A DNA stretch of 64,000 nucleotides from Citrus sinensis (Eukaryota; Streptophyta; Magnoliopsida; Sapindales; Rutaceae). Numbering within the stretch: the stretch's first letter is position 1; every line of letters starts with the position of its first letter. The DNA lies in the NCBI RefSeq assembly GCF_022201045.2, contig NC_068559.1, positions 18,347,501 through 18,411,500 of the forward strand, read 5' to 3'. Of this stretch, positions 1 to 64,000 are shown in pieces. Below the pieces are notes generated by a model. It saw only the letters and a list, made by a program, of their open reading frames with translations. It made no database searches and was not told the origin of the DNA. The position numbers and the translations under genes are program-made.

Positions 1-389
1 CAATTTATTCATGAAAATTAACACGTGCTGCTCCAAGCAGTTTTTTAAATTTTGAACCGGTATGAGTGAGTCGGTTGAGTGAGGAAAAAAAAAGGGGGTA
101 ATTAGTTGCCTGGCCGGTTTCCGCCTTAAAATGAAGTGAAACGGCTCTATGTAAAGAATTCTATTCATTCTTCAATTGCATAAGTTTGTGTTCGTCTTCA
201 ATTGCTTGTCTTAACAGTTCTCTAGCATCAAATGATTTAATTGAGCTCATTACGTTTGTGTCAATCTGATTTGGCCCTTCCATTTGCATCAAGTACTGAA
301 CATTTGATGCTATGGCATTTTGGATTGAGGCCGTTGTCTAAATGCCCTTTAACTGTACCACCCATCTCACCAAACTCATCAATGTTCTG

Positions 390-420
<31 letters not shown>

Positions 421-1585
421 TTTTCCATCCCAGTAATTGGATGGATTTTCCAAGAATATCTGTGGGATTTTATCGGTTCAGTCTTTCTTCTTCAGAAAAC
501 CAGCAGGGGCAGAAATGTGAATCATTGCAAAAGATGCCACTACTGATGTCTTATTGAATGATCAATGTGCTTGCACTTTTCTAAGGTTTATTCCTAGTCT
601 TGACTTTGTTTGGTTGTCTTGTTTGTATGTATGCTAATTCTAAGTTCATTTTAGTATAACCACATGGTCTAGAAGTTGTCTACTGCAAAATCAAACCAGA
701 AATCTGATCACTCACATAGAAATGTCCATTGCTAATTGACAGGCCAAGCCCTGCAAGCAAGGTCCAGGATCATATTAAGCAAATATGATGGAAGTTCTTC
801 ATGCACTTTTGGAGGAATGATTCTGAAAGGCTGTACAATGCTGGTTGTTCAGTTTTATCACTGACCTTACTTCACTGGTAAGTTACCTTTTCCTATCAAA
901 GCTACTTTCATTGTCTTTTTTTTTTTAACTTTTTTATTTCATTTTCTCCTCTGCTATAGTGTATAGCCTCCCTGATATCAGTTGTTTTATTCATTCCAAT
1001 CTTTGATAATAAACCACACTGGTTTGAACTCAATACACATTATCAAAAAGCTGGATTTTAGCTGGAATCATGCAAATGGTATTAAAAGTATTTAAAGACC
1101 TTTTTCTTCTTTAATTAAAAAAATTTATAAAAAAAAACTCAATGCACAATAAGCTTCATGGAGGTTAGGGAGTTCAAAATGGACAATAATTGGTCCATCC
1201 AATAACTTGGTGAGTTGGTGTTGAATCAATTCTCATTCAGGTAAAGGGTTCAACTCCCGTGTGAACAAAATTTCAATAGTAGATACTTTTCTTATTTGGA
1301 GGTAGATTTGATCATTCTTCGTCTGAGACCTGAACCTCTTAATAGACTAGATATCGACTGTCATACTAAACGTGATTTGAGCAAGGGTTCTGATAGATCG
1401 CTAACTAAAAATGGCAGCACTTGAAAATTTAATAGGAAAAATAGAATTTATCTTATAACTCCGGGAACAAGCTTCATTTACAAAGATACAATACAACCAT
1501 GCTTTTAACTACAGCTGCTTACAAGTATACAAAAAGTACCATGCAGTTTTTTCTTTTTAATTCCTTTGTGATATATATATATATA
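1..1585. other. Intergenic stretch, no supported gene
   Basis: Downstream flank of the first P450. A GT run followed by about 20 T lies near 389-424, and a short (AT)n run sits at about 1570-1586. The open frame across 241-546 runs through this low-complexity tract and has no recognisable domain. The stretch at 740-880 has more even base composition and could be an untranslated end of a gene beyond the left edge, but nothing supports this. A tRNA-like SINE head at about 1195-1430 is listed separately. Confidence 0.5.
1195..1430 (+). repeat. Candidate tRNA-derived SINE fragment
   Basis: A pol III-like box A (CTTGGTGAGTTGG, about 1207) is followed some 35 bases on by a box B (GGTTCAACTCC, about 1249). 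This spacing is typical of a tRNA-derived SINE head. No target duplication was found and the 3' limit is a guess. Confidence 0.35.
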
Positions 1586-3240
1586 TTAGAGTGAGGGAAA
1601 TGGATCGAGCATAGTGATTGGGACACAAACTAAGGAATGAGCCCTAGGAAGAGTTATCCCAACTGCTTCTTCCATGTCGACAGTGCCATCTCCTCCATTG
1701 ACTTTCCAATCAAAGCACTGAATCATAGCAGCAAGAGTTGTCTGAACCATCAGTAATGCTAATGTGGTTCCAGGACAGACTCTTCTTCCACTACCAAATG
1801 GAATATAATGATAATGTTGCCCCCTGACATCTAACTGGCTCTTTCCATCTTCACCAATGAACCTTTCCGGACAGAATTCAAATGGGTTTTCCCAGTATTT
1901 TGGGTCTCTGCATATAGCCCATACATTGATGAAGACTCTGGTCTTTGCTGGAATCTCGTAGCCATTGATGGTGAAGCTTTCAGTTGATTCTCTTACAGCC
2001 ATTGGGGTTGGGTGAAGCCGAAGTACTTCTTTGACTATAGCTTGGAGATAGGGGAGGTTTACGATATCTGATTCTTCTACTAGTCTGCTCTTTCCTACTA
2101 CAGAATCAATCTCTTCTCTCGCCTTTTTCATTACATCTGGGTGGTTGATAAGCTGTGCTAGTGCCCATTCTATAGTTATAGCAGGTGTATCGCTACCCGC
2201 TGCGAACATATCCTACAAAATTCAGAAAAAAAAAAAAAAAAATTGTCAGATTTTGTTCCCGTAAGATAACTTGCAACACAAGGAAAAAGAATTCCTGAAT
2301 AAGTTAACAAAAATTATGAACTTTTCTTTACCGCTATGAAAGACTTTATGTTTTCTCTGCTCAACTTTATTTCTGAGCTCTCATCTTCTGATATATCTAG
2401 TAGAATGTCAAGTAAATCCTTAGGCGCATAATCGTTGCCTGCTTCTTCATTTATCTTTCTTGCTTCTTGGTGCTCCTTTATAATTCTCTCCATCATTTCA
2501 TCAAACTTTTCAAGAGTCTCCTTGAGTCTTTTCCCAAATCCTTGCAAATCTAAGAACTTACAGAACCAAATATAATCTGCCAAATTAAACTTCCCAGTAA
2601 GTTCAGTTGCAGCTGACACCACCTTCCTCATCTCATCAGCTTCCTCTTCATTATCCGAACATCTGTAGTTCATAGTCATTCTTGTCACGACATCATTTGT
2701 TAACCGTATAAGCTGTCCTCCAACATCAACTTCCTCGCTTGCTTTCGCCTTTTTCAGCACGTATCGTATGAACCGCCTTATCTCTTCGGACCTGATGGGA
2801 AGAAACTGGTTCAGTGTTTGGCCACCGAGAAGTTGTGTCATGCATATTTTCTTCATGAACTTCCAGTAAGGTCCATAAGGGGCAAACAAGAAATCGGCTG
2901 AGCCATAGGTAATGTAGTCCACGTTAATCAAAAAGGGACGGTTAAGTATAGAGGTTTCGTGGGTCTTAAAGAAATCTTTCGCAACGTCTGCAGAGCAAAC
3001 AGCAACACAAGGGACAGAGCCAAGGCGAAAATGAATCAAGGGTCCATAGCGGATGGAGAGTTTGTGAAGAGCTTGGTGAGGTATCGGCGCAAGGAGGTGG
3101 AGGTGTCCGATGATTGGCAATGCCATCGGGCTTGGTGGAAAATAAGATGTGCGCTTACTTCTTCTGAGGATTGATCGGGCCAAGATCAATGAGACTAGCC
3201 ATATGAGTGAAAGAATAATGCAGCCGCTAAAATCAGCCAT
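1586..3240 (-). CDS. CYP93: Cytochrome P450, CYP93A-like (intact copy 1)
   Basis: Exons 3240-2332 and 2212-1586, phase-0 intron, 511 aa. The product is an ER-anchored haem-thiolate monooxygenase. Visible parts: hydrophobic N-terminal anchor (about residues 6-22), proline hinge PPSP (about 36), [11 protein letters not shown] typical of CYP93, I-helix AGSDTP (308-313), ExxR as KEVLR (365-368), PERF (418-421) and haem loop [10 protein letters not shown] with Cys about 449. The residue after the catalytic Thr is Pro where the sister copies have Ser or Thr. Members of this family act on flavonoid or isoflavonoid-type substrates (for example 3,9-dihydroxypterocarpan 6a-hydroxylase, flavone synthase II), but the substrate here cannot be read from sequence. 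A TATA box (3275-3282) lies just upstream, implying a very short leader. It is the most 3' member of the tandem array. Confidence 0.88.
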
Positions 3241-3274
3241 GTTTTGCTCTTAGTGAAGATAACAAAGAAAGGTG

Positions 3275-3282
3275 TTTATATA
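3275..3282 (-). promoter_or_regulatory. TATA box of intact P450 copy 1
   Basis: TATATAAA on the minus strand, about 35 bases upstream of the ATG at 3240. The sister gene at 7376 has the same octamer at 7436-7443. Confidence 0.6.
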
Positions 3283-4541
3283 AGTATTTTTCGGTGCCAA
3301 TTTGGCAATGACGCCGGTTGTCATTTGTATTGGAAAATCTGATTCTCGGGGTTCTGTCATGGAGAGGCTGTTCGGATAAGTTTGAAGTAACGAGACGGCC
3401 GCTTGACGGAATGTACAGAGGATTAATAATTTGCTGACGAAATTCAAATGAAATTCTTTGAGCAGTTACTCAGTGCATTGGACTATTTTAACCTTTGGTT
3501 ACACCTCCAAACGTTATGCCTTGTTGTAACTTTTCTGGTTTTTTAACATCTAATATTTGTCTCTTGATTGCAGGAAGTTTAGAAATCATAGATACCTTGA
3601 TTGTTGTCTTTGTCGTGAAATGGGGCAATGGCATTGTCATAATCGGTATAAATAATTGATGTAACAATATATACTGGGGGCAGAACTACTTGCATTGCAT
3701 TCCTGAAGTTAAAAATAATAACTTAATTAAATTCTTGGAAAAAAAAATAATTTACGCAAATTTATCACAGCCCATCAAAGTTTGTAGCCGTTTATCTATT
3801 ACAGCCACCTCTGTAACTTTGTTAGTCTATTCAATATTATAAATTTTATGTTATAGCCCAGTCTAGTTTATAGCTCTCCATTATGGCCCCATAAAACCAA
3901 GATGCTGGTTCTGCAATGCTGCTTCGTGCTCTAAAGTTTATTGCCTAGTCTTTTTAGTGCTTATGTCGAGTTGTAAAAATAAGTATTCGGCGTTTGGTGA
4001 AAGCACTGGTCATTGCTTTTTCACAAATTCATTTACGCGGAATTGAACCACCGGTGTCAAACTCGAGCATATAATATGTCCTTTTCAAGTTTATTACACA
4101 TAAAAAAATCGTTCAATTTTTGTATTTCAGAATAAATTTATTGGATTAATATTCTTTTAGATGTCAAATTTAAGCATCTTTTTTTTCATTATTTTAATTT
4201 TAACCAAATGCATTTTATTATGTAAAATAATCTGAGTTTTCCTTTGTTTTTGATAAATTGAAGTTATTTAAGTTTTAGGTATAGAAAGATTGTCAAAACC
4301 AATAGTTCGCATTATTTTTCGTATTATTCAACCTAAGTATCTCATTGGGAATGTATACTCCTTTTGTCCTTTACTTTTCACATCGTTATTCACTAATAGC
4401 ATCTTGTACATCATCAGCAGATTCAGCACATTCTTTAACAACTACCACCCTAATTCAATCTTTTAAATACACATAAAACATGCCCATTTAACACAATATA
4501 TGTAGTCTTTTTTTAATGTGGGTGCACTCATTTTTTTTTTT
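3283..4541. other. AT-rich intergenic DNA, nothing recognised
   Basis: Upstream flank of P450 copy 1. I see no domain, RNA gene or clear terminal repeats. Confidence 0.5.
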
Positions 4542-4797
4542 ATGCAGACATGCTGTTAAGCTATACAGTCTAACAGAGTCAGTTATTAATGTTATTAAAC
4601 CACACGATTATATAGTGTATTAAAAATTAAATTTATTAAGTCACACAGCTTAACAATGTGTCCGTGTTTTTATATACCATATACATTCTAATTTTTTTAT
4701 GTAAACATACCGTTAAACCGTGTGGCTTTATATTACATTAAAAAATAATAATCTATTTATACCGCACAGTTTAATAGTGTGTGTTTGTGTGTGTATT
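4542..4797. repeat. Two degenerate palindromic repeat units
   Basis: Two adjacent units of about 130 bases share the pattern ACATnCnGTTAAnC followed by ATTAAAAATTA and CACACAGnTTAAnAnTGTGT. Each unit is roughly symmetric about an AT-rich centre. This looks like a partly decayed MITE or small satellite. The ends are not sharp and no target duplication is visible. Confidence 0.4.
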
Positions 4798-5728
4798 CCA
4801 ATTAAGAATACCTGACTATATCAAAGTCAGGAATGAGTTAAAAAATAGGAAATAGCGAACTTCAATGTAATATATTTTATCCTTAATATATCAAAATTTG
4901 TGTTTTTTTGTATTTATTTTATCCCTAAGTTTAATATGATTAAAAACCCCTAATAGGTAGCTCGCTCTATGTATATATAATGTCAATTTAAAAGATTCCA
5001 TCAAATAATATTCACTTTAATTTAAGCTTTCAACTTCACTAGTAAAATAGATTAATGGCATATAGGACATACATCAGCTCAGGAATCCTAAAGATATGGG
5101 TGAAAAGCTCACGACAAAATGTTCCTTTTAAGAATATAATTTACAAGTTTTTCTCAAATTTATTTTTATTTTTATTTTTACACATCATTTTGTTTGTCAT
5201 TGACAATGTTTTCATAGGCCATAGTATTCGAGCTCTTTCAGTACGAATATTTAATATGCTATTTGACAGATTCAGCTAACGTTTGACAAACGTCGACAAC
5301 ATGAATATAAAACAAACGCCGTTTGTTTAGGTTGGTTTTTAATTTTATCTAAATATATTTTATAATTTTTACCGTGCAAGTCCTTATTCTTTTCAATCAC
5401 CCATTTTATATATATATTTGTGTCGTTAGCAATAAAAAAATAAGCCTGATATAAGCTTAATACTCTTGAATAATCAGCGAAAGCTTTTAGGATTTTTCCT
5501 CGTTGCCACGTTTTTCATGCATTTAAAATTTTCGTAGTTGTTGTCCTTTCAAATCCTGATGTAAGCCTTTGAGTCGGACGATAGGGAAAGCCTGGATATT
5601 GATTCATGAATTTGTAAACCAATTCTTTAATTATAACCTGAGTTTTTTAATTTTGAACCTGACAGAAACACAAGAACAAAATACACCGGATTTTGCTCTG
5701 TGGTCTTTAGCATCATGGTGCATTTACA
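4798..5728. other. Intergenic DNA, nothing recognised
   Basis: AT-rich spacer downstream of the second P450. Short open frames at 5055-5279 and 5569-5772 show no homology I recognise. Confidence 0.5.
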
Positions 5729-7376
5729 TTATTGCTGACTGCTCCAGTCATTCAATGAGAGAAATGGATTAAGCCTGGCGGCCGGGACACAAATTAACGG
5801 ATGAGCCCTCGGAAGAGTTAGGCCAGGCGCTTCTTCCATGTCAACTGTAGCGCCATCTCCTCCATTAACCTTCCAATCAAAGCACTGAATCATAGCAGCA
5901 AGTGTTGAATGAACCATGTGTAGTGCTAACGAGATTCCAGGGCAGGCTCTTCTTCCACTCCCGAACGGTATATAATGATAATGTTTTCCCCTGACAGCCA
6001 ACTGGCTCTTCCCATCTTCTGCAATGAACCTTTCGGGGCGGAATTCAAGTGGGGCTTCCCAGTGTTTCGGGTCCCTGCCTATGGACCACACGTTAATGAA
6101 CACTCTGGTCTTTGCCGGAATCTCGTAGCCATTGATGGTGCAGTTTTCAGTTGATTCTCTTACGGACATTGGGCCAGCAGGGTGAAGCCGAAGTGTTTCC
6201 TTTACTAAAGCTTGGAGGTAAGGGAAGTTGGCGATATCTGATTCTTCTACCAATCTGTTTTTTCCTGCTACAACATCGATCTCTTCTTTTGCTTTGTTCA
6301 TGATATCTAGGTGATTAATTAGCTCTGCTAGCGCCCATTCTGTAGTGATAGCAGACGTATCGGTGCCACCTGAAAATATATTCTGTGCAATACATTATAA
6401 GCTTTCAGAAACTAGTAAATCGGAGAGATATGGATGATAAAAGCTCATGCATAGTGTCAAAGACTTCTTACCATGAAAAAGGCCTTTACGTTTTCCCTTG
6501 TCAACTTAATTTCTGAGCTTTCATCTTCTGAAACTGTTAGTAGAATGTCAAGTAAATCATTTGGTGCATCATCTCTACCAGTTTCCTTATTAGTCTTCCT
6601 CGTTTCTTCGTGCTCCTTTATAATTCTCTCCATCATTGTATCAAATCTCTTTCGAGCTTCCTTCATCTTCTTGCCAAATCCCTGCAAATCTAAGTTCTTA
6701 CAGAACCAAATACAGTCTGCCAAGTTAAATTTACCACTAAGCTCAAATATGGATAGCACCAAATTCATCACCTCATCGGCTTCTTCTTCATTATTAGAAC
6801 ATATTTGGCCCATAGTCATTCTTGGCATCACGTTATTTGTTAGCCGTATAAGCTCTCTTCCAACATCAACTGCCTCACTTGCTTTTGCTTTCTTCAGCAT
6901 GAGCTGCATAAATCGCTTTATTTCTTCAGACCTAATGGGGATAAATTGGTTCAGTGTTTGGCCACCAAGAAGTTGAGTCATGCATATTTTCTTCATGAAC
7001 TTCCAGTGTGGTCCATAAGGCGCAAATGCGAAATCAGCCGAGCCATATGTAAGGTAGTCAACAGTAGCCGAAATGGGGCGGTCACAGAAAGAAGTTTCAT
7101 GGGTTTTGAGGATCTCTTTTGCTGTTTCAGGGGAGCAAGCAACAATACAAGAGACTGTGCCAAGGAAAAAATGAATCAAGGGTCCATCATGGAGAGTTTG
7201 TGAAGAGCTTGGTGAGGTATTGGGCCAAGGAGATGGAGACGTCCAATGATTGGTAATGCCAGTGGACTTGGTGGAAGATTGGATGTGATCTTACTTCTTC
7301 CTAAAATTGTTCGGACCAAAATCATGGAGACTAGCCATATAAGGAAAAGTATAATGTAGCCACTGAAATCAGCCAT
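5729..7376 (-). pseudogene. CYP93A-like P450 copy 2, single 4-bp deletion
   Basis: Exon 1 is 7376-6472 and exon 2 is 6382-5729, with the same phase-0 intron as copy 1. Exon 1 is 905 nt against 909 nt in copy 1. After HKLS (about residue 55), the codons encoding the RYGP stretch are disrupted near 7186-7191 and the frame shifts; the correct frame resumes at LIHFFLG. Everything else is whole: MADFSGY anchor, [16 protein letters not shown]-helix GGTDTS, ExxR (KETLR), PERF, and haem loop [10 protein letters not shown]. The C-terminus runs a few residues longer (LNDWSSQQ). The lesion could be a recent null allele or an assembly error. A TATA box is present at 7436-7443. Confidence 0.85.
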
Positions 7377-7435
7377 GTATATATGCTCTTATTGGAAAAA
7401 CAAACTGAGTTTGAGCTGTTGGTCCTAAGGTGCGG

Positions 7436-7443
7436 TTTATATA
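7436..7443 (-). promoter_or_regulatory. TATA box of P450 copy 2
   Basis: TATATAAA on the minus strand, 60 bases upstream of the ATG at 7376. The core promoter has survived although the reading frame is broken. Confidence 0.5.
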
Positions 7444-7732
7444 ATTAATTTGGTGTAAGTGTAACGGGTGAGAAAATGTCCAGAGAGATTCTTTGAACGG
7501 TTACAAAGTCTTTGCCGCTGTTGCTTCAAATGTTGGGTTTAATCTATTGTTCCGGAAATTGCTTTATTTGTATGAAGGCAACTTGCTTTCTTTATTGATA
7601 TTAGTTGGACTACTATTTGCTGAATCTTATTTTAAAGTTTATTCCTTGTCTTAACTTGTTTGTATGCAAATGGTCCAGCGTTCATTTTAGTCAACCGAAT
7701 TTTAAACACAAGTTTTGCTTTGATTCCGGTCA

Positions 7733-8203
7733 ACTTACTCTTTTCCATTTCACCAACAAACCTCTTATACAGGAACTCTAGTGGATTCTCTCGGTGGTTT
7801 GGGTCCCTGACTATAGCCGACGCGTTAATGAACACTCTGATCTTTTGTGGAATCTCAATAGCCATTCATGGTACAGTTATGCATTTGACTCTCTTATGAT
7901 CAAAGGGGTGGCTTCAGGGTGAAGCCTCAGTGTTTCTTTGACTATGGTCTGTTTTCTCCTATTACAATATCAGTCTCTTCTCTTGCTTTCTCCAATCACA
8001 TCTGGGTGATTGATTATTTCTGCCAGTGTGCATTAGTAATAGCAGATGAATTGTCCTAGCTGAAAATAAAATCCTGGGCAATGCCGAAAAATCTTACTTC
8101 ACTTGTGATATTTAAAAGAAACGAAAAAAGTACACATGGGTCAAAGAGTATTTACCCTGATGAGAGCCTTTATGTGTTCTCTAGTCAAGTTCATATCTAA
8201 AGA
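7733..8203 (-). pseudogene. CYP93A-like P450 remnant, joined to a copia relic
   Basis: Read on the minus strand, 8203-8154 encodes the end of an exon 1 (NLTREHIKAL) followed by a GT donor. 8074 down to about 7733 is a decayed exon 2: I-helix region, then PQKIRVFINASAIVRDPN and the stretch before PERF. Several frame breaks and in-frame stops are present. The haem loop and nearly all of exon 1 are missing. Exon 1 homology ends abruptly at the copia sequence that begins near 8205. Confidence 0.8.
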
Positions 8204-8204
8204 T

Positions 8205-10363
8205 CGTCTGCAGAGGATGTTCCTACCACAAGTCCAATAAGAAGAATTATTCCCCAGCGTCAAAATAGAGGTGTCCCTAAACCCATATATGAGCCTGACT
8301 TCTCTAGTAGAGTCAAATACCCTATGAGTCATTTTGTGTCTAACTATCGCTTATCAGAATCAAATCAGTCATTTGTGAATCAATTATCTACTGTATTTAT
8401 TCCTAACAGTGTACAGGAAGCCTTAAAAGACCCAAAGTGGAAAGCGGCTATGAATGACGAAATAAGATCTCTTCAGAAAAATCAAACATGGGGACTAGTT
8501 GATCTTCCACAAGGAAAGAAACCAGTGGGTGGCCGATGGATCTACACTATAAATTACAAAGCAGATGGCTCTATTGAATAATACAAAGCAAGACTCGTAG
8601 CTAAGGGTTACACCTAGACATACGGGATAGATTATACCGATACGTTTGCACCGGTAGCAAAAATTAATATTATTCGTATCTTATTATCATTAGCAGTCAA
8701 CTTAGATTGCCCAGTGCAACAGTTCGATTTAAAGAATGCTTTCCTCCATGGAGACCTGTCTAAAGAAATTTATATGGATCTGCCACCAGGATGCAGTGGA
8801 CCAGAACGACTCAATCAGAAAGTATGCAAATTGAAGAAATCATTGTACGGGTTGAAGCAATCTCCAAGAACATGGTTCAGGAAATTCACAAAGGCTATGG
8901 TTCTTTTTGAGTATAACCAAAGCAATTCAGATAATACCTTGTTCATTAAAAAACGACAAGGTAAAATCATTGCCCTTATTGTCTATGTGGATAATATGGT
9001 AGTTACAGGCAATGACGAGGAAGAAAGAGGGGCTCTTCAAAAGTACTTGTTGAGAGAGTTTGAGATGAAGGATTTAGGAGCCTTAAAATATTTTCTTGGA
9101 ATTGAGGTTTCTCGATCTAAGGGAGGAATCTTTCTGTCTCAAAGGAAATATGCCTTAGATCTATTGCACGAAACGGGAATGACAGCTTGTCAGCCTATTG
9201 ACACCCCAATAGAAGAAGGACTGAAGTTTTGTATTACCTCAGACCAAGTTCTAATAGACAAAGGAAGATATCAAATTCTGATTGGAAGATTGATGTACTT
9301 GTCCCACACAAGGCCAGATCTTCCTTATGCATTGAGTGTTGTAAGTCAGTTTATGCATAATCCCAGAGAACAACACATGAAAGTAGTAATGCGGATCCTG
9401 AGGTACCTGAAGACAAATCTAGGAAAAGGAATCATATTTTCCAAAAATGAGGATTACAGCAACATAGAAGTTTATATTGATGTAGATTGGGCCGGGTCAG
9501 TTAGTGATAGACGCTCTACTTCAGGATACTTTACCTTTGTGGGAGGCAACCTTGTCACATGGAGAAGCAAGAAACAACATGTCATTGCCCGTTTGAGCGC
9601 TGAAGCAGAATATCGAGTCATGGCCCTTGGGGTATGTGAAGGGCTATGGATAAGCTTTATCTTAAACAATTTGGGCTATCCATCACAACAACTAATACAA
9701 CTATACTGTGACAACAAAGCTGCACGAGATATTGCTCATAACCCAGTTCAACACGATCGAACAAAACATGTCGAGGTAGATAGATTTTTCATCAAGGAGA
9801 AATTAGATGAAAAAATCTTAGAACTGTCGAAAATTCGATCAGAAGATCAACTTGCAGATATTTTAACGAAGGCCATTTCAAGCAGGACATTTACAAAACT
9901 CCTAGACAAGCTGGGTATGCAAGACATCTATGCACCAGCTTGAGGGGGAGTGTTGAGAATGTCAAATAAAACGGCATTGAAGGAAGTTTTCAAAGACATA
10001 ATCCGCACTTATCAAAGGGATAATTTGCACTTGTCAAAGACACGATCCACGCCGATCAGATTGACACATTTCCTTCCGTATTTACATATGTAATCTTTGA
10101 AAAAATATAACCTCTGCATCTATAAATAACTCTTAGTGTATAATGTTTTATTTAAGAAATGAAAACAAGTTTCTTTAGAAATATCTTTGGATCATAGCCA
10201 TGCTTGCTGTCAGATTAAGTTGTTTATCTTAGGAAGGTATTTATATAAGAGCAAGGGAAGCTGTGTTGGCTTTAGGGAGAAGAAATTTCTGTGTCTTTTA
10301 CCTTGTAGACTTGAGAAATATTGTTACAACTATTACATTACTTGTCTGGACAAGTTCCCAACA
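8205..10363 (+). mobile_element. Ty1-copia retrotransposon relic (RT-RNase H part plus 3' LTR)
   Basis: A partial, broken fossil with a few breaks. Visible parts in order are the linker before the reverse transcriptase, reverse transcriptase (AFLHGDLSKEIYM, then YVDNMVVTGND in place of the usual YVDD-type box), RNase H (DWAGSVSDRRSTSGY, SAEAEYR, DNKAA), a purine-rich tract GAGGGGGAG and the 3' LTR. The gag, protease and integrase parts and the 5' LTR are not present in the window. The RT-RNase H region is well preserved, suggesting modest age. LTR-LTR dating is not possible with only one LTR. Confidence 0.9.
9951..10363 (+). repeat. 3' LTR of the copia relic
   Basis: 413 bases bounded by a 5-bp inverted terminal repeat, TGTTG at the start and CAACA at the end. 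It follows directly after the polypurine tract. TATAAATA at about 10120 is a plausible LTR promoter element. Confidence 0.75.
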
Positions 10364-10593
10364 TATTATATAAATAATTTACTCATGACATATATCTTAT
10401 TGAATCATGATTAATTATACTGCAGTGAAGTTTAAACTCACATATATCTTATTGCTTTGGATATTGATTCCATTTTTACAACCAGTAAGGTCCTTGCATC
10501 ATGCATGTTTGGTTTCTAATGTGTTTGATATTTGTAATTGATCAAGTTCTATACTCTTACATCATGGCGCATTTACATTATTGTTGAATGCAA

Positions 10594-12250
10594 TCATTCC
10601 AATGATGGAAATGGATTAAGCCTAGTGAGCGGGACACAAATTAACGGACAAGCCCTCGGAAGAGTTAGGCCAGGGGCTTCTTCCATGTCAACTGTAGCGC
10701 CATCTCCTCCATTAACCTTCCAATCAAAGCACTGAATCATAGTAGCAAGGGTTGTCTGAACCATATGTAGTGCCAAAGAGATTCCGGGGCAGGCTCTTCT
10801 TCCACTACCAAATGGAATATAATGATAATGCTGGCCCCTGACATCCAACTGGGTCTTTCCATCTTCACCAATGAACCTTTCAGGGTGGAATTCAAGTGGC
10901 TTTTCCCAGTGGTTCGGGTCCCTGCCTATTGCCCACACATTAATGAACACTCTGGTCTTTGCCGGAATCTCATAGCCATTGATGGTACAGCTTTCAATTG
11001 ACTCTCTCACGATCATTGGGCCAGTGGGGTGAAGCCGAAGTGTCTCCTTTACTATGGCTTGAAAGTAAGGGAGGTTGCTAATATCTGATTCGTCTACTAA
11101 TCTGTTTTTTCCGACTACAACGTCAATCTCTCCTCTTGCTTTATTCATGATATCTGGGTGATTAATTAGTTCCGCCAGCGCCCATTCTATAGTAACAGCA
11201 GTTGTATCCATGCCAGCTGAAAACATATCCTGTGCAATGAAAAAATAATTATTATATTTTCATCTCGTGATTATAGTTCTGCTAGTAGTGAATCAGGGAA
11301 ATTTTGGATAATAATAAGTTCACGCAGAGGTGCCAAAGACTATTTACCAGAATGAAGGCCTTTATGTTTTCCCTCGTCAACTTAACTTCTGAGCTCTCAT
11401 CTTCTAATATAGTTAGTAGAATGTCAAGTAAATCCTTTGGTGCATCATCTCCACTAGTTTCCTTATTAAGCTTCCTTGTTTCTTCATGCTCTTTTATAAT
11501 TCTCTCCATCATTGCATCAAATGTTTTACGAGCTTCATTGGTCTTTTTGCCGAACCCCTGCAAGTCTAAGTTCTTACAGAACCAAAAACAATCAGCCAGA
11601 TTAAATTTACCACAAAGCTGTAATATAGATTGCACCAACTCCCTCACTTCATCGGCTTCATTGTCAGAACATCTTTGACTCATAGTCATTCTTGACATTA
11701 TGTGATTTGTTAACCGGTTGATCTCTAATCCAACATCAACCGCCTCTTTAGCATTTGCTTTTGTTAGCACCATCTGTATAAACCGTCTTATCTCTTCTGA
11801 CCGGACTGGAAGGAGCTGGTTCAGTGTTCTTGCACCAAGAAGTTCAGACATACATAACTTCTTCATGAACTTCCAATAAGGTCCGTAAGGAGTAAAGATG
11901 AAACCAGCTGAACCATATGTAAGGTAGTCAACAGCAAGCATCTTTGGACGGCTGCTGAAAGCGTTTTCGTGGGTTTTGAGTAACTCTTTTGCTATTTCTG
12001 AGGAGCAAGCAACAACACAGGGGACTGATCCAAGGAAGAAATGAATCAAAGGTCCATAGCGGCTTGAAAGTTTGTAAATGGCTTAGTGAGGAATTGGAGC
12101 AAGAAGATGAAGATGTCCAATGATTGGCAGTGCGGTTGGGCTTGGTGGAAGTCGAGACTGTATCCTGGTTCTTCTGAAGATCGCTTGTACCACGAGCAAG
12201 GAAACTAGACAAATAATGAAAGGTAAAAAGAAACCCTGCAAATCAGCCAT
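10594..12250 (-). pseudogene. CYP93A-like P450 copy 3, premature stop at codon 56
   Basis: Exon 1 is 12250-11348 and exon 2 is 11229-10594, phase-0 intron, 511 sense codons plus one internal stop. The reading frame begins MADLQGFFLPFII, passes PPSP and [10 protein letters not shown], then codon 56 is TAA (12085-12083). The intact copy 1 has CAA (Gln, in PHQALHKL) at this place, so one C-to-T change explains it. Downstream the frame is open to the end: [12 protein letters not shown]-helix [25 protein letters not shown], ending NPFPSLE. An in-frame Met at 12049 (MIHFFLGSV) could restart translation, but the product would lack anchor and hinge. Confidence 0.85.
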
Positions 12251-13184
12251 GTTTGATTCTTTTTGAAGGCAAAAAGTGAAAAGAGGTTTTATTAAGGAAA
12301 TTGAAGCAAATAATTTGAGAAATAACTCAGTCTTTGACTTGTAGACTTGGGGCTTTAGATATGGTTTTGCTTACAAGCATTGCATTTTTCTCGTTTGAAA
12401 GCTACCTACTAATACTGCCAAAATAATGTCTTAGACTTTTCTTTGGACAGTCACCCAAACGAATACAATTTATAATCGTAATCTGTGATTAATATATTTA
12501 TCATTTTAAAATTGCACAATGTTCCATATCTTATCCATTGAATTTGTTAAAGTAGGTATTTCTTCCAATCAGATGTCCTGGGTCGGCAAGATTTGGTAAA
12601 TGATAATGTCCTTTTACCTAATTTGTTTGTATGCTACTGCTTATGCTTTCAGTATATTAATTTCGTCTGATCCTCTCGATTATCATTCTTCTCCTAGTTT
12701 TCTTGTGAACTAAAGTTAAAACTCAGGCCAAATGTTTGCAACATAAATTATTATTCTAGTAATTAATAGCAATCTCTCTTCGCTTGCATGTATAATAACG
12801 AAAGTTGTTAGCAACTAATATATGAGAATGATGTAAGCTGGTACTTTGATTAACATTAGATTACATTAGGGGTAAAGTGATACATTCATTAGTCAAGCTA
12901 TGGTCAAGCATCTAAATTAACGGAAAAAGAGGCGGCTTCGGTGGACTAACGACTTCCTAAAACCACTGGGCGTTTCCCTGTCATCTGATGCAATGTGGTA
13001 CATTCATCATTCATAGGTTTTCAAACTTGATTCATGAATTTGTCACCTGATTCTTCATCTTATTATTATTATTTCTTCTTCTTTTTTTGGGTTAAAGGAT
13101 TTTGGTTCAAGAGTTTGATAGATTGATGATAAGGTGCGATATCACAAAATGCGGAAATGGGTTGTATAGGACTCCCATGGCCAT
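12251..13184. other. Upstream flank of P450 copy 3
   Basis: The promoter-proximal part, about 12290-12450, is duplicated at about 13535-13700. It contains the shared words GACTTGTAGACTTGGGGC, AAGCATTGCATTT and ACTGCCAAAATAATGTC in diverged form. The remainder is AT-rich with no recognised gene. Confidence 0.5.
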
Positions 13185-13440
13185 TGGTTGAAGGTTTCAG
13201 TTGATTCTCTTATGGCCATTGGGCCAGTAGGGGGTGAAGCCAAAGTGCTTCTTTGAATGTAGCTTGGAGATGGGGAAGGTTTTTGATATCTGATTCTTCC
13301 ACTAGTCTGCTCCTTCCGACTACAGAATCAATCTCTTCTCTTGCTTTTTTCGTTATGTCCTGGTGATTGATAAGCTCTGCTAGTGCCCTTTCTATAGTTA
13401 TATTAGGTGGGTCGCTACTGGCTGAACAAATATTCTGTAA
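13185..13440 (-). pseudogene. CYP93A-like exon 2 fragment
   Basis: Minus-strand homology covers the start of exon 2: I-helix, WALAEL-like helix, [21 protein letters not shown] and the segment up to the residues after ExxR. It is closest in wording to copy 1. It contains frame breaks. The haem loop is absent. Intron-like sequence resembling the copy 1 intron follows to about 13515, and then comes a copy of the copy-3 upstream region instead of exon 1. Confidence 0.75.
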
Positions 13441-13534
13441 AATTCAGAAAAATAAAATAAATTGTTAGGTTTTCATTCCCATGATAAAATAACTTGTATA
13501 ACAAGGAAAATGAATTTCTCATTGTGCGTAATTT

Positions 13535-13700
13535 GAAAACCTATTTCGACCAGGAGGTTTTGTACATACAATTACTCAATCTTTGCCTGTAGATTAGGGG
13601 GCTTAGATACGGTTTGGTTACATACAAGCATTATGTTTCTTGTTTGACAAGCTACCTATTGATACTGCTAAAATAATGTCGGATTTTCATGGACAGTTAC
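13535..13700. repeat. Duplicated P450 upstream region
   Basis: Diverged direct copy of 12290-12450 upstream of P450 copy 3. It lies just beyond the exon 2 fragment, showing that a whole gene unit was once duplicated here and exon 1 was later lost. Confidence 0.65.
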
Positions 13701-14469
13701 ACAAATGTATTTTATATATAATTGTAAAGCTGTGATTAATATACGAGTAGCTATAGCATTATTGTTAATATATTTATCATTCAGAATTTGACGATGGTTC
13801 ATATCCTATCAATTGATCAAGAAAATGCTTCAGCTACGCTTGAAAATGCCTGGTCGGACCTTGTTCTTTAGCTTTGCTTTGCTCTGTTTCTTGCTTTCCT
13901 GGTGTCATTTGTGGTTTCTGTGTTATGTTGTACTGAGGAAGTAGGTCTATATTTTTTTATTGTATCCTGTAAAAAAATGCTTGATATTTATAATTTCGTA
14001 TTGTATATCTAGAGATTTTTCAAATTCATTATTTATTAGTTTGAATGATGAGAAATGTTGGCAATTAAAATATAAAACTGATGAAAGCTAATAAATAACT
14101 AATTTGGTAAAAGCGTTTGGACTTGACTAAATTGCCAAAGTTTCTTGTTCTGAATCAGTTATGTCATCGGTCGGCATTTCAGAACTAGAACCTGTAACTT
14201 GGCGCTCCAGCTAGAAGCACAATAATTCAGGCTTTCGCAGCTGATCTGAAAATAAGAACTTGCTGGGATAAGATCCAAAGAAACTCCTTGTTCCGAAATC
14301 TCAGTGACAAATGGCACATTAAGAGCATAGAAGTAACACAAAATACACTGAGCTTGGCTCTCTGTTTTTCATATCACACTGTATTTACATTATTATCAAC
14401 TGCCATTATGCTTCAACCATGAGACGTACACTACATCAAATTCAAATGAACCATACAACAGGAGCACAA
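13701..14469. other. Intergenic DNA before P450 copy 4
   Basis: 13810-13960 and 14150-14350 have more balanced base composition than the surroundings. The second holds a 60-codon minus-strand open frame (14159-14341) with no recognised domain. Both could be old element or gene fragments. I cannot name them. Confidence 0.4.
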
Positions 14470-16148
14470 TCAGATTGATGGGAATGGACTGAGCCTAGCC
14501 ACTGGAGTACAGACTAGGGAATGAGCCCTGGGAAGAGTGAGTCCAGGACCCTCTTCCATGTCAACAGCTCCATTCCCTCCATCACCAACTTTCAATTCAA
14601 AACACTGAATTATAGCAGCAAGTGTGGTGGGAACAAACTGTAATGCCAGAGTAGCTCCAGGGCAGCTTCTTCTTCCACTCCCAAATGGAATCATATGAAA
14701 GTACTGTCCCCTGACATCCAAAAACTGGCTCTTTGCGCTCCACTCCTTGCTTAGAAACCTCTCCGGCCTGAACTCAAGTGGTTTCTCCCAATGGTTGGGG
14801 TCCCTTCCGAGGGACCACAAGTTAACAAACAGCCTGGTCTTTGCTGGAATCCTGTAATCAGCAATTGTACAGTCTTCGGATGACTCTCTCACGACTAACG
14901 GTCCAGTTGGGTGAAGTCTTAGTATCTCTTTCACCACGGCTTGCATATAGGGAAGGCTAGGAATGTCTGATTCCTCCACAATTCTACTTTTGCCAACAAC
15001 AGAATCAATCTCTTGTCTTGCTTTCTCCATCACTTCCGGTTTGTTAATTAGCTCTGCTAGTCCCCATTCTACTGTAATTGAAGACGTATCAGTTCCAGCC
15101 CCAAAAATATTCTGTTAAAACACAAGAAATTATTCAAATGTTAATATCACTAACATGCCAAATTCGTATAGAATTTAATGATTTTGTGTCACGTGTGCAT
15201 TTATAACAGCGTACGATTAAAATTTAACATTACCATGACGAAGGCTTTAATGTTTTCTCTAGTCAATCTCATCTCCGCATTCTCATCTTCATAAATATCC
15301 AACAAAATATCTAGCAAATCCTTGACAATTTCACCTTCGCCATCACCACTCTCCTTCCTCTTCATCCTCTCATCTTCATGCTCCTTGATGATCCTCTCCA
15401 TCATAACATCATACCTGTCGCGAGCATCCTTAAGCTGCTTCTTTAACCCCAGCTGCAAGTCAAAATGCTTGAACAACCAGATGGTATCCGAAAGATTGAA
15501 CTTGGCTCCAAGCACATTCAACTCCTTCACCAACTTCCTCACTTCACCAGCTTCATCTTCACTATCAGAACACCTCTGCCCTAAGGTCATCCTCGATATT
15601 ACATTATTTGTCAACCTCATAAGCTCCCCTCCAAAGTTCACGGCCTCTCCAAGCTCAGCTTTCTTCAGCATTAGCCTTAAAAACCGCTTGGTTTCTTCTT
15701 CTCTAATGGGTCGGAGCTGGTCCAGGGTCCTTCCGCCGAGAAGCTCAGTCATGCAGAGCTTCTTGATGAACTTCCAGTAAGGGCCATAATGCACGGTGGC
15801 GAAATCAGATGAGCCATACGTGATGTAATCAAGATTGGCCGTTTTGGGCCTGTTCATGAAAATTGATTCGTTGGTTTTGAGAAATTCTTTGGCCATTTCA
15901 GGGGAGGACGCAAGCACGCAGGGCTTTGAGCCGATGAAGAAGTGGACTAAGGGGCCATTGCGGGTTGAAAGATTGTGAAAGGCTTTGGGGAGGACTGGAC
16001 CGAGGAGGTGCATGTGTCCTATGATTGGTAACCGGCGTGGGCTCGGCGGGAGGCGAGCCCTGGTTTGAGTTTTGGCTAAGATGGCTCGAACCAAGATGAT
16101 GGAGGCTACACAGATGAGGACAAGTACAGCATCTTGCATGCCAGCCAT
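14470..16148 (-). CDS. CYP93: Cytochrome P450, CYP93A-like (intact copy 4)
   Basis: Exons 16148-15234 and 15111-14470, phase-0 intron, 518 aa. It is the most diverged member of the array. Visible parts: N-terminal anchor ([18 protein letters not shown]), hinge [23 protein letters not shown]-helix AGTDTS (310-315), ExxR as KEILR (367-370), PERF (421-424), haem loop [10 protein letters not shown] with Cys about 455, and the conserved tail [15 protein letters not shown]. An ER-bound monooxygenase is expected; the substrate is unknown. An extra stretch after PERF ([10 protein letters not shown]) is longer than in the other copies. All motifs needed for catalysis are present. Confidence 0.9.
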
Positions 16149-16481
16149 GGCTCAAAAATGCCAAAAAAAAAAAAGAAAGAAAGAAATTGTAGCTAAGATA
16201 TAAAGTTGAGCTTGCTATGTGTTTAAATAACAATAGAGATGCATATTTTAGAATAATAATTACTTTTTTCAAGTTCTTTTAATTATTTATTCATGCAACC
16301 ATTCAAAACTTAGCCTAAAATGTAAGTTTTAGAAAAGTTGTTTCTTATGCCTGTGGTGGGTACTTGGCTTCATTTAAGAATAATTATAATGTTTTATGAT
16401 AATTGGACTATAACTATTTCATGTAGAACAAGTTATTTCCACCTTAAAATGTAACATGGAACACCAAAGTTCAAATTATAA
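16149..16481. other. Upstream region of P450 copy 4
   Basis: Contains a purine-rich leader (16162-16187) and a weak minus-strand TATA-like TTTATATC at about 16198. No other feature seen. Confidence 0.4.
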
Positions 16482-16820
16482 GAGAATATATTAAAATTTT
16501 TTTTAATACTGTTATACAGGACTGTAGGTATTACAATTAATATTTACAAACAGATTTTATAATTGGGACCTTTTTCATGACATGTACTCCTCTGAAGTGC
16601 TGCCCAAATTCTTCAAACTCTCTCAAATATTCGAAGACTGTCTACTCCACTCACATTTCGTGAGGAATAGAATGACTTCACGCAATTATTTGATAATTGA
16701 GGGAGGATTATAAATAAGCCACATAAATACTTTTATGGAAACTCGAACCCTTACACTCATTATTGTAAATACAAGGGTTCTCCCACTGGACCAAAGGCCC
16801 ATTGGTGAGAATATATTAAA
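16482..16820 (-). mobile_element. SINE with perfect 14-bp target duplication
   Basis: The element is 16496-16806 (311 bp) in minus orientation. It is flanked by GAGAATATATTAAA at 16482-16495 and 16807-16820. Read on the minus strand, the head has box A TGGTCCAGTGGG and box B GGTTCGAGTTTCC, and the 3' end is an A-rich tail (the T run at 16497-16505 on the plus strand). Plant tRNA-derived SINEs have exactly this build. It should be non-coding and transcribed by pol III if active. Confidence 0.85.
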
Positions 16821-18255
16821 TTTTTAAAAGATGGAAAGTGCTTCTAGTGAAGTTTGTTTTAATCTTAATTGTATTTTTTGTATTAAAATGTCTATTAAAG
16901 TGCAATTAGATCTGCCCTAGAAATGTTATGCAAATGCATGATATTGACGATTATAGCCTTAAGCTTTGATCATAGTTGGAGATAATCACTATTTTTTAAT
17001 CTTGCCCTAGAAATGTTATGCAAATGTTGTTATCGCACCCATCATACTTTAAATTTTACGCTCTTTTTTTTTCCCCCTTGCTTTTCAATCGGTTCTCATC
17101 CCCGTCAACTTCTTTAACATGTCATCCCGTCCAATTTTCAGTTGCTTTCTTTCACAAAAGATGTACGAATTCATTTTTTTAACTGCAGCATCTCGTCTTA
17201 GTTTGTTGGCTGCACAAATGGTCACAAACTAAAACCTACATCATATGTTTATGGACCACTCCAACTTCCATTGATTTATATTCTGGACCCCTCAAGCAAT
17301 CAACGCAAGTTGATGCTGCTTTTTTTGTATTATTTTAAAAAAAAATTATTTAAAGCAATTCTTGACCAAAAAAAAACTTGAGAGCAAAGTTGAATTGCAT
17401 CCAATTAAATACACAAGATACACACACACAGAAGAAAAATATTCTGCATTATATATTAATTCATGAGTCACCAGTTACTAATAAGCATCATGATTCAAGT
17501 ACAAATTAAAATAAAATAGAAGACTACATTCGCATCTGTGTGCAATGTAGCGGGTTTGCTATTTTCATTTTCTGATCTATTTTTAGAACATTTAGAAGAA
17601 AATCACCTTCATAAAAAGTGTGCATCTATAAAATGTTTTGAATGGGAAACCCAAAAAAAAAATTTATATATATCAACATCGAATAATGCACAAAAATACT
17701 CCTATCCTTCCCCACAATTGTGAGAGAAGTAGTTTAATTTGATTATGAGTATTAAATAATTTCAATTCAATATTCCCAATTAATTTAGTTTACTTGTAAA
17801 TAAACTTCTAATTATTCCACATACTCATGAAATAATATGAAAAATAATCAGTTAAGAAAAATAAACTTCTAACTATTGCACAGACTCATGGAATAAGCTG
17901 GCTAATAATCAATTTAAATTTGAAATTGTTAACTTACAATAAATAGAAAATATTTGTTAAGAGTGCCAATGGCCACACCGAAATAAAAATGATATTTTTA
18001 AGTGCATGCATGTGAAAATTAGAAAATGTAATAGTACATAATTCATTATAGCCAAAAAAATATTTTAAAAAATTAAAATATGAAAAATACTAAACGACGA
18101 GAAAGATGAGAGACGGACCATAGAAATATGCCCCCTCTCTCTTCATTTTCTTATTTAAAAAATGAAAAATAAAAAAATTCAAAGGACAATCGAGAGAAAA
18201 TACAAAAGCAGCTTATCCTCATCCTCAACACTCAAACACTACATCACATTAAACA
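16821..18255. other. AT-rich intergenic DNA
   Basis: No gene recognised. The open frame at 17538-17723 is short and featureless. Confidence 0.5.
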
Positions 18256-18834
18256 TAGAGTGCTGCTAAACGTCATGAATGTTAAGAGAACCCCAAGAGA
18301 AACAAACATTTTTCATTAAGAATGAAAAATGAGTAATGCCCTTGGCCCTACATGAAAAAGCAAACGCATTAAATATTAATTTTTCATTCTTCTTTTTCAC
18401 AACTCTTTTATAAAATATTCAACAAAAAGTAAGTAAGAGCCCACATGAAAGACAAAAAGCAATTCAAAAAAGAATTGTGAAAAAGAAAAAAAAATTAATA
18501 TTTAATACGCTTGTTTTTTCACTTATTGACAGCACGTCCAATTTTCAGTTCTCTCTAAGTTCTCTCAACCTTCCCGACGTTTAACATTTTCCTTTAACAT
18601 ATTGCCTCTCCTTGACGAGAGAACAAATGAATTAATTTTTTATTTTTTTAATTTTTTAAATAATATTTAACATTTTCCCTCTCCCTAACCAGAGAACAAA
18701 TGAATTAATTTTTTACTATTTTTTAATTTTTTAAATAATAAAACGGATGAACAAAGTAGGCACAAAAACAGCAGCACATGCTGCTGTTTCTGCCATCCCT
18801 CTCTCATCTCTCCCACCATTTAGCACTGCTCTTA
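18256..18834. mobile_element. Candidate MITE with inner hairpin
   Basis: The ends are imperfect inverted repeats: TAGAGTGCTGCTAAA at the left, and on the right TTTAGCACTGCTCTTA, whose complement is TAAGAGCAGTGCTAAA. A second inverted pair, TAAACGTC and GACGTTTA, lies inside. The centre (about 18367-18510) is a long AT-rich foldback with arms ATTAAATATTAATTTTTC and its complement. The right half holds a tandem duplication of about 72 bp (18597-18740, repeated GAGAACAAATGAATTAATTT) and a small perfect palindrome, AACAGCAGCA-CA-TGCTGCTGTT. The target duplication is uncertain. Confidence 0.5.
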
Positions 18835-20380
18835 AAATATTATCTTAGTTTGTACATTTAAGGAACTAAAAAAGTACAAGATTTTGAATTAGTAGTAACA
18901 CAATGCTTGTTCAATCAGTTGATTATAAAATCTGCTACAACTGTTCAAACAATATATCCTATCAGGCTATCCCTATCTCAATAATGAGTGTGATAACAAA
19001 ACAAATAACAATAGATGAAACGGATACAATCATAAAAATACAAAGTAATCCACCGTCTATACAGTCAAATATATTATGGATACAAGTACTCATGTAGGAA
19101 GTAATCAATAACCTGTAAATAAAAGACAATATATAAAGAATAAGGAGTGAGTAGAATGGCACACATCAAGGAACACAAACTTTTGTTAAAGGTACTTATC
19201 ATTGTATCAGCGTCCAATCAAATCATAAAAACAGACAGACCACAGTTAATAAGATGGCAAATGCTAAGTTACACCACTCACATGAACAGTACGTGAGTCA
19301 CACACCACACACTATTCAAGTGAGTAGATATAAATTACATTAAATTTAACTTAAGAGCTCCCAACTAATAAGATTTCATACAAGTAAGAATGAGGATAAT
19401 GTCATTGCATTGCATTTCATACAGATGTAATACCCATTATTTTTCATTATTTGACTTTTTACTATTTTATTTTATTTTAAAATAAATTTACCTTTAAAAT
19501 ATTAATAAATCCAAGTGTAGTTAATTTAACCCACTTTAAATTTATCAATATTTAAAAAATAAATTTATTTAAAAATAAAAATAAAAACTGACCAAGGCCA
19601 TTCACACATTGTAGTTCAAAATAAATGAATTCCCTCACTAGACAAGATCACCATCAGAATGGAAACTTTCTTCTCATCCACAGCAAATGAATGCCGTGTA
19701 GGAAGGTGTCCTAAGATTTTTCCTCATTTCATCACATGATGACACAGTTTATAAACTGTAATAACCCTCTGGCCATTAAAAACTGAGAACAAATTACAGA
19801 ATTAATGCATTGGTTACAAAGACATTTCATCTGATTAACACTTATCCAAATGTCAATTCTATTAACAAAATTCAAGTAAACATGGAATTTCAAAAGATAG
19901 ATAGAACTAGCTAACATGGTTATAGATGTTGTTATATTCCTATTAACTAAATCTACCTATCTTTAGATAACCAAAGTCTAAATGAATTTTAGAGCAACGT
20001 GTGTCCTAAACAAAAGAGCACCAATAGATTTCAAAAATACATTAAATTTGTACACCAATGAAAAATGATAATCTCACAGCTTTATTCGACATGCCATCTC
20101 ATCACCAACCAGAAATCATGGCAAAATTTTGCAAAAATATATAATTTTAGTCTTCAGGAATAGTGGATACAATTATCAATGAAGGAGCAAAAACTGAAAA
20201 GCAGATTCAGAAGCAAATACTTAAAGCTTCATTTGATAATGAATATCTCAGATCAAGTGTTGGATTATAAGATTGTAGCTTCATCCTCATCCACAAAAGC
20301 ATAATTGTAATTAAATTAAGACAAAATCGAGATGGTCATAATTTTTTAAAAAAGAAAAAAAGTGGTAAAATCAAAAGTAA
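18835..20380. other. AT-rich intergenic DNA
   Basis: No gene, RNA or clear element recognised. The short frames at 18903-19162 and 19732-19917 are featureless. Confidence 0.5.
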
Positions 20381-20519
20381 AGAAGATTACTCAGTGGTGG
20401 CAATAAAAGTCATAGGTTCGATTCTGCCAGCCAATTTCTTCAATAAATTTCGGAAGAGGGAGCTGTGAATCCTCATCGTAATCCCTTCTTTACCTAATTT
20501 TTCCCCTAGTAAAATATTT
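20381..20519 (+). repeat. Candidate tRNA-derived SINE
   Basis: Box A-like TTACTCAGTGGTGG at about 20389 and box B GGTTCGATTCTGCC at about 20414 have tRNA-like spacing and are followed by an A-rich tail near 20510-20530. The rest does not fold as a tRNA. No target duplication was found. Confidence 0.4.
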
Positions 20520-20561
20520 TTTTAAGAAAATAAAATTGAAAATAAAAAATGGAAAGTGAGA

Positions 20562-20664
20562 GATCGCTCAGTTCAGCGGGGTTGTCGACACGCAAAGTTC
20601 TCGAAAAGAGAAGCCTGCATTCCGGTCTGTTGAGCTTGAATTTTACTGAGTCATCACCGCGATC
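20562..20664 (-). ncRNA. Box C/D snoRNA (2'-O-methylation guide for 25S rRNA)
   Basis: Read on the minus strand, the 103-nt RNA has a 6-bp terminal stem (GATCGC, 20664-20659; GCGATC, 20567-20562), box C GTGATGA (20657-20651) directly inside it, and box D CTGA (20571-20568) directly before the 3' stem. Two antisense elements are visible. TCAAGCTCAACAG in the 5' half complements 13 nt, CTGTTGAGCTTGA, of plant 25S rRNA. CCCCGCTGA, one nucleotide before box D, complements TCAGCGGGG. From memory of the rRNA, these two sites lie about a dozen bases apart in the same domain. The D+5 rule places one methylation at the G of AATCAGCG. D' is not canonical (perhaps CAGA), so I leave the other site open. 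It would act in the nucleolus with fibrillarin and NOP56/58. It has its own upstream TATA box and telobox rather than a host intron. Confidence 0.82.
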
Positions 20665-20873
20665 TTTTTTTATTTTTTTAAATCGTGTAGTTGATTGATA
20701 ATTCAATTTTAGTGAAACGAGTTTGAAAAAAACTGGACAATACCAAAATAATAATAATAATTTAACATGAAAAACGAAACAGAGAGAGCAATGAATGATA
20801 TGAAACCGTGAACTTGATTGATGGAGGAGAGGGAAAACTGAGGCGACTACAGAAGGGTGGGGGGTGTTATGAA

Positions 20874-20881
20874 TTTATATA
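20874..20881 (-). promoter_or_regulatory. TATA box of the snoRNA gene
   Basis: TATATAAA on the minus strand, 16 bp downstream of a telobox palindrome. The predicted start near 20845 leaves a leader of about 180 nt before the mature snoRNA. Telobox plus TATA is the common promoter of independently transcribed plant snoRNA genes. Confidence 0.65.
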
Positions 20882-20896
20882 GGAGTGCGATGTATG

Positions 20897-20910
20897 AAAC
20901 CCTAGGGTTT
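20897..20910. promoter_or_regulatory. Palindromic telobox
   Basis: AAACCCTAGGGTTT contains the telobox AAACCCTA on both strands. The motif is typical of ribosomal-protein, translation-factor and snoRNA promoters in plants. It is placed correctly for the minus-strand snoRNA gene. Confidence 0.7.
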
Positions 20911-21186
20911 TATTGAGGACTCAACCGGGTGTTCCGGATTAACTGCATATCCGGGTCTTCGATCCGACCCGGCTTTAAACCCCCAGCTTTTGATGACCTT
21001 GTTTGAAAAAAAAATAATAAAAAATAGATAAGCATTCTCTAATCAGTTCTGATGTTATTTTTTTGAGCCTTGTTAAGTAAATGTAACTTAACTCGACTTA
21101 TAAATTTTTTTTTTAATAATTCAATTATTGTCAATTAAATAATTAAAGAGTTATGAAAAATTACTTGTGAGTTGGGGTAAGTTGAC

Positions 21187-21814
21187 TTAGGTGGCGTTTG
21201 TTTTTTTGTCTGAAATCTGAATAGACCTGAATTAGTCTGAATTCGGAATAGGTCTGAATGTCTGAATCTGAATAATATGTTTATTTTTCGTCTGAATCTC
21301 GAAAAATAAGTATTAAGTTGTTTGTTTTTTTCAACTTAAAAAGCTGAAAATATGTACTTTTACATTTGTATCCTTATTAAATTTGAATGCCAAATAAATA
21401 ATATATTAAACACCACAATATTTTAACATTTATAAGTAAAACTATATTCAAGTGAACACATAATTATTTTAGAATTTTAATATATAAAATACCATAAATT
21501 TCAAATTTTATCATATATAATATAAGAAAGAAAAAACAGGGATATTTTTATGTGGGGCAAATATCTATAGGTGAGTTTTGGGATAGACATGAAAAATAAA
21601 TTATAAAACAGGGATATTTTTGACATTAGCAAATAATTGACTTAATTCAGATTTCTCCATTAAGTAAAAAACTAAAAAAAAAATTAGCTTATTTTATTAA
21701 GTCAAAATTATCTAAAAAGTCACATTAAGTTATAAAAACAAACATCTCTAATTAACTTAATTAATTGAGTTAAATCACTTTAAGTCATTAAGTTAAAAAA
21801 TAAACGCCACCTTA
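21187..21814. mobile_element. MITE with GGTGGCGTTT ends and TTA target duplication
   Basis: The element is 21190-21811 (622 bp). Left end GGTGGCGTTTGTTTTTTT and right end, complemented, GGTGGCGTTTATTTTTTA. It is flanked on both sides by TTA. A 3-bp TTA/TAA duplication with G-rich ends fits PIF/Harbinger-type MITEs. The interior is AT-rich with repeated TCTGAAT words and no open frame. Superfamily is tentative. Confidence 0.7.
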
Positions 21815-22000
21815 ATTTTTACCTATCTTTTCGCCTTATTAAATTACATCCATCAGTAATATTAAATATCTAATTAGAAGTTAAACTTCAAAGGTTTCGA
21901 GCACATCTCACATAAGACAATTAATGTGACACATTACTTGGATGCTAATTAAGAATATAATAAATACTTCGTACACGACTTAAATGTTTAATTAAGAACT

Positions 22001-22425
22001 AAATTTTAAGGGTCTCTTTATTTTTAACTAAAAATATGATTTTTTTTTTTTTATCTCTTCAATTTCATTTTTATAAAGTATGGGGTGTAGTATTAGAAAT
22101 GTGCCAACAACTGTGTTGTAACTTATTTTGAATTTCAATTTGGAAAGGATACAGTTATTTGTACTCTAAAAATTATTCTGAACACTCTATTACTCTATAC
22201 ACTCATGTAATAAATTTTAAGGGTCTCTTTATTTTTAACTAAAAATATGATTTTTTTTTTTATCTCTTCAATTTCATTTTATAAAGTATGGGGTGTAGTA
22301 TTAGAAATGTGCCAACAACTGTGTTGTAACTTATTTTGAATTTCAATTTGGAAAGGATACAGTTATTTGTACTCTAAAAATTATTCTGAACACTCTATTA
22401 CTCTATACACTCATGTAATAAATTT
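22001..22425. repeat. Near-perfect tandem duplication, about 211-bp unit
   Basis: Copy 1 is about 22001-22211 and copy 2 about 22212-22425. They share AAATTTTAAGGGTCTC at the start and ACTCATGTAATAAATTT at the end, and differ mainly in the length of T runs. A word from the unit (ATTTGTACTCTAAAAAT, then CTGAACAC) recurs inverted at about 23046-23080, which suggests that 22.0-23.1 kb is one older element with inverted ends. Confidence 0.85.
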
Positions 22426-23129
22426 GAAAAATTAATTTTTACTTCGTATACTCTTTAAAATGCTAAAAATCCCTACTTAAATCATTTAAATTAATTTACT
22501 CAAAACACCAATAAAAATATTTAGCACACTCAAAGAAAATTCATTTAATACATATAACATAACTTGCAACAGTAGAATTAAGTCAAGTTTTAAACAAATT
22601 TTTTAAAATAATTTTATTTATTAGTTTTCGTTAATTAAAGAATGTATTCCACATTAATTTTTGCACCTATAAATTCTTTAAGATCAAGAAGTATGGACTT
22701 TCACTACCCCAATAATAATTGAAAATCAAATTGCAACCTAAAGTGCTTTTATTTATTTATAGATCAAAGACAAAAAGCATGAACACCTTTGCAATAATTT
22801 TAGTTTATTTTATTTCTTGAAAATTGTAAGTCTTAAAAATATTTTGTCTTCAAAATTATTTAAAATATTGATTTGCTGCATGTTCCAATGAATTATTTTT
22901 TAACATGTTAGATATAAAAAGATTATATGTTAAATAATGAGTGTATCATATGAGTGTTTAAAGTAATTAAGTTGTATTGACTCATAAATAAATTGTCCTT
23001 AATAGTAATTTATATGATGGGTAATTTTGTAATAAATTATTTTATTAAAACAAAAGTGTTCAGGGTGATTTTTAGAGTACAAATAGTCTCGCCCTTTTAG
23101 AAATCTACTTAAAAAAATAGTGGCTACAT
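22426..23129. other. AT-rich intergenic DNA
   Basis: No gene seen. The inverted copy of the tandem-repeat word lies at about 23046-23080. Confidence 0.45.
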
Positions 23130-23563
23130 TAAGAGGTTATTTGTCAAATGTCTTAAATTTGAAATTTTATTAATTTCAGACATTTTTTAAAATTTGTTTG
23201 TTTGTTTTTTAGAACTTATGTCTGATTTTTAGATATTTACATCTGAATAGAAAAAAGAAACTTTTGTGACTTTTATCAGAATGAAAAAAAGTCTGAATGA
23301 CAAGTAAATATTATATTCTAAAAATATCTCAGTAAAATAACTTATTTTCTAAACTATAAAATCTAATCCTCTTTTTTTGTTTTAATTTACAAGAACATAA
23401 ATGTCAAATAACTAAGTTTAAGATGTTTTTTATTATAAAAACAAACAAGATGTCACTTATATTCAGATATTTAAAAAAGAAAAACAAACATGTCATTTAG
23501 ATTTTCGTATTTAGATGCATTCAGACTCATTTAGATTTAAGATAAAAAACAAACACTACCTAA
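23130..23563. mobile_element. MITE related to the one at 21190
   Basis: The element is about 23133-23560. Left end GAGGTTATTTG and right end CAAACACTACC (complement GGTAGTGTTTG) are flanked by TAA on both sides. It shares the interior TCTGAAT and TTTAGATATTT words with the larger MITE. The ends are diverged, so it is an older copy or a sister family. Confidence 0.5.
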
Positions 23564-23626
23564 GTAAGGAGAAACATTACCACACGTGTAGAGACAAAAA
23601 TAATGTATTCTTTTTCTTAATTTAGC

Positions 23627-24165
23627 CTAACCGCTAGGGATGGCAAATTGCGGGCTTGGGCCGGGCTTTTCAAAGCCCAGGCCCAAGCCCACATTAGTTA
23701 AACGATGTCCAAGCCCTTCAAAAGCCCGGCCGAACTCGGGCCGGGCTTAGACGGGTCTGGGCCGGGCTCGGGCTTTTTAAATTAATTATAAAATATTTTT
23801 TAAATTAAGAAAAATATTTAAATTAAAGATAATAATATAATATATAAATAGAATAATAGTCAAATACATTAAATATTAGCAATACAACCTAATAAAATAA
23901 CAAATACTAATATAAAAAATTAAACTAATTTAATATTTTGATTTTTTTTTATTTAAATTAAATTTATTTTTTATTCATAAATTTAGAAAGCCTGGACCAA
24001 GTTCGGGTTTTTTTGCTAAGCCCTTGTCCAGGCCCAACATATGCGGGCTTCATAATTTTTAGGCCCATATCCAGGCCCACCCCATGCGGGCCGGACCCGC
24101 GGGCCTGAGCTGGGCTTGCCCGGACCTGGGCCGGCCCGGGCTTTTTTGCCACCCCTACTAACCGC
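23627..24165. mobile_element. hAT-like non-autonomous element 1
   Basis: The element is 23635-24157 (523 bp) with inverted ends TAGGGATGGCAA and TTGCCACCCCTA. It is flanked by a perfect 8-bp target duplication CTAACCGC (23627-23634 and 24158-24165). GC-rich ends built of GGGCCGGGC and GGGCCCA words surround an AT-rich core. The 80-codon minus-strand frame inside is a by-product of the GC-rich end. Confidence 0.88.
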
Positions 24166-24907
24166 AACCCATGCGAACTAAATTCAATTGCAACTCTTGC
24201 TTTCAAATCGATATATTTTGCTAGCTAGGTTTGAAATTAATATCTCTTGTTTTCAACATAATAATTTATCAACTCAATTAATTGACACGCACATAAAATT
24301 TTATGACAAACGAAATTAAGATTTAATTTTAAGAGTGAGTCTCTTATACTAATATCTTAAAAAAATGTGGTAATCACCAAAAAGAGTACGAAATTCTAAA
24401 TAAAATGTTCAAACCGTTATCGAGAGTCACTGAAGAAACACTAATTCCAAAAAGAATATGAGATCACAAATTCTAATTAGTTATTAATTAAAATGGGGAC
24501 ATCTCACATCCGGAGAATTTATTTATTTATTTTTATTTAAAAGTTATTCAATTTTATTTCTTAAAACATACCAGTTGCGAAGGCAGCCATAGATTTTCCC
24601 GGTAAAAAACCACCAAGGCGGAACAGACAAAGCTCCATTCTCAAATTTCAATTGATAAAAAAAAAAAAAAAAAACCGCCAATACCTACCTTCCACGTAGC
24701 AAACACCAACGATATTTTTCCCACCATAATAAAATAAAGAATTAAATAAAGAAAAATAATAATGGGATTCCGAAACCAAAATGCCTCGACGTTTCAACGC
24801 CTGCGCTCTGCGATGCTTGTCTTTTATTAAACTCCCCCACTCCCTTGTTCATATGCTCTGCAGAGCAATAAACATAATCTAATAAATAGATATTCATTCA
24901 ATTCACG
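24166..24907. other. Upstream region of ORANGE
   Basis: AT-rich distal part with an A run at 24658-24674. The GC content rises from about 24780 towards the ATG at 24908. No clear TATA box. Confidence 0.4.
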
Positions 24908-27900
24908 ATGTTGATGTGTTGCGGCGGCCGCGTTTTGGCCGGTTTGTATCCAGCTAAAAAACCGCTGATTCCGTACAATTACCACGGCGGCAACTCTAGA
25001 TTTCGCCGGCTTAATTCGAATTGGCGATGTAGAGCGTCGGAGCCTGAATCTTCTTCTTTTGCTCCGTCGATCGACGCCGAGTCCGCTGATAAAAACGCCG
25101 CCGGGTAATCTCTCTCTTTTATGTATGATTGATGTTTTATCTGTTCGGATGATGCGAATTTTTCAAATAACATACTGCAATATAACTTTTTTTAAAAAAA
25201 AAATTACATATGACTCCTGTGAAGCGATCACAGAGTGATGGCTACATGTTTGTTATTGGTGTTAACTGTTATTTTTCTTGCTGGTATTTGTACTGAGCGC
25301 ATCAAATTGTGATGTTGAAGTTGAATTTAGAATTTGGTTGGTCAAATGGCAAACAGGCGAAAATTGGCGCTAGAACAGTGTAAATACTCCTGGGAGGGAG
25401 TTTGATTTGAGAATTTTTCAAAGAGTTATCATATACAGTTATTCATCCCAAAAGGTGTAATAGATTTTATTGAAAATTTGTGAAAATTCAATATATCATC
25501 CACTTGATGAATCACATGTTGCACGACTCTTGAGTGCGGTGCCGTTTCTCAATAAGTGCTTTGGCTTGAACTGCCATAGGTACATGCAAAGGATATCAAT
25601 ACTTAAAATATGCACGTCTATTTGGAATAAGAAGTGAGTATATAATACCAACATTAGAGATGAAGGGATGCATGGTAAGAGGATACTTTGAAAGTAACTT
25701 TCCAACTGTTTTGAGATCACTCAATAACAATTCCTTTATACTACTCTTTCTTGTGGATTGCATATCACACTGAACAAGAAACTTCCCCATTTTTTTCTTT
25801 GGTGGTGGGGCAAGAGAGCAATGCATGGCTTGACTTATAATTGGCATGCAAAAATTAGATATGTCTTAGGTGTCTCAAAAAAATCCAATGGAAAGCTTTT
25901 TATATACTTGTTTTGTGATTTTGAATGCAGATTTTGCATCATAGAAGGTCCTGAAACAGTGCAGGACTTTGCCAAGATGGAACTGCAAGAAATACACGAT
26001 AATATTCGAAGTCGGCGGAATAAAATTTTCCTGCATATGGAAGAGGTGAGCTTATGATATTTTGCTGGCTGTTAATGTCTTTTGTCAAGGAGGACAACAT
26101 TATTATACCATAGGAGAGTTTATCCACTGTCTTTGCTAGGAATGACAATGCACTCATGACAACTTTTAAACAACTTAAACTAGATTCATGTGTGAATATC
26201 AAGGCTACATGTATTGCAAAATACAATTCCTAAGCTGATTTTATTTATAGGCAGTTGTTCATACAAGGTTTAATGTATTGTGGTAGTGGTTCTGCTGGAA
26301 ATATATGATGCTAATCCACACAGTTAGGATAATATATTATGGTTGTAGTTTATCAGTTCTTGGTTTTTGAATGTTTATTAACATGTATGGTATCTCTTCT
26401 CCGGCATAACTTTACGTTCCCCTTTCTATGCTCCATCTTTATAGTACATGCAGAAACATTTACTCTTAGCTTTAATTTACATTTAGCTTTAATTTACATT
26501 TAGATTCAATTCTAACGTACATTTTTTATGACATTGCCTTAGCGCTTATCTTTGTTCTCAAATGAGCGTAGGTTCGCAGGCTGAGGATACAACAGAGAAT
26601 TAAAAATGCTGAACTTGGTATTTCCAAAGAAGAACAAGACAACGAACTTCCTAGTTTTCCGTCATTCATCCCGTTCTTGCCTCCTTTGGTTAGTGTTTTT
26701 ATTTATTTATTTTTTTCCGGCATGCAATGTGAGTGTTCCTTTTTCTATCCATATTTTGTTTCCCAAGTTAATGCTAGTATTCTTTATTGTAATTACATGA
26801 GTCAGTCGTTAAATTTTGTTTAGTTGAAATTAAGTGTACTTCCTTTTCCCTTTGTTATTGACTCTTGCAATATTAGCTGGCTAAATTAGGTACATCTTCT
26901 CCTTGAAGATGTTGACTGCATGTTAATTGATTAATGATTTCAATGCTTGCTTTCAGAGTGCAGCGAATTTGAAGGTGTACTATGCAACTTGTTTTTCTCT
27001 CATTGCTGGGGTTATTCTTTTTGGTGGCCTTCTAGCACCCTCTGTGAGTTATTTATACATTTAGCTGCTATTATCAGATTACCTGTGATTTTTGAGATGC
27101 CCATCTCTCCATCAATCAGTCGACTAGAAGAAAAAAATTTCTTCTTAAATTACTTTTCTTGATAAGGAACCTAGTCAATAATTTACTTCTCTTAACAAGG
27201 AACGTAGTGGATAACTTGAGGAATGAAAGGTGCCAAATGACTGGTGCAAGATGTGCAAACTTGGAGGACAAATTAAGGGAGAGAATAATATCATGCTCAA
27301 GTGTTAACTGTTAAGTTCTCTCTTACAGAGGAAGACATTTTCTAAAAAATATAATTAGCTGATTCTTGAGTCCTCCTGAGTTAGTACATAGTTGCTGCCG
27401 AAGAGAAATTGCTCAAAATTTAGTCAATATCCAATGATTAGTGAGCAATTGAAGATATGTTGATGGAGATGAGTTCCATATTCTTAACACAATTTGGCTT
27501 TTGTTTTGCATCTCAGTTGGAGCTTAAGCTGGGTATAGGGGGCACATCATATGCAGATTTTATCCAGAGTGTGCATTTACCAATGCAATTGAGGTATTGA
27601 TTATACAATCATCCATCTCTAGTCGCACTGTTACCGGCTTGCAGCTTGCTTGTTGAATAAAATACAGTCCACTCTCTTCCATGATGGTTCTTTCTCTTAG
27701 AATATGATGAAATTTTGGAGATGCTATGATTTGATACTCACCATACTTGCTGCTGCAAATTTCAGTCAGGTTGACCCTATAGTTGCATCATTCTCTGGAG
27801 GAGCAGTTGGGGTGATTTCAGCCTTGATGATAGTTGAAGTAAACAATGTGAAGCAGCAGGAACAAAAAAGATGCAAATACTGTCTTGGAACAGGTATTTT

Positions 27901-28529
27901 CTTGAATCTATCCTCTATTTTCTAGGCCGTTAATGTCTATTTCTAACAAACCTTTCTGCTAGACCTTCGGCACTCTGCAGTTATGCTACCATTATTCTGT
28001 GTTCACTTTGGCTACAGATAGATATTTGTTGAGTATATCCACATTGGCTTCTTTGTCTGTAAAGGATTCATACATTCATCCAATTGTCGAGAAAGGAAAT
28101 CTTTCTTACTGTGTTTTTCTTCGTATTTGACCTGATAAATGCAGGATATCTCGCTTGTGCACGGTGCTCGAATACTGGATCTCTTGTTCTTATTGAACCA
28201 GTCTCAACAGTTAATGGTGGAGATCAGCCTCTATCTGCACCAAAAACAGAAAGATGTTCAAACTGTTCAGGATCTGGAAAGGTTGGATGGACACCTAATG
28301 AAATATTTTGAACATGGGATTCATTTACAGAATTATTTTACACTTCTTTTTCAAATACATTAGTTGTAATTGGTACTGTATATGCATGCTTTTGGCGCAC
28401 AAATTCTCAGAATTCATTTTTTTTTTTTTTATCATTTCTTATACTTTGCAGGTGATGTGCCCTACATGCCTCTGTACGGGAATGGCAATGGCAAGTGAAC
28501 ATGATCCACGGATTGACCCCTTCGATTAA
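24908..28529 (+). CDS. OR: ORANGE protein (DnaJ-type zinc-finger plastid chaperone)
   Basis: Exons 24908-25104, 25931-26045, 26572-26688, 26957-27043, 27517-27593, 27766-27893, 28145-28281, 28452-28529; 311 aa, the usual OR length. It begins with a Ser/Arg-rich plastid transit region (about 1-50). The conserved OR core follows (FCIIEGPETVQDF at about 67; NIRSRRNKIF at about 90), then two membrane segments (about 148-170, and VASFSGGAVGVISALMIVEV), then four Cys pairs CKYCLGTG, CARCSNTG, CSNCSGSG, CPTCLCTG, ending RIDPFD. In known plants OR binds and stabilises phytoene synthase and drives chromoplast formation. The Arg changed in the carotenoid-accumulating 'golden' alleles (R90 of Arabidopsis) lies, as I recall, in the NIRSRRNKIF stretch, which is unaltered here. 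It faces SRS2 convergently. All junctions are GT-AG. Confidence 0.95.
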
Positions 28530-28817
28530 AGGTGCATTAGCTATTTAATCTTTATTTTCTGTACAACTCACATATGAAGTTGTCGCAAGTTCTTTCTGTG
28601 AAGATAACCAATTCTCTGTATATATAAACAAATCAAGATAATCATGAACATATATAGGTGCCAATAAACCGTGTTCGAAACTTTGTGGCGGATGACATTG
28701 TAGTTTTGCACTTTGAAGAGAAATTTTTTATGCAAAAAGAAGTCACTTCCTTTGAGTAAATGATACAATTAAATTCTAGTGGATGGATGTGCTTGCTTCA
28801 CCCAAGAAAATGAGATA
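28530..28817. other. 3' flank of ORANGE
   Basis: Probable 3' untranslated region and spacer up to the solo LTR. Confidence 0.5.
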
Positions 28818-30637
28818 TGTTGTGTAACACCCCAATCCGAAATCTAAGGGCAAATATGTCCACAACTCACATATGAATTTAAATAACTCTTTACAATCGA
28901 TAAAATTCAAGCCTCAAATACAAAAGCCAGCGGAATAACTTAAAAACTTAACCAAACCATCTACTATCCTCAATTCAAATCCATCTTCTCACTCATCACG
29001 AATCAATCCTGATTTCTGGAAACTGAATCACAATAAACTATAATGAGTACAAAACCCAGTAAGCAAACTAGTTTTTTTTATATGGAAAATACATACATAC
29101 TTATACATAATGCAATGGATGATATGTCATGATCTTTTGGAAATACTGTAAAATAAATTCATAAAAATCTCTTTTTGTCGCTTTCAAACTTTCTCATTTT
29201 CTTTCGATGAAATACGTATCCTGCAATGTGGCACTTTGTGCTGTGCGTGGCACTTTGCACCATGCGTGGCACTTTGCGGCGCTCTGGCCCTCTGGCCCTC
29301 AAGAGGTGGCCCCCACACAACTTCAAGAGGTGGCCCCCAATGCAAAATCTCATAAAACAGAAATTTCGTTTGCTAAAATTCACTTGCTCATTCATAGAAA
29401 AATCAATGCATTTTCGTGTTCATGCGAATGAACCATCACACATACATATGCCCATGTACATACATACGCCCATTACATAACAACACATCACATAAACACA
29501 TGAGCAGACACATATAAATTCATATTTGTACATATCAAAATAGGTTTTTCACACAAGTCAAACATATATATTATTTAGTGTGATTCGTTTTAAAGTTTAG
29601 TTTACTTACCTCTTGGCATCCTCATGTAACAAATGCGTACTGATACCATCAACCTAAAATCACCAATAACGCCTCATAAGATATAATCAAATCTCAATCA
29701 TAAACTCTAATGTCCTCAAATATTTCAATGTAAACAACTCAAAAGCCAAACCTCAAATGTTCTCAATAATCAGCCCTTAAAACATAACAGTCCATACTTC
29801 TTCGATTTTTAATAAACTATTCTCTTATTGGAAGAATTTCAAATTTTACAAACCATATGCTGACACATTGAAAGTTCATTGATAAAAATTTCATAACATA
29901 ATTCCTTCAAAAACTATTGAAAATAATTCACGTTTCAGACATCATCAATATTGTCAAACAGTTTTCTGTTTTGAACACACTTGCTTTACAAATACAAAAC
30001 AATTTATTGCTTTATCATAAAATCATGAAAATTTCCAGAATCATACTAGACATATATAAAAATCATTGGTCCAAATTTCATAATTTTTTAAGAAGTCTAA
30101 CTATGGTAAAAATAATTTCGTAATTCACGTTATTCACTAAAATCATAAATTTCCAGATTTTCAGACTTGAATTTGAAAAATTATAATTAATTGAAATATT
30201 ATCCGATTAACTTGAAACAAGTTTCAAAACGTTCTAGACGATGTCTAGTCTAACATACCCAAAAATCAGAATCAAAATCAATTTATACAAAGTATTATGA
30301 TTTTCGTAATAATTCACTGTCAGCATATTTCTGTAAAATCGTAGGTTTCTACTTCTATTGCAATCATGCTTCTCCACAACAATTTAATAAAAACCAAGAT
30401 TAAAACTTACCTCCAAAACTTCTCCCAACAATAACACCTTGATCTCATGTGTTGCCTATGACAGAACTAATAAGAAGAAGAAGACTTTCTTCTTCTCTTT
30501 TTCTTTTCTTTTCTCTTTTCTCTCTCTCTCTCTTATAATGAAAAAGACATCTTATTCTATTTATACTAGGGTAAAAATGATCACTAAAAATTAAAAAGAC
30601 TTAAATACCCTTAGGAGATTTGGGATATTACATGTTG
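28818..30637 (-). mobile_element. Solo LTR, probably Ty3-gypsy type
   Basis: The LTR is 28823-30632 (1810 bp), bounded by TGTAACACCCC and GGGATATTACA and flanked by a 5-bp target duplication TGTTG (28818-28822 and 30633-30637). TG...CA ends and the 5-bp duplication mark a complete LTR with no internal region, the product of LTR-LTR recombination. Read on the minus strand, a TATAAATAG box lies near 30558-30575, so the element ran leftwards. The perfect duplication suggests moderate age. Gypsy is inferred from the end sequence only. Confidence 0.82.
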
Positions 30638-31718
30638 TGTGCCACAAGGTGACCTACCAAGAGCACAAGTAGTTTCTTTTGGCCTATTTAACGTTATTTG
30701 TGTTACCTTGTCATTACTAGTCTGGAGGAAGAGTCTTCTGGAACTTCCTTTACATAAATGAATATGAACTGAGCATGCCTATTCTTGTTCTTCAGAGGCA
30801 ATATCATCATCTCACTTGGGGCGTTGATATTTGTATATTATACTATGTTTATTTACTTAAGTAGGAGTGAGGACTGAGGAATATAAATTCCTTCCATTCC
30901 AGTGTTTATTTACATATTTTAAGAGAGGAGTAGAAATTTCACTTTGTGGAGTTCACTCATTTTTGGAGTGAGGTGGTGGATTCCCACTTTCATGGGGCCC
31001 ACTCCCACCTTTTCTTTTGTGACCCTTCTTTTATTAAATTTAATAGAGTAAAATAAATTATATCATATTTATTTAAATAGTATTATTATATTTAGTTAAA
31101 AATAATAATTTACTAAGTTAAAATTACTTAAAAATAATATTATTGTATTCTTAGAGAATTAATAATATTACTATATACTATCTTTATTTGAAAATATAAT
31201 ATTATTATATTTATTTAATATTAATAATTATTAATAATAACAAATAATTTATTCTTAGAAAATATTAATTTTGTACTATGTTATTAATAATAATGTTTCA
31301 TTTGGGTTGCTGGTATTAATAATTTTTAATTTATATTATTAAAATTAAAATTAATAAAAAATTGTGATTTTACATAATTCAAAATATTAATAATTATTAT
31401 TAGTTTACAAATGTAATAAAATAAGTATTTTATTTTTCGAATATATTTCTTATTAATTTTGTAATTAAAAATTATAATTTTTTTAAATAAAAGTAAAACT
31501 GTAATTTAAAACTATTTACCCTCAATTCAAAACAAAATAAATACATAAATTGCATTTTAATTCTGGTTCTATACTTTCATTTCAGTGTAAATAAACAACT
31601 TATTCTTACTCAACACTCTTAATAAGATTTTCACTTTTCAAAATTCTCATTTTAATCCAAAATGTAAACATTACCTTAGAATAATCAACGCCATCATCAT
31701 TGGTTTAGTAATACCATG
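30638..31718. other. Very AT-rich intergenic DNA
   Basis: 30846-31680 may be a further MITE: GTTTATTTAC-type words occur near 30850 and 30905, and their complement GTAAATAAAC near 31588. The ends are not clear enough to call. Confidence 0.35.
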
Positions 31719-32112
31719 TTTGCTATTAAGTTTTGTAATTGTAGTTTAAAAACATTGCAGTTTAAAAACATTGCAGTTGCGCTGGCATAGCACTGTTGCT
31801 CCGCCCATACATTTTTAGGAGAATTCTCCTGAAAATGTATGGGTGGAGTTGCTAAACTATGGCAACGCACCTACCCCAAACACAATCTATAATATTAAAA
31901 TATTTAGTAAATGCTTACTGCTATAGTTTGGAAAATAAAATAAATTAATCTCACACTTGTATGATGAAAATCTATAATAGCTTTAATATTTTTGTCAAAA
32001 CTATTTAGAAGTCCTTTAATTACGTGTTATTAATTTTCTTTTTTATAGTTGTAGTTCTTTTTTTTCTTCAAAATAACTATAACATAAATTTTTTTATCAT
32101 CTCAATACTAAA
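31719..32112. mobile_element. MITE copy A with an internal perfect foldback
   Basis: Ends TTTGCTATTAAG and CTCAATACTAAA are inverted repeats. The interior shares about 130 bp of words (CTGCTATAG, CACTTGTATGAT, AAAATCTAT) with the MITE in a PAO2 intron (57147-57405). A 94-nt hairpin (31777-31870) centred on GAATTC sits in the left half, with arms that include CTCCGCCCATACATTTT and its near-complement. Confidence 0.65.
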
Positions 32113-32358
32113 TAAGACCTAAATGGGTTCGGCGTAAATCTCAATCCGTTTAATAGCACGAAATGCACCAATTAAAGAAAGGGGGTTATGGCTGGAGTAT
32201 GAAGAGTTAATAGCCTAATAGCGGCTGAAAAACACCACAGTTATAATAAATATACGCAAAAGTACTACAGCATCGACATTTCGAAAACACATACAATGAA
32301 ACTTTTGGCAATTCTTTTCCTTGAGGCCAGCATTCTGCAAGTTCACAAACCTCTCTAG

Positions 32359-35300
32359 TCATAATGATTTGTATTGTTCAATCAAACGAGAAGCATGGAG
32401 ACGTGATGCAGGGGCTTCAGTGCATCCCAAACTTCTTAGAAAAGCGATCTACATTTCAACAAAAGTGAGGAGAATCCAGGTTTACTATTTTTTTTTTCTT
32501 TTAGGTATGGAGACATAATAGCTATTAAAAATTGCAATAAAACCAAAAGACTGTTAGCTACCTGTTTAGAAGTCGGTGCCGACGAACCCATTGAATTCTC
32601 AATTCTTAATTTCTGAAAATGCTCCTGGAGAAGAAGAAAAACATCAGAAAACATTAGCTTTTGCAACGCATTTAAAAACGAAGGTCGGTTTGAGGAGCTT
32701 TTTAAATAGAAACCTGAATGAAATATTACATGCTCTATCAGAAGAATATTTTGACATATCAAACCCTTCAGATTTGAGGTAGTATCCAGATGAAGGGTAA
32801 CAGACTTCGGATATTGCAACAAGAACAGCATAATACAGAAAATTTATTCCTCTTGCACATTTTTACTGGAATTTTTGTGTTCTCGTTGAGCTAAATACCC
32901 TAAAGGGACTCAGGACACTCAAACTTGGACATTTTTATTCTCCTGAACTATGACCAGAAGAAACTCAGAGAACGGAATAGCCCTAAAGTTAACAGTGGGT
33001 AACGGATTAGCACAGAGAGCAGTGACCACTGATAAGTGTTGAAGCTTAATTTAAACTAAGCAAGAGAACATGGCTGAAGAAAAATGAGGAAAGTGAACAT
33101 GGTTATATATTTTCAGTGAAGTATCTGGAAGTTGAAATGGCAAACCTGTTTCTCTCGTATCATATGAGCACGTTGATCAGCAGGAATTTTTTCCCATCTC
33201 AAAACCTATAGGACAGATACTCCATATTGAGCAAAATTTGGTAAATATTAACTCCATATGGAGCAAAATCTGACATTTCCATGTACTTACGTATTCTGCA
33301 TAGTGAAACGCTTCATTGGAGCTCAAACAAGACTTCAGAGCACGCAAAACATCCTAATAAATCATGCATGAACCGTTTCAGAAATTGTTTAACAATTATG
33401 GGTAATACAGGTCAATATAATTGAATTAGGTTTCAGCACAAGTTCAAAAGGATAAATGGATGATTTAGATTTTTATGCGGACATTTCATAGATAATTCCC
33501 TTGAACACTAAATGAAAGTCATAATTAGTAGTCAAAATCCAAGACACTTTCTTAATCATCTCCATAAGACTTCATTCAATGGACCAATTAACGTCTTTCC
33601 AGAAACGGGCATAGAAGGCTGTAATAGCAGAATTATTGATAGAGTTGCGATGGATTCCTCTTAATAAGTTTATATCTATTTGATGAAAATGGAGGTGCAT
33701 ATGAACTGTCTTTTGGACCAGTATCTCTAATCATGAACTAATGAAAGATTAATTAGAGAGGATTCATAGTCTAACATAGTAAAAATTTTCAACTGCATTT
33801 CAGCATTCTTCTTAAAAAAATCTACATAATATCTCTGAACATGAAAACTTCCAACAGGATCTATTTCTAGCATAAGTCTTTGAATTATAAGTTGATATCA
33901 TGTCAATAGCCTACAGGTTGATGGTATATCCTCTCATATTGATAAGGAGCATAGATCAATGGTTTTGTCAGCAAAAAAGTACTTCCCAACAGCTAAAATT
34001 TATTATGTACCAGTTAAAGCAAAGGAGGACTTCATTAAAAAATGTTGTTTTAAAATTTAAAAATTAAAAAAAAATGGACTAGTAGTACAACCTTATGCTT
34101 GTTCTTCTTCACTCTTAGACGTTCATCAATTACAAAATCAACCTGTAAATGAAGAAGGTCCAAACATCAGACTGGTCAAAATAACCAGGCATTAATACTT
34201 CCACAGATTCACCTGGTAGCCAATATAAATGTTACTCATCATTTGTCAGAAAAAGTAGGACACTTTTATAAATATCTTTTCATCAATTCAACATATGAGA
34301 AACTATCTGCATGACTATACAGGAAACCAGGTAACTGAAATGCCTATTCTTGAAGATTCTTGGGCTGAATCTTTCTCACATATACGCTTAATCGATAGTG
34401 AAGTTTTATTTAAGCTCCTCACTATCCAGAAAACAGTACTTTGAGTTTATGAAAATAGCAAAGAAGTATTGCATGTGGGTCAGCTTTGTAGGAAATGCAC
34501 ATAAATTTTACACACTAGTGAAACAAGTTTGTTATAATAGATCATGCAATGCATGACATACTAGATTTTAAAGCTTCATGAAATAAAAATTGGGCATATT
34601 TAGTTCTATTCCTCATCTAGTGTGGATATATGCAATGAGCAAAAAGATAAAGAATCAGGACCGCTAATGTGCTAAAAATAAAGAAAACACTGCGTTAGAG
34701 TTCCTTTTTTATCTTTTAGCTCCTTCCGCATAATACATTTGCACTAGATAATTCTCGTATACAGTTGTCTGGCCTAGAGCATAAAGTCAGCAAGAGCCAC
34801 ACACAATTCAACCCTGACTATAAACTAAATAGTATATGCATGTCAATATAAAATTGCTTTAGACCGAATCTGAACTACCATAGGATATGGGTAAAAAAAT
34901 GAATTTATGAAAGGATAACCTTGTTAAGCAATCTCTTAGGCTCCTGGAAGGCTTTCTTCTTGGCCCATTGATGGAATAAATGGGAAATGATTGATCTGTC
35001 CTCCACACTGAATCTGTATAGTGGTGACAATTGAACAGGAGTAAAAGTTACACCCCAATAGGGAATTACTATATGTAATAATATCATTATTATGCAAATA
35101 GCAGTTTAAAGGAAAACCTTCGTAAGAAACTATTTCCATTGCATGCCTCCAGTAGTTCCATTGACTCTGTTGCAGCCCCGCTAAGTTGAACATTCAGGAA
35201 GTCAGTTGACACCAGATCTGTTTCACAACAGTTCTCTTCTCTTGGCAGATTAATTGTAAATTGGGCAGTTCCTTCTGGAATGTTCTCGTGCTGGTCTTGT

Positions 35301-38300
35301 ACACTTTGTTCAGCCTACTCAAGAACATTATCCTCAAAGTAAAGCAGCATCCGGGAAAAAAAGCCAGACATTATGATGACGAAACTCATAAAAAGATAAA
35401 TGGGAGATAAAGAATTAGACTTAAATTTCAGTTTCAACATATGAAGTCCATGCAATGTGTTACAGTATTGCACAATGTGGATGTTATAACACATAAATTT
35501 CATTTTTATCTTGGCATTAATGAAATATTTCCGGCTATCTAATAATTTTCTGTCCGAAGTAAGAAGAAAAGATACAAAATAAAAAATTGTTGATTCGTAC
35601 CTTATTAATGAAAATTAGCATATGCATATTGTCAATATTTCACATGTATCTAATGTTAATGTAATAATATTATGCAAGAATGTTCACACTTGGAATGAAA
35701 ACTGAAGTATGAATAGAAAATTTCTGAATTGTCACAACTGAAGGTGCTTTTACTAGCAAAATAAAGATTACATCACAATTCAGCTATAGCATGAATTTCC
35801 ATGATAGCAATGCTATTGAGAAACTAATACATTCACATTTCAGTTACTTCCAACAGTTTAAATAAACAATTTCATACTGTATCCATATCTCAATCTTTCT
35901 ACATAAATTTTCTATTCATACTTCAGTTAACAGATGTATTACGTAGCTTATCCATATCTGACACAGCCATAGAATGGGACAACAACAGCGAAAACCAAAC
36001 ATAATTCATTTTCATGACTCTACTCAAAACTTGGACAATAATTACCGACAAAATTTGAAAGCAGCAAACATACCTGAACCTCCCGAAGATGATGCGGAAT
36101 TTCTTTGAGAAATCGTGATGGTTGAAGCAGCTGAGCACAATCAGAGTGTTATATGAGAGAGACAACAATAAACAAAATGGTGCAAAAGTTGTGCATACTT
36201 CAAACCTGCCAATTAGCATCCATCATAACATATAGAATAAAAAGCTTTTTCCGAGCACGAGTCATTGCTACATACAGTAGACGCCGTTCCTCCTAAAATT
36301 CTTAAAATGATAATGATTAGAAAATTCCACATTCAAGCAATTTATACTACAAAGAGAAACTTACTAACAATTTTCCACAAAGATTAAAGAGTACCTCAAC
36401 TGAGGTCCCTTTTTCGTTGACAGCACCATTAAATTCATGTACTAAAGGAATTTCAGTTTCATTTGCCTGCACCCAGTTGTTAGGAAGCAGGAAAACAATT
36501 TATCAAACTGAAGTGATAGAGCTACCATTGAAAGCAAAGAAGCAGTAGCAAGAATCAAAACACAAACTGTAATCCACAAGCCAAAGAACAACAAATCACA
36601 AATTATAACTTGAAGAAGTAAAACTATCAATAATCCTCTAGGATAAAGCATATTGTCTAATGCTTTTTTAAAAAAGACAATCAAGACTGATGGAATGATA
36701 TCCTTATGAAACGGTTTAAATAGGTATTTTCGGTTCTGATTATGGATTATGTTCAAATTTGATGTATCATTTCAAGGTTGACATTAAATCTATCGATTTT
36801 ATATTCACTAGATATCATATCACTTCTAGTTTCAGCCATATAGTTGTGAGAACACTTGATAAGAGTATTACATTATTATTTGACATATCACCAAATAAAT
36901 GGTTTACCTACCATGCGATCACAAAAGCCTTATTTGTCAAGAAACATCAGTCAAGCCAAAAGAAACTTGTTTTCTCTTACTTGATTATGTTTTAATGACT
37001 ATTGTGGAGCTACTGATGCATATTAGCTAGGTCATTTAGCACTAGATAAAGTTAACCTTTGTAAATGTTATAATAACAAAAAAAATTGAACTTTTCTGAT
37101 GTTGTGCAAAGTGTCAAACCCAAATATAGCAGATTCCATGTCTGGTTAGATGAATGCTTCAGTAGGTTGAAATCCAATACAGAATCATATATAACACAAT
37201 CTGAACGTGAATTCTATGGAGAAACCCCTATTAGTTTGATACTGAAATTTTGCCACGAGCATTTCAACAACAAACCTTAATCTTTGTTCTATTGAAAACA
37301 TACTCCATAACAACACTCGCTCAATGCTGAAAGCATACATGCAGTCAAAAGAGTTACTGAACACTATAAAAATGATTAAAAACTTTAAGAATAATTATTA
37401 ATAAGAACAATTATAGCCATTTTGGAAATTATATGCATAAAAACTAGCAAAGAACTCAGCCAATTACCTTTGCGACAAAAACAATGTCCCATTCTAAGCC
37501 TTTTGACTACACAAGCAAAATGAAGAAGATAAGATGAAAACTAAGCTGAACACATTTAATGATTACACTAGTAAGTGCCCTGGAAGTCCTTGGGAACAAA
37601 CAAGATGTTTGAGAGGAAAATACCTGATGAATGGTAGTCAATGTGACAGAATTTTCATTATCATGCCTTTGGGTACGAAAATTTTCTGTCTCTCGCTCTG
37701 ATATGTAGTCAATAAAAGCTTTGAGTACATTAATACAGCCTTTTTTATCTTGATCCACATTTCCCTCCTCTTTTGCTGCCGTAAATTTTGTAGATAAAAA
37801 ATCAGTGACGTCGGCTAACAGGTATTGGAGAACCTGCAATGTGGAATAGCCAAATTAATGCACATATCAAACTCTCTATTTCATTCTATTAGTCAAATTA
37901 TATGGTACATAAATTGTTAGTCTTGAAGCCTCTTATGACAACAGTTGTCTCTCGAAACAATATTGGCACAAGAATCATTAATTCATTAAGTTGTTTGTTG
38001 AGCTCTCTTGATGAACTTTCATACAACAGTTAGATGGAGGACACTAACCTGGGATAGGGACAAGATCCATATACAAAAAAGAACATGGATTTATGACTCC
38101 TTAAACAAGCTAAAGGTGAATCAAAAGGAGAATGAGAACTCTGGACCGAGCAATGCAACAAAAACAACTAAATTCCATTGATCTGCTGCTACTAAAATGA
38201 AAGCAGCACATCCGAACAATTTAGTAAAATCAGCGGTTTTGGATAACCCAAAATATTGACTAATCAAAATAGAGCAAAGTTGGACAAATAAAAGAGAGAG

Positions 38301-41300
38301 GGGAATAAAGATACAAAAATTATGGATGTGTAAGGAAAACTGATATATTCTACTCACATATATGGATGACAATTAGGTGATAAGTTTTCATGCAGTTGTA
38401 GCCTAAATTTGCATCAAATTGAAAGAACTGAACTTACAGATCTGAGGTCATTGTCTTCATTTAGCAATTTCCCTCCATCAAAATCAACAACTGCCCTTTG
38501 CTCAAGAAGGTATTTCTAAAAAGTGAAAAACATATAAGCATATAAGGTAAGACATAAGTATACCAAAGAACAAAATTGATGAACAACTAGATAAAAATAT
38601 ATTCTAATAATTTAGTAGTGAAGCTAGTCATTGGGAAGAACAGTTCTATGCCACAAAAACATTGAACCTGACCAGAAAAATTGACTAGGAAGGAGCTTGA
38701 TTAACATAGCATGTTTGATGAAACAGAAAGCTATTTGCTAAAGCCAAAAACATGACAATAGCTTCTAAGAAGATGGAAAATAGACGCATGCAAATTAAAC
38801 TAAAACAGTTCTCTTCAAAATTTGGCAGACGAAAGACGAACCTGAGGTACCATGTTTGCCACAGACGTTATGACAGCCGAAATTGATGGTTCCTGTAACG
38901 AATTAATGGGTGAAATGGACTTCTCCAGGAAGTTGATGCTTAACTGGCTATGTTAACTTTAACAGGAAAAGTTACAAGAAGCTAATTTCGTATTTAATAT
39001 AATAATTAGTTTAGCTGAAATCAAGCCTAGTTGCATGAGGCCAAGCAAGCTCAATTCAGATAACTACACCAAAATTAGATAATAAGTCATCACAAAATTT
39101 GGTTCAGAATAACTTTTTCTCATTGAAGATTCATTTCTATTAACAGATATATAAAAGAAAGAATGGAATATTTCACTAAAAAATGAGACATGGTCTGTAA
39201 TTACCCGACGAACAAGTTTTGATATCATCTCTAGGGTTAACAACACCTTGCGTCCTTGGGTAAGTTGGCTCCTGTGATCAATTAAGGGATAAAAGATAAG
39301 CAACTTTCTATACAGCACACCATTAGAACAGAATCAATAGAAGCTCATGTTTGTGTCTAATGAGTGAGAGAGATTCACTAGCCCCACATGAAATAACTGG
39401 ATTCTTACAATGTTACTAACAATGATTTCAGGAAAACAGGTTTCTAATGAAATTTTACTATTTAAATCTTAGGTGATATAACCAGATTGATTCTCATTAT
39501 AGCATCAGACACCCCTACGAATGCAATTAAGAGACAACCACCAACTCAAATGTCTCGCAAAATCATTAGCAAGAAACCACAAAATCCTTCAGATGCAATA
39601 CCATCTTAAAGAAATTTTGCTTGCAACAATTCAGTACAACCGTTTTATCAACAGAAGTTCATCCCATCTAAAGGATAAGAATAGACGAGCGAAAGGACAA
39701 AAGGAAAAGGGAACAATTGAGGTCTAAAAAAAATGATGATGATTTTCTGAAGAAAATAGTATATGAATTGGTGTAATAATTGAGTTGAGAAAACATCTTC
39801 AAGTTAATCTACTGAATGCTAGGAGAATAAGCTATAGCTAATGAAGTACTGGAAAGATAATATACTAATAGGTGTAATAATTGAGTTGAGAAAACATCAT
39901 TTAAAGATAAATCTATTGAATGCTAGAAGGAAAGCTATAGCTAATGAAGTATTAGAATTATGGTATTGAATCAGCATTTGCTGTCGGTACTGCAAGAAAA
40001 TCACAATATCGACATCTAATGCCAAATAAGAGCATTTGGTTTATTCCAAATAAAATATACAGTTAGACTTTTACTTGCTTTGGTTTATTCAAAATCATTT
40101 ATCACATGTACGCATGACAAGAACAAATTGGTAAACAAAACCTCTTGAAGGTACCAGAAATCTTTGCACCAAAAATGTCACAAGCAGCAGATATGAAGCT
40201 GCATTTTCTGATAATTGAGATTTTATCGATATGATCTATTACCTGACAGAAAGAGAAACAGAGTCATCATCAATACAAGAGCCTTATGATGGGTATATGC
40301 CTCTTAAGTAAATTGTAATAAGTACTCTCCTGCTAAAAGAATAATAAAAAAATAATAATGTTAAGCACTTACCCTCTTCTTTTCTTCTTTCTCGAGAAGA
40401 AGGAAAGCCTTGAATACTCGGCGGTAAGGGCCATCATCACAACCAGGCAATGTTGTTCTCAGCATCGCAATGATTGCTCTAACTACCTATTACAAGACTA
40501 TTTCAGCAAATAAACATCTTGGTAAAACAGAAGAAAATAGCATCAAACATCAAAAAGTAGGGAATAAAGGAACAAAATACAAGATTTAGAATAACTCAAA
40601 AGAGAGCACAAAGAAGTTGAAAAACAATTAACACATTACGTTACAGGTCTAGATAACTTGTAATAGTTGGCCAAGAGATGAGGAAATGATAAAGAGCGGG
40701 CTTTTCCAGTGATGTCATAACTAATTCCACTAAAGAGTATAGGGAGGAACAACCATATGAATTTGTGTTTGTTAATGGCAATCAATATGGAAGTAAAAAA
40801 AATCCAAAAGCAATGCATGTTTAAAGTAATTAGTTAATATGGATGACACAAAAAGCACTTTGGAAGTATATCCGACCTTTTTCCTGTAGAAGGCCACACC
40901 ATGAATGTTAAATGGTATTTTCCTCTCGCGAAAAGCTGTTTGGAAGACCTTCCCTGATACCTGTAGTACAAATGAAGCAATAGTTCTTTAGCAGAAGTTT
41001 CTCTCTTTATCTTATGCACAATATGGAAATTAAGGTTGACCTGTCGGCGGTAGAGAATTGCTATACTACCATAGGAGCATATTGAAGCTGGACCATTAGA
41101 AGCATGTTCCAGGATTTTGTCAATAATGAATGCACATTGTGCATCCTCATTGTGACATTCCTTGATGATTATCTGTATTTCAAGTCCCAGTAATGGAGAA
41201 ACAAAATTAGCAACTCAAGAAATTTGAAATGTACAAAGCACATAAAAATGTTAGGATACCTTAGATCCATGGGAATTATCTGTCTGAACATTCTTTAATT

Positions 41301-44300
41301 GGCATCTCTTCACATTATGTTGTATAAGTGAAGATGCAGCCTCAACGATACATCGTGTAGACCGATAGTTTCTAGTAAGTCTTATCTGAATCATGAATAT
41401 GTAACATTTAGGAATCTACAAATTGAGATATGGAAGACATGTTTATAAGAACTTCACTCAAATTTTTAAGCATGCCAAATAGTCCATAATCAAGCAAAAG
41501 TAAATGAGAATGATAAAGTAGTTATGAGGAACCAGACCTCTTTGTAGTTCAGAAAATCTTTACGAAAAGAATCAAATCCTGAAATGTCAGCTCCATTGAA
41601 ACTGAAAATGGACTGCAATAATGTATATAGCATTCAACTTAGGTACAACTAAGAAAGAAATTTGATGAGGTTAAAATGAGCACTTGGAAAGGCTTCAACT
41701 TCCCTCAAAATAATCCACAAATATATATATACGCACACACACACACACTCATACCTGATCATCATCACCAACAATAGTTATGCGGTTATGAGATGCGAGA
41801 ATCTGTAGGAGACTGTATTGCATGGCACTCGTGTCCTGGAATTCATCTACTATGATGGCCTTCCATGAATCCTGGTACTCCTGGAAAACTTCAAATTGGA
41901 AGAGCATGCAATTGTCACCATGGAGTAATGCTTAAAACTCTATAAAAGGATCAACAAAATTAGATGATATGAACCTTCAGGAAAAGTACTGAGCAGTTTC
42001 ACAGAACAGCTGATTAAATCATGGTAGTCCAGAGCATTACAAGACCTTAATATGCCATTGTAGTTTTCAAGAATTGCAGCCTGCTTTAGATCCAAAGTTC
42101 AGAATTTCATGATTACAAGCGACAATACCAGAAAAGATATGAAAACTAGCAAGTTATCAAAGCTTACTCCGATCTCATCACCAATTTTACGGAACTCTGC
42201 AGGAGTCTTTCCAGAAGCTTTAGCCTGAAATAGAGTAACATCAGAGAGACAATTCCACATACAGTCGTAACTCAAACCAATAAGTTTAATCAGAAAAAGT
42301 AATAACAATAATAAATTCACATTTTTTTTAATTTTAAAAAGGTGGAATCACTATCACAAGTATAAATATCTTATCAAAATCAATTGGATATCTGCCATAA
42401 CTATTAGGCATCATTATCTTATAATTTATACTTGTGATAGTCAATCAATCTTGTCAAAAGCTGTAAGCCAATAACTACCAATACTTATCAGAGTATATAG
42501 TTGAGTATGCCAGGCTTATAACAAAGTTATCATGTGAATCTATTTCTGGCTTGCATGATGGAATGTTTCACCCATTTTCCCGATAGACCACATCCATACC
42601 CTCTCTCTCAAATTTGTTGTACTTACAAAGCTTAAAAGAGGACATGGAAAAGAAAAGCATAGCATTCATCATGAAAAGACTGGCCCTCATGTAGCCAAAA
42701 TGACCATCTGTTGTCAGCATATCAGTACTAATTCTCTTTACAACTAGGACTTATTCAACTTGACTCAAGCGTCTATGGTATAGAAGATATTCCTTGTTCT
42801 AATCTCTATGAAGAACCTACATGTAGCCTCATCTTGGTAATTTATCCTGGCTAAATATGTGTATTAGTTTCCCAGGACATATATAATTCACTGGGGAGAA
42901 ATATTACTTCAATCGTAAGTCTTCTATTTGCTGCTTACAATTATCCACATGGGTAACAAATTACTAACCTGAGTCACAAACTTCTGCCATTTCTTGGACT
43001 TGTCCTTCAAATATTCCAGACACCTCATACGATTAGAATCATCAACAGGTTTGCAAGCATTGTCATTCTGTTTACTTTTTTCATTTTCCAATAACCGCAC
43101 TGCCTCAATAATTGCTCTCCTTTGTTGCCCATGTCCATATATTAAGAACTCTGATGTTCGTTCTAACCTATATCATAAGTAGCCATAAGATACAAGAGTT
43201 AAATAATTAAGTAAACAAAGAGATGACAGAAGAAAAAATTGGCTATCAGCGTTGAAATAGAAAGAAGGAGATAAGCAGTACCAAACAAAAAATCTATGAT
43301 GATTGTAGAAGGGAACTAGTAGAACTATAAATTGAAGCCACCATGATTAAGAGAGGGGGATCTAAGTGTCTAACAGATCTATGTAGTGTAGAATAACTAA
43401 TAGCCGTTAACCTAAGGCTTCATTGTAAATAAATATACCACCATCATGGAAAGTAAGCATTATTGTAAAGCAAGAATACTATAGATGATGATTGCTGGTA
43501 AAAGATTAAAAATACAATAAAACGATATAGGCTTAAGCCTGTCCATCAGTCAAGCTCAATCACCAATACCCAGATTCAGAATAATACAAACTTAAGTGAT
43601 GTGAAATTATAAAACCTACAAATGAACTAATAATCTCCTTGACATTTCACTGTCTAATAAAAGGCATAAAAGATTACCCATATTAGTCTCTCATGGTACT
43701 CAGAATAGTGGCCAAAACTTTCTTTTCTACTTCCAGGATTACATTGTGTTATAGAGTTATGCCCTAAACCTTATCAGTTAACATAATTATGTCCAAATGA
43801 TTTCAAACCACATCAAGACGGGTATAGGAGGCTTGATCTAAATAAAATACTAGCATTCAACATATTTGCATGGTATTAAGCCAGGCCATCTAAATTAGAA
43901 CCTGATAAAGAAAAAAGACCAAAATTCAACATGCAACATTCTTGAAATTCAAACCAGCATACATACATAAAACTTTATGCAAGGACAACCTTGATCATAA
44001 ACAGTCTATAATATGCATAATATTTGGAGTTCCACAAAGTCTTTTAATCAAAACTGGTAATTGGTTTATAGTTGCTTGGCAGGTGTAACTGACAGTAAAG
44101 TTTTCATTACCGGAAAAATTGATGATGTTAATATGTTCTTTCAGCATACTCTCTAAGACCATGTATACTTAAAAGTCTTCCATAATCTCAGAGCGAAACA
44201 GAACCCAAAGCAAACACTAACCATGTTAGTAGACAAAATAAAGATTAAATGACTGCAGAATGTGCTTACTTTTCGGCATGTGAACGACAGAGTTGCAAAG

Positions 44301-45938
44301 AAAATGAATGGAATGTGCTGATTGTAAGCTCTTTGGCAGTTGCCTTCCCAACTATTGATCCAATGCGGTCTCTCATCTCAGAAGCTGCTGCTGTAGTAAA
44401 AGTCATAGCCAGAATGTTTGACGGACTTATACCCTAACCAGATTTTGGGTTAAAGAAAGAACTGTTAAAAAGTATCAAATGGCACTTCCAAAATGAAGAT
44501 GGGAAAAACTTGTGAGCTTTTCTACATATGACAGGATATGAGGTATTCATGCAATCACTAGGAGAACACGCGAGTGATGCAGAGGTCTCTATATATAATT
44601 AACTAGAAAAATAGCAAGTGAAAAATGAAGAGATCATTGACAGCAAAGTTTTGGTAATACCTCATTAAGCAAAAACAAAACACGCCCAACCATTGTCGAA
44701 GTCTAACATCAAAAGAAGAAATTTTGGATTTAACCATAGATGGAATATTTCAGGAAAAGCATTAATGTGAAAGAGAGACTGAGAGCACAAGAGACCTTCC
44801 CACTTCCTGGACCTGCAACAATCAGTAAAGGGGTTGACATATCACCACAAGCTGCTTCAAGCTGCTGATCATTTAAGGATTGCAAGTATTTTGAGTATTC
44901 ATCAGGCATATTCCCTGTCTTTATGGTCTGAATGGTATCTGTCTTCTCCATGCTAGACTTCATATCACCAGCCAGGTCCATTGAGATATCCATTCTTATG
45001 TTCTCATTGGTGGTGACAGACTCTAAACTGGCGTTAAGATGAGTACAGCTATTATCATTCTGATGAGTTTCCTCATAAATGCCACTATTTTGAGCTTTCC
45101 TTACATCTTTAGCAGCAGATTTCTCGCATATAGCATCAATCTCTTGCAAAATTGAATCATCAAAATCATCGTCTAAAGGGCTAGGCATTGAGAAAGATTC
45201 ACTCATGTTAAAAAACTCCGGTTGTTTTATTGGAGTTATAAAAGGATCCGATATATCCAAAGGAACACCATTTGTCCTTTCATTTGACAAATCATTGAGC
45301 ACACATGAAATGCCGCTAAATTCACCAACCACTGACTTGACACCATTTATAGTTTGCAGAGATGGTGTGCTAACAGGTATCTCTGCAAGAGGAACCCTTT
45401 TGACACTAGTAATTGAATCCGGGGATTCAATTGGAATTGAATTTGAATCCCTACTCCTGAAATTAAAATCAATCGTATTATTAAGCTTACATATATTGAT
45501 GTTTGATTATGAGTTTTCAGTTGTGACAGATTACAATTATAATGTCCAATTTTGATTTTCTAAGCAATTTCACGGAGAGAGATTAATGCTAAATTTAATT
45601 CAGTTATTAGGGCTTTAATCAATTCAGCAAAAAATGAAACAAATCTTTCTACTCTTGAGTGTCAGCTAATTTTAATTTCTCGCAAAAATGAAATAAACAA
45701 GTCACATAAAAATTATAACTCAAATCAATTATCTTCGAATTAAAATAAAGAGAAAATGAATCTTGAACTGCACTCACTTATTAGGAAATTGACGGTCAAA
45801 ATCAACGGCCTGGCGCTGCCGTTTACGGTCAAGAAATGGCTTTGCCGCTCTGAAATTCTGAGAAACCCGAGACCTGTGAGACTCATTGATTTGATCGACT
45901 GGAAGATGAGTCGTTACATTAACATTTTCCTTTAACAT
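32359..45938 (-). CDS. SRS2: SRS2-like ATP-dependent DNA helicase (UvrD/Rep, SF1)
   Basis: 29 exons (high to low): 45938-45778, 45456-44796, 44702-44661, 44433-44270, 43167-42969, 42224-42168, 42080-41975, 41888-41755, 41612-41538, 41385-41260, 41172-41041, 40960-40877, 40486-40373, 40242-40142, 39271-39205, 38892-38842, 38515-38438, 37833-37624, 37506-37468, 36466-36395, 36292-36206, 36130-36074, 35314-35118, 35013-34920, 34142-34092, 33353-33291, 33205-33146, 32624-32562, 32448-32359. All phases agree; 1144 aa, close to Arabidopsis SRS2 (about 1150). Residues 1-230 are a low-complexity acidic N-terminus. Motifs: I AGPGSGKTST (about 267-276), Ia [20 protein letters not shown] (477-482), III GDDDQ (504-508), IV TRNYRS (537-542), V TTIHQSKGLEW (850-860), [10 protein letters not shown] (898-905). 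A nuclear 3'-5' helicase that disrupts or anneals recombination intermediates is expected. It diverges from USB1. Confidence 0.95.
41716..41750. repeat. AT/AC microsatellite next to an SRS2 splice donor
   Basis: ATATATATAT followed by an AC run. On the coding (minus) strand this is a GT-rich tract just downstream of the donor of the exon 41888-41755. It may be polymorphic. Confidence 0.7.
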
Positions 45939-46741
45939 TGTTTTTTTTATGGAGCGAAGTTTGAAGCAGAGAGATGAGTCAGCTTCCTGAGGAAGGAAAC
46001 CCTGACGTTGGTAAAAAGAAGGAAATTAGGCGTGGGTTCCCTCCTATTTGTAATTCAAATTATGGGGCTTTGGGCATGGGCCTATAATGGTTGGGTTTTT
46101 TGGAAGACTTGAACTATTGGCACCCTTCTGAAATCCTTATAAAACCCTTTTCTTTTTACAATTGCATTAAAAATCGTATTAAAAGACAAAATAAATCTAA
46201 TAATATCACCATATTTCTCTCTCTAACTCTTTACATCCATACAATTGCATTTAAGTGTTTTACATTTTTTATTTTCTCACAAACACTTTTGCATTCTAAA
46301 CTTTTTTCTTTTTTTAATTAAAAAAATTACATGATATCTATTTGAGTTTACTTTTAATTACTTAATTCACACACACATATGTATGTATGATTTTTTTGTC
46401 AAATATATATGATTTAATAATTTAAAAATTTGTAAAAAAATTTGTAATTAGAGTTATTTGAAAGAATCTGAATTTTTTTCTTTTCAGGTCAGAAAGAAAT
46501 TGAAACTAAAAGAAAAGTATTTTGAGAATTAAAGTAGATTTTGACAGAAAAAGAATTTTTTAAAAAAAATTGCAAGTCCTGATAGTCCCACTGCCGGCCC
46601 ATTAGTTGTGAACTTGTAAAAGTAAAAATAATTAGATAAATAAATTGCCTATTTTCCTCTCTCTTAAGACTTAAATCGCTAGTGTGGCGCGCGCACGAGA
46701 ATAAAAATAAAATGGAAGCCTTGTATTTTTCCAAAAAAAAA
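45939..46741. promoter_or_regulatory. Divergent SRS2/USB1 intergenic region
   Basis: About 800 bp separate the SRS2 ATG (45938, minus) from the USB1 ATG (46742, plus). The centre is AT-rich with no clear element. Both ends become GC-richer. It is a likely bidirectional control region. Confidence 0.5.
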
Positions 46742-46757
46742 ATGGAAGCCTTGTTAG
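46710..46757 (+). repeat. Duplicated start-codon segment of USB1
   Basis: AAAATGGAAGCCTTGT occurs twice, 30 bases apart, giving two in-frame ATGs that both read MEAL (46712 and 46742). The spacer encodes YFSKKK. Confidence 0.75.
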
Positions 46758-48155
46758 CTTCGTACGGGGACTCGTCTTCAGACTCGGACACAGAACGCGG
46801 CAACCCAAGCAACAGCGGCATCAACTCTTCTAGCTCGCAACCGGAGACGACCAATTTACCTTTGCCCCCGCCTCCTCTCTCTCTCGTTAACCCTCCCAAT
46901 TCCCTTGGTAAATACAACATCTCCTCAATTAACGGTAGTCTTTCGATTCTTATTTATGCTCACCAGCTGTTTGCTGTTTTGCCAACGAAAGGTTCGATAG
47001 ATCATCATCTTCCCACCGGTCAGCCTAGTAGAGTCAGGAACTTTCCCCACGTTGAAGGCAATTATGCTTTACACGTATATATCCCAGGTGAATCTACTTC
47101 TCTTTTGTGATCATCTCATCTAAAAATGCTTTATTTATTTATTTATTTATTTTTGGACTAATAACGGCATTGTATCTGTAGTTCTTATACCATTGGCGCC
47201 AAAGAAAGAGCTGGCTCAGTTCTTGAAGAGGGTCTCGTCTATTTTGCCCGGTATTTACGTTGTTGATGTCGATGTTCCATTTACCAGTCTCCGCAAAGAC
47301 GATTCGGAGTTGGAGCAAGTTGCATTTGGAAGGGAATTTCACATTAGTTTGGGCAGAACCGTCCCTATTCGCGTGCACCAAATTGACTCCATTGTGGCAA
47401 TGCTTCGCCAGAGGCTTCAGTCTCAGCGGCGGTGTGATTATCGTCTATTCTCTAGTCATTTTGATACATTATTTATTATGATGAGGTTTCTAATACTTTT
47501 TTTTTTTTTTGTGCTGAGTAGATATTGGATTGATTTTAGTAAGTGGGAGGCTTTTGTTAATGATGATCGCACGCGCACGTTTCTTTCCTTAGAAGTTATT
47601 ACTGGAGGACTACTTGAGGTATGCTTTATTCATCTCTTATGTAGATTACCCTTTTTATTATCTTTGTATACCATGGATGTTTGTAAACCATGGATGCTAG
47701 CAATTACTAGTATTGGTAGGATCATTGGTTCATCTTTCATGTTATCAAATGATTTTAAATGTTGGCTTTGTTTGACATCTTTTCAGATAACTAAGCAGAT
47801 TCAAGTGGTTAATGAGGTTTACCGGCTTCATAATCTCCCTGAATTTTATAAGGTTCCGTTGTTAGCACCGTCAGTCTTTTGCAAACTATTTTTGTTACTT
47901 TCTTGAACATCTACTATATGTTCTGCCTCATTTATGCTGTAACAAATATTGATACAGGATCCACGCCCTCATATATCATTGGCTTGGCTATTGGGAGATG
48001 TGAGCAGTTCTCTGAAGAGAGTTGTTGTCGAAGAAATGAAGAGATTAAGCGTTGAAAGTTCATTACACAAGCACTTTTTTTCTTGCAAATTTGGAGGCAT
48101 CCATTGCAAGATTGGTAAAAAAACATATAAAATATGTAAGTTTTCAGGCGAATGA
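46742..48155 (+). CDS. USB1: USB1, U6 snRNA 3'-5' phosphodiesterase
   Basis: Exons 46742-46907, 46992-47087, 47182-47431, 47522-47618, 47787-47852, 47958-48155; 290 aa. USB1 (Mpn1) trims and cyclises the U6 snRNA 3' end in the nucleus. It is a 2H phosphoesterase. The two HxS motifs are HIS at 141-143 (GREFHISLGRT) and HIS at 230-232 (PRPHISLAWLLGD). A Ser-rich N-terminus (YGDSSSDSDTE) is followed by the conserved PSRVRNFPHVEGNYALHVYIP. The ATG at 46742 was chosen because family members start close to EALxASYGDSSSDSD. An in-frame ATG 30 bases upstream (46712) would add 10 residues and is part of a small duplication. All splice phases agree. Confidence 0.93.
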
Positions 48156-49349
48156 CAAAATTAAATACTTGTGTTAAATTAAAAGAACTATGTTGCATTT
48201 ATTGTACAGTAATTGTAAGGTAGAATCTGCTGGTCTTAACTCTTAACTACTAGAATCAGTCAACTGCGTAAGATTTTCACCCGGCCATAGATTTTGATAT
48301 TTATGATGCAGTTTGGAAGTTGTGAGGGAAAGAACAGTGATTGATCATCATCATATTTAAACAGAACACTGATAAGTTGTTGTAAGAAAGTTGAGTGCAT
48401 ATTATTCTGTCCCAAAATATTCAGAGCATGTGTCCTGTGTATTTTTTGATAAAAAGTGTGTCCTGTATAATATATATTGTTGGGTTTTTGGGCCCAACAT
48501 GCCTTTGTTTCAAAATATATATATATTGGAACCCTCCCATATTTTTATCATTTTGTGTGATGTGAAGGAGAATCGTGTCACTGTCTGTAAAACAGGCACG
48601 GCCAAGTCGTTATCCAACAGGTGCTTATCGCTGTCAAAATTTATTATGTCCACAGGTAGCAACTCAGCTACAGTATTATGTGGACCCGCTCTATTCTTTA
48701 ACTGCTTGATATTGATAGCTGATATATTTGATGCCACTATGAATATGATGCAACAAGAGCCATCGCTGTCTCACGACATTTAGAAAAAATCACATATAAA
48801 ACACCCCCCCCTCCTCTCTCCAAAAAAAAAAAAAACCGGTGGTGCTCTAAATTATATTTGAAGGCATACGCTTTCATTAATAAATAGCATTATTAGGCGT
48901 CATGCATTGTATTTTGCATGAAAGTGGTAAAAGAGTAAGAAATTAAATTCAGTAATGCGGCATGACATATAGAAAAGGTGCTTTTAAGTACAATTTTTAA
49001 TTTAATGAACATATTTATTTAGTTCAACTAAATACAACAAAGTTTTAAAACTTTGGTTAACAATATTAATAATAATAAAAAAAACCCCAATCGCGCCATC
49101 AAGCATTATCCCTTTTTTTTTAAATCACCTTATCGGCTGATCTTGCAATTGCTTAAAAACAAAAAGATAAATGATATCCACACAACACCACAACTAACTC
49201 TTTCTCGACTTTATTTTAACTAAGTATAATCTGCATATATATTATAAGATTACATCTATTGGGACTTTAAATAAATATGCATAGTAATATAATTTAAAAA
49301 TCTGTTGAAATTAGTTTGAAATTTTACTCTATTCGATTCGTGAAGTCTT
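48156..49349. other. 3' flank of USB1, no supported gene
   Basis: The open frame at 48391-48783 has no family I recognise. A short hairpin TGTTGGG...CCCAACA lies at about 48478-48500, and there are C and A runs at about 48800-48835. Confidence 0.4.
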
Positions 49350-49553
49350 AAATTGAGCGTGTTTTTATTATTATTATTTTTACTACATATTAATATATTA
49401 TAATCAAAACTCTACCGATTCAAATATGGTCTAGTTACAACGTCCACTAAATTTAATTTAGAAAGAAGTCGAGTCCTAATCATTTGGACAATCCATGCAC
49501 TCTAACCTGAGTGCCCGGGTGTTGTCAAATGGGCCAAGAGCCCATTGGCGAAC
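49350..49553 (-). repeat. Degenerate SINE remnant
   Basis: The minus-strand head CCAATGGGCTCTTGGCCCA resembles that of the SINE at 16496 (CCAATGGGCCTTTGGTCCA). A weak box B (AGGACTCGACTTC) lies near 49470. No target duplication found. Confidence 0.45.
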
Positions 49554-50606
49554 TATGCGTGGGTTACAACTCACCACTTGGCTGAATGGCCAGTAACTCG
49601 GTTACAACTTCGGTACTAGTGTTTTCATTTAATTCGTCTTGCTAATTTAGCGGAGTAATTCTTTCAAGTTTCAACAACAAAAAATTAGTGGAGTAATTAA
49701 TTAATAGCAACGTTAATCCAATTGTACGATAATGGATATCAAAAATTAACCAACACACACGTGGTTGGACAGAAATAAATCACGATCTTTGACGTCGTTT
49801 TCACTGCATTTTTCAACTAGCACACGCGAAAAGCGTTTTCGTATTCAATTATTTTAATCACACGGGGGGGCCCCCATTAAACGACGCCGTTGACAGTACC
49901 CCACAATCCAACCGTCAACCATCTAACTCCCCTTAACGCCCATGACCGTGAGCGTTTACCGTTACTTTTGGTGCAAAATTACTGAAAGGCCCCAAACCCG
50001 ACAATTGATGCATATGTTCTTTTTCATTTGTAGATAAGGAATTTTCCTTCACACGATTGCAATCATGAAAAAAAAAGGTTGTTAAAAGATGAGTACTGCA
50101 TGGATTTGTTGCAAAATTGGAATGAAAAGTTAGTATCACAGTGACTTGACATCTGAAAGATATTTTAGAAGTAACAAATTAACAATGACTGATAAAATTT
50201 TGAGCATTGACGCACTCGCCGAATGAGCTCCTATTTAGGCCCTGACCAAAAAAAAAAAAAAAAATTAATTGAATAAAAGAGAGATTTTTTTTGACAATTC
50301 AAGACTTCGCGTTTGTCATACGGGGATAAATATCATTTTCCTCAAAAATTAACGCTCATTGACTTATTGGCTCTTGCCTTTTACTTTTTTTTTCATCACA
50401 TATTAAAAAATTGTCATTATATTTATAGCATTTGATTGGTGTTGTCTCTCTAATAAATAAGATCTAACGTGATTATTGAATTAAAATTAATATGGATAAA
50501 CCTAGATAAAGTAATAACCTTAATCTTCGAAAGAATATTAAAAGCTATTGAGGTTTTTCACCATAAATGTTTTAAGTAACAAATTTGAAGAGATTCCTAT
50601 GATGTT
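49554..50606. other. Intergenic DNA, nothing recognised
   Basis: Contains a G7C5 run at about 49865 and an A run at 50250-50264. No gene seen. Confidence 0.45.
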
Positions 50607-51773
50607 ATTAAATAAGGGAAAAAGATTGATACACACCAAACATTTATGAAAAAAAAATACAAATTTTTTTAAGATTTTAAAAAAGATATTTAAACTCCAA
50701 TTTATTAGTGAATTCCATTAATTTTAACAGAACATTTATTTTCAACTTATAATTATCATTATCTTCCTCTAACATATAAGTCAACATTTTTACCTGCCCA
50801 ATTTACCGATAAATTATTAATAAAATTACAAACATAACCTTATTCTTAAAGTTTGAAACTTTACCGTAGAAATTCAATTTAATATCCAATTTTTCCAAAT
50901 TGCTCATCTTGAAATTCAATGTCTTCTTCCTCATTATCATTGGGTCTCTTCTAATTTCTGTATACAAAATTAAAATTTAAATCTAACATGAAATAAATTA
51001 AAAAGAAGAATTGAGCAATAGTAGCTGTCTTCTTCTCTCGTCTTCGATTCCCAAAATCAACAAGGAAACATTTCCAAGTATTAAAGACACTTAAACTTCA
51101 GCTTCAGTCTCAATCTCTTGTATTTTTCCCAATTGCTCATCTTCAAATTCAATGTCTTCTTCTTGTTCTTCTTCTTCTTCATCAACGGGTGTTTATGTTG
51201 CTGTTTATCAATAATGTTGGAATTTTGTTGTTCGCGTCACTCTTCATCTTCATCGTCGTCTTCTTCTTCTTCTTCTTCTTCTTTATCATCATTTTTCGGT
51301 AGAAATTCAATGACTCTAACATCCACTCTGTCGTCATCCCAATTTGATCCACTTTCAGCATCAACAAGTGCTATGCCTTCATTATCATCATTTGATGAAT
51401 ATAGTTCATTGTCATCATCAACATTTTGGTAGATTCCAGAAGCAACAGCACGAGCAGCGGCTAGGCATGAGTAGCAGGGTCTGCTTGTGGTGGAAGGTTA
51501 GGGAATTTTATTAAGGATTTGTGATTTTTTGATGGGGGAGGAGCTTCTCTAATTAATAATCGATTGAATTTTGTAATTTTTGGATGAGGGTTTTTTTTAG
51601 TAAATTCATTAGTTATTAGTAAAGGATGTACCGTATTAACCTTTTAATTATTTAAACAAACCGAATCCGTTAACAAATTAAGGTTTAAATATCTTTTTTT
51701 CTTTTAACATTATGGAGTTCCATATTCCTTTTTCTAAAGGTTTAGGGTGTATTAGTCATTTTTCATTAAATAA
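50607..51773. mobile_element. Mutator-like element (MULE) carrying foreign sequence
   Basis: The element is 50616-51764 (1149 bp). It is flanked by a perfect 9-bp target duplication ATTAAATAA (50607-50615 and 51765-51773). The ends are about 110-bp imperfect inverted repeats: GGGAAAAAGATTGATACAC at the left, GAAAAATGACTAATACAC at the right (complemented), then AAAGATATTTAAAC in both. Long TIRs plus a 9-bp duplication define MULEs. No transposase is present. Read on the minus strand, about 51460-51230 is an open stretch reading YSCLAAARAVASGIYQNVDD and onward to an acidic tail, possibly a captured gene piece. A word TTGCTCATCTTxAAATTCA occurs twice, at about 50900 and 51130. Confidence 0.8.
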
Positions 51774-53480
51774 AGGTTACATAGAACTTGACCTAACCTC
51801 TTGACATTTATAAAAATAATAATAAAAAAAATTAAACTTAAAACCTTATTGATGTTTCAGCTTCTCAAATCCACAACCAAGAAATTTAAAATTGAGTATT
51901 GCCATTTTCTTATGATTCACACTGAGCTGTTTATGGATTATAACCTCTCTCACCAACCACCAAGAAAATTAAAAGAGAGCAGTGTTAGCTCATAGTTTTC
52001 ACCATTCAATTGAATAGAAATGATCGATTACTAAACCGTAATAGGTTTTTCTACATGACATTCTGCTTATATTTTCTTCTAAATTTGGCTCATAAAGAAA
52101 TCAACACAGTCTCCTATGATTTATGATACTTTTATCGACACATTATGTTATCAAAATAAATAATTAAATAAATTGAGAACTAACTTTTTCCACACAAATT
52201 GTCTCGTTGATTGTAATTATACTATTTTAAATATGGGATATATTTAATCCACTTATATTAATCAAAATAATAGCCATAATTCTTAAATGATATATTATTA
52301 CATTCCACACGTGAATGAAGTTGGACTTGGACGAAAATGAAAAAAAGCTGGCATATGACGTATAACTCAATTCATTTTCCAAAATGCACTGCAAAATGTG
52401 TGCTTATTCCAAATTCATTCTAAATAAATAAGGAAATAAATAAATGGTTGCGTTTCTAATTTCTACTATGTACGGTTCAGGCAGCAGATTCACCTCCCTT
52501 CCGTAATGACATTTGTATCCCCTAAATTTCGCTTGAAACACAAAGAAGTGAAAATGTTTAGTCAGACTTGAATTTCCTCTCTCAGCAAAGTTCATAAATC
52601 AAATAATCCTTACGTTAATACATTTTTTTTTAATTAAATTTTGAAGGGGCAAAGAGAAAGTTCTCGAACATGACGTTTTAGGTCTATTGGAAATTGGAAT
52701 CAATGTAATATTTGTACATTTTTTCAAATTCCAGTAAGTGCACCCACCGACATACCCTATTACCAAGATTTTAAGTGAAAATTAAATTAAAATAATCTCA
52801 TCCAATATTTTTATTCTCATAATCTAATTTTTCATAACGTTTTAAAGAGATTTTGATTTATATAATTTAACTTATTATGTGAAGAAAAATTTAACTTACT
52901 CTTAATTTTCTTTAATTAATCACAAAAATGCATTGTTTTAGTAGTTGACTGATTGGTGGACATTAAAATTATTTTTTAATTAATTATTATTTTTTATTGC
53001 CTTCTCACCAGCCACCTTTTTTTTTCTTTAATTTGTGATTAAGGAAGCAAAGAAAATATAAATTATAGAAGAAGATAACAAGCGGCTGCATGAGGGAGAA
53101 GTTTACCAAAGAAAGAAAGCGAAGAAAGAGAGTTAATTTCAATTAGTTTTAGAAATTTAGACAAATAATAAATTGATGTATTTTTTTGTTTAATAAGAAA
53201 AAAATGAAGAGTAAATTAAACGTTATCCATATAATAATTTAAACAACACCCGTTAAAGTCTATTAAAAAATATAAGAAAAAAATAGATTAAAAAAGGGTC
53301 TGATTTAAAATATTTAAAATTTATTATCTAAATACTATTATTAAAAAGTATAAACTCTATCCCGATTTGTTATTTCCTAAAAGATAAGGGATCTAAAAGT
53401 TCTTAGCCTCTAAAAATAAAAAAATAAAAAAATCACTAAATCACGCCACGTTTCAACTAGAAACAGAGATTACATATATA
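51774..53480. other. AT-rich intergenic DNA upstream of PAO2
   Basis: No gene or clear element recognised. Confidence 0.45.
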
Positions 53481-53485
53481 CCATA

Positions 53486-53507
53486 CACGCGCGTTTACAG
53501 ACGCGTA
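53486..53507. promoter_or_regulatory. CGCG-box cluster
   Basis: ACACGCGCGT and GACGCGTAC fall within 22 bases and hold overlapping VCGCGB cores, the binding site of calmodulin-binding CAMTA factors. They lie about 40-60 bp upstream of the PAO2 TATA box. Confidence 0.45.
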
Positions 53508-53544
53508 CACGCTGTTTGCGTTTAGTTGGCAAATCCCGAAACTC

Positions 53545-53552
53545 TATAAATA
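53545..53552 (+). promoter_or_regulatory. TATA box of PAO2
   Basis: CTCTATAAATACAG. A start near 53575 gives a leader of about 450 nt that contains the CT repeat and the upstream ORF. Confidence 0.65.
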
Positions 53553-53609
53553 CAGCCAACCCGCACAAGCAAGCTGATCACAATCGCCATTCACCAACCT
53601 GAACCGGTC

Positions 53610-53636
53610 CCTCTCTCTCTCTCTCTCTCTCTCTCT
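53610..53636 (+). repeat. CT microsatellite in the PAO2 leader
   Basis: About 13 CT dinucleotides shortly after the predicted transcription start. Pyrimidine-rich 5' leaders are common in plants. Confidence 0.85.
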
Positions 53637-53771
53637 TGAAATTTCGTACTATTCGATAAGATTACCGTTGTACCCTCAGATTTGGTTCAAATTTTCATCC
53701 GGAGGCTGAGTGGTGTTCGATTGGGCGTTTGATTTGGTGAAATTAGAGAAAATCGGAAAAAAGGATTCTGC

Positions 53772-54050
53772 ATGAGCTGGTTGGGAAAGCTGGGTTTTTA
53801 TTTCCTGTATTCGAATTCCAACCATTTCATAACGTGCCTTTTGATTTTTATCCTTCATTATTCCCCTCAATTGCCTCCCTCTTTATTTAAATTTGAAAAG
53901 AAAGCTACCGAGCCATTATTATTATTATTATCGTTATCGTCAATATCATCAAATTTAATTAATAATTTTAATTCAAATTCAAATAATAACTTTAGTAGTA
54001 ATCGTCTCGTGTTATATTCATCAAGCCATGGATTCTGCAAGCAGGAGTAA
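53772..54050 (+). promoter_or_regulatory. Upstream ORF overlapping the PAO2 start
   Basis: A 92-codon ORF (starting MSWLGKLGFYFLYSNSNHF) begins 256 nt before the PAO2 ATG and ends 20 nt after the end of that ATG, in another frame. Its stop overlaps the main frame, so it should suppress translation of PAO2 unless leaky scanning or a leader intron intervenes. uORF control has been described for Arabidopsis PAO2. Whether this peptide is the conserved one I cannot tell. Confidence 0.5.
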
Positions 54051-57000
54051 TCGCCAGCTGCGTAGAGGTTCGCTTTTCGCTTCTTCTTCTTCTGTATTTG
54101 TTTTTTAATATTTGTCGGTGGTTTTTGTTACTGTTATTGTTTCTGGATCGCGAGCTTTTGTTAGTTGAACGCGCGTGGCAGCTTTTGATAGGCTTGAATT
54201 ATTAAGTGATTGAATGCTAATTGTTTGTTTGTGACTTGTGCTATTGTGCAGCTCTGTGCTACTCAAATAATGCGGGGAAAGGGCAGGCGAGGTCGCCATC
54301 GGTCATTGTGATCGGCGCTGGGATGGCTGGAGTTGCGGCAGCGCGTGCTCTCCACGATGCCTCATTTAAGGTCTAAAAAATTATTATTTAAACTTTTTTT
54401 CTTTTTAAAATCAATTTTTATTAGTTATTTATATATTATATGGAACATAACGTATTTACTAGGAAAACCCAAGGGGAGTGAGTTTGAATAGTTGAACCTT
54501 GGTTTACATACAAGAGGGAGAGAGGTTCGGGTCCTTGGCAGTTGGCGCCTCACTTGGGTTTTAGACTTTTTTAGGTGCAAACACAAGTGAGGTTACGGAA
54601 TTTCGGTAGTGCAAGGACAAGGTCATTGTGTTTGTTGAATTGGTAAAATTTACATGCTAAAGGGAGCTGAATTTTTGGTATTGAATATTTGACCAGATTA
54701 CTATTAAGCCATCTTAAATTTTAGGTAGGGAAATGTACTGTTTGAACTACTGCATAAATCATCAGAAGAAAATGGTTTTCTTTAATAAACAGAAAATAAA
54801 GAACTGGGATTGAAAAAGCCTGACTTGGTGGTGCTAGGAATTTTGTAGTTAGCCTGGTTTTTGAGGCAATTCTTTTGTTCTTTCCACCTCAACTATTGCG
54901 CATGCACTTTAATGAATGAAAAATCTTTACTTGCTTAGTTTACTTAAATTTACTTGTATCTTAATCTCTTGATTTGAAGGATGCTTACCATCATCCATAG
55001 ATATGCCCTTTCATGCCATTCTGTTCGTGGCTTTTGTGCAATGGGTGTCATGTGCTATTGTCAAAGAGTCCCAAAGTCATCGTGATATGGACTACTAAGC
55101 TTTTGCTTTCTTTGGTTTTGTTTCTAAAATTGATTCAATTTTGCATGTTCAGGTGGTCCTTCTGGAATCTCGGGATAGAGTTGGTGGTCGAGTTCATACT
55201 GATTATTCATTTGGTTTTCCAGTTGACCTGGGTGCATCATGGTAATTGCACGACTTCCTTTTTCTCCAGAAATGCTAATCCCTCTTGTTTGAAAATGTTG
55301 CAAGCTTTAATCTTAAATATTGATATTTCAGGTTGCATGGAGTCTGCCAAGAGAATCCTTTGGCACCAGTGATCAGCAGACTAGGGTTACCTTTGTATCG
55401 AACCAGTGGTGACAATTCAGTCTTGTATGACCATGATTTAGAAAGGTGAAGATTTGTCAAATTTTCTTTCATGTACCTGGTATATTTTGATCTGGTTTCC
55501 TGTTATTCTGCATCATTAATAGCTGCGTCCAACGCAAATTTGTGTTCAGGTATCAAGGCCTGATTAGACATCGTAATTATTATCTTATCTGGTAATGCAT
55601 ATTGGATGATTAATGATCATTCAAGAGAAATTGGATTCATTTGTAAAATTGTTCTGTTCTTATTCAAATCCACAGCAGAGTCTTGAAGACAGTGGTGGTC
55701 AGTTTGATTCAGGCCAATTTGTGGTAAATTCTGACCCCAACTGAATTAATTGGTTGTCATGGGTAGAAAATTCACCTGGAACTATTATTGCAAAAAACAT
55801 ATGTTTGTTTCAGATCCCAAAGGCAGGGTTGATGGTATGTGTCCTAGTTGCCAACCAACATTCACAGGTTTAAATCCTCTTGAAGTCACCTACCTACTCT
55901 TGATATTCTATTACCTGGGTTTCCTGACTATCAAAATTGTGTGGTACGGAAACGGTCCCAGTTCTGAAGCGGTGCGCATATTGAGATACTTTTAATATAA
56001 AAAAAAAAGAGAAAATAAAAAGAACATTGGTAGCACTTGAACAGATGATAAACTTTCACCATTGATAAAGAGGATGTGCTATACATAACTCTATAATATT
56101 TTTTATGGTGATAAGAACTTTTGGATTGTCAAATTGTGAGACGTCTGTATCCAAACATGAATCATCTAGATATATATGTAAATTAATTTTATAAATCTGA
56201 AATGATCATGGCCAGATAAAAACAATCTGGCTTCATTGTTACTAGGTTTGGGATATTAAGTTGCTAGACAACCGAATACGAACATGATTTGTATTGGTTG
56301 TGAGCACAACATCCTTGAGCACCCATTCCACATGTTAGGCGTAGCTGGTGTATTTGGCAGTTGTATTGATCGTCTTTGTATTATTAATTTCATTATCCTG
56401 GAATGAAAATAGTCAATTAATAACATCTGGGTAAAGGTTGATTGTTTAAATTATTTATATGCAGGATGATTACTGAAATTTAAGGATTCTCAGATTTAGA
56501 AGTGAATAGATGCATTTAAATTTGAGATGTTATTATGGTTTTAAAAGGGTTTGTTGGTCAAACTCCCGAGAGTTCTTGATAATTTTGGAAACTATAGTTC
56601 TTCCTTTTATATCCATAACTTCTGAGATGATGATTCCAACTAGAAAATATTTATTTTTCATAGAATAACAGGAATTTTCAAAATCACTCTGTCTTGTGGC
56701 CATTCAATATCATTGTTGAACCCAACTTATGAAGTCCTTCACTTATTACATTGTGAAGCCTTCTTCTGTGATTGTGTCAAGGTTTCATTTGTATCTTTAT
56801 TAGACTTATTACCTTCTACAAAATTCCAAGTACAAATTTCCCTTTGTGTTTGCTGAATCTTTTTTTTTTCAAATTAATTTGGAAGCAATTAATGTATGGC
56901 GTTGCTGAGGATGTATATTCTTTTTGCAGTTATGCGCTCTTTGATATGGATGGGAATCAAGTTCCTCAGGAGTTAGTCACAAAGGTTGGAGAAGCTTTTG

Positions 57001-59709
57001 AAAGCATTTTGAAAGAGGCATGTGATTTTCGTTCTCCATTTTTTCTCTTAATGAGTTGTGTTGTCACAAGTTGACAAATTTAATGATGATGTAACACCTT
57101 TATAGATTTGTATTTTGAGTTTTTTTTTTTTTTTTACTAAGACTTGTTTGGGATTGAGGTTGGGCACTTGTAGCTTAAAAGCTACAGCATTAAAGTGTTT
57201 AGTAAACACTAGCTGCTATAGCCCGGAAGCTAAGTTAATTTTATTATACACTTGTATGATTAAAAATCTATTATATCTTTAATAATTTTATCAATATTAT
57301 TATTTAAAAATTGTATTTACTATTATTAGCTTTTGTTTGAGAGTTACAACTTTTTTTTTCTCCACGGCAGCTGTAATTTAAAAGCTATAGCATCTCAATA
57401 CTAAATAAAACCTAAGGCTTGAGTGGAGTGTTGCTTTTTAGCGACACTGAGGATTTTGTGCGTTTCTTTCAGCAAATTAGCGTTTGGTAAACCATTTTTG
57501 TTCTGTTTCACATTGCGTATTAGCTGAGCCACTTTTTTTCTCAAATGCAGACGGACAAAGTAAGAGAAGAACATGATGAAGACATGTCCATACAACGCGC
57601 CATTTCTATTGTTTTTGATAGGAGGCCAGAATTAAGGTTCTTTGAGCATGTTTCAAGCTCTCTTCCTGGCATTTCTTTACAGCGAAAGCTGCTTGATTTA
57701 TTGAAATTGGTTTTAACATGCAGGTTGGAGGGGCTTGCCCATAAGGTACTTCAATGGTACTTGTGCAGAATGGAAGGCTGGTTTGCTGCAGATGCTGAGA
57801 CAATATCACTTAAATCATGGGATAAGGCAAGCTTAATTTCATAATTGAGATTTTGTAGACTTGCATATTTGTGTGTTAATAGGGTTCTGGCATATAGTGG
57901 AAAGGAGTAGATAAAAATTGTACTGCTAATCAGATCTGTTGTCTCATAATTCTAATAGTATAGTGAATTAAATTTAGTTTCATTTTAAAAGCTATCAAAA
58001 AGATGTTTATTCAGTGGTTTGATTGACGTAATATTATGATATTATTAGGTAGTTGTGCTCATTTTTCTTCTCGCATGTTAGAATATTATTAACTTCTGGA
58101 ATGTCACTAGGATATAGTGTCACCTGAGTTTGCAGCAGTGCACTTTAAAAATACAATTAGATTTTGTTGATTCGTCAAATAGATAACTGGGGGTAAAAAA
58201 GAAAATGAAGCCATTTTATACATACTTGGAGATCATGGTTTTAGTGTCACCTGAATTTGCAGCAGTGCACTTTAAAAATACAATTAGATTTTGTTGATTC
58301 GTCAAATAGATAACTGGGGGTAAAAACGAAAATGAAGCCATTTTATCATCAAATAGATAAATGAAGCCATTTTACACTATACTTGGATATAGTGTCACCT
58401 GAGTTTGCAGCAGTGCACTTTAAAAATACAATTGGATTTTGTTGATTCATCAAATAGATAACTGGGGGTAAAAAAGAAAATGAAGCCATTTTGTACATAC
58501 TTGGAGATCATGGTTCTATCTGGTGATAATTGTGAGTACATTATAACTACTTGTTGCTAGAATTGCTTCCTGGATGATTCAATTTAATTAGCAATATTTT
58601 CTGCTGTGTTTTAGGATTTTTTTTTTCCACCCATTTTTTAAGATGTTAGTATTTGCCTACCGTATATACAGGAAGAGCTGCTTCCTGGGGGTCATGGGCT
58701 TATGGTTCGGGGTTACCTACCGGTTATAAACACCCTTGCCAAAGGTCTTGACATTCGCTTAGGCCACAGGTATACATTATTTTCTCTGCATTTTTTGTGC
58801 CCTTCATTATATTGTGACTTTTTTCTAGCTCATGTCCTAATCTGATTTATTTCCAGGGTTACTAAAATAACAAGGCATTATATTGGAGTGAAGGTAACAG
58901 TAGAAGGTGGAAAGACATTTGTTGCAGATGCTGTTGTTGTTGCTGTTCCTCTTGGTGTGTTGAAGGCGAGAACCATCAAGTTTGAACCTAGGCTCCCTGA
59001 CTGGAAGGAAGCAGCCATTGATGACCTTGGTGTGGGCATTGAGAATAAAATAATAATGCATTTCGACAAAGTGTTTTGGCCAAATGTGGAGTTCTTGGGG
59101 GTGGTTTCAGATACATCATATGGGTGCAGCTACTTTCTAAATCTTCACAAGGCAACAGGTCACTGTGTCCTTGTTTACATGCCTGCCGGGCAGTTGGCTA
59201 GAGACATTGAGAAAATGTCCGATGAAGCTGCTGCTAATTTTGCTTTTACGCAACTCAAGAAGATCCTTCCTGATGCATCTTCCCCGGTAATTCTTGTTTT
59301 AATACACATAAATACCAGCTTGAGTTGTGTGCAGTTCAGTTTGAAAATATTTGCTAATACATAATTGTCAAAGAATTAACATTATGTTTAACTTATGCAG
59401 ATCCAATATCTTGTTTCTCATTGGGGCACAGACGCCAACTCGCTTGGGTCCTACAGCTACGATACAGTAGGCAAATCCCATGATCTGTATGAAAGGCTAA
59501 GGATACCAGTGGACAACCTATTCTTTGCCGGCGAGGCAACAAGCATGAGCTACCCAGGGTCTGTTCATGGTGCATTCTCGACTGGACTGATGGCTGCCGA
59601 GGACTGCCGTATGCGTGTTCTGGAGCGTTATGGGGAATTGGACTTATTCCAGCCAGTAATGGGTGAGGAAACCCCGATTTCTGTCCCATTTTTGATCTCC
59701 CGTCTGTAA
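54028..59709 (+). CDS. PAO2: Polyamine oxidase, PAO2-type, peroxisomal
   Basis: Exons 54028-54067, 54252-54370, 55153-55241, 55332-55445, 56930-57017, 57551-57636, 57724-57826, 58672-58769, 58857-59286, 59401-59709; 491 aa, as in Arabidopsis PAO2. The FAD-dependent amine oxidase back-converts spermine and spermidine, yielding H2O2 and 3-aminopropanal. Visible parts: dinucleotide fold [17 protein letters not shown] (GxGxxG 35-40), [36 protein letters not shown], the FAD-binding end [20 protein letters not shown], and C-terminal SRL, a type 1 peroxisomal signal. Introns 5 and 7 start with GC instead of GT (GAG|GCATGT after 57017, AAG|GCAAGC after 57826); no GT site nearby keeps the frame. Intron 5 holds a MITE and intron 7 a threefold repeat. 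PAO3 or PAO4 are close relatives; SRL and the tail wording favour PAO2. Confidence 0.94.
57147..57405. mobile_element. MITE copy B inside PAO2 intron 5
   Basis: Inverted ends TTTGGGATTGAG and CTCAATACTAAA. The interior matches the MITE at 31719-32112 (GCTGCTATAG, ACACTTGTATGATTAAAAATCTAT). It lies about 145 bp before the exon at 57551. Confidence 0.65.
58111..58515. repeat. Three tandem copies, 130-144 bp, in PAO2 intron 7
   Basis: Copies start at about 58111, 58240 and 58384. Each contains GTGTCACCTGA, TTTGCAGCAGTGCACTTT, AGATAACTGGGGGTAAAAA and AATGAAGCCATTTT. The middle copy has an extra internal repeat of its end. Copies differ at only a few positions, so the amplification is recent. Confidence 0.9.
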
Positions 59710-60908
59710 CTTAAAAAGAGGGCTGTCAGTTATACTAGAAAGTAATGGTAGTATATTGGTGTAGATTTATGTAAACACTGGGACTGATCTAGCTAACACA
59801 TTGTTGCCCATTTGACTACTGGCTGTGAGGGGAATGTTGTGAAAAACAACCATTTTCCCATTGACCAATCAGTTGAATAATTGGCAAATGTGTATAAATT
59901 GCCATGTGTGGCATATACCTATAGCATTTTGAACTTGGAACAAAATTTATGTAATAACAAAAATTTCGAAATGAGAGTGAAACATTGTGTGGGGAAAGTG
60001 TATTGTCACTTTTATGTCCATTATATAATTGGACAACCAGACATTAGACAATTTGCAGCATTAAGTAGTAAATAAAAGTTTTGATATTTGGTGCTTGTCG
60101 TTGGTGGTTTGTTTTTGTTTCTTGTTCTCTTCCTTGTAACCTACTTATATGTGAGTGTGACTAATGGATGGCTAAGAGAGTAGAGAGCTATGTTTTTAAC
60201 TTACATTACTCGACAATGTTTTGTATGATGGCCATTTTTTTATAAGGATATTGTTCATTATATTTATAATTATATAATTATTGAGATCAGTTTACATTAA
60301 ATTTTATATAATATTATTTAAATTTTAATTCTTTTTAATATTTAAGAGACGTCAACTCTACTTGTGAGAAAAAAAACTGTCTTCACTCAAGTTTTGAGGA
60401 AAGGAATTTAAATTAAACCTATACAATGTCAAATTGCTGATAGATATTGATGTTAATAGTATGTTACAAATCATTAATGATATTTTTGTGATGATATCAT
60501 GTTTGTTTCTTCATAAATGTATTTGTTGTGCCTACCCTTCAAATTCAATCACATGGTTTCTTAACTCTGAAAGTCTACAGAATTAACTGTCGGTGAAAAA
60601 AAAAATTGCAAAACTGAGGGCTTAAAAAGCACAAATGGCATTATTGACTAAATGGGTATACAAAAATAAATAAATAAGAAAATTGATGGTGAATATTGAC
60701 TAAAATTTGATATTTTTGTTTCATGCCAGCGCGGCCACCCAATTCTTCACATGCCTGAATTCATTAGTGCTTTCTGTTGAGTTGGTGACATAGCAATTCC
60801 TAAGTTCTAAAAATAAACCATCGCAAAATGGTAAGTATTTTGGACTCATATAAACTCTCAGTTTATATGCCTTTAAGATTAGGGTTACACATTAAAACAG
60901 ATGTTGGG
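59710..60908. other. 3' flank of PAO2 and intergenic DNA
   Basis: Probable 3' untranslated region to about 60080. Beyond that, AT-rich with no recognised gene. Confidence 0.5.
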
Positions 60909-61366
60909 AATGGGACTAGAGATGGCAAAACCCCGGGCCGGGTCCGGGTATTGCCATGACCGGACCCTGTCCGGATGCAACCGGTCTGGGTCCGGGTCCG
61001 GGTCCGGGTCGAATTTTAATCCGGGTACCCGAATTTTATATTTTTTAATATTTTATGTATATATATTTTTTATTTTTTGGTAATTTTATAAGTTTTAAAT
61101 TTATTTCAATAAAATTTGACATAAAAATATAAATTTTAATTGTTTAAAACTTTATATATGTATAATAAATAAGTCAAATAAATATAAAATATTTAAAATA
61201 ATATATATTTTATAATTTTTTTTAATAAATCCGGATTTCGGGTTTATCAAGTAATGTTTAAGACCGACCCGACTTCATACCCAGACTAGATATTACCCGG
61301 CCCGCAACGTCTGGGTACGGTCCGGATCCGGACCGAGCGGATATTTTTACCACCTCTAAATGGGAC
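60909..61366. mobile_element. hAT-like non-autonomous element 2
   Basis: The element is 60917-61358 (442 bp). It is flanked by a perfect 8-bp target duplication AATGGGAC (60909-60916 and 61359-61366). Ends TAGAGATGGCAAAA and TTTTTACCACCTCTA are inverted repeats related to those of hAT-like element 1. GC-rich subterminal blocks consist of repeated GGGTCCGGGTCC and flank an AT-rich core. No transposase. Confidence 0.85.
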
Positions 61367-62397
61367 CTACGTAAAATCGCGTTTGATTAGTTGCAGCAGG
61401 AGCTTAGGAATCAGAATTCCATTCACTATCCTCATCGTCTGTTTTATTTTTCCAAAATACCCTCTTTACAATTAAAAAAGAAAAATTGAAAAAAGGAAAA
61501 ACCCACGAAATCTTTAACCTAGCCGACTAACCCATCGCGTCTCTATCACCTGGACCCAAAGAAACGATCGGCGGCAGCACCTTCGCTAGTTGCAACCCAT
61601 CTCCGTCGCTGTCGGATTTGTCGCTGCTGTCATGGTCAGCATCTCCGTCGTCGTTGAAGAACCAATCGATGATGATGATTATTGATAGTAAGATAGTTGA
61701 TGGTGATGATTTTTTATGACAATAATGATGATGATGATGTAATCGTGATGATGATGATGATGAAGATGAGGATACTGAGTGATGACGATTATGAAGATGA
61801 AACTGAATTTTGATGTTGATGAAGATGAAGAACCGAAATTGACTGGAGGAAAAGGAAGAAATTGTGATGATAATGATGTTGATGAAGAAGATGAAATCGA
61901 CGTGGCTGATGAAGAAGTAACGAAGAATTTGCAGAAAAGAGAAAGAAAAAAGAGAAGAAGAAGAAGAGGAGAAAAGGAAAAAGAAACAGAATTTAGATAA
62001 AACAATAATAAAAAATAAAAGAGGAAAAAAATTATAACTATTATTATCATTAACAATAATTTTCTTAATAATCATATAATAAATAATAAAAATAGTGATA
62101 ATAATAAGTTAAGGATATTTTTGTAATTTTTTTTATTCTAAGGTAAAATAAACATATCAATGGCAATACATTTATTTTTATTCTGATTTTATAGGTTAAG
62201 TATTATTTTAATTCTCATTTTTTATTTTATTTTTAGTTAATTTCGATTCGAATGATTACTTGTTAGTAGTCGTAAATTCATTATAAGATAAAAATTAAAC
62301 ATAAGTTACATTATTTAAATGCTTTTATTATTATGTTACTCTTAAAACTTAAGCGAGTTGTTTCCTACAAAATTATTTAATTGACTATTTTTAATTT
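61367..62397. repeat. Intergenic DNA with GAT/GAA low-complexity block
   Basis: 61665-61900 is rich in ATG/GAT trinucleotides and 61900-61990 in GAA/AGA. Long frames in it (61527-62075 minus, 61779-62000 plus) are artefacts of these repeats. 61510-61650 is more GC-rich and could be the trace of a gene or captured piece; I cannot name it. Confidence 0.5.
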
Positions 62398-63824
62398 AAG
62401 AGAGGTTAGGACCTCTTTAAAATTATTTTTGAGAGGTTTGAAAGTTATTTTAAAAATTTAAAAGTTAATTTTAGTGTTTAGTAAAAAAAAAATTATTTTT
62501 ATTAAAATTAACTCCTCCTATAACTGATTTTGAAAAACAAAAAACGAATAATTTTTAGATTTTGATTTTGAGGATTAATTTTATCCTTTAATATAATTTT
62601 ATAAATATCTTTTCAATTATTACCTAAATAAAAAATTATTATTATTTAAATTAGAAAGAAAATTAAAAAATTAATATTTTAATGATCTTTTATTACAATT
62701 CACGTTTTGTTTGCTCTATTTCTTCTTCATGTTTTACATCACATCAAAATTTCTCTATGCAAATAATATTGCCGCAAGTTTAATGACAATATAATATTGC
62801 ATGACAATATATTATTTATTTTCTTTTTGAGTTTTTGTAGCTTTTTTTTTTATACACTCATATATTACAATCTTAATATTTATAATCAGAAATCCGTTGG
62901 GACTTGACAATATAATATTGCATGACAATATATTATTTATTTTCTTTTTGAGTTTTTGTAGCTTTTTTTTTTTATACTCATATATTACAATCATGATATT
63001 TATAATCAGAAATCCGTCGGGACTTGTCCTGAGTAATGCTATTAAAGTACAATCCGAATATCAATTCTCATTAAACTGAAGAGAGATTTGCCCTCACTAT
63101 TAATATTAGAGGAAAATCGATCTGTTGGGACTTATTCTCAGTAATTCTATTACAGCACAATCCAAATATCAATTCTCATTAAATTGAAGAGAGATTTACT
63201 CTCACTATTAATATTAGAGAAAAATCGATCCTACCCCAATATGGAGAGCCAATTAACTTCCATTATACAAGAAGACCAAGTCCCAATGCTAACCCTGCGC
63301 TGTGACTTGAACCCATGCTTACCTTCAAGGTTGTTGAGGGCATGGGCACACCAATGGACTACAGGCCTATTGGCTGAGTTTTTGTAGCTTATTACATTTT
63401 TTACGTTTATTTTTTTGCAGTACTTTCCTATACTTTGATTGATTTTATTTTATTGAAAATTGTAGTTGATTTTTTAATTCTCAATTGTCTTAAGATAAAA
63501 ATAAAAGAAATAAAATTAATATAGTATAAATATTATTTTTATTTAAAATTTTTATAATACATAATTATAAGTATTGTATGTACATATTTTTATATATATA
63601 AGTAAGTTTTACATTATGTATATTTTAATTATTTATTTTTCACAATAGTTTAACAATAAAATTTATTAAATACAAATAATTACTTTTAAAACTTACACTA
63701 CTTCTGAAAATAAAATTTACCAAACACTTAACCGTTTTTTTCAAAATTGATTATTTCTACAATACAACTAATAATAATTATTTTAAAAATTAAACTATTC
63801 TCAAATTAGCCCTAAATATCTTAA
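62398..63824. mobile_element. Candidate DNA transposon hosting a nested SINE
   Basis: Loosely inverted ends: TTTAAGAGAGGTTAGG near 62396 and, complemented, TTTAGGGCTAATTTGAGAATAG near 63824. Both are followed by TTTAAAATAATT-like and GTGTTTGGTAAA-like words, as in plant non-autonomous hAT elements. The limits are approximate. Confidence 0.35.
62828..63390 (-). mobile_element. SINE with 16-bp target duplication and internal duplications
   Basis: TGAGTTTTTGTAGCTT occurs at 62828-62843, 62949-62964 and 63375-63390. The minus-strand head begins near 63374: box A TAGTCCATTGG, box B GGGTTCAAGTC. The tail is the A run complementary to the T runs that follow the left duplications. A 121-bp unit (62784-62904 and 62905-63025) and a 108-bp unit (63016-63123 and 63124-63231) are each tandemly doubled, so part of the flank plus target duplication plus tail was copied after insertion. 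Confidence 0.75.
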
Positions 63825-64000
63825 TGATATGATAAATCATTTAAATTTTAATTCGAAAAAAAAAGAAAAGAAAAAAGGGCATAAGTTCCATTTTCCTGAC
63901 AGATTATCGTAAAGTTTTCTCCGAAGCAAGAAAAAGAAAATACATTGAATTCAACCAGGAGCATTTGGCCCCATCTTGCCGTCCGAATCCGAACAATTTC
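63825..64000. other. Right edge, nothing recognised
   Basis: AT-rich, then balanced sequence from 63900 that may be the start of a gene region beyond the window. Confidence 0.3.

Follow-up and report, generated by a model that had tools for sequence, protein, structure and literature searches.

A box C/D snoRNA gene on the minus strand of a 64,000-nucleotide stretch of the Citrus sinensis genome (the window; positions are counted from its first letter) very probably heads a small polycistronic snoRNA unit in this plant nuclear genome and represents a counterpart of Arabidopsis SnoR29 that guides neighbouring 25S rRNA sites. The gene belongs to the snoZ107_R87 family (Rfam RF00360) and leads a row of four minus-strand C/D snoRNA genes within 1,018 bases, all of which exceed their gathering scores. 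Its two guides are complementary to eukaryotic 25S rRNA in the register of published plant sites. On these grounds, transcription of the row as one unit, processing of the RNAs, and methylation would be expected in Citrus sinensis. The gene is real but not new, as the dual guide, its targets, and the tandem mark have already been published.

Anatomy and family of the first gene

A cmscan search of the 64 kb window places the gene above the curated threshold for family membership, with a score of 94.3 bits (gathering 50, E 1.4e-19) over model positions 1-117 of 117. In the gene, a RUGAUGA box C and a CUGA box D are joined by a 6-bp stem (Table 1). The sequence-only reading had described the terminal stem and both boxes as perfectly placed, and all of them have been found on the minus strand, with 6 of 6 stem positions paired. 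The end-to-end Rfam match contradicts its expectation that automated annotation would leave the stretch empty.

Table 1. Features of the snoRNA gene row and its upstream region in window coordinates.
Feature	Position	Strand	Remark
Palindromic telobox AAACCCTAGGGTTT	20897..20910	.	expected 0.02 per window at <=1 mismatch
TATA box TATATAA	20875..20881	-	217 nt upstream of first snoRNA nucleotide
Box C/D snoRNA gene snoZ107_R87 (RF00360)	20562..20664	-	full-length Rfam covariance-model match
Terminal stem, 5' arm GATCGC	20659..20664	-	pairs with 20562-20567, 6/6
Box C GTGATGA	20651..20657	-	read in sequence
D' guide TCAAGCTCAACAG	20627..20639	-	13 Watson-Crick pairs to 25S CTGTTGAGCTTGA
Degenerate box D' CGGA	20621..20624	-	guide register onto published sites
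Possible box C' TGTCGA	20585..20590	-	weak, 2 mismatches
D guide CCCCGCTGA	20573..20581	-	9 Watson-Crick pairs to 25S TCAGCGGGG
Box D CTGA	20568..20571	-	read in sequence
Terminal stem, 3' arm GCGATC	20562..20567	-	pairs with 20659-20664
Box C/D snoRNA gene snoR30 (RF00046)	20387..20486	-	80.0 bits, gathering 60, E 1.9e-16
Box C/D snoRNA gene snoR31 (RF01288)	20201..20293	-	85.4 bits, gathering 44, E 7e-14
Box C/D snoRNA gene snoR31_Z110_Z27 (RF00353)	19647..19743	-	49.8 bits, gathering 45, E 2e-4

The internal boxes are less regular. Box D' is degenerate, and in the scanned part of the D'-to-D interval TGTCGA is the sole box C' candidate at two or fewer mismatches. These features could be taken as signs of a decayed, silent snoRNA gene copy, which we consider very improbable, since neither guide, nor box C or D, nor the 6-bp stem is damaged. 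Furthermore, of 32,870 first-look candidates in the 300 Mb genome, 48 were scored and this one alone matched, so that its copy number of at least one is a lower bound, and box D' of Arabidopsis SnoR29.2 has also been described as degenerate (PMC8053127).

Taken one at a time, the signals are close to chance levels. The window contains 6 13-mers complementary to a 1,750-base 25S piece; 60 first-order Markov windows gave 6.65 on average. Lenient C/D candidates number 60, compared with a mean of 44.4 (10 such windows), and strict candidates 3, compared with 1.2 (20 such windows). The fold of the snoRNA is not unusually stable (z -0.72). It is the combination of signals, together with the RF00360 match and the families linked to it, that carries the case. 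The near-chance levels of the individual signals are what a chance resemblance in AT-rich intergenic DNA would produce. The probability of such a resemblance is vanishingly small, as it is refuted by the RF00360 E-value together with three more family matches on the same strand within 1,018 bases. On the minus strand at 34285-34170 there is also a strict C/D-like candidate that no Rfam family matches, with 1.2 expected by chance per window.

The row of four genes and its upstream motifs

The description of the gene as unlinked does not hold, as it heads four C/D snoRNA genes on the same strand, separated by gaps of 75, 93, and 457 nt. Such a tandem arrangement on one strand is that of a plant polycistronic snoRNA unit. 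The snoR30 and snoR31 families each have at least one match in the genome, and the 461-base sequence separating the third gene from the fourth occurs there a single time. No fifth snoRNA has been found: between 21100 and 18001 on the minus strand, every one of 7 lenient C/D pairings uses a box D of the four matched genes, and a permissive Rfam search turned up nothing else convincing among its 13 matches, of which 9 scored below gathering. A literature search at the level of article text found no paper showing the four-gene order, and none of the names and positions looked for occurs in PMC8351944. The order may aid the comparative annotation of plant snoRNAs.

An independent promoter with a TATA box and a palindromic telobox had been claimed upstream, and both motifs are present, at 20881-20875 and 20910-20897, respectively. 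TATATAA lies just downstream of AAACCCTAGGGTTT, and a telobox and TATA box upstream of the genes are expected of a plant polycistronic snoRNA unit. The single telobox is not enriched, with 2 exact matches to AAACCCTA in the window vs 2.69 expected; these two matches are the two halves of the palindrome. The palindrome itself is rare, occurring at 9 places in the genome vs 1 for a reversed-pattern control. Its use as a general snoRNA-promoter mark is unsupported, as Rfam matches were found at 0 of the 8 other loci (~1.5 kb on each side). The Site II element expected of such units is lacking, as there is no TGGGCY motif between 18444 and 23656, the nearest being at 18438-18443 and 23657-23662. 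Teloboxes with Site II elements above a TATA box have been described for plant snoRNA clusters, and the Site II element has been described as highly enriched in their promoters; a rice locus carrying just one of the two motifs has also been reported (PMC4660826). In the window, 10 of the 35 TGGGCY (Site II-like) matches fall within 476 bases (23657-24132), possibly the promoter of another gene.

In the proposed mechanism, RNA polymerase II would start below the telobox/TATA promoter and produce a single precursor, about 1.2 kb or longer, carrying the four C/D snoRNAs. Cutting and trimming that halt at each snoRNP would then free the mature RNAs. The position of the fourth gene, 457 nt past the third, counts against a single unit, so this gene may form a separate one. 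This distance and the promoter motifs immediately upstream of the first gene would also suit a snoRNA gene transcribed alone from the telobox promoter, with the downstream genes under promoters of their own, in line with the "unlinked" description. We regard this arrangement as improbable, since snoR30 follows on the same strand after just 75 nt and snoR31 after another gap of 93 nt, and since the only exact AAACCCTA matches of the window belong to the first-gene palindrome. Even if transcribed alone, the gene would still not be unlinked. The polycistronic unit is the preferred reading.

Downstream of the row, two adjoining cytochrome P450 genes have been observed as open frames on the minus strand (10594-12082 and 14470-16151), with Pfam p450 confirmed at 10594-11259 and 15201-16151. 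A reverse transcriptase (RVT_2) frame of a Copia-type retroelement lies on the plus strand at 8618-9943.

Guides and predicted 25S sites

A pattern built solely from both guide words matched one eukaryotic 25S rRNA, in which the target words are 10 nt apart. The pattern has 0 matches in the 300 Mb genome assembly, where the plant's own 25S was not found, 0 matches in a set of viral contigs, and 1 match in a set of genomic contigs. The matched contig (L003) is filed as part of a bacterial MAG; its positions 1-1948 hold the end of a eukaryotic 25S rDNA followed by GGGGTTT-type repeats, and this rDNA is contamination. The comparisons with 25S refer to this eukaryotic contaminant and not to the plant's own rRNA. 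An 89-base 25S query yields just one 55-base fragment in the genome, 87% identical and apparently a decayed copy. L006, L007, and L008, the genome's best three matches to U2 snRNA, look degraded, and a 24-base U2 pattern has 0 matches there at one or fewer mismatches.

The two antisense elements of 13 and 9 nt in the sequence-only reading have both been found, at 20639-20627 and 20581-20573, and its estimate that their targets are about a dozen bases apart was near the observed gap. Against this 25S, which is not that of the plant, 9 pairs begin 1 nt before box D and 13 begin 2 nt before box D'. With the 10 nt between the duplexes, the two target words span 32 nt. Position 5 of the D guide falls on the first G of TCAGCGGGG. 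The predicted sites are spaced 0, +18, and +19 (G, G, U) in the 25S reference, and this predicted spacing agrees with Arabidopsis 25S G2392, G2410, and U2411, which have been assigned to SnoR29 with support from mutants (PMC8053127). Box D' has been taken as CGGA because guide positions 5 and 6 then land on G2410 and U2411 as published. CAGA (20629-20626) was rejected as an alternative box D', since it would shift the site by 5 nt in the 3' direction from the published position; the position that it implies is absent from the available portions of the plant site tables of PMC8053127 and PMC11542601.

The mature 103-nt RNA is predicted to be bound by the C/D core proteins with fibrillarin. Through its 9 pairs, the D guide would direct 2'-O-methylation of the first G in 25S UCAGCGGGG, while the 13-pair D' guide, beside the degenerate D' box, would act in the same way on the G located 18 nt further downstream, probably along with the U that follows it. 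The earlier claim named a single methylated G; the registers give two Gs, to which the assignments of PMC8053127 add the adjacent U. Overall, the sequence-only reading described the boxes, the guides, and the 25S sites soundly.

Several reports bear on these sites. In the SnoR29.2 mutant, both canonical and non-canonical sites are lowered, and tandem targeting has been reported for four Arabidopsis snoRNAs, SnoR29 and SnoR10 among them (PMC8053127). In tomato and tobacco, the equivalents of the SnoR29 sites carry methylation (PMC11542601). Contrary to PMC8053127, Gm2410 is marked in PMC11542601 as being without an identified C/D snoRNA. The SnoR29 FISH signal in Arabidopsis is nucleolar (PMC7464842).

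In the fourth gene, a 12-nt guide CTTAGGACACCT pairs with 25S AGGTGTCCTAAG; in the snoR31 gene, all Watson-Crick runs to the same 25S reference are shorter than 9. We place E. coli G2251 at the second position of the P-loop GGGG. If the G at this position corresponds to Arabidopsis G2620 and no indel intervenes in L003, the D' box CCTA of the fourth gene points at U2651 and G2652, the SnoR10 sites. Arabidopsis G2620 has been equated with E. coli G2251 (PMC11542601). A second RF00353 copy with a canonical D' box CTGA and the same register is found on contig C2 (12710974-12711066; L019 3975-4067), where it sits 48 nt after a snoR32_R81 gene. Judging from these guide registers, the row probably includes a SnoR10 counterpart as well as that of SnoR29.

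Comparison with known systems

The locus resembles the plant polycistronic snoRNA clusters (PMC4660826, PMC5122169) in its same-strand row of C/D genes below a TATA box and telobox, and differs from the telobox/Site II clusters in the lack of TGGGCY around the row.

Yeast snR190, fission yeast snR107, and human SNORD12 each have a guide to the root-helix stretch of 25S domain V to which the D guide is complementary (PMC8536666, PMC11971394). However, the site of these RNAs is yeast G2395, which corresponds by offset to Arabidopsis G2396, 4 nt from the site predicted here. Arabidopsis G2396 has been assigned to SnoR28 in plant site tables (PMC8053127, PMC11542601). The root-helix guide precedes D' in snR190 and D in the Citrus gene, and the second guide of snR190 pairs with domain I (PMC8536666, PMC11971394). 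Orthology to snR190/SNORD12 was rejected on register, as guide position 5 lands 4 nt short of Arabidopsis G2396, on a G upstream of it. Simultaneous binding of both sites by SnoR29 has been considered possible (PMC8053127). We think it unlikely that the Citrus RNA, on top of directing methylation and by binding both 25S sites at once, would act as a folding clamp on the domain V root and as a plant stand-in for the snR190 chaperone.

The locus adds one plant example to a well-described snoRNA family and is scientifically routine. From its sequence, the first gene appears to be the counterpart of Arabidopsis SnoR29, with which it shares the same two 25S target sites, the tandem U, and the degenerate D' box.
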